Source: Desulfobacteraceae bacterium (GTDB taxonomy: Bacteria; Desulfobacterota; Desulfobacteria; Desulfobacterales; Desulfobacteraceae). From it: a stretch of DNA of 64,000 bases. The translations under genes were made by a program, and so were the position numbers. The notes under the pieces were generated by a model. It saw only the letters and a list, made by a program, of their open reading frames with translations, was not told the origin of the DNA and did no database searches. The stretch spans positions 1 through 64,000 of the forward strand of contig QZLA01000306.1 in assembly GCA_004796375.1 (NCBI GenBank), written 5' to 3'. Shown piece by piece: positions 1 to 64,000 of this stretch. Numbering within the stretch: position 1 is the first letter of the stretch; the number at the start of each line of letters is the position of its first letter.

Positions 1-115
1 CAAAACAGATCTCACTTGAATGGGCCATATTGGAAATAAACCCTGCATACTGAATTAACGTGGAATCGGTTTCGTTCAAATCCAGGGACACCATCAGTTT
101 TTTAAATCGATTCAT
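1..115 (-). CDS. Universal stress protein, N-terminal part (cut by window start)
   Basis: Reading the minus strand from an ATG at 113-115 gives 38 residues running off the window edge, preceded by a strong AGGAGG ribosome site about 4 bases upstream. The peptide starts MNRFKKLMVSLDLNETD and continues IQYAG...MAHSSEI, closely matching the first 40 residues of the tandem universal-stress protein at 2257 (MYRFNKIMVCLNLDDND...IQYAG...MAHSDEI). It is therefore a paralogue of that gene, transcribed divergently from the ftsH-usp-psiE-mrp operon. The family binds ATP in the cytoplasm and is induced by stress; nothing can be said about its C-terminal half. Confidence 0.85.
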   Translation of the reverse strand, partial: MNRFKKLMVSLDLNETDSTLIQYAGFISNMAHSSEICF

Positions 116-274
116 AGCGCCTCCTAAGAAATTACAGATATAGAATTCACCGGTCGTTAAAGAACCGGACTTACCAAAACAATAACCCTATTCCCGGAAA
201 ATACAAATCATGATTCCAGCAAACTCTGTAGTTTCAATACTCGACCCTCCCCTAAGGATAATCATCTTCACCAA

Positions 275-299
275 TAATAATAGGTTTCACCTACTATTA
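275..299. promoter_or_regulatory. Inverted repeat upstream of the ftsH operon
   Basis: Two 11-base arms (TAATAATAGGT and ACCTACTATTA) are separated by TTC and differ from perfect symmetry at one position pair. There is no T-run, so it is more likely an operator than a terminator. It lies about 20 bases upstream of the proposed -35 at 319, an activator-like position. The core TAGGT/ACCTA also occurs in a palindrome at 11126-11144. Confidence 0.45.
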
Positions 300-318
300 A
301 ACAACTTTTGAACTGCAA

Positions 319-346
319 TTGAAATTCGTGCCTTTCACGTTACATT
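319..346 (+). promoter_or_regulatory. Putative sigma-70 promoter of the ftsH-usp-psiE-mrp operon
   Basis: TTGAAA (319-324), 16-base spacer, TACATT (341-346). Initiation would fall near 353, leaving a leader of about 36 bases before the ftsH ATG at 389. Prediction from motif only. Confidence 0.4.
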
Positions 347-388
347 TTGGGGAAAGAATTCCAAGAAACCCTTACAGGAGGGCTTGAC

Positions 389-2218
389 ATGAAGAAGCAG
401 CATAAATTTTCAATCTGGTATGTTCTGATCGGGGTATGGGGTGTATTGATTTTGCATAACATGCTGGTATCGATGTTTGCTACCCGATCTATTCCCTACA
501 GTGAATTTCTCCAGTTGGTCAAAGAGAAGAAGGTAGCTGAGGTGTCGGTCACCGGAAATATGATCGAGGGAAAGCTCAATGAAGGTCAGACCGCCTCGGA
601 TCGATCCACCATGTTCAGGACGGTAAGAGTGGATACCGATATATCCGATCTGCTTGAGGAAAATGATGTCAAGTTTACAGGAAGAATCGACAGCAACTTC
701 CTTGGCAACCTCATGTCCTGGCTGATTCCCATGGCGTTGTTCCTGGGAATCTGGTTTTTTATCATCACCCGCATGCAGCGGCAGCAGACCGGATTTATGT
801 CCCTGGGAAAGAACAAGGGAAAGGTCTATATGGATGAAGATGTAAAGGTCAGATTTGATAATGTGGCCGGGGTTGATGAATCAAAACAGGAACTTGAGGA
901 GGTGCTCAACTTTCTCAAGGAACCCGAGCGGTTCACCCGGATCGGCGGACAGATCCCAAGGGGTATTCTCCTGGTCGGGCCCCCGGGAACAGGGAAAACT
1001 TTGCTGGCGAAGGCGGTTGCCGGCGAAAGCAGGGTGCCGTTCTTCAGCCTCAGCGGTTCGGAGTTTGTTGAGCTTTTCGTGGGTATGGGGGCGGCAAGGG
1101 TGAGAGATCTCTTCCAGCAGGCCAAGCAGAAAGCACCCTGCATTATATTTATCGATGAACTGGATGCCCTGGGAAAGGCACGCGGATTTTCCGGCGTCGG
1201 TGGTCATGATGAAAGAGAGCAGACCCTTAACCAGCTTCTGGTAGAACTGGATGGATTTGATGCCAATGAGGGCGTTATTCTGATGGCGGCAACCAACCGC
1301 CCTGAGATCCTTGACCCTGCCCTGCTCCGGCCGGGTCGGTTTGACCGTCAGGTGCTGGTGGATCGACCGGACAAGAAAGGCCGGGCAGACATTCTGAAGA
1401 TATACATCAATCGTGTGAAAACCCTTGAAGAGATCGATACGGACAAAGTGGCGGCCATGACAGCCGGAATGGTGGGCGCAGACCTGGCCAATGTGGTCAA
1501 CGAGGCAACGCTTCTGGCGGTCCGCGCCGGCAAGGAGGGCATCCGGTTCAGTGACCTTGAAGAGGCGGTGGAGCGCATTGTAGCCGGTCTTGAAAAAAAG
1601 CAGCGGTTGATCAATCCCCAGGAGAAGGAGATCGTTGCCTACCATGAACTGGGGCATGCGTTTGTGGCCATGTCCCTGGCAGGTACGGACCAGGTTCAGA
1701 AAATCTCGATCATTCCAAGAGGCATTGCAGCATTGGGCTATACATTACAGTTGCCTACGGATGACCGGTTTCTTCTTAGAAAAACGGAACTGCTGAACCG
1801 TATAGCCACCCTCCTGGGAGGCCGTGCGGCTGAAGATATTGTTTTCGGAGACGTTTCGACCGGTGCGCACAATGACCTGTCCCGGGCCACGGATATCGCC
1901 AGGAGCATGGTTGCAGAATATGGGATGAGTGAGAAATTGGGACAGGTCTATTATGCCCCACCCCAAAAAGCGGCCTTTTTAAACGCGCCAGGGGAACCCG
2001 GTGAGCCGTTCAGTGAGCAGACGGCCAAAATGATGGACGAGGAAATCAAAACCATCATTGACGGACAATACAAGACCGCCTATGATATTCTTGCCAGAAA
2101 CCGGGACCTGCTGGACGATTGGGCGGCCAAACTGCTTGAAAAGGAAATCATTGAGGGCCAATCCCTTGAATTGCTGGAAGCCCAGGTCAGACGATCTGAA
2201 AATGAATCAGAAAATTAG
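389..2218 (+). CDS. ftsH: FtsH-type ATP-dependent zinc metalloprotease
   Basis: Membrane-anchored AAA+ protease that unfolds and degrades membrane and short-lived cytoplasmic proteins. Start taken at the ATG at 389, because AGGAGGG lies just before it; an in-frame upstream start at 347 lacks a ribosome site. The 609-residue product has a transmembrane helix near residues 9-27, a periplasmic segment, a second helix near 107-127, Walker A GPPGTGKT at 197-204, Walker [10 protein letters not shown] near 255, and the zinc motif HELGH at 419-423 (the family usually has HEAGH). Length is normal. It heads a run of ten closely spaced plus-strand genes ending with mrpG, an unusual place for ftsH, so this may be a specialised second copy. 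A role in turnover of the antiporter or of stress-damaged membrane proteins is inference. Confidence 0.93.
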
Positions 2219-2256
2219 ATATTCATATCCCACAAACAATTAAAAAAGGAGGCCTT

Positions 2257-3174
2257 ATGTATCGTTTCAATAAAATTATGGTTTGCCTCAATCTGGATGA
2301 TAATGATGCAAATATGATTCAGTACGCAGGCATACTATCGAAAATGGCTCATTCCGATGAAATCCATTTTGTATATGTATCCAACACACTGGATGTGCCC
2401 GAGGAAATCAAAAAGATCTACCCGGAACTGGCATCTCCACTTGAGACTGCTGTAGAGGAAAGAATGCGTCAGGTGGTTGATCAGCACTTCAATGGCCATG
2501 CCTCATCCAGATTGATCTATCAGTACCTGGAGGGGGCATTGCCGGGTCTCTTGATTTCATACAGCAAAAAACAGGATATTGACCTGTTGATTGCCGGGCA
2601 CCAGGCCGACGACCAGGCAGCCAGCTATTCCCTTTCGGAAAAACTGGCAAGAAAGGCATTCTGCTCCGTGATGATTGTTCCCAGGCAGATCAATCCCCGG
2701 CTTGAAAAAATACTGGTGGCGGTTGATTTCAGCGAGCACTCGTTAAATGCACTGGACGTCGGCAGTGCATTTGCCAAAGCCGCTGGGTTGGATCATATCT
2801 ATGCGCTCAACACCTACCAGGTTCCATCAGGATACCATAAAACAGGGAAGTCCTACGAAGAGTTCGACAATATCATGCTGGAGAATGCAAAATCCAAACT
2901 GAAGGACGTGTTAACAAAAACGGATATGAAATCGGTCGATATCAAGCCGTTTTTTAAAAACAACAGCAACGCTGTTGAGGGTATTCAAAGGTTTTCAGAG
3001 GGTATGGATGCCGACCTGATCGTCGTCGGAGCCCGGGGACGGAGCGGAGATATTGCCGCCATTCTACTGGGAAGCATCACTGAAGGATTGATCAGGAAAA
3101 CCGACAGACCGCTTCTGGCAGTCAAGGAAAAAGGGGAAGGACTGAGCATCCTGGAGGCCATTATCTCCGAATAA
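2257..3174 (+). CDS. Tandem universal stress protein (two Usp domains)
   Basis: 305 residues forming two UspA folds, about 1-145 and 148-292. The second domain keeps the ATP-binding pattern G-x2-G-x9-G-S/T (GARGRSGD...LLGSITEGL), while the corresponding loop of the first domain is degenerate. Usp proteins are cytoplasmic nucleotide-binding proteins raised in starvation, salt or oxidative stress. A clear AAAAGGAGG ribosome site precedes the ATG. It lies 38 bases after ftsH and 26 before the psiE-like gene, and is a paralogue of the divergent gene cut at position 1, so two Usp genes flank the same promoter region. Confidence 0.92.
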   Translation: MYRFNKIMVCLNLDDNDANMIQYAGILSKMAHSDEIHFVYVSNTLDVPEEIKKIYPELASPLETAVEERMRQVVDQHFNGHASSRLIYQYLEGALPGLLISYSKKQDIDLLIAGHQADDQAASYSLSEKLARKAFCSVMIVPRQINPRLEKILVAVDFSEHSLNALDVGSAFAKAAGLDHIYALNTYQVPSGYHKTGKSYEEFDNIMLENAKSKLKDVLTKTDMKSVDIKPFFKNNSNAVEGIQRFSEGMDADLIVVGARGRSGDIAAILLGSITEGLIRKTDRPLLAVKEKGEGLSILEAIISE

Positions 3175-3200
3175 ACACGATTCGACATGGGAACAGAATA

Positions 3201-3713
3201 ATGAATGATCATGATTATAACGATGAACCGCTGGTTCTGAAACTTCGCTCTGTTATCAGATTTGCCGTTAGAGTACTGGCACTGATAATGACCGCTGTCA
3301 TTATCTGGGGTGTTGTTGACGTTTGCTGGGTCCTTTATGAGAAGCTGATGACACCGCCGGTATTTCTGCTGACCATCAGTGATATCCTGGCCACCTTTGG
3401 TGCATTTATGGCTGTGTTGATCGCCATCGAGATATTTATCAACATCTGCATTTATCTGAGGGAGGATGTCATCCATGTCCAGATTGTCATGGCCACCGCA
3501 CTGATGGCCATCGCCCGGAAGGTCATTATTCTGGATTTCAGTCAAATCAGTCCAGACTATGTCTGGGCAATTGCGGGTGCGGTATTTGCCATGAGCATCG
3601 GCTATTTCCTGGTACTGAAATCGTCCCAGAAAAGCGTCACAACCTTTGACCGGATATTTCCCCGGGATACAAACAAAACGCGCGAAAGTGAAAACAGGAA
3701 CCAGACCGAATAG
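3201..3713 (+). CDS. PsiE-like (phosphate-starvation-inducible E family) membrane protein
   Basis: 170 residues with four predicted membrane helices: near 17-42, 52-76, 92-112 and 118-137. The central part (ILATFGAFMAVLIAIEIF, then YLREDVIHVQIVMATALMA and ARKVIILDF) fits the PsiE family, whose biochemical function is unknown. It sits between the tandem Usp gene and mrpA, so in this organism it probably belongs to an ion or stress response rather than to phosphate starvation specifically. The family call rests on pattern recognition; confirm by HMM. Confidence 0.75.
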   Translation: MNDHDYNDEPLVLKLRSVIRFAVRVLALIMTAVIIWGVVDVCWVLYEKLMTPPVFLLTISDILATFGAFMAVLIAIEIFINICIYLREDVIHVQIVMATALMAIARKVIILDFSQISPDYVWAIAGAVFAMSIGYFLVLKSSQKSVTTFDRIFPRDTNKTRESENRNQTE

Positions 3714-3744
3714 ATTAGAATCTAAGACCAAACCAGGCGGTGAC

Positions 3745-6009
3745 ATGAACAAAGGCGGCCAAAGCATCTCGGATCGCACATCCTGTTATCAACCCACGGC
3801 AATGGGTTTGTCTGTTGCCTTTCACCTGCTGCTTATACTGGGGCTTTCAGTCTTCTATGATCCTGCAGGGAGCAGCCATTTCTGGCCGTGGGTTCCGTCT
3901 TTAGGTGTTTCATTCTCCATCCGGCTTGATGGACTGAGCATGCTTTTTTCATGGCTGATCTGCGGTATCGGTATTTTTGTACAGCTTTATGCTTACCACT
4001 ACATGAAAGGCAAGCCTTCAAGCGGCTTGTTTCATGCATATCTCACCCTCTTCATGCTGGCCATGCTGGGTCTGGTCCTGTCCGGAAATCTGCTCCTGCT
4101 TTTTATCTTCTGGGAACTGACCACGCTGACCTCTTATCTGCTGATCGGTTTCGATCACGAACAGGAACTATCCAGAAAGAATGCGCTTCAGGCCGTCCTT
4201 GTCACCGGTGCCGGCGGCCTGGCCCTGCTGGCCGGCCTGATCCTGCTGGGACAGATGGCAGGATCTTATGAACTGGATCGGATCATCAACCATCACGCTG
4301 CGTTCGCATCGGACAAACGATTTGCACCGGCACTGTTCCTGATACTGATCGGTGCCTTCACTAAATCTGCCCAGGTTCCGTTTCATTTCTGGCTGCCCGG
4401 TGCCATGTCGGCACCGGCTCCGGTCAGTGCCTACCTGCATTCGGCCACCATGGTCAAGGCAGGGGTCTACCTGCTGGCCCGGCTTTCACCGGTGTTCAGC
4501 CACAGTGATCTGTGGTTCTGGGCACTGGCACTAACAGGCGGTGTCACAGCCGTCTGGGCAGGTCTTCTGGCCCTGAATCAGAAAGATCTGAAGCTGATGC
4601 TTGCCTACAGCACCAATGTCGCCCTTGGCAAGCTGATCTTCCTTCTGGCCTTTGGGTCCCGATATGCCGTATCTGCAGCACTGATGTTTATTATCGCCCA
4701 TGCATTTTACAAGGCATCCTTGTTTATGGTGATCGGTACTGTGGATAAAGCTACCGGCACGCGGGACTATAACCGCCTTGCCGGACTCGGCCGCGTTCTG
4801 AAGTTCAGTTTTATCGCCTCGGGGTTATCCGCACTGTCCAAAGCCGGCATCCCCCCCCTGCCCGGATTTTTAAGCAAGGAATATATGTACAAGGCCGCAC
4901 TTGAAGCCTCCTATATCCCCGCGGCAGTCCTGGTTTCTGTCAATTCCCTGATGGCGGCCCTGGCACTTTTGGTGGTGGTCCGGCCCTTTATTTACAAACC
5001 CACAGAGGGGACTGTTCCTGCGACATCGGCTGAGAAAAGCGTGTTCCTGTGGGTGCCGCCATTGTGTTTAGGGATCCTTGGGGTCATGGCAACCACCCTG
5101 GGCTTGAATTGGATCAATACAGCAGTGATTGTGCCGGCCGGTATGATGATCAGCCAAGCCCCTGACATAGAAGGCCTCAAGCTCTGGCAAGGCTTGAACC
5201 TGCCACTGGCACTGAGCGGTATATCATTGTTGCTGGGGATTGCGATCTTTGTGGTCCACGCCCGCATCAAAGAAGTAATAGGCGCCGCTATCCGCCTATT
5301 GCCAAGCGGCAGTCAATGTTACGATCGGGTGATGAATTGGATCACCCGGTTGGCATCAGTACAGACGGATATGCTTCAGCATGGCCGGTTGACCGGTTAT
5401 ATGTTTGTCCTGTTTTTGATGATGACATTGTTGACCCTGTTTAGTATCCCGGCCCTGCCTTTACCCGACACTCTTGACTGGCAGGATATCCGTTTTTATG
5501 AAGCTATGCTGGGCGCGGGACTTACGGCCGCCGTCATCATTGTCCTTGTATCCAGATCCAGGCTGCTCGCCATTGTATCCTTGGGCGCTGCCGGATTTAT
5601 AACCACCCTGTTTTTAATGTTCTATAATGCGCCGGATGTGGCAAAAACCCAGCTTCTTGTCGAAACCCTGACCGTCATTTTCCTGGTGATGATCGTCCGC
5701 CGCCTGCCTAAATTGTCAGATGTTTTGCCGCATCCGGTAGGCAGACGGGTGCTGAATGCAGGTATTTCGCTCACCATCGGCGCCGGCGTGTTCTGGACCC
5801 TTTACAGCATCTCCGCAACAGAGTTGGACACCCGATTGACCGATTACTTTGCAGCCAGCAGTGTCATCAAGGCCCATGGCCGCAATATCGTCAATGTCAT
5901 CCTGGTGGATTTCAGGGCACTTGATACCCTGGGAGAAATCACTGTCGTTGTGATGGCTGCATTGGGTGCGTCTGCCATCCTGCTGCACCGGAAAAGGGGG
6001 CGTGAATGA
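3745..6009 (+). CDS. mrpA: Mrp Na+/H+ antiporter subunit A
   Basis: Largest subunit of the multisubunit Mrp cation/proton antiporter, a membrane complex related to respiratory complex I. Start chosen at the ATG at 3745 (leader AGGCGGTGAC); an in-frame ATG at 3646 would overlap the psiE-like gene. The 754-residue protein has an ND5-like proton-channel domain over about residues 1-500 with the conserved stretches [53 protein letters not shown] (split by small variations), [11 protein letters not shown] and [10 protein letters not shown], and a C-terminal part (about 600-754) resembling MbhD/MbhE-type helices. First of seven genes in canonical order A-G. Confidence 0.93.
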
Positions 6010-6407
6010 AATCCGTTATTTTTAAAACCACTGCCCACCTTGTTATTGGAATCATGCTCCTGTTTTCACTCTATCTGCTCTTCAGAGGACATAATGAACC
6101 GGGCGGCGGTTTCATCGGCGCCCTGATCGCAGTGATCGCCTTTGCCCTGCTGACCTTTTCTGAATCCCCCGGATATGTCAGACAACGTATCCATTTCTCA
6201 CCCGGGATGATCGCCTTGACCGGTGTGGGGATATCAACGGGCTCCGGACTGTTGGCTGCATTTTCGGGCAGTGATTACCTGACCGGGATCTGGTGGAAAG
6301 CCGTCGTGCCCATGGGGACCCCGTTGCTCTTTGACATCGGCGTCTATCTGGCGGTGACCGGCGCCGTGCTCTCAATTCTGCTGGATATGGCCGAGGAGTT
6401 ATTGTGA
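6006..6407 (+). CDS. mrpB: Mrp antiporter subunit B
   Basis: 133 residues, four membrane helices. The family signature [15 protein letters not shown] appears at about residues 28-42. Start ATG overlaps the mrpA stop by four bases, indicating translational coupling. It supplies one of the small membrane subunits needed for Mrp assembly and Na+ transport. Confidence 0.93.
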
Positions 6408-6760
6408 TGGAACTGTTATTGAGCCTGATCACAGGCATACTTGTGGCTGCCGGTATATATCTGATGCTCGATCGGCACGTGCTTCGCATCCTGTTCGGTT
6501 TCATCCTGTTGAGCAATGGGGTCAACATGGCGATTCTGACTGCCGGGCGCCTGTCAAAAGCGGGCCTTCCTATTGTTCCATCCGGTTCCCTGACACCTTT
6601 AGGGCCATATGCCAATCCGCTGTCCCAGGCACTGATCCTGACCGCTATTGTCATCGGTTTTGGCGTGCTGATCTTCTGCCTGTCACTGGCATACCGGGCT
6701 GCTCGGGATCTTAAGTCGGCAGACGCGGATGATATGAATCTGTCGGAAAAGGAAGAATAG
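6407..6760 (+). CDS. mrpC: Mrp antiporter subunit C (NuoK-like)
   Basis: 117 residues with three membrane helices, homologous to NuoK. The segment RILFGFILLSNGVNM and later PLSQALILTAIVIGFG are typical of MrpC. The ATG at 6407 follows GAGGAG by eight bases and overlaps the mrpB stop; a GTG three bases upstream is the only alternative start. Confidence 0.92.
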   Translation: MELLLSLITGILVAAGIYLMLDRHVLRILFGFILLSNGVNMAILTAGRLSKAGLPIVPSGSLTPLGPYANPLSQALILTAIVIGFGVLIFCLSLAYRAARDLKSADADDMNLSEKEE

Positions 6761-6762
6761 AG

Positions 6763-8259
6763 ATGAACTGGCTCCTGTTATTCCCTATTATTTTTCCATT
6801 GTCCGGTGCTTTCTTTCTCTATCTGTTCAGAAAGAACACCATGGCTGTCACTGGCATATCCTGGATGGTTGCAACTTTCGGTATGGTCGCGAGTATCGGG
6901 TTGATGCACAGGGTTTATTCTTACGGCCCCCAGGCGGCTTCCCTGGGCAATTGGCCGGCACCGTTTGGAATCGTATTTGTCGCGGATCTGCTCTCTGCTG
7001 CCATGGTGTCGGTAACGTGGGTGATCGCGCTGGGCATCGTGATTTATTCCGCAGCCGAGCTCCACTCAAGCCTATCGTATTCCCGCTCTCATCTGCTCAT
7101 ACAGTTTTTGCTGACCGGTGTAAACGGCGCCTTTCTCACCGGTGACCTGTTCAACCTCTATGTCTGGTTTGAAGTCATGCTGATTGCATCTTTCGGCCTG
7201 ATTGCGCTGGATGCGGACGCAACCCGGATACACGGCAGCATCAAGTATGTTTTTTTAAACCTGATCTCAACCCTGGCATTTCTTCTGGCAATTGGCTTAC
7301 TTTACGGAGCCACCGGCATGCTCAACCTGGCCGGGCTCCATTTAAAAACCGCTTACCTCTCTCCCGGGCTGATTTTCTTTTTGTCCGGTCTGTTTTTGTT
7401 TTCCTTTTCGGTAAAATCCGGCCTGTTTCCAGTTTTTGCATGGCTTCCGGCGTCCTATCACACCCTACCAAGCAGCATTGCCGCCCTGTTTGCGGCATTG
7501 CTGACCAAGGTCGGTATTTATGCGATGATCCGTGTGTTCACCCTGGTGCTTCCTTTTGAAGGATCCATCTGGCAACACATTTTAATTGTAATGTCCGGTT
7601 TGACCATGCTGACCGGTGTCTTAGGAGCGGCCAGCCGTTTCACGGTGAAACGAATCCTCTCTTTTCATATCATCAGCCAGGTCGGGTATATCATTATCGG
7701 CATTGCCCTATATACCCCACTGGCACTGGCCGGTTCAATTCTTTACCTGATCCACCATATCATCGTAAAGGCAAACCTCTTTTTGATCGGCGGTGTTCTC
7801 AACCGGAAATTCGGCAGTGACCACCTGTCACAGATGGGTGGAGTTTATAAACATTTTCCGCTCCTGGCCGTGCTGTTTATGATACCGGCATTCTCCCTGG
7901 CCGGTTTCCCCCCGCTGTCCGGCTTCTGGAGTAAATTTGCCGTTATCCGGGCGGGCTTGGAAACCGGTCACCATGTCCTGGCTGCAACCGCACTGATTGT
8001 TGGCGTTCTGACCCTTTATTCCATGCTGAAGATATGGAACCAGGCATTCTGGGAGCGTCCACCTGAAAACGGAGCGGCAGTAATGCCTGCACCGATGAAA
8101 GAAATGGTTTTATACCTTGTCCCCATTGGAACATTTGCCTTGATGACAATCTTCATCGGGCTTTGGGCAGAACCGGTTTTTCGTTATGCCGACCGGGCGG
8201 CCATGCAGCTTCTGGATCCGGCGCTCTACGTTAAAACCGTACTTGGAGGGGCACCATGA
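6763..8259 (+). CDS. mrpD: Mrp antiporter subunit D (ND4-like)
   Basis: 498-residue complex-I ND4/ND2-type antiporter subunit with about 14 helices. Conserved segments include GDLFNLYVWFEVMLIASFGL, FSVKSGLFPVFAWLPASYHTLPSS and FHIISQVGYIIIGI; the glutamate in WFEVM and the lysine in VKSGL correspond to family proton-path residues. Two bases separate it from mrpC, with AAGGAAG upstream. Together with MrpA it forms the proton and cation translocating core. Confidence 0.94.
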   Translation: MNWLLLFPIIFPLSGAFFLYLFRKNTMAVTGISWMVATFGMVASIGLMHRVYSYGPQAASLGNWPAPFGIVFVADLLSAAMVSVTWVIALGIVIYSAAELHSSLSYSRSHLLIQFLLTGVNGAFLTGDLFNLYVWFEVMLIASFGLIALDADATRIHGSIKYVFLNLISTLAFLLAIGLLYGATGMLNLAGLHLKTAYLSPGLIFFLSGLFLFSFSVKSGLFPVFAWLPASYHTLPSSIAALFAALLTKVGIYAMIRVFTLVLPFEGSIWQHILIVMSGLTMLTGVLGAASRFTVKRILSFHIISQVGYIIIGIALYTPLALAGSILYLIHHIIVKANLFLIGGVLNRKFGSDHLSQMGGVYKHFPLLAVLFMIPAFSLAGFPPLSGFWSKFAVIRAGLETGHHVLAATALIVGVLTLYSMLKIWNQAFWERPPENGAAVMPAPMKEMVLYLVPIGTFALMTIFIGLWAEPVFRYADRAAMQLLDPALYVKTVLGGAP

Positions 8260-8732
8260 CCTATCTTGTCCTTAATTTATTGTTCGCCGGTGCCTGGGTC
8301 CTGGTCAACAATGCCTACAGCATCATCGACTTTTTTGTGGGGTTCGTGCTGGGGCTTTGCTGCCTCTGGCTGACGCGACCCTTTGGCATGGACAAATCCT
8401 ATTTCAGGCGCCTTAAGGCCGCCACTGTTCTGGTGGTTTATTTCCACTATGAAATGATGATATCGGTCTGGCGGGTCACATGGGATGTGCTGACCCCGAG
8501 ACATCGAAGCGACCCGGATATCGTTCATGTCCCCCTGGACGCAACATCGGATATCGAGATCACTCTGCTGGCCAATATGGTGTCTTTAACCCCAGGGACC
8601 CTGAGCCTGGATATCAGCGATGACAAAACGCACCTGATCGTTCACGCCATGTTTGCAAAAGATCACCAAGTGGTCATTGCAGATATTAAAAACGGATTGG
8701 AAAAAAAACTTCTGGAGGTGACTCGTGGATGA
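8256..8732 (+). CDS. mrpE: Mrp antiporter subunit E
   Basis: 158 residues: two or three N-terminal helices (VLNLLFAGAWVLVN, IIDFFVGFVLGLCCLWL) followed by a soluble ferredoxin-like tail. The segment ITLLANMVSLTPGTLSLDIS is diagnostic of MrpE. The ATG overlaps the mrpD stop by four bases. Confidence 0.93.
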   Translation: MTYLVLNLLFAGAWVLVNNAYSIIDFFVGFVLGLCCLWLTRPFGMDKSYFRRLKAATVLVVYFHYEMMISVWRVTWDVLTPRHRSDPDIVHVPLDATSDIEITLLANMVSLTPGTLSLDISDDKTHLIVHAMFAKDHQVVIADIKNGLEKKLLEVTRG

Positions 8733-9036
8733 TTTTCTGTCTTTGGCGGTAAACATCGCCTATATCGGACTGCTGATCAGTTTTCTGTCTGCAATTGTCC
8801 GGATGGTCCTGGGACCGACACATGCTGACCGGGTTCTTGCCCTTGACCTGATCGGATTTGTCACCATCAGTTTTATTGCCACGTATACCATCAGCAGCGG
8901 GCAGACCGCTTTCCTCGATATTGCCATTACCCTGGCCCTGGTGGCATTTCTCGGCACTGTGGCCTTTGTAAAGTTCATGAAAACCCGGCTGGCCCAGACA
9001 CATAATCAAAAGGAAGATGAATCATGGAAATCCTGA
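8725..9036 (+). CDS. mrpF: Mrp antiporter subunit F
   Basis: 103 residues, three helices, with the family stretch VRMVLGPTHADRVLALDLIG. The start is GTG at 8725, six bases after GGAGGT, overlapping mrpE by eight bases. MrpF homologues have been linked to cholate or Na+ efflux; here it is simply one subunit of a complete cluster. Confidence 0.93.
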   Translation: MDDFLSLAVNIAYIGLLISFLSAIVRMVLGPTHADRVLALDLIGFVTISFIATYTISSGQTAFLDIAITLALVAFLGTVAFVKFMKTRLAQTHNQKEDESWKS

Positions 9037-9332
9037 TCGCCATCTGCCTGGTCAGCGGTACGTTTTTTACCCTGGTGGCCGCCATGGGGATTCTCAGAAT
9101 GCCGGATATCTACATGCGGATACATGCCGTTACCAAAGCGGGAACAGTGGGTATCGGTTTGACCTTGCTGGCAGTCAGCCTTTTCTTCAATAATGCAGCC
9201 GTAACCTCCCGGGTGATCGGTATCATGCTGTTCATCATCATGACCACCCCGGCAGCCGCCCATATGCTTGGAAAAATTTTGATGAAATCCAGGTACCGGA
9301 TGTGGCGCCGGTCCCGCAGCGGGAAAGATTGA
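9024..9332 (+). CDS. mrpG: Mrp antiporter subunit G
   Basis: 102 residues, three helices, with the family stretch LVAAMGILRMPDIYMRIHAVTKAGT. The ATG at 9024 overlaps mrpF by 13 bases. It completes the seven-gene set. The following 53 bases to the convergent KefC-type gene contain no obvious strong terminator. Confidence 0.93.
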   Translation: MEILIAICLVSGTFFTLVAAMGILRMPDIYMRIHAVTKAGTVGIGLTLLAVSLFFNNAAVTSRVIGIMLFIIMTTPAAAHMLGKILMKSRYRMWRRSRSGKD

Positions 9333-9385
9333 TCGCACTATCTTGAAGGAAACCGGATCAGCGATGGGGCAAAGCCGTCGTTTCT

Positions 9386-10990
9386 TTAGGCATCCTTCTC
9401 CTTGATTTCACAATAATCCATATGGTCGCATACATGGTCGGCAAATCCCACACCCGCCTCCTCGTACAGGCTGTAAACCGCATTGATACCTTCCTTCTCT
9501 AAAAGAGGAATCTCGTCCATATATCGGACCGACGCGGTGATTTGCCCGTTGTATCCCTTTTTCTTCATCTGCTGGATGGCAAAAATGCTGGTCTTGGGAT
9601 CCGGCACTGCCAGCATCACCAGCTCGATCCGACTGGTTGTCGGTTCGATCCGCTCCCAGAAATCACTATCCCCGGCATCTCCGTATAAAACGGTTCGACC
9701 GAGCCTGCAGTTCGCGCTGACCTTTTCAATATTGAAATCAATACCGATAACGATGTCACCATGGCGCCGTTTCATTTCATCGTACGCACTTTTACCCACA
9801 CCTCCCATTCCGATAACCGCGATCCTGGCATCACCGGTCTCAATCGGTTTGTCATCCGGCAGGCGGTCCCTAGTCTCAAAGCGTTTTATTCTGCCGGATA
9901 GAAATGCATATATATTATGGGCTGCGTAATTGACTGGTGCGGCCATGATAAATGTCAGGGAAAGGGATATGGCGATGACCACGAGCCATTCATTACCGAC
10001 CCAGCCCTTTGACACCCCCAGGGAGCAGACGATCAGGCCGAACTCACTATAGTTTGACAAGTTGAATGACGCCAGCAGTGACGTTCTGGCACGCAGCCTG
10101 AATCTTGTGAGAATGAAAAAAAACAGCCCGGTTTTAAACGGCACGGCCAAAGACAGAAAAAAGGCCGTAACAGCGATTTCCGGCGTCAGGCTGCCTGAAA
10201 TACCGATATTTAAAAAGAAACCGATCAGGAACAGGTCTTTAAACCCCAGCAGCATGTCTGACAGTTCAGATGCTTTGGCATGCGGAGCCAGGAGCATTCC
10301 AAAAACCAGTGCTCCCAAATCTCCTTTCAATCCGACAAGTTCAAAACTGCTGTAACCGGTAACCGTCATAACAATGCCAAACAGCATCAACAGTTCCCCA
10401 TGGCCGCAGCGGGCCATGAATTTAGCTAAAACAGGCCGGATGGTCAGCATACCGGCAATCAAGGGCAGCGACCAGATGGATGGAATGGCGCCTTTGGACG
10501 CGGCCAGGAAAATGACCGCAATGATATCCTGCATGATCAGGATACCGATGGCAGTGACTGCATGGCGGGATGCGGTTTCCCGCTTCCCCTCGATCACTTT
10601 GATGGCAAAAACAGTGCTTGAGAAACTCAAGGCAAAGGCGATCAGTGCAGCCACCGGCCAGTTCAAATCGGCTAAAAAATAAATCCCGATACCGGAAATG
10701 CCCAGTGTCCACAAAAACACACTGAAAAAAACCATGGTAACCCCCATGTGAATCGTGGCACCGGCCCAAACTTCCGGTTTGATCAGGGTTTTTAATTTCA
10801 ATTTCAGACCAATGGTGAAAAGAAGCAGTGTCACACCGGCATCTGCAATGTTGTTGAGTATTTCTCCGCCTTCAATATTCAACCCGTTCAGGACAAATCC
10901 CGCGAGCAGATATCCGACCAATGGCGGCAGGCTGACTCTGCTGGCTGCAACACCAAAAACAAACGCGCCTAAAATCCAGAAAGGATCCAT
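9386..10990 (-). CDS. KefC/CPA2-type K+/H+ antiporter with NAD-binding domain
   Basis: Monovalent cation:proton antiporter-2 family protein. Start set at the ATG at 10990, seven bases after GGAG, giving 534 residues; an upstream in-frame start at 11029 lacks such a site. Residues 1-375 are about twelve helices of the Na+/H+ exchanger fold (PPLVGYLLAGFVLNGLNI, FALSFSSTVFAIKVIE, GLKGDLGALVFGMLLAP). Residues about 400-520 are a TrkA-N/RCK nucleotide-binding domain with glycine motif GMGGVGKSA. Such domains gate transport with NAD(H). It converges on the Mrp operon, making a Na+/K+/pH homeostasis block. Confidence 0.9.
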   Translation of the reverse strand: MDPFWILGAFVFGVAASRVSLPPLVGYLLAGFVLNGLNIEGGEILNNIADAGVTLLLFTIGLKLKLKTLIKPEVWAGATIHMGVTMVFFSVFLWTLGISGIGIYFLADLNWPVAALIAFALSFSSTVFAIKVIEGKRETASRHAVTAIGILIMQDIIAVIFLAASKGAIPSIWSLPLIAGMLTIRPVLAKFMARCGHGELLMLFGIVMTVTGYSSFELVGLKGDLGALVFGMLLAPHAKASELSDMLLGFKDLFLIGFFLNIGISGSLTPEIAVTAFFLSLAVPFKTGLFFFILTRFRLRARTSLLASFNLSNYSEFGLIVCSLGVSKGWVGNEWLVVIAISLSLTFIMAAPVNYAAHNIYAFLSGRIKRFETRDRLPDDKPIETGDARIAVIGMGGVGKSAYDEMKRRHGDIVIGIDFNIEKVSANCRLGRTVLYGDAGDSDFWERIEPTTSRIELVMLAVPDPKTSIFAIQQMKKKGYNGQITASVRYMDEIPLLEKEGINAVYSLYEEAGVGFADHVCDHMDYCEIKEKDA

Positions 10991-11047
10991 GTATAATCTC
11001 CAATGAAAACAAACGAGTATTTTCTGCAACCTTTTAACTGTTAAAGA

Positions 11048-11074
11048 AGTATAATCTTTTCATCACTTTTTCAA
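11048..11074 (-). promoter_or_regulatory. Possible promoter of the KefC-type gene
   Basis: On the minus strand TTGAAA (11074-11069) and TATACT (11053-11048) are separated by 15 bases, slightly short of ideal. About 60 bases separate it from the chosen start codon. Confidence 0.3.
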
Positions 11075-11125
11075 GTTGCGTTCATTTCGCCCTTTTCCCT
11101 GGGCATTTCCATTTCCCGGCAATGT

Positions 11126-11144
11126 TGTAGGTAATTCACCTACA
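11126..11144. promoter_or_regulatory. Perfect palindrome between the KefC-type gene and the permease
   Basis: TGTAGGT and ACCTACA arms, 5-base spacer AATTC, fully symmetric arms and no T-run. It lies in the divergent promoter region 128 bases before the permease start and 136 before the antiporter start. On the minus strand it begins GTAGGTGAA, identical over nine bases to the minus strand of the repeat at 275-299. Confidence 0.5.
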
Positions 11145-11271
11145 GCGATTTAAGGATATCCCACACAACAACTTGCTGGATTCACTGATTTACCCGCCCT
11201 GGTTTATCACATATGAAAAAGTTACATGTTTGATTCCGCACGTTAACACATCAAGCAAAAAGGAGAAAAAA

Positions 11272-12621
11272 ATGGCGATTCACAGAGACAACGGCGCTCC
11301 CCAGCCCGGGCTGAAGTGGGGCAAATTCACGAGCCGGATTCCAGGGGTCCATGTAGATTTTTCCCTGCCGGAAATCATCCAGGGCGGCCTGTTGACCACA
11401 GCCACCGGGGGTGTGGTGGCCGCATTGACCATGAAATTTTTCCAGGTGCCGTTTGAGGTGGCCTGGGCGGTTGTCCTGATCCAGCTGTTCTGGCTGTGGG
11501 TCGTTCCAACGGTGGTGTGCGGTGAACCCTATGCACCGGGGTGGATTACCCCGGCACTTCCGCTGGTCATGGCATTCTTGGGGAAATTTGAAGCTGGTGT
11601 GCCTGCCATCCAGGCCATGATGGCGGTGACGGTCTGCCTGTCCCTGATCTTCCTGTTTTTTGCCATCACCGGACTTGGCAGCCGTTTCTTTCAATGGGTT
11701 CCGGTGGAGCTTCGGGCAGCCATTATATTCGGCGGATCCATTGCGGCATTTAATGCGGAATTCGGCCGCATGGCCAAGATGCCCATTACCTTGCCGATTG
11801 TATGGGGTGTTGTCTTTTTACTGATGTTCTCCATCTGGTTTACAAAGGCCAAACAGAACAACCGGGCCCTGAACCTTGTCGGATCCATGGCCCTCCTGGT
11901 AGGATTCCTGGTTGCCGCGGTTGTCGGCCCGTTGACCGGCGAGCTCGCCTTTGATATCAAAATGGGATTCCACATCCCCCAGATCGCGGCCTATGTTAAA
12001 GCGGTGTCACCCTTCACCATCGGCTGGCCGGACATGGCCCTGTATGCCCAGGCGTTTCCCCTGGCATTGATGATCTACATCTTTGTTTTCGGCGATCTGG
12101 TTCTGGCCAATACATTGCTGGAACAGGCCGGCAAAGAGCGGTCAGATGAAACCATTGAACGGGATAATACCAAGAGCCATATCATCCTGTTTATCCGCAA
12201 CATGGGGCATCTGCTCACGGCAGGCCCGTTTATCCCGCTTCACGGCCCTATCTGGACCGGGGTTCATGTTTTTTTAACCGAGCGGTACAAATCCGGCAGG
12301 CAGAACCTGGACTCCATCTTTTCCGGCACATTTAACTGGTACTGGCCCGCCTTTATCCTGATCTTTCTTGTCCCTGTGGTCACCTTTATGAAACCCCTTC
12401 TGGCGGTGGCACTGTCTATCACCCTCATCCTGACCGGGTTTGCCTGTGCCTATATCGCGATTTCCATGGTCAAAACACCGGCCGCCCAGGGGTATGCCTT
12501 CTTTGTGGGCATGGTCATTGCCAAGTTCGGGCCGGCCTGGGGGCTTGGCGTCGGCGTGGGGCTTTACCTGCTGCTCCTGGTGCAGAGAATCCCGGGAATC
12601 TCAGCGCAGCCCCAGTCTTAA
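11272..12621 (+). CDS. Polytopic membrane transporter, substrate unknown
   Basis: 449 residues with about 11-12 hydrophobic helices and no other domain. The start is the ATG at 11272 after AAAGGAG; the longer frame from 11173 has no ribosome site. Glycine/proline-rich segments (GEPYAPGWITPALPLV; KFGPAWGLGVGVGLYLLLL) and overall layout recall the SLC23/SLC26 (NCS2) permease fold, but I cannot assign the family firmly. It is 81 bases upstream of an acyl-CoA ligase on the same strand, so it may import the carboxylic acid which that enzyme activates. This is inference from neighbourhood. Confidence 0.7.
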   Translation: MAIHRDNGAPQPGLKWGKFTSRIPGVHVDFSLPEIIQGGLLTTATGGVVAALTMKFFQVPFEVAWAVVLIQLFWLWVVPTVVCGEPYAPGWITPALPLVMAFLGKFEAGVPAIQAMMAVTVCLSLIFLFFAITGLGSRFFQWVPVELRAAIIFGGSIAAFNAEFGRMAKMPITLPIVWGVVFLLMFSIWFTKAKQNNRALNLVGSMALLVGFLVAAVVGPLTGELAFDIKMGFHIPQIAAYVKAVSPFTIGWPDMALYAQAFPLALMIYIFVFGDLVLANTLLEQAGKERSDETIERDNTKSHIILFIRNMGHLLTAGPFIPLHGPIWTGVHVFLTERYKSGRQNLDSIFSGTFNWYWPAFILIFLVPVVTFMKPLLAVALSITLILTGFACAYIAISMVKTPAAQGYAFFVGMVIAKFGPAWGLGVGVGLYLLLLVQRIPGISAQPQS

Positions 12622-12631
12622 AATAACATGT

Positions 12632-12673
12632 GATCCGGATACCCTTGAATTGAATCACCAGGATATCCGGATC
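12632..12673. repeat. Inverted repeat between permease and acyl-CoA ligase genes
   Basis: Perfect 10-base arms, GATCCGGATA (12632-12641) and TATCCGGATC (12664-12673), around a 22-base loop. There is no T-run. It may be an mRNA hairpin that separates expression or protects the upstream message, or an operator. Confidence 0.45.
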
Positions 12674-12705
12674 CAGGTAAGAACATTACAAATTTTGGAG
12701 GCATG

Positions 12706-14355
12706 ATGACAACCAGAACAATCCAACCCACGGCATCGGCATATAATTATCCTTTGCTGATCAAAAACATCCTCACCACCCCCATGATCTATTCCCCGGA
12801 TCAGAAAATCATTTACCGGGAGCAGCTGGAATATGATTACACCACCTTTGGCAAACGGGTGGAGAAATTGGCCAACATGCTCAAAAAACTGGGTGTAAAA
12901 CCCGGAGACACCGTGGCGGTCTTGGACTGGGACAGCCATCGGTACCTGGAATGCTTTTTTGCCGTACCCATGATGGGTGCCGTACTCCACACCGTCAATA
13001 TCCGGTTGACACCTGAACAGCTGATTTACACCATCAACCATGCAGAAGATGACATCATCCTGGTGAATGAGGATTTTCTCCCGCTGCTGGAATCGGTCAA
13101 GGACAAGTTTGAGACGGTCAAACATGTGGTCCTTATCTCTGAAAAGGATGTGCCGCCGGAATCTTCCATTGAATTTGCCGGTGAATATGAATCCCTGGTA
13201 AAGGCTGCTTCTGAAGGCTATGATTTCCCCGATTTCGATGAAAACACCATGGCCACGACATTCTACACCACCGGGACCACGGGCTTGCCTAAAGGGGTGT
13301 TTTTCAGCCACCGCCAGATCGTGCTCCACACCTACGGGGCCATGTCCGGGCTCTGCGCATATGAGTCCCAGGCCAATATCAATTCGTCAGATGTGTATAT
13401 GCCCATGACCCCCATGTTCCATGTCCATGCCTGGGGCATGCCCTATCTCATGACCATGCTCGGGGCAAAGCAGATCTATCCCGGCCGGTACGAGCCGGAA
13501 ATGCTGCTCAAACTGATCGTGGGTCAGAAGGTCACCTACTCCCATTGTGTGCCCACCATCCTCAACATGCTGGTCTCAAGTCCTGGCATTAAAAATATCG
13601 ATCTTTCCGGATGGAAGGTGATCATCGGCGGCTCGGCCCTGTCAAAGGGACTGTGCAAACAGGCCCTTGATCACGGCATCAATGTCTTTACCGGGTATGG
13701 CATGTCAGAAACCTGCCCGCTGCTGACCCTGGCCAATATCAAACCCCACCTCATGGAAAGTGATCCGGATGAGCAGGTCAGCATCCGCTGCAGGACCGGT
13801 CTGCCCGTCCCCAATGTCCAGCTTGAAATCGTGGATCTTGACGGCAACCCTGTGCCCCATGACGGCCAGAGCGCCGGTGAAGTCGTAGTCCGCTCCCCAT
13901 GGCTGACCCAGGGCTACATCAAGGATGAAGACAAAAGCGAGGAGCTGTGGAAAGACGGATGGCTCCACACCGGGGACATCGGTGTCATTGACTCTGAAGG
14001 GTATCTCAGGATCACGGACCGACTCAAAGATGTCATCAAGACAGGCGGAGAATGGATATCATCCCTTGAACTGGAGGACATTATCAGCCAGCATGAGGCG
14101 GTCAATGAAGTCGCGGTCGTGGGAATCAATGATGAAAAATGGGGGGAACGCCCGCTTGCCATCATCACCCTGAATGACGGCTTCAAGGATCAACTCTCTG
14201 ATACCGATATCCAGGACTTTTGCATGACCTTTGTTGAAAAGGGTGTGATCCCCAAATACGGGATCCCCTCAAAGATCATTCTGAACGGGGAAATCCCCAA
14301 GACAAGTGTGGGTAAAATCAGCAAAAAAGATATACGGGCACAGTACAGCGCTTAG
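12706..14355 (+). CDS. Acyl-CoA ligase (long/medium-chain type, AMP-forming)
   Basis: ANL-superfamily enzyme that activates a carboxylic acid with ATP and CoA. 549 residues from the second of two adjacent ATGs (12703, 12706); the second has the better spacing to GGAGG. The phosphate-loop motif TTFYTTGTTGLPKGV is near residue 183, the adenine motif GYGMSETCP near 330, the hinge and C-domain motif GWLHTGDIGVIDSEGYLRITDRLKD near 424-450, and the catalytic lysine lies in the terminal GKISKKDI. It follows a permease gene and is convergent with an exported protein and an SDR, suggesting a local acyl-CoA catabolic cluster. Confidence 0.9.
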   Translation: MTTRTIQPTASAYNYPLLIKNILTTPMIYSPDQKIIYREQLEYDYTTFGKRVEKLANMLKKLGVKPGDTVAVLDWDSHRYLECFFAVPMMGAVLHTVNIRLTPEQLIYTINHAEDDIILVNEDFLPLLESVKDKFETVKHVVLISEKDVPPESSIEFAGEYESLVKAASEGYDFPDFDENTMATTFYTTGTTGLPKGVFFSHRQIVLHTYGAMSGLCAYESQANINSSDVYMPMTPMFHVHAWGMPYLMTMLGAKQIYPGRYEPEMLLKLIVGQKVTYSHCVPTILNMLVSSPGIKNIDLSGWKVIIGGSALSKGLCKQALDHGINVFTGYGMSETCPLLTLANIKPHLMESDPDEQVSIRCRTGLPVPNVQLEIVDLDGNPVPHDGQSAGEVVVRSPWLTQGYIKDEDKSEELWKDGWLHTGDIGVIDSEGYLRITDRLKDVIKTGGEWISSLELEDIISQHEAVNEVAVVGINDEKWGERPLAIITLNDGFKDQLSDTDIQDFCMTFVEKGVIPKYGIPSKIILNGEIPKTSVGKISKKDIRAQYSA

Positions 14356-14367
14356 TCAAATGAATCA

Positions 14368-14409
14368 AAAAGCCCCGGGCTTTTCAGGTATCAAAAGCAC
14401 GGGGCTTTT
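14368..14409. terminator. Bidirectional terminator
   Basis: Ten-base stem AAAAGCCCCG / CGGGGCTTTT with a 22-base loop; A- and T-runs at the two ends serve both strands. It lies between the convergent acyl-CoA ligase and exported-protein genes. Confidence 0.8.
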
Positions 14410-14420
14410 ACGGTTTGCTT

Positions 14421-14900
14421 CTATTGGCTGGACAACTCTTTTTGAAGCTGGGCCGGGGACATGGTCCAGAAAGGGGTCCCGTCTGACGTGAGCCTCACCT
14501 TGAGCGTCTTGCTCTTGCCTTTAATCTTGGCCGCCATGATCACATCCTCGCCGTTGATTTCCGCATAAACACCGCGCAGCTTGATCTTGTCGCCTTTTCT
14601 GACGCCCACCTTTTCAGGCCGTTTATACCAGGCCGGACACACATGAACCACCATCTCATCCCCTTCCTCATCTTCGATCACCAGGCCCACTCCCGGTGAC
14701 ATTCCCGGCAGGGGCGTCACCTCGATCACATCCAGGACCTTGACCTTCATATCCTCCACATCGACGGCATTGTATAAACTGTTGTATTTATCACCAACGC
14801 CCCATCCACCCATGTCCTTATCTGCAGCGCCTGTGATGGTGACTGCGCCGAACAGGCAGCAGATCACCAGAACCAATATATGAATCGTATTTTTTTTCAT
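14421..14900 (-). CDS. Small exported protein, probable beta-rich fold
   Basis: 159 residues with a signal peptide (KK then a hydrophobic run to about residue 25, cut near ITGAAD) and a strong GGAGG ribosome site. The mature part alternates short strands (MKVKVLDVIEVTPLPG, GVGLVIEDEEGDEMVVHVCP, VRKGDKIKLRGVYAEINGEDVIMAAKI), which suggests an OB-like fold as in small periplasmic BOF-type proteins. No catalytic motif is visible. The end (TPFWTMSPAQLQKELSSQ) is not in the barrel. It is 55 bases downstream of an SDR gene on the same strand. Function unknown. Confidence 0.75.
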   Translation of the reverse strand: MKKNTIHILVLVICCLFGAVTITGAADKDMGGWGVGDKYNSLYNAVDVEDMKVKVLDVIEVTPLPGMSPGVGLVIEDEEGDEMVVHVCPAWYKRPEKVGVRKGDKIKLRGVYAEINGEDVIMAAKIKGKSKTLKVRLTSDGTPFWTMSPAQLQKELSSQ

Positions 14901-14955
14901 CTCTTCACCTCCTGTTTCTGCCTAAGATTATTCCTGGAATCGATCTTGTCAACTG

Positions 14956-15855
14956 TCATCGTCCTGTCAACGGACGGCCGAGCGCATAGATGAGTCCGCA
15001 ATGATCGTACGCTTGGGCCCCCTCGATGCTTGTAATTTCATCAAAGCGCTCCCGGACCTCTTCTGCAGCAATGGAACGCTGGGTATCCCCGATGCAAACC
15101 CCTTTGCCCGATACCATGGCCGACCGTGCAAACCACCCTGCGCTCATGGTAAAGATCAGCCCGGTCTCTTCATTTTCCCGGGAGCACAGAAAGGTAACCA
15201 GCGGGGTGTTGAATTCGGGCCGGATTCTTTTGGCCACCTCATCGGAAATGACACCCTTTGTCATGCCGGTATCTGCACTCGGTGCCACGGTATTCACCCT
15301 GATGTTATATTTATCCACCTCCAGCTTCAGGGTATTCATCATACCAATGATGCCCATCTTGGCAGCCCCGTAATTGGATTGACCGAAATTGCCATACATC
15401 CCGGATGAGGATGCCGTAAACACAACCCTGCCGTATCCGGCCGCCTTCATGACCTTGACTGCGGGCTGTGTCACACAAAACGTACCTTTGAGGTGAACCG
15501 AGATCACCTCATCCCATTCCTGCTCAGACATCTTTAAAAACGTCCGGTCCCGTAAAATCCCTGCATTGCAGATCAGGATGTCCACGGAACCAAAATGATC
15601 CAGTGCGGTCTGCACAATCTGCCTGCCGCCGGCCATGGTGGCCACCGAGTCGTATGATGCAACTGCATCACCGCCGTTGCTCCTGATCTCCGCCACCACC
15701 CGGTCGGCTGTTTTCCCCTTTTCCGGGTGCTCGCCAATGTCATTGACCACCACCTTTGCTCCCCGTTGTGCCAGATCCAGGGCATATGTCCTGCCGATAC
15801 CCTCGCCGGCCCCGGTGATGATGGCCACCTGATTCTCAAATTCTATGGGTTTCAT
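14956..15855 (-). CDS. Short-chain dehydrogenase, MFE-type 3-hydroxyacyl-CoA dehydrogenase-like
   Basis: NAD(P)-dependent SDR of 299 residues. TGAGEGIG at 14-21 binds the cofactor, NAG at 97-99 and the catalytic Y162-x3-K166 (SNYGAAK) are intact. The C-terminal extension after residue 215 (TFLCSRENEETGLIF...) resembles the hydroxyacyl-CoA dehydrogenase half of multifunctional enzyme type 2, including GWFARS. The likely reaction is oxidation of a 3-hydroxyacyl-CoA or similar alcohol in acyl-CoA catabolism, consistent with the convergent acyl-CoA ligase; the true substrate is not visible. Confidence 0.85.
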   Translation of the reverse strand: MKPIEFENQVAIITGAGEGIGRTYALDLAQRGAKVVVNDIGEHPEKGKTADRVVAEIRSNGGDAVASYDSVATMAGGRQIVQTALDHFGSVDILICNAGILRDRTFLKMSEQEWDEVISVHLKGTFCVTQPAVKVMKAAGYGRVVFTASSSGMYGNFGQSNYGAAKMGIIGMMNTLKLEVDKYNIRVNTVAPSADTGMTKGVISDEVAKRIRPEFNTPLVTFLCSRENEETGLIFTMSAGWFARSAMVSGKGVCIGDTQRSIAAEEVRERFDEITSIEGAQAYDHCGLIYALGRPLTGR

Positions 15856-16109
15856 TTTTAGCTCCAGTGTTTGCGATGCCCGTTACAATACGACTCATCA
15901 TGCGCCATATCTGAGAGGAATTCAATCACATTCAATATTTTATTACGATTGAAGGGTTTCACCATCCCACGCGCCAAAAAGAATGCGAATCTCGAAAAGA
16001 ATTTACAATTCAGCCTGATATTCTTATAGTCCCTAACCGGATTGATTATCCGCTACCACTTCCGGCTCGGGGGTGAGCGATGAAGCTATACACCTTATGA
16101 GGAATTGCC

Positions 16110-16748
16110 ATGCACCTGTTTATGTTTGATATCGATGACACCCTGGTCAATTCATCAGGGTTTGAAGATGAGTGCTTCACCCAGGCGATCAACCGTGTCA
16201 TAGACAAACCCATTGAAACGGATTGGTCAAAGTACAAGCATGCAACCGACACCGGGATTATCGATGAAATCATCCACACCTGGGGATACAGCCAGAGAAA
16301 GGATGAAATTGCCGAAAAAATCAAAAACGCGTTCATTAACAATATTAAGCAGCATTTATCCAAGTCCCCGGCAAACGAAATCCCCGGGGCCCGCAGCTTT
16401 TTGAGCTATCTCTCCGGCAGAAAGGATATATTGCTGTCAATTGCCACCGGCGGATGGGAAGAAACCGCTAAACTAAAACTTGATTCTGCCGGTATTGATT
16501 ATAAGAATATCCAATTTGCTTCAAGCTCAGATCACCACAGCCGTGTTGGGATTATGAGATGTGCCGAGAGAAAACACACAACTTCTGCCATCCTTTCTAA
16601 AACCTATTTTGGAGACGCGGTCTGGGACAAAAAAGCATCAAAAGAACTGGGGTACATGTTCATCCTGATCGGCAATAAGCTCCACAATGAAAAACGGATA
16701 GAAAATTTCGAAGATATTGATCAGGTCATGAAATTAACCGGGTTATGA
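16110..16748 (+). CDS. HAD-superfamily hydrolase (phosphatase)
   Basis: 212 residues. Motif I DIDDT has nucleophile D7 and acid D9; motif II is IATGGW near 112; motif IV is FGDAVWDKKA near 170, all in proper order. A helical cap lies between residues 18 and 85, as in beta-phosphoglucomutase/Gph-like enzymes. It probably dephosphorylates a small metabolite in the cytoplasm. It stands alone between an SDR gene transcribed the other way and a tRNA pair; the 254 bases upstream carry no gene that I can see. Confidence 0.85.
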   Translation: MHLFMFDIDDTLVNSSGFEDECFTQAINRVIDKPIETDWSKYKHATDTGIIDEIIHTWGYSQRKDEIAEKIKNAFINNIKQHLSKSPANEIPGARSFLSYLSGRKDILLSIATGGWEETAKLKLDSAGIDYKNIQFASSSDHHSRVGIMRCAERKHTTSAILSKTYFGDAVWDKKASKELGYMFILIGNKLHNEKRIENFEDIDQVMKLTGL

Positions 16749-16847
16749 TTTCCCTACTATAGGAAATTCGGCTCTATCAGGAAGAATGCCCTCCTCATGC
16801 CCGGCTTATAAATCATATTTCAGCATCTGGACCGCCACCAAAGCAAA

Positions 16848-16878
16848 AAGGGCTTTCAAGTTGTCCTTGAAAGCCCTT
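16848..16878 (-). terminator. Rho-independent terminator of the tRNA pair
   Basis: Stem AAGGGCTTTCAAG / CTTGAAAGCCCTT around a short loop; on the minus strand it is followed by a T-rich tract (CTTTTTGCTTT). It sits directly after tRNA-Asp. Confidence 0.75.
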
Positions 16879-16886
16879 CTCTATAG

Positions 16887-16964
16887 TGGCGGGAGTGACG
16901 AGACTCGAACTCGCGGCCTCTTGCGTGACAGGCAAGCGTTCTAACCAAACTGAACTACACCCCC
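16887..16964 (-). tRNA. tRNA-Asp (GTC)
   Basis: Minus-strand cloverleaf of 78 bases. The acceptor stem is GGGGGTG with CACTCCC, the anticodon loop contains GTC, the T-loop is GTTCGAG, and CCA is encoded. One G-U pair occurs in the acceptor stem. It follows tRNA-Val by 18 bases in the same transcription unit. Confidence 0.95.
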
Positions 16965-16982
16965 GTTGTCCGCATGTGGTGT

Positions 16983-17058
16983 TGGTGGGCGATGCAGGGC
17001 TTGAACCTGCGACTTCAACCTTGTAAGGGTTGCACTCTCCCAACTGAGTTAATCGCCC
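16983..17058 (-). tRNA. tRNA-Val (TAC)
   Basis: Minus-strand cloverleaf of 76 bases. The acceptor stem is GGGCGAT with ATCGCCC, the anticodon loop CTTACAA carries TAC, the T-loop is GTTCAAG, and CCA is encoded. First of a two-tRNA unit. Confidence 0.95.
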
Positions 17059-17202
17059 GAAAAACAAGAGACGTTATACCAGCATTAAAAAATGCTGTCA
17101 AGCAAAATATACGGGTTGCTTGAGATTTTTTGCTCTTGATAATCAGGACCAAATCACATATGTAAAAGAAACCGTTTTAACCTTATTACATGGGAGTTGG
17201 AA

Positions 17203-17595
17203 ATGAAAATTCTGGTGGGCTATAAAGGCACGAATGTGGGTAAGGATCTTCTGGATATTGCAGTCAAACACGCCAAGGCGTTTGACGGGGACGTGCAGAT
17301 TGTCACCTCCATGATCGGCGGTGATCAGGCCAAGGGAGAAACCATTGCTACGGCTGAGAGCAACCTGGAAAGTGCCAAGGCATACTGCGAGGACCAGGGC
17401 ATTAAAGTAGAGACCCACCTGCTGATCCGGGGAATGGAACCGGGTGAGGATATCCTTCAGTTTGCAAAGGAAATTAAAGCGGAAGAGATCATTATCGGAG
17501 TCAAGAGCAGATCAAAGGTGGGCAAGCTCCTGTTTGGATCTGCAGCACAGTTTGTCATTCTCAATGCTGAGATCCCGGTGGTCTCGGTCAAATAA
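17203..17595 (+). CDS. Single-domain universal stress protein
   Basis: 130 residues. The ATG at 17203 follows GGGAG by six bases; a TTG at 17197 is a poorer start. One UspA fold with ATP-binding pattern G-x2-...-G-x9-G-S (GVKSRSKVGKLLFGSAAQFV) near residues 100-120. Third Usp gene in the window, convergent with lon. Confidence 0.9.
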   Translation: MKILVGYKGTNVGKDLLDIAVKHAKAFDGDVQIVTSMIGGDQAKGETIATAESNLESAKAYCEDQGIKVETHLLIRGMEPGEDILQFAKEIKAEEIIIGVKSRSKVGKLLFGSAAQFVILNAEIPVVSVK

Positions 17596-17605
17596 CGCAT
17601 CTTTC

Positions 17606-17637
17606 CTGCACTGGTGCCGTAAAGGGCATCAGTGCAG
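17606..17637. terminator. Hairpin between usp and lon
   Basis: CTGCACTG-G-TGCC pairs with GGCA-T-CAGTGCAG around a loop of about six bases. It overlaps the lon stop codon. There is no clear T-run on either strand, so termination is possible but not certain. Confidence 0.45.
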
Positions 17638-19977
17638 TACCTCGTCCAGCACCTCACTCATTTCACGGGCATAGACAATATCCAGCTGTTTCAGGATCGA
17701 CTGGGGAATCTCCTTGATATCCTTCTCGTTTTCCGTGGAGATCACCACCTTCTTGATCTCATTGGCATGGGCGGCCAGGAGCTTTTCCTTTAACCCTCCC
17801 ACCGGAAGAACACGGCCCCTGAGGGTAATCTCGCCGGTCATGGCCACGGCCCGCCTCACGGGTTTACCGGTCAGTATGGAGACCACGGCCGTACACATGG
17901 CAATGCCTGCGGACGGTCCATCCTTGGGAATGGCCCCCTCAGGCACATGGATGTGGATATCCTTTTCCTGGTAGAACTCGTGTTCGATCCCGAGGTCCTC
18001 ACTCCTGGATCGAACATAGGACACGGCGGCCTGGGCAGATTCCTTCATCACATCACCGAGCTTCCCGGTGACCGACACCTTGCCTTTGCCGGGCATGGAT
18101 ACCGCCTCGATGGTCAGGAGTTCACCGCCGGCCTGGGTCCAGGCAAGTCCGGTGACAATCCCGACCTTGTCTTCCTTTTCAATGGCTGAATGCCGGAACC
18201 TGGGCTGCCCCAGGTACTTGAGAATGGAAGAAGCAGATATTTTATAGGTCTTTCTTTCATCCTTCTGCACAATAGTGCGCGCAATCTTGCGCAACACAGA
18301 TGAGATCTCGCGCTCCAGACTCCTCACCCCGGCTTCCCGGGTGTACTGCCGGATAATGGCCAGGACCGCATTGGTTGAAAATACGGCATCCGCCTCGGTC
18401 AGCCCGTTTTCCATCAACTGCTTGGGAATCAGGAACCCTTTGGCAATCCGCTGCTTTTCATATTCGGTGTACCCCGGAATCCGGATGATCTCCATCCGGT
18501 CCTGGAGGGGTGCAGGAATGTCATGCAGGGTGTTGGCCGTGGTGATGAACATCACCTCGGACAGATCATAGTCGATCTCCAGGTAGTGATCGGCAAAGGT
18601 TTTATTCTGCTCCGGATCCAGGACTTCGAGCAGGGCGGATGAGGGATCACCCCTGAAATCCGCACTCATTTTATCCACCTCATCCAGGCAGAATACCGGG
18701 TTGGAATACCCGACCTTTTTAAGCGTCTGGATGATTTTACCGGGCAGTGCCCCGACATAGGTCCTGCGATGCCCCCGGATCTCGGCCTCATCCCGGACCC
18801 CGCCAAGGGATATCCGGGCAAATGCCCTTCCGGTTGCAGTGGCCACAGATCGGGCAAGGGAGGTTTTCCCCACACCGGGCGGGCCGACCAGGCACAGAAT
18901 TGGGCCTTTGATCTTTTCCACCAGGATCTGGACGGCCAGATATTCCAGGATGCGCTCCTTGGGTTTTTCAAGACCGTAATGGTCCTGGTCCAGGATCGCC
19001 TGGGCATTGTCGATATCTTTTTTGGCCCGGGTTTTCCGGTACCACGGCAGGGAGATGATCCATTCAATATAGTTGCGGACCACAGTGGCTTCAGATGCCA
19101 TGGGAGACATCATCTTGAGCTTTTCAAACTCACGGCGGGCTACGCCGGCAGCCTCCTTGGGCATCCGCTTTCTCTTGATCCGGTCCTCGAGTTCTTTATA
19201 TTCCTGGCTGCCGTCCTCTTCTCCCATCTCCTTTTTGATGGCACGCATCTGCTCGTTGAGATAGTGCTTGCGCTGCATCTTGTCCATCTGGTCTTTGACA
19301 CGGCCTTTGATCTTCTGGCTCATGGCAAACACTTCACTCTCTTTCTGGATCAACTGGAGCAGCATGAAGAATCGCTCTTCAATGGCAGCACATTCCAAAA
19401 GCTGCTGTTTGTCCGGCAGCTTGAACGGCATCTGGGCGGCGATCAGATCAACAAAATGGGAGGGTTCACTGTGCAGGGTCTGCAGGGTTTTGAAAAAATC
19501 CTTGGGCAAAGCGCCGGACAACTTGGAATAGGCCTCCACCGATTCCGTGATGGTCCGGATGGCCGCATCCCGTTCATTTTCAGGCAACGGTTCTTCCCTG
19601 ACCCCGGTAAACCCGGCAGCCATGTAGCCCTCTTCCTCAAAAATCTTGAAGATCTTTCCCCTGCCCAGCCCCTGGATCAGCACCTTGACGGTACCGTCCG
19701 GCAGCTTGAGCAGCTGGGTGATCTTGGCCTCGGTACCGATCTGGTGAATATCGGTCACCTTGGGCTTGGTCACATCCGGGTCTCGCTGGGTGGCCAGAAA
19801 GATATGTTTGTCCGTGGCCATGGCCTTGGACAGCGCTTTGATCGATTTTTCACGGCCCACAAACACCGGGGCAGTCACATGGGGAAACAGCACCATGTCC
19901 CGCAGCGGCACTAAAGGCAATACCCTTTGCGATTCCTGATCGTCATCGGAATTAAAGAATTTTGAGATTTTGATCAT
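17629..19977 (-). CDS. lon: Lon ATP-dependent serine protease
   Basis: 782-residue cytoplasmic AAA+ protease that removes misfolded and regulatory proteins. It has the LON substrate-binding domain at about 20-210, a coiled region at 220-300, Walker A GPPGVGKT at 365-372, and the proteolytic dyad S689 (PKDGPSAG) and K732 (GGLKEK). Length is standard. It is the last gene of the minus-strand run tig-clpP-clpX-lon, 20 bases after clpX, the conserved proteobacterial arrangement. Confidence 0.97.
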
Positions 19978-19997
19978 CTACAAAAACCTTGGGCTTA

Positions 19998-21257
19998 TCA
20001 CGCCTGCTTTTTGGGCTGTTCATACAGCAGGATCGGGTCTTCCTTCTTGAGTACCACCTCTTCGCCGACCACGCATTCCCTGACATCCTTTTTGGACGGC
20101 AGTTCATACATGATATCCAGCATGGTCTCCTCCATGATCGCTCGAAGCCCGCGGGCGCCGGATTTTCTGGCTACCGCTTCCTTGGCCATGGCCTGGAGGG
20201 CTTCATCCGTGAACTGGAGATCGATCCCCTCGATGCGGAACAGCTCCTGGTACTGTTTGACCAGGGCGTTCTTGGGCTCGGTCAGGATCTTGACCAGGGA
20301 GTCCTCATTGAGTTCACCAATGGTGGTGATCACCGGCAGGCGGCCCAGGAATTCCGGGATCAGACCGAATTTGATCAGATCTTCCGGTTTAAACTGATCC
20401 AGAAGTTCCCCGATCTTCTTGTCCTTGCTGCTGACCAGCTCGGCACCGAATCCCATGGTCTTCTTGCTGACCCGGCGCTCAATGATCTTTTCAAGGCCGT
20501 TGAACGTACCGCCGCAGATGAACAGAATATTGGAGGTATCAATCTTGACATAATCCTGCTGGGGATGCTTTCTTCCCCCTTTGGGCGGAATGCTGGCAAT
20601 GGTTCCCTCGATGATCTTGAGCAGTGCCTGCTGGACACCCTCACCGGATACGTCCCGGGTGATGGAGGGGTTGTCCCCCCGCTGTGAGATCTTGTCGATC
20701 TCATCAATATAGATAATGCCCTTCTGGGCTTTTTCAATATCATAGTCTGCATTCTGGACCAGGGAGAGCACGATATTTTCCACATCCTCACCCACATAGC
20801 CGGCCTCGGTCAGGGCAGTCGCGTCCGCCAGGGCGAACGGCACATCCAGGAACCGGGCCAGGGTCTGTGCCAGAAGGGTTTTACCACACCCGGTGGGTCC
20901 GATGATCAGGATGTTGCTCTTCTGGATCTCGATATCCTCATCCGACTTGCTCAGGGTGGAGGTGAGCCGTTTATAGTGGTTATACACGGCCACGGACAGC
21001 ACTTTTTTGGCTTTGTCCTGCTCGATGACATAGGAATCGAGAATCTCCTTGATCTGCTTGGGGGTCAAAAATTCCTTTTTCCCCTCAAGACCCGGCTGGC
21101 TCTCCTTTTCCTCATCATCAATAATGTCGCCGCACAGCTTTACGCACTCATTGCAGATGTAAACGCTGGGGCCGGCGATGAGCTTTTTGACTTCCTTCTG
21201 GTTTTTGCCGCAGAAAGAGCAGAAAAACTGATCATTGTTGTCGTCTTTGTCGGCCAT
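19998..21257 (-). CDS. clpX: ClpX, ATPase subunit of the ClpXP protease
   Basis: 419-residue unfoldase that feeds substrates to ClpP. The N-terminal zinc domain has C13, C16, C35, C38; Walker A GPTGCGKT is at 120-127 and Walker [11 protein letters not shown] follows near 185. The pore loop and ClpP-binding IGF-type loop are in the usual region (MGFGAELVS near 268 carries the GFGA form). It is two bases downstream of clpP, so the two are co-translated. Confidence 0.97.
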
Positions 21258-21259
21258 AC

Positions 21260-21877
21260 TTAGGATTCCTCTGAACTGACGGTTTCTTCAAGCTCTTTTC
21301 GGTCCGCAAACACACGGTCAATAATGCCGTATTCCTTGGCTTCCATGGCAGTCATGAAATAATCCCTTTCTGTGTCCTGGGATATTTTCTCGATATCCTG
21401 CCCGGTATGTTCCACCAGGATCTGGTTGAGCTTTTCTTTCATGCGCAGGATCTCATTGGCCTGGATCGTGATATCGGTCACCTGGCCCTGGGCACCGCCC
21501 GAAGGCTGGTGGATCATGATCCTGGAGTTGGGCAACGCGTAACGCTTCCCTTTGGCCCCGGCCGTGAGCAGCAGGGCACCCATGCTGGCTGCCTGGCCCA
21601 CACACATGGTGACCACATCCGGTTTAATATACTTCATGGTGTCATAGATGGCCATGCCGGCGGTTACCACACCACCCGGGGAATTGATATAAAAACTGAT
21701 ATCCTTGTCCGGGTCTTCTGATTCCAGAAACAGCAGCTGGGCAACGATCAGGTTTGAAATTTCATCATTCACTGCCGAACCCAGGAAGATAATCCGGTCT
21801 TTCAGTAGGCGGGAATAAATATCGTATGCGCGCTCACCCCTGTTACTTTGCTCGACGACCATTGGAATTAGTGGCAC
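21260..21877 (-). CDS. clpP: ClpP, proteolytic subunit
   Basis: 205-residue serine peptidase forming a tetradecameric chamber. The triad S98 (GQAASMG), H123 (IMIHQPSGG) and D172 is complete. The start is GTG at 21877 with AAGGAG eight bases upstream. It lies between tig and clpX. Confidence 0.97.
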
Positions 21878-21919
21878 GGTTTGACTCCTTATAATTTGCG
21901 GTTTAACGTGTAGCTTGTC

Positions 21920-23284
21920 TTATTCTTTGGTTTCTTCGGCTTCGGATTCAGTTGCCGGTGCCGCTTCTTCAGGCTCTGATTCAGGCTCTTTCGGCTCCAC
22001 TTCCGTTACCTGTCCTTTTTCTATGATAAGACGTACCGCCTTTTTTTCAAGCTCGGTATGTTTATAATATTCCAGCTGCTTGGGATCCATTTTGAAATAG
22101 TTTTTCACGGCATCCACAGAGGCATTCATGCCCTGGGCCATCCTTTCAAAGCTTTCATCCAACTCATCTTCGGTCAGGTCCATGCTTTCCTGGCGGATGA
22201 TCTTTTCCAGGATCAGGTGACGGCGGGCCTGCTTTTCAGCCACATCCCGGTAGTTTTCTTTGAGCTTGTCCCGGCTCATGCCCACGGACTCAAGGGTCAT
22301 ATTGTTCTGGGCATAGGCCTGCTCGGTTTCCATGATAATGCCATCCAGCTCTGCATCCACCATGATATCGGGCACTTCAAACTCGTATTTTTCCAGCAGA
22401 TGGGTAAACACTTGCTCAGACATCTCCTGGTGCACCCGCTGTTCGATTCCCTTGGTCAGGTTTTCACGGATGTTGACCTTTACATCTTCAAGGGTTTCAA
22501 ACTGTCCCAGATCCTTGACCAGATCATCATCAGCCTCAGGCAGGACCTCTTCCTGGATCTCCTTGACGGTCAGTTTGTACAGGACCGTCTTACCGGCCAG
22601 GTTCTCTTCAAAATGATCCTCCGGGTATACCACCTCAATTTCAAGATCCTGGGGCGGAATCACGCCCACCAGTTTTTCTGAGAACTCTTTGGGCATGGTG
22701 GTGTTTTTGATGGCCATGACATAGTTCTCGATTTTCGGGGTCTGGTCAAACGCCTCGCCATTGAGGAACCCTTCATAATCGATCATCACGTAATCGGAAT
22801 CCTTGATCGGGCGTTCCTCTTCAACGGTTTTCTTTTTGGCCAGGGTTTTCCGGATCATGTATATCTGGCTGTCGACTTCGGCATCTGACACCTTATACAT
22901 GTTCTTTTCCAGGCTGAGCCCTTCATACTCGACATCGTCGATCACCGGTTTCACCTCAACGGTCATCTCAAATGTATAATCGGCCTTGGGCTCGAGATCC
23001 GGCGGATCCATCTGGGGGCTGCCGACCACCTCAAGCTTGTGCTCCTGAATAGCCTCAAGAAAGGAATCCTGAATCAGGCGGGATGCAATATTTGAATGTA
23101 CATCTTTTGAAAAACGGTTTTCCAGAACCTTTCTGGGGATTTTACCCTTTCTGAACCCTTTGATATCTGCGGTTTTTTTCAACTCTTTGTATGCTTCGTC
23201 CAGTTCCTTGGCAACGGTCTTTTCCGGAATTTCAAAAGAAAGAACTTTTTTTACTGTGGTTTTGTCTTCAATTTTAACCTGCAT
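21920..23284 (-). CDS. tig: Trigger factor, ribosome-associated chaperone
   Basis: 454 residues. The ribosome-binding signature (KGFRKGKIPRKVLENRF) is near 40-57, the FKBP-like prolyl isomerase domain is at about 150-245, and a helical C-terminal chaperone domain follows to about 430, with an acidic Glu/Pro/Ala-rich tail. It binds near the exit tunnel and holds nascent chains. First gene of the tig-clpP-clpX-lon run, divergent from a cell-wall amidase. Confidence 0.96.
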   Translation of the reverse strand: MQVKIEDKTTVKKVLSFEIPEKTVAKELDEAYKELKKTADIKGFRKGKIPRKVLENRFSKDVHSNIASRLIQDSFLEAIQEHKLEVVGSPQMDPPDLEPKADYTFEMTVEVKPVIDDVEYEGLSLEKNMYKVSDAEVDSQIYMIRKTLAKKKTVEEERPIKDSDYVMIDYEGFLNGEAFDQTPKIENYVMAIKNTTMPKEFSEKLVGVIPPQDLEIEVVYPEDHFEENLAGKTVLYKLTVKEIQEEVLPEADDDLVKDLGQFETLEDVKVNIRENLTKGIEQRVHQEMSEQVFTHLLEKYEFEVPDIMVDAELDGIIMETEQAYAQNNMTLESVGMSRDKLKENYRDVAEKQARRHLILEKIIRQESMDLTEDELDESFERMAQGMNASVDAVKNYFKMDPKQLEYYKHTELEKKAVRLIIEKGQVTEVEPKEPESEPEEAAPATESEAEETKE

Positions 23285-23420
23285 CTTACCTTCCTGTAGA
23301 ATAAACTATTTATATAAAACTTCTCTTCAAATCATTAAAAAAATATGTAATATAGTGCTATTCAGGTGCTAACACCATGCAAACATGACAAATGTACTAA
23401 AATAATCTCTTTACATATCA

Positions 23421-24131
23421 GTGTCAAGAAAATTGAAAAACAAAGCCACTATATTTATTACCATTCTTGCATGCCTGCCTGTCTGGACGACCCTGCTGTT
23501 CCCCGCTGCGGGTTCATGCCAGGACCGGATCCGGACCACCCAACCCCGGGTCATGATCGACCCGGGTCATGGCGGCAGGGACAGCGGCCTCCTCCTGCCC
23601 TCGGGCTTGAGCGAAAAAACGGTCACCCTCACCCTTTCCCGATTGGTGGCTGAGCAGATCAATAAACAGTATAAGGTACTGTTCACCCGGCAAGATGACC
23701 GCTTCATAGACACCATCGCCAGAACCGAGGCTGCCAACACTCAGCAGGCCGACCTTTTTGTCAGCATTCACCTCAAGGCAACCACCTCGAACCAGGCCAC
23801 CGTCTTCCATTATAAACCCTGTGACAACCGCCCCATACCAGCCGCAGGCAAAGACCTGGCCTGGCACTGGCAGCACCTGCCGCACGAAGACAAAAGCAGA
23901 CAATTGTGCAAGACCCTGACACAAAGCATTGCAAGCCTGTTCCCCGGACAGGAACCCCAAATCATCAGTGCACCCGTTGCTATGCTCGCCGGATGCCAGA
24001 TGCCGGCGGTCCTGATCGAACCCTTTGCCCTGAAGACCTTGCCCCTGGATGAAAGTTCCAGGATCGTGTGGATTAAAAAGTACGCTGCCGCCATTAAAAC
24101 AGGGATCGAAAGCTACTTGAATACCCTTTGA
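23421..24131 (+). CDS. N-acetylmuramoyl-L-alanine amidase (Amidase_3), exported
   Basis: 236 residues. A signal peptide (KNKATIFITILACLPVWTTLLFP) is followed by the zinc amidase fold: IDPGHGGRDSG with the first zinc histidine, SEKTVTLTL with the zinc glutamate, FVSIHLKA with the second histidine, and the catalytic glutamate in MPAVLIEP. It cleaves the amide between muramic acid and the stem peptide in the periplasm. The start is GTG at 23421 without a clear ribosome site; an upstream in-frame ATG is followed by a stop. Confidence 0.87.
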   Translation: MSRKLKNKATIFITILACLPVWTTLLFPAAGSCQDRIRTTQPRVMIDPGHGGRDSGLLLPSGLSEKTVTLTLSRLVAEQINKQYKVLFTRQDDRFIDTIARTEAANTQQADLFVSIHLKATTSNQATVFHYKPCDNRPIPAAGKDLAWHWQHLPHEDKSRQLCKTLTQSIASLFPGQEPQIISAPVAMLAGCQMPAVLIEPFALKTLPLDESSRIVWIKKYAAAIKTGIESYLNTL

Positions 24132-24219
24132 GCACTCCCTTGAAAACCCCATCAGATCAATTTGAGCTTGCAAATCTGAGCCGGAAGTGGTATTTAGCCT
24201 TTTTATTCAAAATCAGATT

Positions 24220-24296
24220 CGGGGCGTAGCGCAGTCTGGTAGCGCGCCTGCTTTGGGAGCAGGATGTCGGGAGTTCAAATCTCTCCGCCCCGACCA
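24220..24296 (+). tRNA. tRNA-Pro (TGG)
   Basis: 77-base cloverleaf with acceptor stem CGGGGCG / CGCCCCG, anticodon loop TTTGGGA carrying TGG, T-loop GTTCAAA and encoded CCA. Confidence 0.95.
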
Positions 24297-24304
24297 AGAT
24301 ATGA

Positions 24305-24345
24305 GAAAGGGTTTCAGCATTTCAGTCTGAAACCCTTTTTGTTTT
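24305..24345 (+). terminator. Terminator of tRNA-Pro
   Basis: AAAGGGTTTCAG pairs with CTGAAACCCTTT, followed by a T-run (TTTTTGTTTT). Confidence 0.85.
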
Positions 24346-24485
24346 AGTACGACCTCCCAAATCTGCAGATGTCCGAAATATTTTTCTCAAAAATAGTGTC
24401 GCTTTTTAAAGTTGTCTTCGTATGAATAATTAAGAGCAGGGTGATTGGCTTTTGTTTCATTCAATTTTTCCATAGAAAAGGTGAT

Positions 24486-24981
24486 ATGGTGAGAATCTTA
24501 GGTTTAGCTTCAATAATGCTTGTTTCTTTTACATGGATTGAAGGGGCTTCACAGGCTGCAGGCAATGGTCTTGATCAGGCCAATCCGTTTGGTTTTCATA
24601 ATCCAGGATCTTGAAACTGTTAAACGCGGCAAAAGCGCATTGAAAATTGACAACTCAGAGAATCAGTTAACCTTTGGATTCAGAACCATTGGAGTGAAAG
24701 CAACGCCCAATCAAAAATATCAAGTGTCATTTTACACAAAAAATGCACCCCCTGTTTTTTCGGTTAAAATCAATATCGGGCACCTTAATGGTAAAAAAAG
24801 TACACGGGATGTATACCTGACGAATTACAACAAAGTTAAAGGCAATTGGTATCACTATAATCAAACAGTTACACTAAATGACAATGAAGGTTGGCTGGGT
24901 TTTATTGTGCACCTCCACCACTCAGATGTTTTCTGGTTTGATCATTTTAAAATTGAAGCGGTTGAGCCCTTGGACGGCTGA
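24486..24981 (+). pseudogene. Frameshifted secreted protein, beta-sandwich/carbohydrate-binding-like
   Basis: An ATG at 24486, preceded by AAAAGG, opens a signal peptide (MVRILGLASIMLVSFTW...GASQA) that runs into TGA at 24612. The rest of the protein continues in the next frame (ETVKRGKSALKIDNSEN ... WFDHFKIEAVEP) to the stop at 24979-24981. Joined, the two give about 165 residues: a signal peptide plus a jelly-roll domain ending in the typical W-F-D-x-F-x-I strand of carbohydrate-binding or discoidin-like modules. One base removed near 24600-24615 would restore the frame. It is either a real pseudogene or a sequence error. Base composition is more AT-rich than in the neighbours. Confidence 0.6.
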
Positions 24982-25068
24982 TATCTGTTTCACAGGGAAG
25001 CATGGACAAACAAAGAATGGATAGTTATCTTGAGAGAATTGAAGTCAAAATAACGATGAGGCAGGCTT

Positions 25069-25527
25069 GTGAGCAGAAATAATATCACCTTTATATTGCT
25101 TTTCATGGCGTTGATCATTCTCCTTGCCACCCTGCCGATCAATGATATCAAGATCGAAATCAATCATCATTTTGGCTTCCTGTCCTCTGTCAGATCTCAG
25201 ATAGAAGATATGTTACATATCAACATTTCCTTTTCAGGAATTCAAAACCTCCTACACATACCCTTTTTTTCCATCCTTTCTGTTATGTGGATGAAATTTT
25301 TCAGGAAAAACAAGGTCGATATTTTCAAATCAATGATCTACACCTTGATCCTCACCACCCTGTTTTCAATCTTTGAGGAATCCTGCCAGTATTTCATTGC
25401 AAGGGATGCGTCTGCAAAGGATCTGGTGTTCAATTTTATCGGCAGCCTGACAGGTATCGGTATTTTCAGGTATACCGGTGAAAAACCACAAGACGGTGAA
25501 ACGGCGCACCCAAAGAGTAAAAGCTAA
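25069..25527 (+). CDS. VanZ-like membrane protein
   Basis: 152 residues with three or four helices. The VanZ signature is present: a histidine-containing helix (NLLHIPFFSILSVMW), then SIFEESCQYFIARDASAKDLVFNFIGSLTGI, matching the family E-x2-Q-x-F...R-x-x-S-x-x-D-x3-N-x2-G. VanZ proteins are linked to glycopeptide resistance in some hosts; in environmental bacteria the role is unclear. The start is GTG at 25069. It lies just after the frameshifted secreted gene. Confidence 0.75.
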   Translation: MSRNNITFILLFMALIILLATLPINDIKIEINHHFGFLSSVRSQIEDMLHINISFSGIQNLLHIPFFSILSVMWMKFFRKNKVDIFKSMIYTLILTTLFSIFEESCQYFIARDASAKDLVFNFIGSLTGIGIFRYTGEKPQDGETAHPKSKS

Positions 25528-25533
25528 AAGAAC

Positions 25534-26052
25534 TTATTTTCCGGGCAAAGGAATAATCATTGAGGTCCGCTGCTTATAACGGGTGTATGAATCACCGAAG
25601 TCACTGGCCAGTCGTTTCTCTTCCAGCCGCACCACCGGGATGACAACGAGGACAAACAAGACAGACCACACGATCAGGCACCCCAGGGAATTGAGATAAA
25701 TAGTGATGGCCAGGTAGACGGCGTTGGCACCGAACACCATGGGGTTGCGGGTATAGTTGTAAGGTCCGTCAACCACGAGCTTTTCCGTCCGGGGGCTGAT
25801 TGCCACACCAGCGATATCGGCCGGCCCGCCTTTTCCTCTGAAAAACAGGAAAACATTGGACCAGATGATAAATATCAGTCCAGCACCAAACAGGAGAATT
25901 CCAAGGGCGGCAGCAGCACCGCTACTGGGAAACAGCGGGGTGTTAAAGGGCGGCAGCTCCAGTGACCCCATTGCCCAGACCCCATAGGGAATCAAAAAGG
26001 CAAAAATAAGCATCCCGGCAACATATCCCAAAACGTGCCTGATGAGTTTCAT
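25534..26052 (-). CDS. Isoprenylcysteine carboxyl methyltransferase-like (ICMT/PEMT family) membrane protein
   Basis: 172 residues, four or five helices. The conserved SAM-binding C-terminal region DGPYNYTRNPMVFGA ... RLEEKRLASDFGDSYTRYKQR matches the ICMT/phospholipid-methyltransferase-like family, which methylates lipid or prenylated substrates at the membrane. It follows the hybrid kinase gene by 17 bases on the same strand and may be cotranscribed. Substrate unknown. A second member of the family is at 42870. Confidence 0.82.
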   Translation of the reverse strand: MKLIRHVLGYVAGMLIFAFLIPYGVWAMGSLELPPFNTPLFPSSGAAAALGILLFGAGLIFIIWSNVFLFFRGKGGPADIAGVAISPRTEKLVVDGPYNYTRNPMVFGANAVYLAITIYLNSLGCLIVWSVLFVLVVIPVVRLEEKRLASDFGDSYTRYKQRTSMIIPLPGK

Positions 26053-26069
26053 TCTGAAATCCTCCAGAC

Positions 26070-28295
26070 TCAGGCCCGGACCTTCTGGTCCAGAATCCTG
26101 CGGATATCCTGTAATAGCCGGTCATGCTCAAACGGTTTTTGCACAAAGTGGCTGAACCCCACTGTCTTGCTCTGTGACCGGCTCACATTTTCATCATACC
26201 CTGTGCACAGGATCACCGGAATATCTTTCCGGATTGCCAGCACAGCCTGTCCAAACTGCAGGCCGTTCATCCGGGGCATGGTCATATCGGTAATAATCAG
26301 GTTATATTTATCAGGGGCCTGTTCAAACGCCTCAAAGGCCTGCCGGCCGTCAGGAAAATCAGATACCGTATATCCGGAATCCTCCAGAAATAACCTGATG
26401 GGCGTGCGAATACTGTCCTCATCATCCACAACCATGATATGTTCATCACCTGACAGATCGGTTGTGATCTCACCCATATCGTTGTCATCCGATTCATGCG
26501 CTTGTTCTGAGACCGGGAGATACACACTGAATACCGCCCCATTGCCCACTTTGCTGGCCACTGAGAGGTGTCCCTTATTTCTCTGGATAATACCATGGAC
26601 TACGGCGAGCCCCAGCCCGGTGCCGGAACCCTTGCCCTTGGTTGTGAAATAGGGTTCAAAAATATTGTCCATGACATGATCCGGTATACCAGGCCCGGTA
26701 TCACCAACCTCCAGCAGGACATATTGACCGGGAGCCAACAGCATACCTGCTGCACCATCATTTTCAGTCACTGTCACATCCTTTAAGCTGATGGTGATGA
26801 TACCTCCGGTATCGCTCATGGCCTGATAGGCATTGGTGCATAGATTTAAAATGATCTGGTGGATCTGGGTGGGGTCTGAGATGATGATCGCCTCTGACTG
26901 GATATCGGTTCGAATCTCTATGGTCGAGGGGATGGATGATCGCAGGAATTCAGAAGATTCCCTGACCAGCATGGCCATCTGTATGGGTACATTTTCCTGC
27001 TCATTTTTCCTCCCAAAAGTGAGGATCTGGCGGACCAGCTCCCTGGCCCTGTCTGCCGCCTTCATGATATTCTCGTGATATACCGAAAGCTTTTCCGGAT
27101 TTTTGACCTGCTTTTTGGCCAGTTCTGTGTATCCGAATATGGCGGAAAGAATATTATTGAAATCATGGGCGATCCCCCCGGCCAGGGTTCCGATCGACTC
27201 CATCTTCTGAGACTGGCGAAGATCCCCTTCAATCCGCTTGCGCTCCTCAAGATTTGTACCGATACCAATGAGATACCTGGTTTGATTCTGCTCTACCCGG
27301 CTGCAATTGAGCAGGTATGGGATCGATTGGTTCTGGTGATTCAACAACCGGGTTTCAATGGAAACCGGCTCGGAATTTCCAAGAACAGAAGCAGATGCCT
27401 GGGCCAGTGCTTCCTGGTCCCGCGGATCTACCCGTGTGAACAGGTTAATGTTCTCATTCCTGCCCCTGGTTAAATAATGTTCATGAAACACCTGATTACC
27501 CCTCAGGATGATATGGGATTCATCAGCCACAAAAAAAATCCCGGGCAGGCTGTTGATCACGGCATCTGAAAATGCCTGTTCAGAAGCAAGCGCGTGCCTG
27601 ATCTGCTCGTTTTCCTCCATATCCCGTTTGAGCCGTGAGCGCATGCTGTTGATGGTGTCAACAATGGCATCCAGCTCATCCGGAAAGCTGTTGCTTCGGT
27701 TCAAAGAGAAATCCGCGTCCAAGTTGTCCAGTTGTATGGAATCGGTGAATTTCAGTATCTGTGAAAACGGTTTACTCAACAAAAGAAACAGCAAAACCAC
27801 AATGAAAAAGCAGGTAAAAATGATCCCCACGACCTGGGCGATCAGGGAGCCGGCGGCAGACATCAAAAGCTGCTTTTTTACATTGCTGGATGTGGCATAA
27901 AAGCTGACCTCCCCCAGATATCTTCCCAGGTGAATCAAAGGATAGGTTTTAAACAGCTTGGGATCCTTGAGATGCGGTTCTCCGGCCATATACTCCACCA
28001 CGCCGTCTTTTTTGATCTCAATGTATACAATGGCATTGTCCGACAATATGCTTTTGAGCTGGATATCGATCGCCTTGTTGTCAAATGACCACATGCTGTT
28101 GGTCAGCAATGCCACCTGTTCCTGCTCCAGATGCTCAAGCCGGGTCTGTATCGCCTCGATCTCAAGGGTGTACGAAAACCACAGGTGGATCATTGAGACC
28201 AGACAGGTGGCAAACAGCGCAAAACTCAGTATGTATATCCCGATCCTTGTGAACAGGGGGTAGGTTGAAAAAATCGATTTTCTATATTTAGTCAT
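26070..28295 (-). CDS. Hybrid sensor histidine kinase with C-terminal receiver
   Basis: 741 residues. Helices at about 17-38 and 148-174 enclose a periplasmic sensor of about 110 residues. A HAMP-like linker follows, then a PAS domain at 235-345, HisKA with phospho-acceptor H377 (GGIAHDFNNIL), an HATPase (GTGLGLAVVHGI near 575), and a receiver at 615-735 with phospho-acceptor in LIITDMTMP. The H-D-F-N-N type is common in Desulfobacterota. The ligand is unknown. It is divergent from a solute-binding-protein-like gene at 28408, a possible sensing partner. Confidence 0.92.
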   Translation of the reverse strand: MTKYRKSIFSTYPLFTRIGIYILSFALFATCLVSMIHLWFSYTLEIEAIQTRLEHLEQEQVALLTNSMWSFDNKAIDIQLKSILSDNAIVYIEIKKDGVVEYMAGEPHLKDPKLFKTYPLIHLGRYLGEVSFYATSSNVKKQLLMSAAGSLIAQVVGIIFTCFFIVVLLFLLLSKPFSQILKFTDSIQLDNLDADFSLNRSNSFPDELDAIVDTINSMRSRLKRDMEENEQIRHALASEQAFSDAVINSLPGIFFVADESHIILRGNQVFHEHYLTRGRNENINLFTRVDPRDQEALAQASASVLGNSEPVSIETRLLNHQNQSIPYLLNCSRVEQNQTRYLIGIGTNLEERKRIEGDLRQSQKMESIGTLAGGIAHDFNNILSAIFGYTELAKKQVKNPEKLSVYHENIMKAADRARELVRQILTFGRKNEQENVPIQMAMLVRESSEFLRSSIPSTIEIRTDIQSEAIIISDPTQIHQIILNLCTNAYQAMSDTGGIITISLKDVTVTENDGAAGMLLAPGQYVLLEVGDTGPGIPDHVMDNIFEPYFTTKGKGSGTGLGLAVVHGIIQRNKGHLSVASKVGNGAVFSVYLPVSEQAHESDDNDMGEITTDLSGDEHIMVVDDEDSIRTPIRLFLEDSGYTVSDFPDGRQAFEAFEQAPDKYNLIITDMTMPRMNGLQFGQAVLAIRKDIPVILCTGYDENVSRSQSKTVGFSHFVQKPFEHDRLLQDIRRILDQKVRA

Positions 28296-28407
28296 TACTT
28301 GCCTGGTACACTCCTGAAAACTTGTAATCTGACTTCGATCCGCGTATTATACAGTAACCTGCTCATAAAAGGTATACCTTTACACGCATCAATCCCGAGG
28401 TTCGATC

Positions 28408-29295
28408 ATGGTTACCCGTTTTTCCCGAGTTTTTTCACTGGTCTTTGTGCTGGCTTTGGCCCTGGGCACACACATCCGGGCCGAAGAGATCAGATGGCCC
28501 TATTTTCAATACCCGCCGTTGTACACCATTGACCAGGAAGGGAATGTTTCCGGGTACGGGGTTCATGTACAAAAGATTATCAGCCGCCATATGCCCGGTT
28601 ACACCCATAAAATGGTACTGGCTCAGCCGGCCAGGATCTTTGCAGACTATAAAAACGGGGAACGGTACCTCGCATATGGCCCGGTAAAAACACCTGAACG
28701 GGAAACCTATATGGTTTTCTCTCTGCCTTGCCGGCTGGTGTTTACCGACGGGGTAATCATGGACGCCAACAGGGCGCAACAATACCTACAGGGCGCAAAG
28801 ATCAGTCTTGAGAAATTGTTGTCCGACCCGCAAATGATCATGGGACACTCTAAAGATGCCAGTTACGGGCAGGAGATTGACGGAATCCTGAAGAAGTATG
28901 AGGGACGGTTTCAGCAGGAGGTCGTTACCGGAGAAGAGAGTGAATTCCGGCAAATCAAGATGATTCAGTCCGGACGGATTGACTGGATGATCTGGGATCC
29001 GCTCGGGGTGGTGCCCCTACTGAATAAAGCCGATCCCGACCATAAACTCGGAATCTACGAGATCGCCGAAAAGAAAAATACCCTTGTATTTGCCCATATC
29101 ACCGCCCCGAAGAACGAATGGGGCATACAGATGATCCGCCGGATCAACCGTATCCTCAAACAGGTGGTGGGAACCGATGAATTTTACCGCGGGTTGAGCC
29201 GGTGGGTGCCGGATGACCTTCAGGCTGCCTACCGTCAGGGGTACGAAGAGCTGATCATCAAGCCAGCGCTTGCCTATCAGCCCACGGAGCCCTGA
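28408..29295 (+). CDS. Periplasmic solute-binding-protein-like (SBP_bac_3 type)
   Basis: 295 residues: signal peptide (FSRVFSLVFVLALALGTHIRA) then a type II periplasmic binding fold opening with IRWPYFQYPPLYTIDQ..GYGVHVQKII, the usual start of the family-3 amino-acid-binding fold. It resembles orphan binding proteins that are not next to an ABC transporter. It lies between two minus-strand hybrid kinases, one of which has its own THI5-like domain, so it may present a ligand to a kinase. That role is inference. Confidence 0.75.
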   Translation: MVTRFSRVFSLVFVLALALGTHIRAEEIRWPYFQYPPLYTIDQEGNVSGYGVHVQKIISRHMPGYTHKMVLAQPARIFADYKNGERYLAYGPVKTPERETYMVFSLPCRLVFTDGVIMDANRAQQYLQGAKISLEKLLSDPQMIMGHSKDASYGQEIDGILKKYEGRFQQEVVTGEESEFRQIKMIQSGRIDWMIWDPLGVVPLLNKADPDHKLGIYEIAEKKNTLVFAHITAPKNEWGIQMIRRINRILKQVVGTDEFYRGLSRWVPDDLQAAYRQGYEELIIKPALAYQPTEP

Positions 29296-29316
29296 TTCTT
29301 CCGGCTGCCTGACGGA

Positions 29317-32300
29317 TTAAGCGTTCCTGGCCACCCGTTCCAACAGGTTGTTGATCCGGCTGATATACTTTTGATTCGGACATGGTTTGGATACATGATC
29401 AATATTGGGGTCCATCTCCCTGAGCTGATGGATGGACTCAAGAAATTCAATATTGCCGGATATGAAGAGAATCGGCATGTCCTGATCTGACGTTCGGATA
29501 TGATGATACACATCCATACCGTTCGCATCTCCGGGCAGGATATAATCCAGACTCACAAAATCATACGTATTCCGGTCAAAAAGATCCATGGCCATTTTTC
29601 CGGTATGGGCAATGTCCACCCGATGGTTGCAGGGCTCTTCCGTCAATATGGTATACTGAACATCTGAAATGGCCGATTCATCTTCAACCAGGAGAATATA
29701 TTTTTCATATTGGGTAATCCGTTCTGTGATGACCTCCTTCTCCTTGCGGGTCAGCTCCTTCTGGATTACCGGCAGGCTGATGGTAAACACGGTGCCCGCC
29801 CCCACAGTGGAGGACACGTCAATCGTCCCGTTATGCTGCTCGATGTACTTTTTCACATTGGCCATTCCATAGCCGGTTCCACGGATACCGGCTTTGTAGA
29901 CCCCGGAGGCATCCATACTGCCCTTGAGTGTAAATGCGGGTTCGTAAATCCGTGACAGGGCTTCCTCGGGTATACCGCACCCATTATCTTCAATGCGTAT
30001 CCGGATCTCATCATCGATAAACCCGGTTCCTATATTGATCTGCGGCGTGTCGGACAGTGACGTGGCATGGACTGAATTCTGGATCAGGTTGACCAATGCG
30101 TGCTCGATCATCCCCGGATCTGCAAGCAGATCCGGTATCCCGGGACTGTCTTCCCGTGTCAGGGAAATACCTTCCAGTTCTTTTTTCAACAGGTTCAACA
30201 CCAGATCAATCTTTTCACCCACCCTGAAATACGCCTGCTTGGGTTCCTGATCCTTGGCAAACGCCACCAGGTTTTTGGTCAGGTTTTTACCCCGGACGGT
30301 CTGTTGCTGGATGATTCCCAGTATCCGCCGGGTGTTTTCATCCTTGCAGTCTACCAGGGCAAGCTCGGTATTTCCCATGACAATACCCAGGATATTATTG
30401 AAGTCATGGGCCATCTTTCCTGCGATCTGTCCGACCAGGGCCATCTTTTTATGCTCACTGGCAATGTTCTGGGCCTCGATTTTCTCCTGCTCTGCCTCTT
30501 TTCGATCGGTAACGTCTTCATACACGCCAACCGCACCTTGAAAAGAACCATCTCCATCCAGAATCGCCCGATGATCCGATTTAATGAATTTGTGTCCCGT
30601 GCCTTCAACGGTCCGGCACTCACCTTCAAAATGCGCCGCCCCTGTTCGGATGGTGTGATCCACCTCCTGTCTCAACGGGCTGTCCGGCATGGATTCAATG
30701 ATATTGAACCCGATCAGTGCATTTTTGGAGGCGCTCATAATATCGGCGAATTTCTGGTTGCAGTCCGTGATGGTACCGGTTTGATCGAAATACATGATCC
30801 CCATGGGAGATTCATCAAATATCAGCCGGTATTTTTCCTCACTCTGCTGAAGGGCCGCCTCAATCTCTTTGAGTTCGGTGACATCCGGAAACACAATCTG
30901 TGATGCAATCTGGCGGCCCTGATCGTTCTGGACCGGACCGGCCGAGGCCACCACCCATCGCGAGCTGCCGTCTTTTCTCACTACCCTGAGAAGCTGTTCA
31001 GTGACCCGGCCGCCTTTAATGGCTTTGGCCAGGGGGAGCTCTTGAACCTCCAGGATCCGGCCTCCCGGGGTGAGGGTCTCCCATTGCTCATACACCTCCT
31101 GAAGGTGCAGTCCCAGGATATCCGTGTCTTCCATGCCCAGATTCTCCTTACAGGCCGGATTCACAATTCTCAGCCGCCCCTCCAGGTCGGCAACGGCAAT
31201 GGGAATGGGGGACTGCTCCACCACGGAATCCATGAGATTCTTCATTTCGATCATCTCCCGCTGATAGAGCATACTGTTCAGTGCATCGGATATCCGACGG
31301 CCGATGGTACTGAAAATACGCTTTTCCTGGAGGGTCCAGACACGGTCGGAAGCGCATTGATGAAGCCCAAACATCCAGGGGACTCCTTTTTGGGGCCTGA
31401 TCGCCATGAACATCTGGGACCGGACATGATACTCACCCGGTGCCGGCACTGAAAGCGGTTTTTGATTCCCGGGCCCATAGGTTATCGGCTTGTCCGTACC
31501 CAGGGCATCCAGCATATCCCCTTTAAAGGGTTCAATCATGGGAATGGTCGCATCCAGTTGCGCAGCCCCGGGGAAATCAGGATTCGTTGCTTCAAACGGT
31601 ACTTTAAAGGATGCTGCATCAGGATCGCAGGGATGAAGAAGCCAGGCCCGGTCGCAGTTAAAAATGGAAAGGGTTTCCTTTAGCACACTCTCCAGCTTAT
31701 GTTCGGGCTCATCCGACGCCTGGATAACTGAATTGATACGGTTCATGCTTTCCAGAAGATAAATATGCTCCTGCCGCTCCCCGGCCATCTGCTCGCGTTC
31801 CAGGATCTCTGCTTTCAGTTTATGATTCAGGTTGAAGAGCACAAATGCCAGGGTAGCTGCCACCAGACAGATCATCACTGTCGCACCCAATGCCCACATG
31901 ACCCACCCGTAACTTCCGGGCTGCGACGGATCATACATGAACCCGTCCAGTGAAAACCCGGGGTCAATCATATCCAGCTTCGCATAAACAGCGGCAATGT
32001 GCTGCCATCGACCGGGGTTCATATGCCCGACCTGAACCAGGTCCGGAGACATGATCTGACGGATCGCACGGGCCTCATATAGAAGGTGCTCCCTGCTTTT
32101 CTCAACACGGTATTGCTGCCGGATGAGATCAACCATCTCTTCGGGATGATCCATGGCGTAAGCCCATCCCTTTAATGAAGCACTTAAAAAGGCGTTCACC
32201 CGCTCAGGATGTGTGCTGATTTCCTGCTCTGTTGTGAACAGGCAGTCCGCATAAAAATCCACACCGTATGTCTGGGGTGAAATGATCATTGGCTCTATGC

Positions 32301-32901
32301 CCTGCCTGAGAAGATGCCAGGGTTCATTGGTCAGATAGGCACTCACCGCATCGGTACGCCCCTCAATCAAATCCTCAAGATTGTATGTTTGATCGATCCG
32401 CCGGATGGCGCCGATGGGTACCCCCTCATTTAAAAAAGCGGCCAGGATATCTGCATCCTTTTTACCCGGAAGCAGCATCACCCGCTTGCCGATCAGCCCC
32501 TGAATGCTGGAAATGCCGGATGATTTCTTTGACAGAAGAATGGAAGGTGAATGCTGGAAAATGGGTGCCAGCACCACAAAAGGGTCGCCTTCTGCCCGAT
32601 GCAGGAGAAGTTCCGAACCGGCCACACCATACTGGGCATTGCCATTGATCAACTCCTCTCGCGCAAACCGGCCTTCTCCGCCCTCAACAAGGCTGACCTC
32701 CAGTCCGGCTTGTTGGTAGAATCCCTTGTGACGGGCTGCATAATATCCGGCAAACTGAAACTGATGCCGCCATGCCAACTGAAGAGAGATCTGGTCTTCG
32801 CATCTGACCATGCCGTTCGGTAAAACAAACAGGATGAACAGAATGGACAAAGGTATCAATCCATACTTTCTGAGCATGACTGCGATACGATCAATTGACA
32901 T
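29317..32901 (-). CDS. Hybrid histidine kinase with THI5/NMT1-like sensor, GAF, PAS domains and receiver
   Basis: 1194 residues. A signal or anchor helix at 12-32 is followed by a periplasmic NMT1/THI5/SsuA-like binding domain at about 36-290 (SLQLAWRHQFQFAGYYAA, the hallmark opening), a transmembrane helix near 334-356, a GAF-like domain at 385-530, two PAS domains at about 550-680 and 690-800, a kinase core with H in GKMAHDFNNIL and ATPase motif GTGYGMANVKKYI, and a receiver at about 1075-1190 with aspartate in DFVSLDYILPG. THI5-like folds bind thiamine precursors, sulfonates or similar compounds, so this is a one-piece ligand sensor. No separate output regulator is adjacent. Confidence 0.92.
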   Translation of the reverse strand: MSIDRIAVMLRKYGLIPLSILFILFVLPNGMVRCEDQISLQLAWRHQFQFAGYYAARHKGFYQQAGLEVSLVEGGEGRFAREELINGNAQYGVAGSELLLHRAEGDPFVVLAPIFQHSPSILLSKKSSGISSIQGLIGKRVMLLPGKKDADILAAFLNEGVPIGAIRRIDQTYNLEDLIEGRTDAVSAYLTNEPWHLLRQGIEPMIISPQTYGVDFYADCLFTTEQEISTHPERVNAFLSASLKGWAYAMDHPEEMVDLIRQQYRVEKSREHLLYEARAIRQIMSPDLVQVGHMNPGRWQHIAAVYAKLDMIDPGFSLDGFMYDPSQPGSYGWVMWALGATVMICLVAATLAFVLFNLNHKLKAEILEREQMAGERQEHIYLLESMNRINSVIQASDEPEHKLESVLKETLSIFNCDRAWLLHPCDPDAASFKVPFEATNPDFPGAAQLDATIPMIEPFKGDMLDALGTDKPITYGPGNQKPLSVPAPGEYHVRSQMFMAIRPQKGVPWMFGLHQCASDRVWTLQEKRIFSTIGRRISDALNSMLYQREMIEMKNLMDSVVEQSPIPIAVADLEGRLRIVNPACKENLGMEDTDILGLHLQEVYEQWETLTPGGRILEVQELPLAKAIKGGRVTEQLLRVVRKDGSSRWVVASAGPVQNDQGRQIASQIVFPDVTELKEIEAALQQSEEKYRLIFDESPMGIMYFDQTGTITDCNQKFADIMSASKNALIGFNIIESMPDSPLRQEVDHTIRTGAAHFEGECRTVEGTGHKFIKSDHRAILDGDGSFQGAVGVYEDVTDRKEAEQEKIEAQNIASEHKKMALVGQIAGKMAHDFNNILGIVMGNTELALVDCKDENTRRILGIIQQQTVRGKNLTKNLVAFAKDQEPKQAYFRVGEKIDLVLNLLKKELEGISLTREDSPGIPDLLADPGMIEHALVNLIQNSVHATSLSDTPQINIGTGFIDDEIRIRIEDNGCGIPEEALSRIYEPAFTLKGSMDASGVYKAGIRGTGYGMANVKKYIEQHNGTIDVSSTVGAGTVFTISLPVIQKELTRKEKEVITERITQYEKYILLVEDESAISDVQYTILTEEPCNHRVDIAHTGKMAMDLFDRNTYDFVSLDYILPGDANGMDVYHHIRTSDQDMPILFISGNIEFLESIHQLREMDPNIDHVSKPCPNQKYISRINNLLERVARNA

Positions 32902-33044
32902 TCATCCTGCCTTTACGATTAAAACACGTCAAATGTGGCTCAAAAACGACCTTGATACGTTGAATGGGTTAAGGATACCGTAAAACACTCCGGTTTGCAA
33001 AAATATTTATACTGCCGGAAAGGGCTTGGGATCGCTTTTCTATA

Positions 33045-33491
33045 TCATCCGGTACTGACCCGGTCTTCCAGCGCCTGCAGGCCGAAGCACCAGGCCTGGT
33101 CCTGCCATTGCCTGGCCTGCTCCCAATCATCAGAGCTGCGCCATCCGGAATGGACCAGATGAACCCGCGTGCCCTCATCCTCAGGCACGAAAAACACGAC
33201 CACATGGGTCAAGGGGTCTGCCTGATTGGCAAAGTGCTTAAACTGTTCCGGGCTGCGCCATTCAAATGAGAGAAACCGGTCAGGTTCTATGGCCGTAATC
33301 CTGCAGCCCAGTGTGCTGTTCAACCGCTTGTTCTCTGGCTGCCAGAACAGTTCGAATTTTCCCCCTTCAACCGGCTCGACCTCTGCCTTTCGAGCCAACC
33401 AGGATTCCAGCAGCCGGTTCCGGGTAAACATGCTGAATGCTTCCCCCGGGCCGCATGGGAGTAACACCTGGCGATGAATAATACTATCCAT
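33045..33491 (-). CDS. SRPBCC/AHSA1-family protein
   Basis: 148 residues of the START-like, Aha1-C-terminal (AHSA1) fold: residues 1-30 HRQVLLPCGPGEAFSMFT, then GGKFELFW, ITAIEPDRFLSFEWRS, THVVVFFVPEDEGTRVHLVHSGW. The family has a ligand-binding cavity, and the function is rarely known. It is monocistronic with a weak ribosome site. An inverted repeat lies about 80 bases upstream (33572-33593). Confidence 0.85.
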   Translation of the reverse strand: MDSIIHRQVLLPCGPGEAFSMFTRNRLLESWLARKAEVEPVEGGKFELFWQPENKRLNSTLGCRITAIEPDRFLSFEWRSPEQFKHFANQADPLTHVVVFFVPEDEGTRVHLVHSGWRSSDDWEQARQWQDQAWCFGLQALEDRVSTG

Positions 33492-33571
33492 GATCTTTTT
33501 AACCCCGTTGAATGGACAAGGAAGTCTGTTTTTAACTCCGGCGATGCCCTGTAATAGTTATCTGTAAAATC

Positions 33572-33593
33572 TATCTGTTATTTTAAACAGATA
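33572..33593. repeat. Inverted repeat TATCTGTT / AACAGATA
   Basis: Perfect 8-base arms with a 6-base spacer, plus a further TATCTGT 13 bases upstream at 33559. It lies in the 257-base gap between two minus-strand genes and could be an operator for the AHSA1-like gene or a weak terminator of the acetyltransferase gene. Confidence 0.35.
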
Positions 33594-33748
33594 TAAGCGC
33601 ATCATTTTTCTCATATCAGAATTCAAACCGAATAATCAAGAGATTTCATATCCGGAGCAAAAAATTTCGCCCACCACTCAAAAGCAGGTAAAACCCATTG
33701 ACCTTTATCCCCCACTCAACACATAAATCCGTGTTACGGACAGGTTGT

Positions 33749-34189
33749 CTATTCACTCTCAGGATACAGGCGCTTTCCCATGCTGACCCGCTTTTCCTCG
33801 GAAAAACCATTGGCGACATAAAATTGCTGAACCGCCTCATTCCCCTCCATGATCTGGAGATTGACCTTGAGGCAACCCACTTTCAAAAGTCTATTCTCAG
33901 CATGGGTCAACAGGGATGACCCGAGCCCCTGCTTTCGTTGTGCCGGATGAACGGCAATGGAATAGATCCATCCCCTGTGGCCGTCATAACCTGCCATGAC
34001 CGTGCCGACCACCTGGTTATCGGTACAGGCCACGAAAAACAGGCCATCCCCGTATTGGAGTTTCTTGTCAATGACCAGCTCCGGAGCATTGTGTGCTGCT
34101 TCATATCCAAATACGGCCTGCCAGAGATCCTTCACCTCATTTCTGTGAACCGCATTGTCATATTCAACGATCTCTATCTGACGTCTCAT
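33749..34189 (-). CDS. GNAT acetyltransferase (YpeA/RimI-like)
   Basis: 146 residues from the ATG at 34189, nine bases after GGAAGG; a GTG at 34198 is the alternative. The acetyl-CoA binding motif A is IYSIAVHPAQRKQGLGSSLL (Q/R-x2-G-x-G/A), followed by AVQQFYVANGFSEE, the usual end of motif B. The overall pattern resembles YpeA. Substrate unknown. It is divergent from the PGRP amidase; the 11-bp repeat element lies between them. Confidence 0.87.
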   Translation of the reverse strand: MRRQIEIVEYDNAVHRNEVKDLWQAVFGYEAAHNAPELVIDKKLQYGDGLFFVACTDNQVVGTVMAGYDGHRGWIYSIAVHPAQRKQGLGSSLLTHAENRLLKVGCLKVNLQIMEGNEAVQQFYVANGFSEEKRVSMGKRLYPESE

Positions 34190-34206
34190 CTTTTGCACCC
34201 TTCCGA

Positions 34207-34239
34207 TTTTACATCTTTTTTACAAAGGTTTTACCACTG
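34207..34239 (+). promoter_or_regulatory. Three exact 11-bp direct repeats before the PGRP amidase gene
   Basis: TTTTACATCTT, TTTTACAAAGG and TTTTACCACTG follow one another at an exact 11-base period, ending 65 bases before the amidase ATG. Period and array form are those of OmpR/PhoB-family binding sites. A matching array (34940-34972) precedes the efflux operon encoding such a regulator. Confidence 0.65.
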
Positions 34240-34304
34240 CATGACACCTCTTCGCCTGTTTAAGGATAAAAATCAAGCAAGATTAACCTGCATGGGAGAA
34301 AACG

Positions 34305-34934
34305 ATGAAAAAATGCAGCATGTCCCTGATCCTGACCCTTGTTCTTGGAATGAGTGCCGCCTGTTTTGCCCTGGCCGGAAAAAACACACCCTCCTGGACG
34401 GATATCTACACCAAGAAAACCAGGATCGCCCGGGGCTGGAAGTATATTGTCATCCACCACAGCGCCACAGACGCCGGCAGTGCAAAGGCATTCCATAAAT
34501 ACCATTCGGACCGGGGGTATGGCGGCTTGTGCTACCACTTTGTCATCGGGAACGGAAACGGTTCTCCAGACGGAAAAATCGAAGAGGGGTTCCGCTGGAA
34601 AGAACAGATGGCCGGTACCCATGTGGATGTGAATTCCTGGTATCACAATATATTCGGGATCGGCATCTGTCTTGTGGGAAACTTTGAAAAATCCTCACCC
34701 ACCGAAAAGCAGATGCGTGCGCTCACCCGTTTGGTCAAGTCACTTTGCTTGGATTACGGCATCCCTGAAAAGAATATTATCGGTCACCAGGATGTCCCCT
34801 TCGGAGATATAAAGTGGAACACAAAGCGTATTCACGTCACATTCAAAGGAAAACAAACCGCAAAAACCAGTTGCCCGGGCAGGCATTTCCCGGACATCGG
34901 GGAACTCTTCGCAACGCATCACCCGCCGATTTGA
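34305..34934 (+). CDS. Exported PGRP/Amidase_2 peptidoglycan amidase
   Basis: 209 residues with a signal peptide (KKCSMSLILTLVLGMSAACFALA). The zinc amidase fold has YIVIHHSATDAG (first zinc histidine), YHFVIGNGNGSPDGKIEEG, GICLVGNF, and near the end RIHVTF and TSCPGRHFP, which supply the second histidine and the cysteine ligand. It hydrolyses N-acetylmuramoyl-L-alanine bonds in the periplasm, for turnover or sensing of muropeptides. The ATG has GGGAG upstream. It ends 96 bases before the small first gene of the RND operon and shares with it an upstream repeat array. Confidence 0.88.
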   Translation: MKKCSMSLILTLVLGMSAACFALAGKNTPSWTDIYTKKTRIARGWKYIVIHHSATDAGSAKAFHKYHSDRGYGGLCYHFVIGNGNGSPDGKIEEGFRWKEQMAGTHVDVNSWYHNIFGIGICLVGNFEKSSPTEKQMRALTRLVKSLCLDYGIPEKNIIGHQDVPFGDIKWNTKRIHVTFKGKQTAKTSCPGRHFPDIGELFATHHPPI

Positions 34935-34939
34935 CATTT

Positions 34940-34972
34940 TTTTCACATCTTTTTCACAAAGTTTTCAACACC
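34940..34972 (+). promoter_or_regulatory. Three exact 11-bp direct repeats before the RND efflux operon
   Basis: TTTTCACATCT, TTTTCACAAAG and TTTTCAACACC stand at an exact 11-base period, ending 58 bases before the first ATG of the operon. Copy 1 and copy 2 differ from those at 34207 mainly by A/C at the fifth and sixth bases. Proposed site for the OmpR-family regulator at 40833. Confidence 0.65.
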
Positions 34973-35030
34973 CTCCTGCTAACCTGCCGCTGAATCAAAA
35001 CCAGGGTATCAACAAAAAAAGGAGGGTATC

Positions 35031-35198
35031 ATGACGCATCAAAACCGCCTGGGGCAACTCCTCAGGCCTGTCACAATCTTTCGCATCCTCATGATTCTCT
35101 CCGGTTTCTTCGGGATTGCGGTCATGGCCTCACTCCTGTCCAGATCATATTCGCATTTCGTATACCGGTTTTTTGTTGCCGGATTATTCAACCATTAA
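35031..35198 (+). CDS. Small single-helix membrane protein, first gene of the efflux operon
   Basis: 55 residues from an ATG with a very strong ribosome site (AAAGGAGGG, spacing 4). The product has a basic N-terminus, one hydrophobic helix (about 15-38, IFRILMILSGFFGIAVMASLL) and a short polar/aromatic tail. No family recognised. Position 27 bases before the adaptor gene and the strong translation signal argue that it is real; small membrane proteins associated with RND pumps (for example AcrZ) are a precedent, but no similarity is claimed. Confidence 0.6.
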   Translation: MTHQNRLGQLLRPVTIFRILMILSGFFGIAVMASLLSRSYSHFVYRFFVAGLFNH

Positions 35199-35225
35199 CC
35201 GCATAACGCCCTAAGGCGCTCATCC

Positions 35226-36524
35226 ATGTTAAAGAAAATCCTTTTATGTACACTGTTGTTACTCTCCGGTATCGCTGGAATGCTGGCCATGGCATCTTTC
35301 AAAACGCCCCTGAGTCAAAGGACAGATCCTGTGCCGGCAAGGCTTTCCGTATCCGTAATCCAGGTACATCCGGAAGATGCCGCCCCGGTGATCACCGGAT
35401 ACGGCAGGGTCTACACGGTGCAGACGGTTGACTTATCCCCGCGGGTCAGCGGGCTCATCACCCATATCAACCCCAGGCTGGAGCCCGGGGAAACCCTGTC
35501 AAAAGGAGAACTTTTATTTCTCCTGGATGAAAAAGACTATAAACAACCCGTAACGGAACTGTCTTCAGAGGCACAAAGGCTGGAGAGCCGCCTTGAACAG
35601 ATCCGGGCCGGCCATGCCGTCAACCAGAAGCGATATGAGCTGGCCCGGCGCAATCTCGACATTTCACACGGCCGATATAACCGCCTCAAGGCGTTACATG
35701 AAAAGAAGGTGAGTGCAAAATCCACCCTGGATGAAGCCGCTGACCAACTGAACACTGCCAAAGATAATGCTGCACGCCTGTCCTGGATGGTTGAAGAATT
35801 CCCGTTTACACTCAAGCAGGTGCGCGCCCAGCTCGAACAGGTCAACGCCAGACTGGCGGCTGCGCAAGATGACCTGAATCACTGCAGAATGGTTGCGCCC
35901 TTCGATTGCCGGATCAAACACGTGGATGCAGAAAAAGGTCAATATGTGACCAAGGGCCGGCCCATACTGTCACTTGCGGATGATTCCATCCTGGAGGTCC
36001 AAATCAGTCTCGACAGTCGTGACGCTATAAAATGGCTGCGGTTTACCTCCCATGATCCTGAAAATCGTTATCCGTGGTTCTCCTCCCTTGAACCGGTGAC
36101 CTGCCAGGTGTTCTGGGCCGACGACGATCAAGTACCGCCCTGGCAGGGGCTGCTCCACAGGGTGATCCGGTATGACCCTGACATGCACACCCTGGTACTT
36201 GCCATAAGGATCGATGCACGCAGGGAAAAAGGTGCGCACAGACAGTTCCCCCTTGTGGAAGGAATGTTCTGCCGTGCACTGATCCCCGGCAGGACGGTTG
36301 AACATGTATACCGGCTTCCCCGGTCTTCTGTTACCGCAGAGCCGTCCATCCGCCTGGCGTGCAATAACCGGTTAAAAACCATACCGGTAGAAACCCTGTG
36401 GGTACTGAAAGAAGATGCATTCATAACCGGTGCTTTAGTCCCGGGTGATCAGGTGATTGTCGACCCCTTGATCCATCCGGTTGAGCATACACCACTGACT
36501 ATAATTCCATTAACAAAGGAGTAA
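35226..36524 (+). CDS. RND efflux periplasmic adaptor (HlyD/MFP family)
   Basis: 432 residues. An N-terminal hydrophobic anchor at about 4-24 is followed by a lipoyl half (VDLSPRVSGLITHINPRLEPGETLSKGELLFLLDEKDY near 75-110), a long alpha-helical coiled coil at about 110-220, the second lipoyl half (CRIKHVDAEKGQYVTKGRPILSLADD), and beta-barrel and membrane-proximal domains. It bridges the inner-membrane pump with the outer membrane. Second gene of the operon, five bases before the beta-barrel gene. Confidence 0.9.
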   Translation: MLKKILLCTLLLLSGIAGMLAMASFKTPLSQRTDPVPARLSVSVIQVHPEDAAPVITGYGRVYTVQTVDLSPRVSGLITHINPRLEPGETLSKGELLFLLDEKDYKQPVTELSSEAQRLESRLEQIRAGHAVNQKRYELARRNLDISHGRYNRLKALHEKKVSAKSTLDEAADQLNTAKDNAARLSWMVEEFPFTLKQVRAQLEQVNARLAAAQDDLNHCRMVAPFDCRIKHVDAEKGQYVTKGRPILSLADDSILEVQISLDSRDAIKWLRFTSHDPENRYPWFSSLEPVTCQVFWADDDQVPPWQGLLHRVIRYDPDMHTLVLAIRIDARREKGAHRQFPLVEGMFCRALIPGRTVEHVYRLPRSSVTAEPSIRLACNNRLKTIPVETLWVLKEDAFITGALVPGDQVIVDPLIHPVEHTPLTIIPLTKE

Positions 36525-36528
36525 AAAG

Positions 36529-37503
36529 ATGAAATTTAGAATTCTCATTTCGATTTGCCTGTTGCTGCTGTTCCACCTGTTACCGGCTGCCTGGTCACAA
36601 GATTCTTCGCCCGATGGATTTTACGGACGAGTCGATCTCGGAGGGCTGTGGATGAGCAGCAAGAGCTGGCTGGAGGCGGGTGACGATAACAGGCGCCTGG
36701 AAACCCTGGACCAGAAACCCAAGGGCCAAAGCGAATGGCTTCCGGTACCGAGTTTTGAACTCGGCTACTACTTCAACCATGACAGCCGGGTTTACTTTGG
36801 CATCCCCTTTGAGGAGGAGCCGCGGCCCACACTTGGAATTGAATTTGAAACCCCTGCCGGCATTGAGCTGGGTGCCAGCCTTTTCTACGGTATTCCGGAT
36901 GAGGTGTGGACGGATCCTTACCTGACCGGCGTCAACCGTGTCGAAACCGATGAGACCCGGTTTGGTGGAGAAATCACCTGTGAGATCAACGGATGGGAAC
37001 TTGGGTATGAACTGGAACAGGTGGATGTGGACAAAGATGATATTGGAAAACGGTTCTCAGAACTGAAACGGGACGGCATGATCCACCAGTTTGAACTGTC
37101 CTGGGACATCGAACTCGGCAGCGGGTTTGAGCTGATCCCCGGTGCCGCATATACCCTGGCCGATATAGACGGTAAAGCCAACCGGTATAATGGATACACG
37201 GCAAATCTCGACCTGGAAAAAAACTGGGAAAACATTGAACTCAAATTATCTCTGGAGGCCGGCACCCACGATTACGACGCCATCCACCCCATCTTCAGCA
37301 ATACGAGAAAAGATGATGTCTATGAGGCAATGGCCAGTGTGTCATGGTTCAACCCCCTTGGGTTTGAAGGATTTGCCGTCCGGGCCGGCGGCGGATACGA
37401 GCGATGCAACTCCAATATCAACTTCTACGACAGTGAGGGCGCATTTGCCTTTGTCACCCTGGGTTATGAATTTGGTTCAACCCGGAAACACCGTCATGAT
37501 TAA
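36529..37503 (+). CDS. Outer-membrane beta-barrel protein (not TolC-like)
   Basis: 324 residues with a signal peptide (KFRILISICLLLLFHLLPAAWS). The mature part consists of alternating amphipathic strands (GFYGRVDLGGLW, SFELGYYFNHDSRVYFGI, PTLGIEFETPAGIELGASLFYGI, ITCEINGWELGYELEQV) and ends in AFAFVTLGYEFGS..., a barrel-closing strand. There is no coiled-coil TolC domain. It may fall in the DUF2860-type family; I am not certain. Its place between adaptor and pump, with AAAGGAG upstream, suggests a pump partner or a protein responding to the same envelope stress. Confidence 0.75.
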   Translation: MKFRILISICLLLLFHLLPAAWSQDSSPDGFYGRVDLGGLWMSSKSWLEAGDDNRRLETLDQKPKGQSEWLPVPSFELGYYFNHDSRVYFGIPFEEEPRPTLGIEFETPAGIELGASLFYGIPDEVWTDPYLTGVNRVETDETRFGGEITCEINGWELGYELEQVDVDKDDIGKRFSELKRDGMIHQFELSWDIELGSGFELIPGAAYTLADIDGKANRYNGYTANLDLEKNWENIELKLSLEAGTHDYDAIHPIFSNTRKDDVYEAMASVSWFNPLGFEGFAVRAGGGYERCNSNINFYDSEGAFAFVTLGYEFGSTRKHRHD

Positions 37504-37602
37504 ACGCCCAATGATCAACCAAAGGTATAAAATCCTGACCGAGATACCCCTTCGACTGGCGGCTTCGGCCCTGAGGCGTTTACTTATGCGAAAGAGGCAG
37601 AA

Positions 37603-40600
37603 ATGACAGCTCTTTTGATCCGGTTTGCCGGGAATTCGGTATTCAGCCATATCATTCTTTTTTTGCTGCTGGTTGCCGGACTCATGGCTGTCAACACCAT
37701 GCAGCGGGAGTTGTTTCCGGACTTTTCAATGGATGAGATCCTGGTTGAAGTGCGTTTTCCCGGTGCCGACCCTTCAGAGGTCCAGCAGGGCGTCACCGTT
37801 AAAATTGAAGAGGCGCTCAAGGGAATGGAAGGCATTGCCCAGTATACGAGCCGCTCTGAAGAGGGGATAGGCAGTGCTGAGATCCTGGTCAAACACGGTT
37901 ATGAGACGGCACAGGTCCTGGCCCGCATACGAAGCAGAATCAATGCGGTTTCCACCTTTCCGGATACGAGTGACAACCCGGTCATTTCAGAGGTGATGCA
38001 CCGCACCGAAGTGATGAAAATATATGTATCAGGCAGTTGTACTGAAAAGGAACTCAAGGCGGCTGCCGTCAGGATCAAAGAGCGGCTGACCGCCCTGGAT
38101 GAAATCTCCCAGGTAGAGCTGTTCGGGACCCGCGATTATGAGATCAATGTTGAGCTGAATCAGCAGCAGTTGAAAGCCTATGGGCTTTCCCTTGAAGAGG
38201 TAAGCCGGAATATTGCGCTGAACAGTGATGGCCTGCCCGGTGGTGACATTCTGACAGATGCCGGACACGTCCGTGTCAGGACCATGGGGCAGCGGAACAC
38301 GGGCAGGGAACTGGCCGAAGTCCCGGTACTTGCAGGAATTGACGGAGGCAAGGTCATCCTTGGCCGGATCGCGGATATCAGGGACAGCTTTACAGAAGAC
38401 ACCCATGAAGTGACCATTAACGGCAGCCCTGCCGTGATTCTTGAGATTTATAAAACCCGGCGCGAAGACGCCCTGGAGATATCCGCGGCCGTGGCGTCAT
38501 TTCTGGACAGGCAGCAGGATGATCTCCCGTCAAATCTAAGTATGGGTGTGCTCTACGATCTGACCGATGACCTTCGCTCCCGCATCGATCTTCTGGCTAA
38601 AAACGGGTTGATCGGGCTTTGCCTGGTGATACTTCTGCTGGGGCTGTTCCTGGATATCCGGCTCAGCTTCTGGGCCGGACTGGGGATCCCGGTATCGATC
38701 CTGGGTGCCCTGGTGGTCGTCTGGGCCATGGGGGGAAGCATCAACATGCTTTCCCTGTTCGGGTTGATTACGGTCCTGGGTATTGTTGTGGATGATTCCA
38801 TTGTGGTGGGCGAGGCGGTTTTCCACCACTTTGAATCCGGCTGCTCTCCTCTCCAGGCAGCGGTCAGAGGGGTCAGGGAGGTGGGAATACCTGTGACTGC
38901 AGCGATTTTGACCAGCATTATCGCCTTCCTGCCACTGGCGTATATCGGGGATGTGATCGGCAAATTCCTGTCCATCCTGCCCATGGTCGTGATCCCCTGC
39001 CTGATCATCTCCTTGATTGAAAGCGTCTGGCTGCTGCCGGCCCACCTGGCCCACCGCCTCAGAAAAAAAGGGAACCATAAACCCGGGCATCCATTCCTGG
39101 AAAAAATGAGCGCGGCGCACCGCTACATCCAAAGCCGCCCGGATTGGTTTGCCCGCTGCCTGTACCTGCCGTTTCTCAAGCGGGTCCTGGTGCATCGTTA
39201 CCTGTGCCTGTCGGCAGCGACAGTCATATTGCTGCTGTGCGCCGGCCTGATCTGGGGCGGATGGGTCAAAACCGAGGTGCTTCCGGAAACCGGAAGCACC
39301 ATTTTATCTGCATCCATCACATTCCCGGCCGGTACGTCAGACCGAATGACCAGCCAGGCGGTATCCAGGATCGAAAACGCATTGCTCAACCGGTTGAGAA
39401 AAAAACCAGGAACCCACAAGACCCTGCTCCTCAACCGGATGACGGTTGTGGGCAGTACCGTATCAGAGGAGCCTGAAAAAGGCTCCCATGCCGGAGGGAT
39501 ACAGGTTGTGCTCACTCCGGCAAAAGAGCCGGGCGTACCCGCAGACGCATTGCTGAAGATGTGGAAAGAGGAAACCGGGGCGATCCCGGGTGCACGCTCA
39601 CTGGTATTTGAAACCCGCTCAGAGGGTCCGCCCGGAGAACCGATTGAAGCTTGGCTCCTGGGCCAGGACCCGGTTCAACTGACCCAGGCATTTCAAGAAT
39701 TCACCCGGGAACTCTCCACCCTGGACGGTGTGCACGAAATCCACGGGGATGACCTGTCCGGTGTTGATGAACGACACATCACCCTTAAACCCCTGGCCTG
39801 GTTTCACGGCCTGTCGCAGCAGGATGTGGCCCGCCAGGTCAGGACGGCCATTTATGGCAGCGAGGCCCTGCGGGTCCAGCGGGGAAAGGATGAGATCTGC
39901 GTGAAAGTGCGAATGACCCGCCGTGAACGCTCCTCTGTCTCGATCCTGGATAACCTTGAACTTGAAACCCGGCAGGGGACCAAGGTGCCCTTGCACGCAG
40001 TCGCCCATGTTCAGCTGGCCAAGGGGCCTGAACGGATCAGGGGAGTGGATGGCACCCGCTGTCTGGCCGTCAGTGCCGATGTGGACCTTGAGCGCGCCAA
40101 CCCGGATGATATCATAGAGGCGTTAACCCGGAACCTCCTTCCAAGGCTTGCCCGGAAATACCCCGGTGTCACCGTCTCTTTTGAAGGGGATGAAAAACAC
40201 ATGAAAGATGCACTGGGCGGACTGTATATTGGTTTCCCCCTGGCCGTGATCGGTATTTTCGTTGTTGTGGCCGCCATGTTTCACTCCTACGTCCAGCCCC
40301 TGGTCATCCTTTTCATGATCCCGTTCGGCATGGTGGGTGCCGTGTATGGACACCTCGTCATGGGATATCCCATATCCTTGATGAGCATATTCGGCATGGT
40401 TGCCCTGTCCGGTGTGGTAGTCAATGATGCCATCATGCTCATCGAGCGGTTCAACAGCAACCTGGAATCCGGTACCGCATTTTTCGAGGCACTTGAAAAC
40501 GCCGGAAGGCGGAGGTTCAGGGCGATTATGCTGACCACCGTCAGCACGGTGAGCGGGCTTGCTCCCCTGCTTTTTGACACCAGTATCCAGGCCGGATTCA

Positions 40601-40836
40601 TTATCCCGATGGCCCTCTCCATTTCTGCCGGGCTGATATGTGCCACGGCAGTAACCCTGATCCTTGCACCCTGCATCCTGGCGATCCTGAACGATCTGCG
40701 CCTGATCATCCACACGTTGCCGGGCAGGATGAAAGCATCGCGGGAAAGCCTTGAACCGGCAGTGAGGAAAATGAGGTGGACCCGGGAGAACATTTCGCCT
40801 ACAATTGAGCAAACCCATACCGGAGGGCTGATGTGA
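37603..40836 (+). CDS. RND-family efflux pump, inner-membrane subunit
   Basis: 1077 residues with the standard 12-helix, two-porter-domain layout of AcrB-like pumps. In TM4 the proton-relay pair D397-D398 (GIVVDDSIVV) is present. In TM10 the position of AcrB K940 is replaced: the segment reads SGVVVNDAIMLIERF, so the relay is N-D rather than K-N. That variant is common in other RND branches. It probably exports amphiphiles or drugs from periplasm or membrane; substrate unknown. It is translationally coupled to the response-regulator gene by a 4-base overlap. Confidence 0.94.
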   Translation: MTALLIRFAGNSVFSHIILFLLLVAGLMAVNTMQRELFPDFSMDEILVEVRFPGADPSEVQQGVTVKIEEALKGMEGIAQYTSRSEEGIGSAEILVKHGYETAQVLARIRSRINAVSTFPDTSDNPVISEVMHRTEVMKIYVSGSCTEKELKAAAVRIKERLTALDEISQVELFGTRDYEINVELNQQQLKAYGLSLEEVSRNIALNSDGLPGGDILTDAGHVRVRTMGQRNTGRELAEVPVLAGIDGGKVILGRIADIRDSFTEDTHEVTINGSPAVILEIYKTRREDALEISAAVASFLDRQQDDLPSNLSMGVLYDLTDDLRSRIDLLAKNGLIGLCLVILLLGLFLDIRLSFWAGLGIPVSILGALVVVWAMGGSINMLSLFGLITVLGIVVDDSIVVGEAVFHHFESGCSPLQAAVRGVREVGIPVTAAILTSIIAFLPLAYIGDVIGKFLSILPMVVIPCLIISLIESVWLLPAHLAHRLRKKGNHKPGHPFLEKMSAAHRYIQSRPDWFARCLYLPFLKRVLVHRYLCLSAATVILLLCAGLIWGGWVKTEVLPETGSTILSASITFPAGTSDRMTSQAVSRIENALLNRLRKKPGTHKTLLLNRMTVVGSTVSEEPEKGSHAGGIQVVLTPAKEPGVPADALLKMWKEETGAIPGARSLVFETRSEGPPGEPIEAWLLGQDPVQLTQAFQEFTRELSTLDGVHEIHGDDLSGVDERHITLKPLAWFHGLSQQDVARQVRTAIYGSEALRVQRGKDEICVKVRMTRRERSSVSILDNLELETRQGTKVPLHAVAHVQLAKGPERIRGVDGTRCLAVSADVDLERANPDDIIEALTRNLLPRLARKYPGVTVSFEGDEKHMKDALGGLYIGFPLAVIGIFVVVAAMFHSYVQPLVILFMIPFGMVGAVYGHLVMGYPISLMSIFGMVALSGVVVNDAIMLIERFNSNLESGTAFFEALENAGRRRFRAIMLTTVSTVSGLAPLLFDTSIQAGFIIPMALSISAGLICATAVTLILAPCILAILNDLRLIIHTLPGRMKASRESLEPAVRKMRWTRENISPTIEQTHTGGLM

Positions 40837-41546
40837 AATCAATGAAACCCAAACATCCGTTAAGACTTCTTCTGGTTGAGGATCATGAAGATATCAGCCA
40901 GAACATTGCCGACTATTTTGAATCCAAGGGGCATATCCTGGACTTTGCGGCAAATGGTATTCAAGGCCTGCACCTGGCCCTGACCCAAGACTATGATGTC
41001 ATGATCCTGGATATCATGCTACCGGGAATGGACGGGCTGACCCTGTGCAAACGTTTCCGGGAATCGTCTGCCAGGCAGATCCCCATTCTCATGCTGACCG
41101 CCCGGGATACGCTGCCGGATAAGATCGACGGTTTTGATGCCGGTACGGATGACTACCTGGTTAAACCCTTTGCCCTCCAGGAACTGGAAGTCCGTGTATA
41201 TGCCCTGGCAAGGCGGGAACTGCCCGATATGAAAAGTATTTTGATCGTGGGTGACCTGGAACTGAACCTGGAGACCATGGAGGTGAAGCGGGCAGACCGA
41301 AAGATCGACCTGAACCGGGCATGCTTGAAGATCCTTGAGCAATTGATGAAGGCATCCCCCGGTGTGGTGACCCGTTCCGACCTGGAGCTGGCGCTCTGGG
41401 GAGATATGCCCCCCGGAAGCGACTCCCTGCGAAGCCATATGTATATGCTGAGAAAAAAGATCGATACCCCGTTTTCCGAACCCCTGATTCAGACCATACA
41501 CGGGACAGGGTATAAACTGGTGATGAGCAATGAAATATCATTATAG
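40833..41546 (+). CDS. OmpR-family response regulator
   Basis: 237 residues. The receiver domain (12-125) has acidic residues in LLVEDHEDI, phospho-acceptor aspartate in VMILDIMLPGMDG and lysine in YLVKPFA; the winged-helix DNA-binding domain spans about 140-233 (TRSDLELALWGD...SHMYMLRKKI...IHGTGYKL). The GTG start follows GGAGGG by five bases and overlaps the pump stop. Its gene position makes it the likely regulator of this operon; family members bind direct repeats of about 10-11 bp, which fits the arrays at 34207 and 34940. Confidence 0.93.
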   Translation: MKSMKPKHPLRLLLVEDHEDISQNIADYFESKGHILDFAANGIQGLHLALTQDYDVMILDIMLPGMDGLTLCKRFRESSARQIPILMLTARDTLPDKIDGFDAGTDDYLVKPFALQELEVRVYALARRELPDMKSILIVGDLELNLETMEVKRADRKIDLNRACLKILEQLMKASPGVVTRSDLELALWGDMPPGSDSLRSHMYMLRKKIDTPFSEPLIQTIHGTGYKLVMSNEISL

Positions 41547-42873
41547 TATACGACACCGGATCATTATTGCCTTCTGCGTCTTCGGGCTGGTCTTATCCGT
41601 GACCTATATGCTCCTGATCGATGGGTGCATGGCTCTTGCAGAGGATATGGTATTTGAAAAACGGATCAGGATCGAGATTGAACATTACCTGTCAAAATTC
41701 AGGACCAACCCGAACACGCCGCTGCCCTACTCGACCTATATCAAAGGATACCTGGGCACGGACCGCATCCCGCCCGGTCTCCGCCAAATGGTGCAAGGCC
41801 TTTCCGAAGGGATGTACGAAACAGACGGACCGGGTGCCATAGAAGGCCCGGGAGATTATCATGTGGCCATCAGGCAGGTGCCGGGATCCCAGATGATGCT
41901 CTACCTGTTCTATGATGTCGGCAGCCTGAAAATAAACGAGCAGTATGAGATGATTATCCGTGTCTTCCTTGCGGCAGTATCCCTTCTGGTGGCAGGCGTC
42001 GGGGCGGGAATCGGTGTACTGCTCTCCCGCCGGATCATTGCCCCGCTTCGCGAATTGACCCGCCAGGTTGCACAAAGCCGGCCCCACAACCTGCCCCTTG
42101 ACATATCAGGCCGATTTGCCGATGATGAAATCGGGTTCCTGGCAAAAACCCTTGAGGAGAGCCTGCAGCGTATCCAATCGTTTGTAGAGCGGGAGAAAGC
42201 GTTCACCCGTGATGCCAGCCATGAACTGAGAACACCGGTAACGGTTATCAAGGGCGCTCTGGAGTTGATCGAGCAACTGCCGGTTTACACGGACAAATCG
42301 CTCCACGGGCCCCTGGAACGTGTCAAACGATCGGTCAAAGGGATGGCCATTACCATTGACACCTTTTTGTGGCTGGCCCGGGAAGACGCATTTGAAACCA
42401 CGGATCAGGCCTGCGATGTTGCCGCCGCATCCCGGGAGACCTTCGAGGAATATGCCCACCTGTTTAAAAGCCGACCGGTAACCGCCAGCTTCAGGCAGCT
42501 GGGATCACCGGCCATCGACGCGCCGGATGCCGTATTCAAGATTGCAGTGAGCAATCTGCTTCGCAATGCATTTTACCATACCCCCAAAGGCGATGTCTGT
42601 CTGACCGTCAAGCCAAATGCGGTTGAGGTATTCAATTCCACAGCGTTTGACATGCCCGGCAATCTCCGGGATGTCACAGCACCCCATGTCCGGGGCAAGA
42701 ACAGTGAAGGGTTCGGGCTGGGACTTGCCATTGTCAAGCGGTTGTGCGAGCGGTTCAACTGGCATCTTACCATTGACAGCCCTCATGATGGCGGCACGTG
42801 TGTCATGTTGTCCTTTGACCCGCCCCCCATACAGAAGAATCCACGTAAACAGCAGATGGAGAACGCGATATGA
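41530..42873 (+). CDS. Sensor histidine kinase partner of the efflux regulator
   Basis: 447 residues. Helices near 10-30 and 138-163 flank a periplasmic domain of about 105 residues; then HAMP, HisKA with H in FTRDASHELRTPVTV (about residue 237), and an ATPase with N-box NLLRNAFYH and G-box GFGLGLAIVKRL. This is the QseC/CusS-like architecture. The start overlaps the response-regulator gene by 17 bases and its end overlaps the next gene by four, so kinase, regulator and pump are one translationally coupled unit. Confidence 0.93.
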   Translation: MKYHYSIRHRIIIAFCVFGLVLSVTYMLLIDGCMALAEDMVFEKRIRIEIEHYLSKFRTNPNTPLPYSTYIKGYLGTDRIPPGLRQMVQGLSEGMYETDGPGAIEGPGDYHVAIRQVPGSQMMLYLFYDVGSLKINEQYEMIIRVFLAAVSLLVAGVGAGIGVLLSRRIIAPLRELTRQVAQSRPHNLPLDISGRFADDEIGFLAKTLEESLQRIQSFVEREKAFTRDASHELRTPVTVIKGALELIEQLPVYTDKSLHGPLERVKRSVKGMAITIDTFLWLAREDAFETTDQACDVAAASRETFEEYAHLFKSRPVTASFRQLGSPAIDAPDAVFKIAVSNLLRNAFYHTPKGDVCLTVKPNAVEVFNSTAFDMPGNLRDVTAPHVRGKNSEGFGLGLAIVKRLCERFNWHLTIDSPHDGGTCVMLSFDPPPIQKNPRKQQMENAI

Positions 42874-43469
42874 TTGAAGAATTCAGGACACATATTACCA
42901 AAGGATTTGCCATCCTGGTCGTATTATTGATGTGCATCGGCGAAAGTCACTGGGATGATGCCCTTCCCTCCCTGACCACGATGATGATCTTTTCCGGTAT
43001 ACTCCTTGTGGGTGTGGCTTCGGCAGGCCGCCTATGGTGTTCACTCTATATCGCAGGGTACAAGACCAACCGTCTGGTGACTCAAGGCCCTTACTCCATG
43101 TGCAGGAATCCGCTGTATTTCTTCAGTTTTATAGGTGCCGTGGGTGTCGGGCTCAGTTCAGAGACATTCATTATCCCGTTACTCATCCTGGTTGCTTTCG
43201 GGCTTTATTACCCCTTTGTGATCAGGAAGGAGGAAAAAAGATTGCTTCACCTTCACAGGGAGGAATTCAAACGATACCTGAGCCGGGTACCCCGGTTTTT
43301 TCCAAAGTTATCTCTTCTTGAGGAGCCCCTGCACTACCAAGTAAAACCGGTACGGTTCAAGAAGCAGATGTTTGACGTGCTCTGGTTCGTCTGGGTTCTC
43401 GGTGTTATAGAAATCATTGAAGAGTGTCACCGCCAGGATATCTTCCCGGCGATAATCACCATTTACTAA
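42870..43469 (+). CDS. ICMT-like membrane methyltransferase family protein, last gene of efflux operon
   Basis: 199 residues with about five helices. The central motif LVTQGPYSMCRNPLYFFSF ... RKEEKRLLHLHREEFKRYLSRVPRFFP matches the isoprenylcysteine methyltransferase-like family. The C-terminus adds a helix (FDVLWFVWVLGVIEIIEE). It starts in a 4-base overlap with the kinase gene, so it belongs to the two-component/efflux operon. Lipid or polar-head methylation at the membrane is a reasonable but untested role. Confidence 0.82.
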   Translation: MIEEFRTHITKGFAILVVLLMCIGESHWDDALPSLTTMMIFSGILLVGVASAGRLWCSLYIAGYKTNRLVTQGPYSMCRNPLYFFSFIGAVGVGLSSETFIIPLLILVAFGLYYPFVIRKEEKRLLHLHREEFKRYLSRVPRFFPKLSLLEEPLHYQVKPVRFKKQMFDVLWFVWVLGVIEIIEECHRQDIFPAIITIY

Positions 43470-43507
43470 TTTCCAATTACCTGCCCAAAGCCTCATGGGT
43501 TCACCAA

Positions 43508-44119
43508 ATGATGACGCAAAAAACATTTTTCCTTGTCCTATTCCGGGATCGATTGTATATAAAAAGATCAGCATATGATTTGGCAGATTCAACATTAACT
43601 TTTGACAGTGGACAGGGCATGGTTTTTTTTACCTGCATGGTAGTCGTAGCGATTCTGTACTATTTGCAGACAGACGGGCTGATTTTTATCACCATTATTG
43701 CCCTGTTGGCCGAACTGATCAACATTTTCCTGACCCAGACCATGGCAAAATCCGCTGAAAACAAAGTCCAGAAGAAGTATTCACGCATCGTTGACACACT
43801 AAAAAAGCAGGTTCAAGCCAAGAACAAATCAATTGAAGAACTCAGGGATGTCCATGAACGATCCGCCCGTGTCCTTTACAAGGCCAACCTGAAAATCAAG
43901 GAATATGAAGGGAAACTCGGGGTTAAGAGTGAAGATGACGGAGAAATCGATAAAATTTTAGAGAAATCTGCCACCCGCATCAATCAGTTGGGAGTAGAAG
44001 GGAAAAGCAAATCAACAGACCCCAAAAAAGAGAAGTCAAGCGGGAAGGATAAGCCTGCCGGGAAAAAAGGATTCAATGACCTCCCCCCCGGGTCGAACCG
44101 GAAACAGATTCCTACCTAA
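43508..44119 (+). CDS. Membrane protein with cytoplasmic coiled coil, function unknown
   Basis: 203 residues if started at the ATG at 43508; the ribosome site is weak and a start as late as 43619 is possible. Two adjacent hydrophobic helices (about 38-57 and 60-78) are followed by a long charged helix predicted as coiled coil (KVQKKYSRIVDTLKKQVQA, near 88-145) and a Lys/Ser/Pro-rich tail. No family recognised. It follows the efflux operon by 38 bases and converges on a lipoprotein gene. Confidence 0.65.
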   Translation: MMTQKTFFLVLFRDRLYIKRSAYDLADSTLTFDSGQGMVFFTCMVVVAILYYLQTDGLIFITIIALLAELINIFLTQTMAKSAENKVQKKYSRIVDTLKKQVQAKNKSIEELRDVHERSARVLYKANLKIKEYEGKLGVKSEDDGEIDKILEKSATRINQLGVEGKSKSTDPKKEKSSGKDKPAGKKGFNDLPPGSNRKQIPT

Positions 44120-44139
44120 TCACCTGCTTTTATTAATAA

Positions 44140-44514
44140 CTACTCGTTGACAATCTTCAGCCTGACGATCTGGCCCTGTTTGTTTATGTAGGCAATACCC
44201 TTTGCAAGGGTTTTGGACGACGTCTGGCTGACGATGGTTACATTTTCCTCATACAGGACAACCGAGGAGATCTCCTTTTTTTTGGATCCGGCATCCTGGC
44301 TTGCCAAGGAGGATTTTGGGTCTTGTTCGGTGGTCTTGACCGGCTTTGAGGAAGTACGCCCCTTTGCGCTCCCCTTAACATTATGGCGGGCCTGGTTGCG
44401 ATTGGATATCAGTTCCGACACCCCCTGGTAATCCCCATTTTTCTCGTCGGAGCACCCCGGTGCCAGGTACAAGAGCAATGCACAGCACAGTGCCCCGACC
44501 ACCCTGCGACTCAT
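44140..44514 (-). CDS. Small putative lipoprotein
   Basis: 124 residues. A basic N-terminus and hydrophobic run end in the lipobox LAPGC (Cys21). The middle is a low-complexity Lys/Ser/Thr linker; the end forms two strands (VVLYEENVTIVSQTSSKTLAKGIAYINKQGQIVRLKIVNE, split here by eye) typical of a small beta domain. No family recognised. It is eight bases downstream of the STAS gene. Confidence 0.7.
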   Translation of the reverse strand: MSRRVVGALCCALLLYLAPGCSDEKNGDYQGVSELISNRNQARHNVKGSAKGRTSSKPVKTTEQDPKSSLASQDAGSKKKEISSVVLYEENVTIVSQTSSKTLAKGIAYINKQGQIVRLKIVNE

Positions 44515-44522
44515 TGTTCCGA

Positions 44523-44828
44523 TTATACTCCCTCCACGGTAAATCGCCGGTTCAGGCGCATGGTAGTAAACAGGCCGTAAACATCTTTTGAGACGTTGAT
44601 CACTTTGAGCTGTCTTCCGGCCTGGTCCAGCGTGTTGTGTGCGGCAATAATCACACCGATCCCCACGGAATCAACCATTTCAGCACCCTCCAGATCGATG
44701 ACGATATCCCCTTGTGAGTCATCAATGACCGCCAGCAACTCATTTTTGAAATCATCTGCCATTGAAGCCACCACATCCATGCCGGGTCTGATTATTGTCT
44801 GGCTGCCCTGATTGACTATTTCACTCAT
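44523..44828 (-). CDS. STAS-domain anti-sigma-factor antagonist
   Basis: 101 residues from the ATG at 44828, which lies six bases after GAGGAG; the in-frame ATG at 44834 abuts that site. The SpoIIAA/RsbV-like fold has the phospho-serine motif in MVDSVGIGVI. It acts in partner switching with a serine kinase and a phosphatase, often controlling secretion or stress responses. No kinase partner is visible nearby. Confidence 0.85.
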   Translation of the reverse strand: MSEIVNQGSQTIIRPGMDVVASMADDFKNELLAVIDDSQGDIVIDLEGAEMVDSVGIGVIIAAHNTLDQAGRQLKVINVSKDVYGLFTTMRLNRRFTVEGV

Positions 44829-45064
44829 TTCCATCTCCTCTGCGAAAGATTATGAAACTTTCTTTGATTCTTTTTTTGGATTGAATGTACCTAAATTACC
44901 ATTTGCCGATAAACTTATCAAGTTTTTGTTCATGCCATTATAATTGAAGCAGACCCAGATGACAAGCGTCATCTTACTCTTTTCTCAAGGGCTTTACATC
45001 TTTTCGGCCGGTGGGTACCAACCGGCCGGGTGAGAATTAAATCTGCTGAAGACACAAAATAGAC

Positions 45065-45093
45065 TTGATAAATTCACTGAAATACAATATATA
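45065..45093 (+). promoter_or_regulatory. Promoter of the SRP RNA gene
   Basis: TTGATA (45065-45070), 17-base spacer, TATATA (45088-45093), predicting a start near 45100. The 230 bases between the STAS gene and this promoter hold no gene; they contain a GC-rich hairpin (CGGCCGGT / ACCGGCCG, 45005-45028) without a T-run. Confidence 0.65.
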
Positions 45094-45121
45094 GTAAAGT
45101 TCCGGCTGTGCTGGATTCGGT

Positions 45122-45222
45122 CTGATTCTGATCGGTCGCCTTGTAACAGAAGGCCACGAACCTCGTCAGGTCCGGAAGGAAGCAGCGATAAGTGAATCCT
45201 TCTGTGTCATGGATCGATCCCG
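45122..45222 (+). ncRNA. ffs: Small signal recognition particle RNA (4.5S)
   Basis: The universally conserved domain IV sequence GTCAGGTCCGGAAGGAAGC begins at 45165, with asymmetric loop GGAAGCAGC, and flanking arms fold back (CAGAAGG with CCTTCTG, then GATCG with CGATC). The ends are approximate; promoter and terminator suggest a primary transcript of about 45100-45265. Binds Ffh to target membrane proteins. Confidence 0.93.
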
Positions 45223-45238
45223 GTCATGCAATCTGCTT

Positions 45239-45267
45239 TTCCGGCCAGCCGGAACGCCTTCCTTTTT
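45239..45267 (+). terminator. Terminator of the SRP RNA gene
   Basis: Stem TTCCGGC / GCCGGAA with a 2-base gap (CA), then a pyrimidine tract ending TTTTT. A strand of it is also complementary to the predicted 5' end of the transcript (45099-45108). Confidence 0.65.
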
Positions 45268-45290
45268 ATATCTACCCCCGTTTTTATATC

Positions 45291-45318
45291 TTGACATGAT
45301 TTCAAACAGACTTATTTT
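45291..45318 (+). promoter_or_regulatory. Putative promoter of grpE-dnaK
   Basis: TTGACA (45291-45296), 16-base spacer, TATTTT (45313-45318). No CIRCE-like inverted repeat is visible between it and grpE. Confidence 0.45.
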
Positions 45319-45379
45319 CAGCACATAAATTTAAACGAAAAGCTTTAAAATATAGGGTGATGACAAGCAGGAGAAGACA

Positions 45380-45988
45380 TTGGTTCTGAAAAACAACACC
45401 AAAAGCAAAAAAAGCCAACAATCAAAAAAGTCGACCGAGAGTAAAAAACCAAAAAAGATGCCGGCTGAGAGTAAAACGCAGGCAGAGGGCGACGAAAAAA
45501 TCACTGAAACCAACCAACTAGAGGAGCTCACCGCAGAACTTGCTGCTGAAAAAGATCGTGTATTAAGGGTATCGGCGGAATTTGAAAACTTCAAAAGACG
45601 CAAGCAAAAAGAGATCGAAGATTTCAGGAAATTTGCCAACGAATCCCTTTTCAAACAGCTCTTGACTGTCGTCGATAATCTGGAACGGGCCATCGATTCC
45701 GCTGAAAACGGCAACGCAGATCCCAAGGATCTGGCCGAGGGGGTAAAACTGACCCACAAGGAAATCCTTAAGATGTTTGATACATTTAACGTCAAACCGA
45801 TCGATGCCAAGGACAACGCCTTTGACCCCAATTTCCACCAGGCAGTCACACAGACGGAAACAGATGAGTATCCTGAAAATACCGTTATTAACGAGCTTCA
45901 AAAAGGATATTTACTGCATGATCGACTGCTCAGACCGTCAATGGTTGTTGTTTCAAAAAGCGTAGAAAAGAAAACAGAAGACGAATAA
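45380..45988 (+). CDS. grpE: GrpE, nucleotide exchange factor for DnaK
   Basis: 202 residues from a TTG start at 45380, six bases after AGGAG; no ATG is available until residue 29. A charged Lys-rich N-terminus is followed by a long helix (FENFKRRKQKEIEDFRKFAN) and the C-terminal beta domain ending HDRLLRPSMVVVSK, the family signature. It releases ADP from DnaK. Dnak follows after 28 bases. Confidence 0.95.
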   Translation: MVLKNNTKSKKSQQSKKSTESKKPKKMPAESKTQAEGDEKITETNQLEELTAELAAEKDRVLRVSAEFENFKRRKQKEIEDFRKFANESLFKQLLTVVDNLERAIDSAENGNADPKDLAEGVKLTHKEILKMFDTFNVKPIDAKDNAFDPNFHQAVTQTETDEYPENTVINELQKGYLLHDRLLRPSMVVVSKSVEKKTEDE

Positions 45989-46016
45989 TATTCTATCAAT
46001 ATGTGGAGGATAACCC

Positions 46017-47936
46017 ATGGGTAAGACAATTGGAATAGATCTTGGTACAACCAACTCTTGCGTTGCCGTCATGGAAGGCGGTGAATCAAAAATCATTACC
46101 AACTCGGAAGGGGGACGGACAACACCTTCGATCGTCGCCCTGGCTGAAAGCGGAGAACGGCTGGTTGGCCAGACGGCCAAAAGGCAGGCCATTACCAATC
46201 CAGAAAACACCGTATTTGGTGTCAAACGACTGATCGGCCGGAAATTCAATTCTAAAGAGGTCCAGGATGATATCCCGGTACTTCCCTATAAGCTTGAAGC
46301 CGCCTCCAATGGTGATACGCGGATCAACCTCAGGGGCAAGCAGCACAGCCCGGCGGAAATATCATCCTTTATCCTGGCCAATATCAAAAAAACCGCTGAA
46401 GAATACCTGGGCGAAGAGGTCACCAAAGCCGTAATTACAGTTCCCGCATACTTTAATGACTCCCAGCGTCAGGCAACCAAGGATGCCGGTAAAATCGCCG
46501 GCCTTGAAGTGGAGCGTATTATCAACGAGCCCACTGCCGCAGCCCTGGCATATGGCATGGATAAAAAGTCGGAACAGAAAATTGCGGTATTCGATCTTGG
46601 CGGCGGTACCTTCGATGTATCCGTGCTTGAAATCGGGGATGGGGTGTTTGAAGTGAAGTCCACCTCCGGTGACACCCACCTGGGTGGCGAGGATTTTGAC
46701 TTAAGAATCATTGACTATGTGGCTGACGAGTTTAAAAAGGAACAGGGCATTGATATCCGTTCCGATAAAATGGCACTTCAGCGCCTCAAAGAAGCGGCTG
46801 AAAAAGCCAAAATGGAACTGTCCTCCGCCGTGGAAAGCAGCATCAACCTGCCGTTCATCACTGCGGATGCCAGCGGCCCCAAACACCTGGATGTCAAACT
46901 GACCCGCGCCAAACTTGAAGCCCTGGTATCCGACCTTCTGGACAACCTTGAAAAACCCTGTCTGACCGCCCTCAAGGAAGCCAACCTGGGTTCCGGTGGT
47001 GTCCATGAGGTGGTTCTGGTCGGTGGGATGACCCGTATGCCGGCAGTTCAAGACCGTGTTGAGAAAATTTTCGGAAAGAAACCCCATAAAGGCGTAAACC
47101 CGGATGAAGTCGTGGCCATGGGTGCAGCCATCCAGGGCGGCGTACTCCAGGGCGACGTTAACGACGTCCTTCTCCTGGATGTCACCCCGCTCTCTTTGGG
47201 TATTGAAACCCTGGGCGGTGTCATGACCAAGCTGATTGAAAAGAATACCACCATTCCGACCCGGAAAAGCCAGGTATTCTCCACTGCTGCAGATAACCAG
47301 CCGGCAGTATCCATCCATGTTCTCCAGGGAGAAAGAGAAATGGCGGCCGGAAACAAAACACTGGGTCAGTTTGAACTCTCTGACATCCCGCCGGCACCCA
47401 GGGGCGTACCCCAGATCGAAGTCACCTTTGACATCGATGCCAATGGTATCGTTCATGTATCTGCAAAAGACAAAGCGACCGGAAAAGAGCAGTCCATCCG
47501 GATCACTGCCGCGTCAGGCCTGTCTGAAGAGGAAATTGACAAGATGGTCAAGGATGCGGAACTCCATGCGGAAGAGGACAAGAAGAAACGCGAGCTGGTG
47601 GATACCAAGAATACGGCTGACAGCCTGGTAGACCAGACCGAGAAGACCCTCAAAGAGCATGGCGACAAAGTGGATGAAAGCACCAAGCAGTCCATTGAAA
47701 CTGCTGTAGAGGAACTCAAGCAGGTCAAGGACAGCGATGACCTTGAAACCATCAAGCAGAAAATCGAAGCATTGACCCAGGCATCCCATAAGCTGGCTGA
47801 AGTCATGTACCAGCAGGCCTCCCAGGATGGTGCTGCCGGTGCCCAGGGCGCAGAAGACCCGGGAGCAGGGGCGAATCCAGCTGATGATGATGTGGTGGAT
47901 GCCGATTTTGAAGAGGTTGACAAAGATAAGAAATAG
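46017..47936 (+). CDS. dnaK: DnaK (Hsp70) chaperone
   Basis: 639 residues. The ATPase domain opens [17 protein letters not shown] and contains [17 protein letters not shown] and [11 protein letters not shown]. The substrate-binding domain starts near [17 protein letters not shown] at about 390. The C-terminal lid ends in an acidic tail (FEEVDKDKK). Strong GGAGG ribosome site. No dnaJ follows; a terminator closes the grpE-dnaK unit. Confidence 0.98.
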
Positions 47937-47961
47937 CCCCATGTAAAACCGATTGAATATA

Positions 47962-48004
47962 ATCCCGCCGTGTTCTATAGTTGCACGGCGGGATTTTTAT
48001 TTTT
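47962..48004 (+). terminator. Terminator of grpE-dnaK
   Basis: CCCGCCGTG pairs with CACGGCGGG around an 11-base loop, followed by ATTTTTATTTTT. Confidence 0.9.
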
Positions 48005-48050
48005 ACACCTGTGAATCAAGAGGGAATCCTTTACCGGTATGGGTTAACAT

Positions 48051-49640
48051 ATGATCATAACAGAGATACTGGCCAGAAACAGCCGGCTGTTTTCCAGCCG
48101 GACCGCGCTCATCGAAAGATGCCCTGTCGATAACACCCGGCGCTCCATTTCCTGGAAACAGTTCCAGCACCAGGCCAATCAACTGGGGAACGCCTTGTCC
48201 GGAAGCGGCATAGAAAAGGGAGACCGGGTGGTCATCCTGATGACCAACTGCCTGGAATGGCTGCCGGTCTATTTTGGCGTTCTGTCTACGGGCGCCCTGG
48301 CTGTTCCCCTCAATTTTCGTTTTGAGTCGGACAAGATCGAACTATGCACCGGGATCGCGGAGCCCAAGGCCTTTATTTTCGGACCGGAGTTCATCCAGCG
48401 CATTGAAGCAGTCAAATCCTCTCTGGATCAACATGTGGAACAGTGGATATTCTGCGGTCTGCCATCTGACTGCCCGGACTGGGCCATCCACCTTGATGCG
48501 TTTGGCAAGCCCTTTAGCGGTAAACAAACGCCCCAAGTTTCCATTGAGCTGCTGGATGATGCGGCCCTCTATTTCACCTCCGGCACCACCGGAGATCCCA
48601 AAGCCGTACTGCTGACCCACAGAAATCTTGAACATGCCTGTTATGTAGAAAATAATCACCACGGTCAAACCACTGACGATGTCTTTTTGTGCATCCCTCC
48701 CCTGTATCATACCGGGGCCAAAATGCACTGGATGGGCAGCTTTCTTGTGGGTGGTACCGGAGTCCTGCTCAAAGGGGTCAGCCCGAAATGGATACTTGAA
48801 GCCGTGTCCGAAGAGAAAGCCACCATTGTGTGGCTGCTGGTTCCATGGGCCCATGATATCCTCATTGCCATTGAAAATAATGATGTGGAACTGGACCACT
48901 ATGAGCTGGATCAATGGCGCCTGATGCACATTGGTGCTCAGCCGGTTCCCCAGGTACTGGTTGAAAAATGGCAGCAGGTATTTCCTTTGCAGGCCTATGA
49001 TACCAATTACGGTCTTACCGAGTCTACCGGTCCGGGGTGTGTGCACCTGGGGGTTGCCAATAATCACAAAGTCGGCGCTATCGGGCTTCCCGGGTTTGAC
49101 TGGGAAGCAAAGATCGTTGATAAAACCGGTGAGTGTATGCCTTTAAATGAATCCGGCGAACTGGTGGTCAAGGGCCCCGGGGTGATGAAAGCATATTACA
49201 AGAACCCTGAGGCCACCCGGAAAACCTTGAAGAACGGCTGGCTGCTCACCGGTGATGTTGCGCGGTTTGACCGTCACGGATTCATCTGGCTGGTTGACCG
49301 GGTCAAGGATATGATCATTTATGGCGGAGAAAACATTTTTCCCGTGGAAATCGAGAATTTCTTCATGACCCATGACCGGATCAAGGACATTGCCGTGATC
49401 GGCCTTCCGGATGAACGGTTAGGTGAAATCCCCGTCGGTATCATCTGCCCCAAGCCCGGGGCGGATCTGACCGAACAGGAGATCATCGATTTCCAAAAGG
49501 AGCTGCCGCGATACAAGCAGCTTAGGAAGATCTTTTTCGGTGATGTGCCGAGAAATCCCACCGGTAAGATTGAAAAGCCGAAGCTCAGACGAGTGTATGC
49601 ACCGGATAAGCGTAAAGATATCCATAAATTGCTGCGATAA
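48051..49640 (+). CDS. Acyl-CoA synthetase (AMP-forming)
   Basis: 529 residues of the ANL superfamily. The P-loop is YFTSGTTGDPKAVLLTH near 177, the adenine motif YGLTESTGPG near 325, the hinge GWLLTGDVARFDRHGFIWLVDRVKD near 398-425, and the C-terminal lysine in NPTGKIEKPKLR. It activates a carboxylic acid for CoA-dependent metabolism; chain length cannot be read from sequence. It differs from the other acyl-CoA ligase in the window (12706) and stands alone, downstream of dnaK. Confidence 0.9.
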   Translation: MIITEILARNSRLFSSRTALIERCPVDNTRRSISWKQFQHQANQLGNALSGSGIEKGDRVVILMTNCLEWLPVYFGVLSTGALAVPLNFRFESDKIELCTGIAEPKAFIFGPEFIQRIEAVKSSLDQHVEQWIFCGLPSDCPDWAIHLDAFGKPFSGKQTPQVSIELLDDAALYFTSGTTGDPKAVLLTHRNLEHACYVENNHHGQTTDDVFLCIPPLYHTGAKMHWMGSFLVGGTGVLLKGVSPKWILEAVSEEKATIVWLLVPWAHDILIAIENNDVELDHYELDQWRLMHIGAQPVPQVLVEKWQQVFPLQAYDTNYGLTESTGPGCVHLGVANNHKVGAIGLPGFDWEAKIVDKTGECMPLNESGELVVKGPGVMKAYYKNPEATRKTLKNGWLLTGDVARFDRHGFIWLVDRVKDMIIYGGENIFPVEIENFFMTHDRIKDIAVIGLPDERLGEIPVGIICPKPGADLTEQEIIDFQKELPRYKQLRKIFFGDVPRNPTGKIEKPKLRRVYAPDKRKDIHKLLR

Positions 49641-49704
49641 TCCTGTGAAAGCCGTTTTGGTCAAATGATTCGGATAAACCTATGATTCTGAATAAGGAAA
49701 CCCC

Positions 49705-50373
49705 ATGCCATCCATCAAACAACTCATCCTCCCGATACTGATTGCGTGTTTCAGCCTCCTGAACGTTACAGCGTTCGTCTTTGCCCAATCGGATCAGCAG
49801 TTGCTGGACCAGTTGATTTCAGGAATTGAAACCACCTATTCCAACAAGGGCTTCTCAGCAGACTTTAACCAGCTGTCCCGCCTCAACGCACTGGATATCA
49901 CCGAGAAAGCCAGCGGCAAAGCATTTTTCTCGCACCCCGGAAAAATGAAATGGGAGTACCGCTCACCGGATGTCCACCAGGTGATCACCAATGGTCGCAC
50001 CCTGTGGATCTATAAACCGGATGAAAACCAGGTGATCCAGGGGAATGCGGACCGGTTGTTCAAATCCGGAGCAGGCGGCGGGTTCCTGTCAGACATTTCC
50101 ATGATCCGAAAACACTTTGAGATCAAGCTCAAAGAAGCCAATGAACAATCCGTACAGATCGACATGGTATCCCGAACCCAGAACCCGGATATCGCCTCCA
50201 TTGTGCTGACCGTGGACCGGAAAACTTTCGAGATCACCCAGGTGGTTACATACAACATGTACGACGATGCCACCCGGTTCGATTTTTCAAATATCCGGTT
50301 CGATCAGTTTGATGACAGCCTGTTCGAATTTGTACCCCCAGCCAAAAGCGATGTCATTCAGATGAGTGAGTAA
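49705..50373 (+). CDS. lolA: LolA-type outer-membrane lipoprotein carrier
   Basis: 222 residues with a signal peptide (KQLILPILIACFSLLNVTAFVFA). The periplasmic unclosed-barrel fold is evident from GFSADFNQLSRLNA, ASGKAFFSHPGKMKWEY, QVITNGRTLWIYKPDENQV and FDFSNIRFDQFDDSLFEFVPP. It ferries lipoproteins from the inner membrane to the outer membrane. NadA starts 16 bases after its stop. Confidence 0.9.
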   Translation: MPSIKQLILPILIACFSLLNVTAFVFAQSDQQLLDQLISGIETTYSNKGFSADFNQLSRLNALDITEKASGKAFFSHPGKMKWEYRSPDVHQVITNGRTLWIYKPDENQVIQGNADRLFKSGAGGGFLSDISMIRKHFEIKLKEANEQSVQIDMVSRTQNPDIASIVLTVDRKTFEITQVVTYNMYDDATRFDFSNIRFDQFDDSLFEFVPPAKSDVIQMSE

Positions 50374-50389
50374 ACCAAAGGAAGATATT

Positions 50390-51286
50390 ATGAAAGAAAG
50401 AATCAGAGAACTGGTCAAGGAATTAAATGCCATTATCCTGGCACACAATTACCAGCCGCCTGAAATCCAGGACATTGCTGATCTGTGCGGTGACTCACTG
50501 GAACTGAGCATCAGAGCGTCCCAGACCGATGCAGACATCATCGTGTTCTGCGGCGTGATGTTCATGGCTGAAACCGCTTCCATACTCTCACCTGAAAAAA
50601 CGGTCCTGCTACCGGTTCATGATGCAGGATGCCCCATGGCGGACATGGTGGAACCGGGCGCACTTAAAGCCAAAAAAGAGGCGTTGGGCAATCCTCCCGT
50701 GGTCACCTATGTCAACTCCACTGCGGCGGTTAAAGCCCTGTCAGATATCTGCTGCACCTCGGCCAATGTGATCGACGTGGTCAACAGCCTGGATGAAAAT
50801 GAAGTACTGATGACCCCGGATAAAAACCTGGCGCAATATGCGGCGGCCCATACGGATAAAACCGTCCATATCTGGGACGGATACTGCCCGTTCCACAACA
50901 ACCTGACCCGTGAGGATGTACTTCAGGCCAAGGCCCGCCACCCTCAGGCACTCTTTGTTGCTCACCCGGAGTGTCCGCCTGAGGTACTTGAGATGGCCGA
51001 TGCCATCCGGTCCACCTCCGGAATGATCCGGTTTGCCGGGGAGTCTGATGCAGCATCCTTTATCCTGGGGACTGAAGTGGGGCTGCTCTATCCGATCTCA
51101 AAAGCCTATCCGGACAAGCAGTTTTATGAAACCTCGGATAAGATGTTTTGTACCGACATGAAGAAGATCGGCCTCAAGGATGTGCTCAACAGCCTTGACA
51201 CCCTGTCTGGCAAGGTAAAGGTGCCTGAAGAGATCAGAAAAGATGCCATCCGACCGGTTCAGCGGATGATCGACTTGAAGCTCTAA
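50390..51286 (+). CDS. nadA: Quinolinate synthase
   Basis: 298 residues from the ATG at 50390, preceded by AAAGGAAG; an in-frame ATG at 50366 would overlap lolA. It condenses iminoaspartate with dihydroxyacetone phosphate in NAD synthesis, using a [4Fe-4S] cluster. The expected ligands C81 (AGCPMADM), C166 (DGYCPFHN) and C254 (KMFCTDM) are present, as is HNYQPPEIQDIAD. Standalone nadA without nadB and nadC next to it. Confidence 0.95.
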   Translation: MKERIRELVKELNAIILAHNYQPPEIQDIADLCGDSLELSIRASQTDADIIVFCGVMFMAETASILSPEKTVLLPVHDAGCPMADMVEPGALKAKKEALGNPPVVTYVNSTAAVKALSDICCTSANVIDVVNSLDENEVLMTPDKNLAQYAAAHTDKTVHIWDGYCPFHNNLTREDVLQAKARHPQALFVAHPECPPEVLEMADAIRSTSGMIRFAGESDAASFILGTEVGLLYPISKAYPDKQFYETSDKMFCTDMKKIGLKDVLNSLDTLSGKVKVPEEIRKDAIRPVQRMIDLKL

Positions 51287-51292
51287 ACAAAC

Positions 51293-51320
51293 GGGCTGTG
51301 CACCGCATGGTGCACAGCCC
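51293..51320. terminator. Hairpin terminator between nadA and yebC
   Basis: GGGCTGTGCAC / GTGCACAGCCC with a 6-base loop, lying between convergent genes. The T-run is weak on both strands. Confidence 0.7.
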
Positions 51321-51346
51321 CAATTCTCATCTTGATGACTGTCTGG

Positions 51347-52090
51347 TTATAATGCGTTCAGCACATCGTCCGGTATATCTGCATTGGTATAGAATTTCTG
51401 GACATCGTCACAGTCATCCAGTACATCCATGAACCTGCACATCTGTTCGGCTTCCCTGCCCTCAACCTTGGTGTAATTCTGAGGCAGCATGGTGATTTCA
51501 GCCACCTCGAACTTGATTTCTGCGCCCTCAAGGGCATCCCTGACCGCATCAAAGTCATCCGGCATGGTAATCACGTCAAACCCGTCACCCTCCTCCTTGA
51601 TATCCTCGGCACCGGCGTCCAGTGCCAACTCCATCAGGGTATCCTCATCCGCATCCGCCTTGCTCACGGAGATCAGGCCCTTTTTATCGAACATCCAGGC
51701 CACACAGCCATCGGTTCCAACATTGCCGCCTGCTTTAGAAAAGGCGTGACGGACCTCGGCAATGGTCCGGTTGCGGTTATCGGTCAGGCACTCCACCAGG
51801 ACGGCTACCCCGCCGGGTCCGTAACCCTCGTATACGATCTCTTCATAATCGACACCTTCAAGCTCCCCGGTCCCTTTCTTTATGGCGCGCTCCAGGTTAT
51901 CCTTGGGCATATTTTGGGCTTTGGCCTGGTTAATGGCATGTCTCAATCTCGGATTGGCCGCCGGGTCACCGCCGCCCATCCGGGCGGCTACGGTGATCTC
52001 CTTGATCAGCTTGGTAAAAACTTTACCGCGCTTGGCATCTGCCGCCCCTTTTTTATGTTTGATTGATGACCATTTATTATGACCTGCCAT
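51347..52090 (-). CDS. yebC: YebC/PmpR-family (TACO1-like) protein
   Basis: 247 residues, full length. It begins [20 protein letters not shown], the hallmark of the family, and contains [14 protein letters not shown]. Members act as transcriptional regulators or help ribosomes through polyproline stretches. It overlaps nothing and is ten bases downstream of rlmE, in a run radA-rlmE-yebC. Confidence 0.95.
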
Positions 52091-52100
52091 AGATTCCTCC

Positions 52101-52706
52101 TTATTTTTTATCTTTCCCGATAATATATATTTCTTTACTGGATTTTCTGCAACTCTCAGGCTTAAATATTTTGCACTGTTTGAATAATTGTTTCACGGTT
52201 TTGTTGAATTGATCAAACTCTTTTCCCTGAAAGATCTTGCAGACAAAATGTCCGTTGGGCTCCAGGTAGTCCTGTGCCACTTTAAGCGCCATTTCACACA
52301 ACTCAAACGACTTTAAGGCATCGACATCCTTTCTACCCGTGGTTGCCGGTGCCATATCACTTAGAACGGTGGCAAATCGATCCTGATCAGTGAGCAAACC
52401 ATTTTCCTCGAGTCTAAGGATATCGCCGACCAGTGCAGTGGCCTGTCCCGGAAGAGCGGTTTCCACGGGTTTAAGATCGATCCCGATCACCCGTGCCTGG
52501 GGGCCTGCCTGCTGGGCAGCATACAACAGCCACGAGCCCGGCGAACACCCCAGGTCCAGTACGGGTTTGTTTTTCTGGATCACCCTGAATTTTTTCTGGA
52601 TCTCCATCAATTTATACACCGAACGGGCCGGATAATTATCACTCTTCGCCTGTTGTGTCAGATGATCGGCCCATTGCCCGGATTTACCTTTCCTTGATCG
52701 TTTCAT
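52101..52706 (-). CDS. rlmE: RlmE/FtsJ 23S rRNA 2'-O-methyltransferase
   Basis: 201 residues. The catalytic tetrad K32-D117-K157-E192 is intact (VYKLMEI, SDMAP, CKIF, SKEIY). The SAM motif is [12 protein letters not shown] at 49-60. It methylates U2552 (E. coli numbering) in the large ribosomal subunit. 15 bases after radA, same strand. Confidence 0.95.
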
Positions 52707-52721
52707 CGCTTTTACCCAACC

Positions 52722-54083
52722 TTAAAACATAATTCCGATGGCCTCTTTGAGAAACCGCACCCCATCGATGACAACCCCGTTGATTTTCGGCATCTGCCCC
52801 TTGCTGCTTTTGGGAATGATACACCGTTCAAACCCCATCTTCACCGCCTCCTTGACCCGGGATTCAATATGACTGACCGCACGGATCTCGCCGGTCAGGC
52901 CGATCTCACCGATGAGGGTGGTCTTCTCCGGTACCATCCGGTCCAGAAAACTTCCGGCCAGGGCGGCTGCAATCCCTAAATCGGCGGCAGGTTCCGTGAC
53001 ACGCACCCCGCCGGTGACATTCATGAACAGGTCCAGGCCGGCAAGATTCATTCCCAATCGTTTCTCCATGACCGCAACGATCAGGGCCACCCGGTGATGA
53101 TCCAGGCCCAAAACCGTTCGCCGCGGATTTCCAAGGCCGCTGCTGGACACCAGTCCCTGGATCTCCACCAGGATGGGCCGTGTGCCCTCCATGCTGGCCG
53201 TCACCACAGACCCCGGTGCATTGACCGACCGTTCCGATAAAAACACTGCCGAGGGGTTGAGCACTTCGGCAAGACCGTTTTCCTTCATTTCAAACACGCC
53301 GATCTCATTGGTGGAACCGAACCGGTTTTTCACAGCCCTCAGGATCCTGAACACGTGACTTTTATCCCCTTCAAAATAGAGCACGGTGTCCACCATGTGC
53401 TCCATGATCCGCGGACCCGCGATTGCCCCCACCTTGGTGACATGTCCCACAAGGAAAATGGGAATCCCTTTGGATTTTGAAAGTTTCATGAACTGCATGG
53501 AGGCTTCCCGGATCTGGGTCACACTGCCGGGTGTAGAGGAGATATCCGGATGAAAAACCGTCTGGATGGAATCGATCACCACGGCCGTATATTTTCCCTT
53601 TTCAATCATGGCCAGGATGCGGTCGAGATCGGTCTCCGACACCAGGAACATGTCGGATGACTCTGACGCCAGGCGCTGCCCCCGCATTTTCAATTGCCGA
53701 ATCGATTCCTCGCCGGACACATACAGGGTTTTCTTCTTATTGCGGGCCAGGCTTGACAATACCTGGAGCATGAGTGTGGATTTGCCGATACCCGGATCTC
53801 CGCCGATCAGGACCAGGGATCCGTCAACGATCCCCCCGCCCAGGACCCGGTCAAACTCATCGATACCGGTCATCATACGGAAGGTTTCCTCAAAATCGAT
53901 GGCATCCATGGGCACGGGCTCGCTGAGTGCCGCCCCTTTACCTGAGCCGCCCGTACGTGAAATCAGTTTTTCCTCTATAAGGGAATCCCATGCGCCACAG
54001 TCGGGGCATCGGCCCATCCACTTGGGTGACTGCCCCCCGCAGGTCTGGCATCTGAATATGACCCGGTCCGATTTTTTTACCAT
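52722..54083 (-). CDS. radA: RadA (Sms) DNA repair ATPase
   Basis: 453 residues from the ATG at 54083, which follows GGAAGG; a longer frame to 54134 has no ribosome site. The zinc finger has C12, C15, C26, C29; Walker A is GGDPGIGKST near 90; the RadA-specific KNRFGSTNE motif is near 250; the C-terminal Lon-protease-like domain follows. It promotes branch migration of recombination intermediates. First gene of radA-rlmE-yebC. Confidence 0.96.
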   Translation of the reverse strand: MVKKSDRVIFRCQTCGGQSPKWMGRCPDCGAWDSLIEEKLISRTGGSGKGAALSEPVPMDAIDFEETFRMMTGIDEFDRVLGGGIVDGSLVLIGGDPGIGKSTLMLQVLSSLARNKKKTLYVSGEESIRQLKMRGQRLASESSDMFLVSETDLDRILAMIEKGKYTAVVIDSIQTVFHPDISSTPGSVTQIREASMQFMKLSKSKGIPIFLVGHVTKVGAIAGPRIMEHMVDTVLYFEGDKSHVFRILRAVKNRFGSTNEIGVFEMKENGLAEVLNPSAVFLSERSVNAPGSVVTASMEGTRPILVEIQGLVSSSGLGNPRRTVLGLDHHRVALIVAVMEKRLGMNLAGLDLFMNVTGGVRVTEPAADLGIAAALAGSFLDRMVPEKTTLIGEIGLTGEIRAVSHIESRVKEAVKMGFERCIIPKSSKGQMPKINGVVIDGVRFLKEAIGIMF

Positions 54084-54305
54084 CTGTCCTTCCGTATCAG
54101 CGTCATCATTTCCGGTCGTTTTGTACCGGCACAAAGTGAGGATTTATATCATTTTGCAGGGGTTATGGCAACACCATCCGATCCCTGCCCCATGTGTGAC
54201 AAAGTATCCGGGATAGCCAACTACTAAGGAATACGACGCTGCCTTGACAGCGGCCATCAATGATGAGACAAATTAAGAACAATGTAAATAAAAAGAGGGA
54301 CCCGC

Positions 54306-55067
54306 ATGGGCAAGCTCAGGCTAAGATATCGGTTGGTTATCCTGGTTACCGGCGTTTTTCTGCTGTTGCCGGCACCCTGCTTTTCGAGTCAGTCACTGGT
54401 TGCGGTGATTGAAGTCTGGCCGCCATTCCGGATTGAATCCCCAAAAAGCCCCCATGGTTTTACCGGAATTGATATAGACATTCTGGATGGCCTTGCAAAG
54501 CACCTGGGTTGTAACATTGAGGTTCAGCGCCACCCGTTTGCAAGAGGCCTTGAGATGATCAGGGCGGGTAAGGCCGACTTGACGACCGGAATTGCGCATA
54601 CTGAAGCGCGCGCCGAATTCATCCGGTATGTACCGACCTCCTATTTTGCGGTGACACCGGTATTCTATACTCAAACCGGCAGGGGCGATATTGTTTCAAC
54701 CTATAATGACCTGTATCGATACAAAATAGGATACTCCATATATTCCGCGTACTTTGAGCCGTTCAATTCAGATACCGGTCTGGATAAGATCGGTATTTCC
54801 ACCGAAGAGCAGCTGATAAAAATGGTGGCGTTGGGACGTATCGACCTGATCATTGGCACGCACCCGAATCTGGCGTGGGATATCAAGAGGTATGGATTTA
54901 AAGACAGGGTAGAGCAGGTCCGGTATATTCCGCCCAAAACCACGCCGATCTTTTTTGGTCTGACCCGTAAAAAAGATAACACCAGGCTGCAGCAAGAGAT
55001 CGATCAATACCTGAACCAGATCATGACAAACGGTGAGCTTGACACCATCATCCAAGCCTATCAATAG
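54306..55067 (+). CDS. Periplasmic solute-binding protein, family 3
   Basis: 253 residues with a signal peptide (RLVILVTGVFLLLPAPCFS). The type II binding fold is apparent from VAVIEVWPPFRIESP, GFTGIDIDILDGLAKHLG, RAGKADLTTGIAHTEARAEF and VRYIPPKTTPIFFGLTRK. Ligands of the family are mostly amino acids. No ABC permease is next to it, so it may serve a distant transporter or a sensor. AGAGGGA ribosome site. Confidence 0.82.
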   Translation: MGKLRLRYRLVILVTGVFLLLPAPCFSSQSLVAVIEVWPPFRIESPKSPHGFTGIDIDILDGLAKHLGCNIEVQRHPFARGLEMIRAGKADLTTGIAHTEARAEFIRYVPTSYFAVTPVFYTQTGRGDIVSTYNDLYRYKIGYSIYSAYFEPFNSDTGLDKIGISTEEQLIKMVALGRIDLIIGTHPNLAWDIKRYGFKDRVEQVRYIPPKTTPIFFGLTRKKDNTRLQQEIDQYLNQIMTNGELDTIIQAYQ

Positions 55068-55372
55068 GCCGATTCATTGACCGGCTTTATCAGAGTGCAT
55101 GACCGCCATATCCTGGAAGTGATGGGCCATGGCTTCAACGCGGACCGAAAGTGCCTGGCCCACATCAAACAGGCCTATTTTATAGAGTTTCTCAACCTTC
55201 AAGAGCGTCTCCCGGGTTATTGATCAAAACAGGTTTCATGATAACCCGGTATCAAAAGAATTCAACCCCATGTTTGAAAACCACTAAAGGGGATGCACCA
55301 CTTGATTCAGGTCCCATCACGATATATGTTTTAAGTAACCCTCTTCAATGAACCCCGGTAAGGAGGCAGTAT
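55068..55372. other. Intergenic region, possible degraded small gene
   Basis: 305 bases between the solute-binding protein and cobA. On the minus strand it carries the open-frame remnant listed at 55074-55239. I see no riboswitch, tRNA or T-run terminator; a cobalamin riboswitch before cobA was sought but not recognised. Confidence 0.5.
55074..55239 (-). pseudogene. Possible frameshifted remnant of a small protein
   Basis: On the minus strand an ATG at 55239 opens MKPVLINNPGDALEG and stops, while the adjacent frame reads TLLKVEKLYKIGLFDVGQALS then VRVEAMAHHFQDMAVMHSDKAGQ to a TGA at 55074-55076. The latter is protein-like (amphipathic helix, balanced composition) but has no start codon of its own except TTG. 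It may be a decayed small gene or chance. No family recognised. Confidence 0.25.
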
Positions 55373-55930
55373 ATGGAAATCAAACGGCTCAAACCCGAAA
55401 AACCGCAGGGACTGGTGGTGGTCATCACGGGATATGGAAAAGGTAAAACCACCTCAGCCATGGGCATGGCACTCCGGGCCGCAGGACATCAGATGAAGGT
55501 GTGTATCATCCAGTTTATGAAAGGCGACCTTTATACCGGCGAGTGGGACAGCATCAAGCAACTGGCCCCCTTTGTGGAGATCCATGCGACCGGCAAAGGA
55601 TTCTGCGGAATACAGGGGAATCCCTATCCCCATTCAGAGCACCGGAAAAACGCCCAGGATGCCGTTGATCTGGCCAAACAGAAAATCAGCGGCAAAGACT
55701 TTAACCTGGTGATCCTCGACGAGATCAACAATGCACTGAAACTGAAACTGGTGGATCTGGAGCAGGTTCTTGACCTTCTGGATCAGCGCCCGAAACAGAT
55801 GCACCTGATTCTTACCGGCAGGGATGCCCATCCAAAGGTTGTTGAGATGGCCGATACCGTCAGTGAGGTCAGGGAGATCAAGCATGCCTATCAAAAGGAG
55901 ATCGAACCCCAACCCGGTGTTGATTATTGA
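55373..55930 (+). CDS. cobA: Cob(I)yrinic acid a,c-diamide adenosyltransferase (CobA/CobO/BtuR type)
   Basis: 185 residues. The P-loop GYGKGKTT is at 20-27; ASAMGMALRAAGHQMKVCIIQFMKG (in parts), FNLVILDEINNAL, and the ending TGRDAHPKVVEMADTVSEVREIKHAYQKEIEPQPGVDY match the family. It transfers the adenosyl group to cobalt, making coenzyme B12, which fits an organism with B12-dependent methyl or carbon metabolism. AAGGAGG ribosome site; monocistronic with its own terminator. Confidence 0.93.
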   Translation: MEIKRLKPEKPQGLVVVITGYGKGKTTSAMGMALRAAGHQMKVCIIQFMKGDLYTGEWDSIKQLAPFVEIHATGKGFCGIQGNPYPHSEHRKNAQDAVDLAKQKISGKDFNLVILDEINNALKLKLVDLEQVLDLLDQRPKQMHLILTGRDAHPKVVEMADTVSEVREIKHAYQKEIEPQPGVDY

Positions 55931-55966
55931 CCCGGGTTATCAGAAAAGGTAAACCCACAAGAAAAA

Positions 55967-56006
55967 CCCGGTGTCCTGGAAACCATATTCCGGGACACCG
56001 GGCTTT
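55967..56006 (+). terminator. Terminator of cobA
   Basis: CCCGGTGTCC pairs with GGACACCGGG, followed by CTTT. It lies between convergent cobA and trpB2. Confidence 0.7.
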
Positions 56007-56049
56007 CATGTTGGGAGCAGTTACTGCTCCGGGGGAGGATTCGATGAAC

Positions 56050-57420
56050 CTATATTTTGGGGATGGGATGCCCCTCAAGGCTTATTTTACGTGACTCTTC
56101 CACATCCTGTGCAGAGAGTGCGATATTCTGGAGTTCGCCTGCCAGAAATTTTTCATACCCGTTCAGATCCATAAGACCGTGTCCGCTCAGGTTAAAGATA
56201 ATGACTTTCTCTTTTCCCTCTTCCTTGGCTTCCAATGCCTTTCTGATGGTTGCCGCTACGGCATGGCTGGTTTCCGGCGCCACAATCAACCCTTCGGTTC
56301 TTGAGAACATCATGGCCGCCTCATAACACTCCAATTGCTTCAGGGCCATGGGGGTCATGAGACCGGCTTCAACGGCATGGGATACCAGCGGGGCCATCCC
56401 GTGATACCGCAGCCCGCCGGCATGGATGGGTGCCGGGATGAATTTGTGACCCAGGGAATGCATGGGCAGCATGGGGGTCATCTTGGCCACATCACCATGG
56501 TCATAGGAAAAATCGGTCATGGTCAGTGTCGGGCATGATGCCGGCTCAACCGGAATGATTTCAATATTATCACCATTGATTTTGTCATAGGCAAACGGAA
56601 ACGCCAGACCGGCAAAATTACTACCGCCGCCGGCACAACCGATAACGGTGTCTACTTTCTTGATACCCGCCTTTTCAAGCTGTTTTTTGGCCTCAAGCCC
56701 GATGATGGTCTGATGCAGCATCACGTGATTTAAAACACTTCCCAGAGAATACCGGGTCTGACCGGTTTCATCACCCACGGCCTGTTCAATGGCCTCGGAA
56801 ATAGCGATCCCGAGACTTCCCGGGGTATCCGGCATTTGCTCAAGGATCTCCCGGCCGACGGCGGTCTCTGTGCTCGGGCTGGCCACACAATTGCCGCCCC
56901 AGGTCTGCATCAATACTTTTCTGAAAGGCTTTTGATCAAAACTGACGCGGACCATGAACACCTTGCACTCCAGCCCCAACATGCCGCAGGCATAGGACAG
57001 GGCAGATCCCCATTGCCCGGCACCGGTTTCCGTGGTCAGGCGCTTGATACCAAACTCTTTATTGTACCAGGCCTGGGCCACGGCGGTGTTGGGCTTGTGG
57101 CTTCCTGCCGGGGAAACACTCTCATTTTTATAAAAAATTTTGGCCGGCGTATCCAGGGCCTTTTCAAGATGAACCGCACGGTGAAGGGGAGAGGGGCGCC
57201 AGCGGTAAAGCAGATCAAGAACACCGTCAGGAATATCCACCCACCGTTCCGTGGTGACTTCCTGCTCGATCAGGTTCATGGGGAAAACCGCAGCCAGCAT
57301 ATCCGGGCTGATCGGCTGTCCATCCTGCCCCAGGGGCGGATTAACCGTTCCCGGAAGGTCTACTGCCAGGTTATACCACTGCCGGGGGATTTCATCTTCA
57401 CTCAAATAAATTTTCTGCAT
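56050..57420 (-). CDS. TrpB2-type tryptophan synthase beta chain-like PLP enzyme
   Basis: 456 residues, the longer TrpB2 form rather than canonical TrpB (about 400). The PLP lysine lies in SPAGSHKPNTA near residue 110; the phosphate-binding glycine loop is GCAGGGSNFAG near 260; WGSALSYACGML and GLIVAPETSHAVAA are TrpB2-like. It makes tryptophan from indole and serine, or acts in indole salvage, when no TrpA is beside it. No trp genes are adjacent. Two palindromes overlap its promoter (57455-57499), suggesting repression by an unknown regulator. Confidence 0.92.
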   Translation of the reverse strand: MQKIYLSEDEIPRQWYNLAVDLPGTVNPPLGQDGQPISPDMLAAVFPMNLIEQEVTTERWVDIPDGVLDLLYRWRPSPLHRAVHLEKALDTPAKIFYKNESVSPAGSHKPNTAVAQAWYNKEFGIKRLTTETGAGQWGSALSYACGMLGLECKVFMVRVSFDQKPFRKVLMQTWGGNCVASPSTETAVGREILEQMPDTPGSLGIAISEAIEQAVGDETGQTRYSLGSVLNHVMLHQTIIGLEAKKQLEKAGIKKVDTVIGCAGGGSNFAGLAFPFAYDKINGDNIEIIPVEPASCPTLTMTDFSYDHGDVAKMTPMLPMHSLGHKFIPAPIHAGGLRYHGMAPLVSHAVEAGLMTPMALKQLECYEAAMMFSRTEGLIVAPETSHAVAATIRKALEAKEEGKEKVIIFNLSGHGLMDLNGYEKFLAGELQNIALSAQDVEESRKISLEGHPIPKI

Positions 57421-57454
57421 GTCGCTCTCCCTAATTAGTCATCATCATTGCAAG

Positions 57455-57474
57455 TGTTTCTTTTTATAGAAACA
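57455..57474. promoter_or_regulatory. Palindromic operator 1 upstream of trpB2
   Basis: TGTTTCT and AGAAACA arms, 6-base spacer. It lies just downstream of the proposed transcription start on the minus strand. It shares the GTTTCT...AGAAAC half-sites with operator 2; the two centres are 26 bases apart. Confidence 0.6.
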
Positions 57475-57481
57475 CAGCACA

Positions 57482-57499
57482 GTTTCTACACATAGAAAC
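57482..57499. promoter_or_regulatory. Palindromic operator 2 overlapping the trpB2 promoter
   Basis: GTTTCT and AGAAAC arms with 6-base spacer ACACAT. It covers the spacer and -10 region of the proposed promoter. Confidence 0.6.
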
Positions 57500-57511
57500 A
57501 TAATTTGTCAA
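57483..57511 (-). promoter_or_regulatory. Putative trpB2 promoter
   Basis: On the minus strand TTGACA (57511-57506), 17-base spacer, TAGAAA (57488-57483). The -35 lies in a 16-base perfect palindrome (ATTTGTC and GACAAAT arms, 57503-57518). Confidence 0.5.
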
Positions 57512-57628
57512 GACAAATCCGCAGGCCATGTCAGAAAGCTGTGGGAAAGATTGTATTCCACTGTGTGATACGGTATGATGTGATGATGATCGTTGCCTTA
57601 AATAACCCATACCTCCCAAAGCCTTGCT

Positions 57629-59455
57629 GTGTATCTGCCCACCACCCGTGACGAAATAAAGGCCATGGGCTGGGACGCACCTGATATTATCCTGGTCACT
57701 GGAGATACCTATATCGACTCCCCGTTTATCGGTACGGCCGTGATCGGAAAATTCCTGATGAAACATGGTTTCCGTGTCGGTGTCATTGCCCAGCCCGGTC
57801 TGGATGCGGCGGATGATATCCGGCGGCTTGGCGAACCCAAACTGTTCTGGGGCGTGACTGCGGGGTCTGTAGACTCCATGGTGGCCAACTATACGGCCTT
57901 GAAAAAAAAACGGCGATCCGATGATTATACCCCCGGCGGAGTCAACAACCAGAGACCCGACCGGGCCTCAATTGCCTACACCAACCTGATCCGGCAGCAC
58001 TTCAAGCCGTGCAGACCCATCGTCCTTGGTGGAATCGAAGCCAGTCTGAGACGAATTGCCCATTTTGATTTCTGGTCCAACAGGATCCGCAGATCGATCC
58101 TGTTTGATGCCAAGGCCGACTATCTCATTTTCGGTATGGCCCGCCAGTCAATCCTGGACCTGGCCAAATTCCTTGCGAAGACGCGTGAAGAACCTTCAAG
58201 CAATGCTCTGCACAACGATATGGAACGACTCCTTGGAATACGGGGGCTGGGATTTATCTCCAAGACACCGCCTGCCCCCGCCCATGGGTATGAGGAACTG
58301 CCCTCGTTTGATCAGGTTAAACACAATACCGATCAGCTGATTCATAGTTTTGACCGGTTTTACCGGAATACCGATCCTATCACTGCAAAGGGGTTGGTCC
58401 AGGCTCACGGGGACCGGTTCCTGGTTCTCAACCCGCCGGAACACCACCCCTCCCAGACCGAGCTGGATGAGATGTATGACCTGGCGTACGAGCGAGACGT
58501 CCATCCCTATTACCGGGCCATGGGACCGGTCAGGGCCATGAATACCATCCGCTTTTCCATTCCCACCCACCAGGGGTGCTATGGCGAGTGTCATTTCTGT
58601 GCCATCGGGGTCCACCAGGGACGGACTGTCACGTGGCGCAGTGAAGCCTCCATTCTGCGTGAGGCCAGACAGTTGACCCGGCTTGAGGGCTTTAAGGGAT
58701 ATATCCATGACCTTGGGGGGCCCACGGCAAACATGTACGGGTTTGAATGCAAGAAAAAGATGGAAAAGGGCGTGTGCCAGGACAAGCGATGCCTGTTCCC
58801 CAAGACCTGTCCGTCACTGAAACCGGATCATTCAAGCCAAATCCGCCTCTTAAAGAAACTTGAGGCCGTCCCCGGGATTAAAAAGGTGTTTGTGGGGTCT
58901 GGCGTACGGTATGATCTCATCCTTGCAGATCCCAGACACGGCAGTGGTTACCTTGATAAAATCGTGACCGATCATATCAGTGGCCAGATGAAGATTGCAC
59001 CCGAGCACGTCCTGCCCCATGTCCTCGAACTCATGGGCAAACCGGGCGCCGATACCCTTGCCGCTTTCAAACAACGGTTCGATGGCCTGTCAAAAACAGC
59101 CGGAAAAAAACAGTTTCTCACCTATTACCTGATTGCGGCCCATCCCGGATGCACCCGTTCTGATATGGTTCAGTTGAAAGCATTCACCCAAAAACATCTG
59201 AAGATCAACCCGGAGCAGGTCCAGATCTTTACCCCTACGCCATCCACCTGGTCTACCCTCATGTATGCCACAGGGAAAAATCCGTTTTCAGGCAGGCCGA
59301 TATTTGTGGAAAAAGCGGCCCGGGAGAAACAGGCGCAAAAAGATGTGATCACCCGGAAAACCGCAGTGTCAAAACCCACACCGACCAAGCGCACCCGTTC
59401 GGGCACGCCCGCCACTTGGGGCAACAAAAAGCAGCACCGTTTGAAGCGGCGCTGA
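57629..59455 (+). CDS. YgiQ-family radical SAM protein
   Basis: 608 residues. The [4Fe-4S]-SAM motif C-x3-C-x2-C is GCYGECHFC near 319-327. The N-terminal region starts YLPTTRDEIKAMGWDAPDIILVTGD, close to the conserved beginning of YgiQ proteins, and MAPEHVL-type C-terminal motifs (MKIAPEHVLPHVLELMGKPG) are present. The start is GTG at 57629; the ribosome site is weak and upstream in-frame codons soon reach a stop. The family function is unknown. Confidence 0.88.
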   Translation: MYLPTTRDEIKAMGWDAPDIILVTGDTYIDSPFIGTAVIGKFLMKHGFRVGVIAQPGLDAADDIRRLGEPKLFWGVTAGSVDSMVANYTALKKKRRSDDYTPGGVNNQRPDRASIAYTNLIRQHFKPCRPIVLGGIEASLRRIAHFDFWSNRIRRSILFDAKADYLIFGMARQSILDLAKFLAKTREEPSSNALHNDMERLLGIRGLGFISKTPPAPAHGYEELPSFDQVKHNTDQLIHSFDRFYRNTDPITAKGLVQAHGDRFLVLNPPEHHPSQTELDEMYDLAYERDVHPYYRAMGPVRAMNTIRFSIPTHQGCYGECHFCAIGVHQGRTVTWRSEASILREARQLTRLEGFKGYIHDLGGPTANMYGFECKKKMEKGVCQDKRCLFPKTCPSLKPDHSSQIRLLKKLEAVPGIKKVFVGSGVRYDLILADPRHGSGYLDKIVTDHISGQMKIAPEHVLPHVLELMGKPGADTLAAFKQRFDGLSKTAGKKQFLTYYLIAAHPGCTRSDMVQLKAFTQKHLKINPEQVQIFTPTPSTWSTLMYATGKNPFSGRPIFVEKAAREKQAQKDVITRKTAVSKPTPTKRTRSGTPATWGNKKQHRLKRR

Positions 59456-59456
59456 A

Positions 59457-59804
59457 TCAGCGCATAAACCCCAATGTCTCGATCAGTTTCCTGACTGCAT
59501 CGAGAAAGACCGGATCAGGCGCAATGAACTTGAAGCCGGTGATGGTGTACTTGGGGTTGGCATCTTTCTCAGCCCACAGGCTTCGGGCCGTGAATCCGGG
59601 ATTGGCCTTTCCTCGCGGCTGAAGGGATTCACCCGGGTCAATTTCGAGATCAAACGTCTGGTTGAGCCCAATGGGGGTTTCGGACAGTATCAACACGCCT
59701 TCAAGAGAAATATCGGCCACCACCCCTAACAATTTCCCTGAATTCCGGTCAAACACCTTCAGATATAACAGGAGATGCCGTCGCTGTGATCCTCTTTTCT
59801 CCAT
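59457..59804 (-). CDS. PilZ-domain protein (c-di-GMP binding)
   Basis: 115 residues from the ATG at 59804, five bases after AGGAGG; a longer frame to 59873 is not needed. The two ligand motifs are present: R4-x3-R8 (RGSQR) and DISLEG. It would bind cyclic di-GMP and regulate motility, adhesion or export through an unseen partner. It overlaps neither neighbour; the stop is one base from the end of ygiQ-like gene, convergent. Confidence 0.78.
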   Translation of the reverse strand: MEKRGSQRRHLLLYLKVFDRNSGKLLGVVADISLEGVLILSETPIGLNQTFDLEIDPGESLQPRGKANPGFTARSLWAEKDANPKYTITGFKFIAPDPVFLDAVRKLIETLGFMR

Positions 59805-59866
59805 CCTAACCTCCTGCAGTTTCAGGATTAGATATACCCCTTTTTCATGGAAATAAAAATATCTGA

Positions 59867-59872
59867 TTGACA
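59867..59872 (+). promoter_or_regulatory. Possible -35 box of the oxidoreductase operon
   Basis: TTGACA at 59867-59872. The matching -10 is poor (TAACCA at 59890-59895 for a 17-base spacer) and coincides with the operator-like palindrome. Confidence 0.3.
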
Positions 59873-59882
59873 AAAAAAAATA

Positions 59883-59897
59883 AATGGTTTAACCATT
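59883..59897. promoter_or_regulatory. FadR-type operator before the oxidoreductase operon
   Basis: Perfect palindrome with arms AATGGTT and AACCATT around one T. The inner form TGGT-TTA-ACCA matches the TGGT-N3-ACCA pattern bound by FadR-subfamily GntR regulators. Such a regulator is encoded at 63313, immediately after the operon. Confidence 0.6.
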
Positions 59898-59971
59898 CAA
59901 ATAGTCATCCCAAAAAACATTCATATTTTCAAAATCAAACCGACGGGTATGACACTTTAGGAGAGACAGAT

Positions 59972-62047
59972 ATGACTGAAAACAGAATCCACACCCATCC
60001 GGTGCTTGACGTGCCGGAAGCGGCGTGTGTGTCATTTTACTGGAACAAGGAAAAACTGGTCGCCCGCAAAGATGAAATGATATCATCCGCCCTGTTTGCC
60101 AACGGGATAAAGATATTCGGGCATCATCACAAAGACGGCTCTGCCCAGGGTATTTTCTGTGCCAATGGGCAGTGCGCCAAATGCACGGTCATTGCCAATG
60201 GCATCCCGGTCAAAGCGTGCATGACCCCGGTGATGGAAAACATGATGGTTCAGAGCGTTGAAGGGCTTCCCAAACTGCCTGATGTGGATGGAAATCCGCG
60301 GATCAGCGACATTGAACATGTCGAGACGGATGTATTGATTATCGGCGGCGGACCTGCCGGACTGTCTGCATCGATCCAGCTTGAGGAACACGGTATCGAT
60401 GCGATACTGGTGGATGACAAGGACCGCCTGGGCGGAAAACTGGTACTCCAGACCCACAAATTCTTTGGTTCGGTTGAAGACTCCTACGCCGGCATGCGCG
60501 GTATGGATATCGGGGATATGCTGGCTGAAAAAATCGAAACCAGCACCCACATCAAGGTATGGAAAAACAGCACCGTGCTGTATGTATTTGACGATAAAAA
60601 AGTAGGGATTTTAAAGGACGGGGTATACAAACTGGTAACACCAAAGATCGTTCTGAATGCTGCCGGTGCCCGGGAGAAATACTTACGGTTTAAAGGCAAT
60701 GCCCTTCCCGGTGTCTACGGTGCGGGTGCATTCCAGACCCTGGTGAACCGGGACCTGGTCCGTCCGACTGAAAAACTGTTCATTGTCGGGGGAGGCAATG
60801 TGGGGATCATCGCAGGTTACCATGCACTGCAGGCCGGCATCAATGTGGTGGGCCTGGCCGAAGCCATGCCCCGGTGCGGTGGCTATGCGGTTCATGAAGA
60901 CAAGCTCAAACGCCTGGGTGTCCCCATATACACGTCCCATTCCATTGTATCGGCCAATGGAGATGAATCGGTCAAATCGGTGACCATCGCTGAAGTGGAT
61001 GCGTCATTCCAGGTAATCGACGGTACACACAAGACCTTTGAGTGCGACACCATCCTGATTGCCGTGGGACTGGAATCGGTATCCGAATTCACGGATGAGG
61101 CCGAAAGTGCCGGCATCAAAGTATTTGCCGCCGGTGATGCCGCCGAGATTGCGGAAGCCTCGTCTGCCATGTTCAACGGCAAGATTGCCGGCCTTCAGAT
61201 CGTCAAGGAGTTCAAATCTGACGTCGGAGATATCCCTGACAGCTGGTATGAAAAAGCAGATATACTCAAATCCCATCCCGGATCCCCTGAAGAACTGGTG
61301 GCCTGCGGTGATGAAAACGGTATTTTTCCGGTCATTCACTGCAAGCAGGAGATCCCCTGCAACCCCTGCTCCACTGTGTGTGAAGAGGGCTCCATCACCA
61401 TGACGGGTGACCCCATTAAAGGACGACCGGTATTTGAGGGCGCGTGTAAAGGGTGCATGAAATGCCTGGCCATCTGCCCGGGACTGGCCATCACACTGGT
61501 GGATTACCGCAAAGACAGCGATCATCCCACGGTATTTTTACCCTATGAAGTCTATAATTTCCCCGTGGAAAAGGGAGACGTGATCGACTGCGTGGATGTA
61601 GACGGCAACCCGCTGGGTCGGCTGCAGGTGCTGGGTGCCCGTGCCACCAAGGACAGCAACCGCACTCAGATTGTCCGGATCAAGGCCCCCAAAGAGATCG
61701 CCAAAAAGATCGTTGCCTTTACCGTCCAGAAGATCGATGTGACCCTGCCGCTCAAGGAAGCTGTCCCTGCAGAGCATATCAGGGACGATGAAATCGTGTG
61801 CCTGTGTGAAATGGTTACCGCCGGGCAGATCAGGGCCCTGGTCCGCAAAGGCGTTACCGACATGAACCAGATCAAGGCCATCACCCGGGCCGGCATGGGC
61901 CCCTGCGGGTACAAGACCTGTGAAAATCTCATGAAGCAGATTTTCTGGGCGGAAAAGATCTCCCAGGAGGAGATGGTCCTCAATACCCGACGGCCGCTTT
62001 TTGTTGAAGTCCCCTTAGGTAAATTTGCGAATGGAGGTTCAAAATGA
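59972..62047 (+). CDS. Fused 2Fe-2S/FAD/4Fe-4S oxidoreductase (sarcosine oxidase alpha/HcnA-HcnB-like)
   Basis: 691 residues from the ATG at 59972 with AGGAGAG upstream; the longer frame from 59867 has no ribosome site. Domains in order: a plant-type [2Fe-2S] ferredoxin domain with C63, C68, C71, C83; FAD Rossmann motif GGGPAG near 125; NAD-type Rossmann GGGNVGI near 272; a cysteine-rich region (EIPCNPCSTVCEEG; CKGCMKCLAICPG) that binds one [4Fe-4S] cluster; and a C-terminal BFD-like [2Fe-2S] domain (CLCE, GPCGYKTC). This resembles the alpha part of sarcosine/opine oxidase and HcnA-B fused. It passes electrons from an amine or amino-acid dehydrogenase (next gene) to an unknown acceptor. Confidence 0.88.
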   Translation: MTENRIHTHPVLDVPEAACVSFYWNKEKLVARKDEMISSALFANGIKIFGHHHKDGSAQGIFCANGQCAKCTVIANGIPVKACMTPVMENMMVQSVEGLPKLPDVDGNPRISDIEHVETDVLIIGGGPAGLSASIQLEEHGIDAILVDDKDRLGGKLVLQTHKFFGSVEDSYAGMRGMDIGDMLAEKIETSTHIKVWKNSTVLYVFDDKKVGILKDGVYKLVTPKIVLNAAGAREKYLRFKGNALPGVYGAGAFQTLVNRDLVRPTEKLFIVGGGNVGIIAGYHALQAGINVVGLAEAMPRCGGYAVHEDKLKRLGVPIYTSHSIVSANGDESVKSVTIAEVDASFQVIDGTHKTFECDTILIAVGLESVSEFTDEAESAGIKVFAAGDAAEIAEASSAMFNGKIAGLQIVKEFKSDVGDIPDSWYEKADILKSHPGSPEELVACGDENGIFPVIHCKQEIPCNPCSTVCEEGSITMTGDPIKGRPVFEGACKGCMKCLAICPGLAITLVDYRKDSDHPTVFLPYEVYNFPVEKGDVIDCVDVDGNPLGRLQVLGARATKDSNRTQIVRIKAPKEIAKKIVAFTVQKIDVTLPLKEAVPAEHIRDDEIVCLCEMVTAGQIRALVRKGVTDMNQIKAITRAGMGPCGYKTCENLMKQIFWAEKISQEEMVLNTRRPLFVEVPLGKFANGGSK

Positions 62048-63207
62048 AAACCTATGACGCCATCGTCATCGGCGCCGGATCTGTCGGTGTTCCGACCGCA
62101 TTGAGCCTGGCCGAAGAAAAACTGTCCGTCCTGGTCATTGACGCCCTGCCCTCCTGCGGACAGGGCCAGAATAAAAAAGCGATCGGCGGTATCCGGGCCA
62201 CCCATTCAGACAAGGGTAAAATCACGGTCGCCCAGCGGAGTATTGAAATCTTTTCCACCTGGGAAGAGCTGCATGGAGACGATATCGGATGGATTGCCAA
62301 CGGCTACTCCTTCCCTGCCTATACCCCTGGTGATGCCGAAAAGCTCAAGGATCTGATGAAAATCCAGAAGTCCTTTAACCTGAATATCGAGTGGCTCTCC
62401 CCGGAAGAATACCAGGAGATTGTTCCGGGGATCAACATGGAAAACCTCCAGGGGTCCACCTTTTCACCGGAAGATGGCAGTGCCTCTCCCTTGCTGGCCA
62501 TCAATGCGTTCTATTTTAAAAGTGTCAGCCACGGTGCTGAATACCGGTTTAATGAAAAGGTCACGGCCATTACTCCCGGAACAGGTGAATTCCGGGTCAC
62601 GACCGACAAAGGTGAATATACCGGTCATAAGCTGATCAACACCGCGGGCAACTACGCCCGGCAGATCGGCGCCCTGCTGGACCTGGACCTGCCGGTCACC
62701 CCGGACAGCCATGAAGGGGCGGTCTCTGAACCGGTCCAGCGGTTCTTCGGCCCCATGATCGTGGATCTGAGACCGGCCCATGATCCGGCCACTGAAGATT
62801 CGGCAAATTACTATTTTTACCAGAACCAGGAGGGTCATGTGATCTTCTGCCTGACCCCCAAGCACCTCATCACCGGGGATGCCAGTGAAGCCACCTCCAT
62901 ATTCCTGCCCCAGGTGGCCAAGCGCATGGTATCGCTCTTTCCGAAGCTGGCCAACCTGAAGGTGAGACGGACCTGGCGCGGACAGTATCCCATGACCCCG
63001 GACGGCTTCCCCATTGTCGGTGAGACCCGTGAGTACCCCGGCTTAATCAATGCCATCGGCATGTGCGGACAAGGGTACATGCTTGGCCCGGGCCTGGGTG
63101 AACTTCTGGTCCGTACGGTAACCGGAAGCCTGAGTGAGGAGGACCGGGAAGTGCTGAGCCACTTTGACCTGTACCGGGACTTTACCGGCACCGAACAGTT
63201 CAAATAG
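62044..63207 (+). CDS. FAD-dependent amine/amino-acid oxidoreductase (DAO family, HcnC/SoxB-like)
   Basis: 387 residues. The N-terminal FAD motif is VIGAGSVGVPTALSLAE; the C-terminal DAO signature is TRRTWRGQYPMTPDGFPIVGET then GMCGQGYMLGPGLGELLV. It oxidises a small amine such as sarcosine, glycine, proline or an opine. It overlaps the fused oxidoreductase gene by four bases, so the two form a complex. The substrate is not visible. Confidence 0.9.
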   Translation: MKTYDAIVIGAGSVGVPTALSLAEEKLSVLVIDALPSCGQGQNKKAIGGIRATHSDKGKITVAQRSIEIFSTWEELHGDDIGWIANGYSFPAYTPGDAEKLKDLMKIQKSFNLNIEWLSPEEYQEIVPGINMENLQGSTFSPEDGSASPLLAINAFYFKSVSHGAEYRFNEKVTAITPGTGEFRVTTDKGEYTGHKLINTAGNYARQIGALLDLDLPVTPDSHEGAVSEPVQRFFGPMIVDLRPAHDPATEDSANYYFYQNQEGHVIFCLTPKHLITGDASEATSIFLPQVAKRMVSLFPKLANLKVRRTWRGQYPMTPDGFPIVGETREYPGLINAIGMCGQGYMLGPGLGELLVRTVTGSLSEEDREVLSHFDLYRDFTGTEQFK

Positions 63208-63226
63208 GCGCCCGCACTTTGATTTG

Positions 63227-63267
63227 AAAATCAACCGGATATGCCCTACATATCTGGTTGATTTTTT
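63227..63267 (+). terminator. Terminator or attenuator between oxidoreductase operon and regulator
   Basis: AAAATCAACCGGATATG pairs with CATATCTGGTTGATTTT (one mismatch) around a 5-base loop, followed by a T-run (TTTTTTC). Confidence 0.75.
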
Positions 63268-63312
63268 CAAATATTTTTATTAAGTCCTTGTAGATCACAA
63301 AGGATGGATAGG

Positions 63313-64000
63313 ATGATATTTAAAAAAGCCAAACAGAGTCGGGTATTCCAGGATGTGGTAGAACAGATCCAGGATGCGATCCTGGAGGGCAAACTCAAAC
63401 CCGGCAGCAAACTTCCGGCTGAACGAGAACTCAAGGACATGTTCAACACCAGCAGGGGTACCCTGCGCGAAGCCTTGAGGGTTCTGGAGCAGAAAGGACT
63501 GATCGAGATCAAACTCGGTGTGTCCGGCGGTGCGATTGTCAAAGAGGTCGGCACCGACCCCATTGCCGAATCACTGGCTCTATTGGTGCAGTCCGGCAAT
63601 ATCTCACTGGATGACCTGTACGAGTTCAGGATCAAGCTGGAGGGCGGACTGGCCGAACTGGCCGCCCAGCGGGCTACACCAGAGGACATCCGCCAGATGA
63701 GAGAGATGATGGCCGAGGCCAAGGCCTGTATTGACAAGGATGATATCGACGGTTTTCTCATTGTGGACGAAGACATGCATAATTTCCTGGGCCGTATCTC
63801 CAGAAACACGGTGTTCCAGTTTGTACAGAAAAGCATCCATGACAACATCCACAACTACTACAACACCTTTCTGCCCATGGATAAGGCATCCTGTATCGAG
63901 AACTACAATGATTTTGAACAGATCATCCAGGCCCTTGAAAACAAAGACTCACAAACCGCATCCCGCCTGGTCATGGACCATGTTCACCGGTTCAACCTGA
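63313..64000 (+). CDS. GntR-family (FadR/FCD subfamily) transcriptional regulator, cut by window end
   Basis: 229 codons are readable with no stop before the window ends, so the C-terminus may be just beyond 64000. The winged helix-turn-helix spans 8-72 (GKLKPGSKLPAERELKDMF, TSRGTLREALRVLEQKGLIEI). The FCD ligand domain spans about 88-225, with the metal-binding D/H (DEDMHNFL; MDHVHRFN). The start is ATG 63313, nine bases after AAAGGA. Subfamily members sense acids or amino acids and repress linked catabolic genes; the operator at 59883 fits. Confidence 0.9.
   Translation, partial: MIFKKAKQSRVFQDVVEQIQDAILEGKLKPGSKLPAERELKDMFNTSRGTLREALRVLEQKGLIEIKLGVSGGAIVKEVGTDPIAESLALLVQSGNISLDDLYEFRIKLEGGLAELAAQRATPEDIRQMREMMAEAKACIDKDDIDGFLIVDEDMHNFLGRISRNTVFQFVQKSIHDNIHNYYNTFLPMDKASCIENYNDFEQIIQALENKDSQTASRLVMDHVHRFNL

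Follow-up and report, generated by a model that had tools for sequence, protein, structure and literature searches.

Two direct-repeat arrays, one upstream of a peptidoglycan amidase gene and the other upstream of an RND efflux operon, probably (roughly 85%) serve as promoter operators for two OmpR-family two-component systems that differ from each other and are neighbours by happenstance. Within the 64,000-nucleotide stretch of DNA analysed (the window), the arrays belong to two classes of box, and the evidence consists of these classes, their linkage to and co-occurrence with regulator genes, their promoter geometry, and the different recognition helices of the two regulators.

An earlier note on this DNA had described each array as three tandem copies. 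On re-reading, the 11-bp period, the positions, the sequences, the spacing of 65 and 58 bases to the start codons and the three tandem copies were all as claimed, although a fourth element per array had been overlooked: ATGACA at 34241 in the first array, and TTGACA at 34931, which is the first element of the second array and overlaps the amidase stop codon. The natural half-site is TTTACA in the first array (34208, 34219 and, in the form TTTACC, 34230) and TTCACA in the second (34942 and 34953); relative to each other, the two 11-mer alignments drawn previously were one base out of register. The matching order of variant tails partly reflects T-rich spacer, and the half-sites themselves are unlike (TTTAC vs. 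TTCAC). The spacers in 34206–34240 and 34940–34972 do have a common order (TCTTT then AAG-G/T-T), though the half-site classes differ; this common order is possibly due to chance. Direct repeats in tandem at roughly 11 bp are a trait of OmpR/PhoB-family operators, and both arrays, which have this trait, look like putative operators of that family. A single motif (TTTTYACA) matches both arrays, but was rejected because it lumps two classes that comparison separates.

The array upstream of the RND operon (34931..34969, + strand) is a predicted operator of the class that we term C-type, in which TTSACA occurs three times and is followed by TTCANN at an 11-bp period. Its elements are TTGACA (34931), TTCACA (34942), TTCACA (34953) and TTCAAC (34964), spaced by N5 throughout, and it is the best C-pattern match in its own genome (0 mismatches). 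A -10-like TAACCT (34980..34985, +) follows, its first base 16 nt from that of copy 4, as in the C-type training promoters; in relatives, the spacing from the first base of the fourth repeat to that of the -10-like hexamer is exactly 16 bases. The first gene after the operator is a predicted small membrane protein ORF of 55 aa (35031..35198, +), for which no Pfam match was found and which was not noticed in the operons of relatives. Also on the + strand are genes for the RND periplasmic adaptor (MFP; 35226..36524; TIGR01730, 110 bits), a predicted outer-membrane barrel (DUF2860; 36529..37503; PF11059, 203 bits), the RND permease (37603..40836), the OmpR-family response regulator RR1 (40833..41546; PF00072 and PF00486), its partner sensor histidine kinase (HK; 41530..42873; HAMP, HisKA, HATPase_c), and a PEMT/ICMT-like membrane methyltransferase (42870..43469) that is kept with RR1-HK in two relatives (G008 and G347; 62–63% identity).

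Adaptor homologues are present in 42 of 78 relatives. At seven RND loci that were fetched, the adjacent regulator is 57–61% identical to RR1 and is accompanied by a kinase, and all seven carry TTCACA arrays 100–290 bases upstream of the adaptor gene; a wider regulator search returned five further RND loci with an array (L210, L212, L215, L217, L219). The C-type box is found upstream of MFP at 12/12 homologous RND loci with an adjacent response regulator (RR) and HK vs. 0/14 without (Fisher P 1e-7, which overstates the association because the loci are not phylogenetically independent). RR1 orthologues that are 57–65% identical accompany C-type boxes, and RR1 is the probable ligand of the C-type box. 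Arrays also lie directly before or just after RR-HK genes in the absence of an RND pump (L124, L127, L205, L207–L209, L211, L213); at some loci with a relative of the regulator, no array was seen (L202, L204, L206, L225, L227, L128). DUF2860 genes of relatives (L065, L068, L203) have their own C-type box beside an RR-HK pair, which suggests that DUF2860 is a constant partner of the RR1-type regulator; a search of the open-licence literature for DUF2860 with two-component systems returned nothing relevant.

Further boxes of this kind occur elsewhere in the same genome. A paralogous pump (contig C129) has the same promoter layout as the C-type, and its RR-HK is probably the pair that adjoins a TolC-like gene at one edge of contig C22. 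A C-type box of 34 bits (C368:7833; L051 position 2334) lies upstream of a PAP2 phosphatase gene, in an operon that also encodes a glycosyltransferase (PMT_2/ArnT-like) and a third protein, which is GT2-like; this could be an operon for lipid A modification within the RR1-type regulon. A TTCAC-type array (C33:977; L048) precedes an operon that encodes a CreB-like regulator (188 bits, partial sequence) together with a CreD-like protein. Thus, several regulators of this genome may read TTCAC boxes, including the paralogous RR2 and the CreB-like regulator.

The array upstream of the amidase gene is a predicted operator of the second class, T-type (34208..34246, +), with the layout TTTACA-N5-TTTACA-N5-TTTACC-N5-ATGACA, in which ATGACA occupies the -35 position. 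A weak candidate -10, GATAAA (34265..34270, +), lies 18 nt after this -35-like element, a layout that matches the vWA promoters of relatives (see below); a sigma-70 consensus promoter was looked for at this array and not found. The array is an exact T-pattern match, and pattern searches of its own genome identified exactly two perfect T-boxes, at the vWA operon and at the amidase gene.

The gene itself (34305..34934, +) encodes an exported PGRP/Amidase_2 N-acetylmuramoyl-L-alanine amidase of 209 aa (PF01510, 79.1 bits; cut-off 26), in which H51, H52, Y77, H161, T188 and C190 are invariant across three orthologues. We take H51/H52, Y77, H161 and C190 to be the conserved zinc/catalytic residues of Amidase_2/PGRP, so that both the domain score and the conserved residues place the protein in this family. 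Homologues were found in 11 of 340 genomes of the order at E 1e-8, with only two true orthologues among them, neither of which adjoins an RND operon of this kind. The G092 orthologue (57% identity) belongs to an operon of two genes preceded by a weaker T-box; an exported-looking ATP-dependent DNA ligase is encoded directly upstream in the same operon (L223, C795). The G233 orthologue has no T-box upstream; hence, the link between amidase and T-box, seen in 2/3 orthologues in the order, is not universal. Orthologues in two gammaproteobacterial MAGs have no such box upstream.

A genome search for the trio, a check that the earlier note had proposed, identified a second perfect match on contig C366, where the box precedes a gene for a vWA-domain protein and part of a histidine kinase gene; the remainder of the kinase gene lies, with the gene for an OmpR-family regulator, at the edge of contig C217, such that the vWA operon of this genome is split over two contigs. 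The vWA-HK-RR operon occurs in more than 20 genomes with the full T pattern upstream as a four-element box, and a full-pattern search showed that most vWA genomes hold exactly one copy, at the vWA operon, with reversed-pattern controls near zero. Across 340 genomes of the order, a T-box (at most one mismatch) is present in 25/27 genomes with the vWA gene vs. 1/313 others, a comparison for which P values overstate independence because the genomes are related. The lone T-box without a vWA gene is in a 79%-complete genome (G065), where it precedes a secreted-protein family that also has a box in G233 and G092.

In most genomes, the vWA regulon appears to comprise autoregulation only. G092 has T-boxes at more than 10 promoters, including those of a TolQ-to-Pal operon, a YkuD L,D-transpeptidase, further vWA genes, and the operon of the DNA ligase and amidase orthologue (weaker box). 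These predicted targets support a role for the vWA system in the envelope and peptidoglycan, and the orthologue operon would independently place the amidase in the vWA regulon. A search of the open-licence literature for a described vWA-linked two-component system returned nothing relevant, and the system is apparently new to description.

Position weight matrices trained on sites from relatives alone (21 T-type; 21 C-type, with the C129 site left out) cleanly separate the two arrays. The amidase array scored 48.0 on the T matrix and 19.5 on the C matrix (the latter with C129 included; 20.3 without), and for the RND array the scores were 41.0 (C) and 16.3 (T). When each true site was left out in turn, its score was 39.5–59.5 for T and 36–59 for C, except for the divergent C129 site (25.5); across classes, C-type sites reached at most 25.2 on T, and T-type sites at most 29.2 on C. 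Run over 2.2 Mb of related loci, both matrices returned almost only these arrays. The regulators are likewise distinct: the recognition helix reads SD-x-LR-S/T-H-x-Y in all aligned RR1-type regulators and TRTLDQHI in 7/7 vWA-type regulators, and the two types differ throughout this helix.

A refinement, compatible with two separate systems, is that the classes overlap in function: each regulator would mainly bind its own box, with low-affinity cross-binding or read-through from the amidase gene into the RND operon giving partial coupling. Within the window, each array is the best secondary match of the other class's matrix (16–20 bits), the second array abuts the amidase stop codon, and no terminator-like site was found on the + strand between the amidase and RND genes; however, the residual cross-scores are lower than those of all true sites of the other class, and we regard such overlap as rather unlikely.

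Far less probable is a single regulon in which RR1, by binding the two arrays, ties efflux to peptidoglycan cleavage, as had originally been proposed. The common 11-bp period, the adjacency of the genes and the similar start distances fit that model, and CpxR, which controls both amidases and RND pumps, provides a precedent (PMC5063474). Against this, the amidase array agrees with the vWA class in its half-site, its fourth element and the geometry of its promoter, the helices of the two regulators differ, and T-boxes across genomes follow the vWA operon rather than RR1 (in G032, RR1 and a C-box are present and a T-box is absent). What survives of the proposal is the assignment of the arrays to OmpR/PhoB-type regulators and of the RND array to RR1, whereas control of the amidase by RR1 is not supported.

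A reading of the arrays as non-functional T-rich repeats that arose by chance is scarcely credible: T-rich spacers do inflate matches to TTT motifs, but TTTTYACA-N3-TTTTYACA (up to three mismatches) has 12 matches in the window vs. 1.7 expected, with 0/100 shuffles reaching 12, trios scoring at least 16/18 number three in the window vs. 0–1 in each of 20 random windows, the reversed-pattern controls gave almost nothing, and the position is kept in more than 20 genomes.

If the arrays serve two different systems, phosphorylated RR1 would bind the C-type array at 34931 and switch on its own RND/DUF2860/RR/HK operon (autoregulation), with two dimers on the four 11-bp repeats standing in for the missing -35 element. 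The regulator of the vWA operon (C366/C217) would bind the T-type array at 34208, where the three repeats are directly upstream of the -35-like ATGACA, and would turn on the exported amidase, which would be one output of a regulon for envelope maintenance. Binding, the signals and the sign of control (activation, not repression) are predicted here from sequence, and the amidase would presumably act on the cell's own wall.

More speculatively, the vWA-HK-RR system of Desulfobacterales could be a Gram-negative equivalent of WalRK, a proposal that we consider possible but less likely to be right than wrong. By this proposal, the secreted vWA protein would help to sense the state of the envelope; the regulator would tune wall hydrolases (the amidase), cross-linking (L,D-transpeptidase) and Tol-Pal via TGTAAA-N5 boxes; and the regulon would have expanded, from the one autoregulated operon of most genomes, to about a dozen promoters in a single lineage.

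The coupling model, though attractive, is probably wrong, and two precise operator assignments take its place; the vWA-linked system may oversee the upkeep of envelope and peptidoglycan in sulfate-reducing bacteria. Because the classes differ mainly at one half-site base and in the recognition helix, they offer a clean natural test of regulator specificity.

Both classes resemble operators of known systems. The cre/blr-tag of CreB/BlrA is TTCAC-N6-TTCAC (PMC3660660), which the C-type box contains at 34942–34957; the 11-bp direct repeat and an OmpR-family regulator are also common to both, whereas the C-type box has four copies rather than two and RR1 is encoded in an RND operon. Identity of RR1 with CreB was rejected (NF008296, 117.8 bits vs. 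a cut-off of 273). The WalR/VicR box is TGTWAH-N5-TGTWAH, and wall hydrolases, too, are under WalR control (PMC4168254). Read on the opposite strand, the T-type box is TGTAAA-N5-TGTAAA, such that the WalR motif is present on the reverse strand of the amidase array, and the best model match of the vWA-system regulator is YycF/WalR (G029 orthologue); the differences are three repeats plus a -35 element, the vWA partner protein, and the Gram-negative sulfate-reducer lineage. Identity with WalRK was rejected (YycF, 229.9 of 340 bits; WalK, 186.8 of 725; G029 orthologues). The CpxR box, GTAAA-N4-8-GTAAA, belongs to a regulator that activates amidases and efflux pumps (PMC5063474) and fits the T-type box in reverse reading; the scores for CpxR/CpxA were below the cut-offs (168.7 of 341 bits for CpxR, from the G029 orthologue, and 111 of 486 bits for CpxA). 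Because neither regulator passes the curated family cut-offs, we regard the two not as members of the CreB, WalR or CpxR families, but as regulators that would work like those systems.
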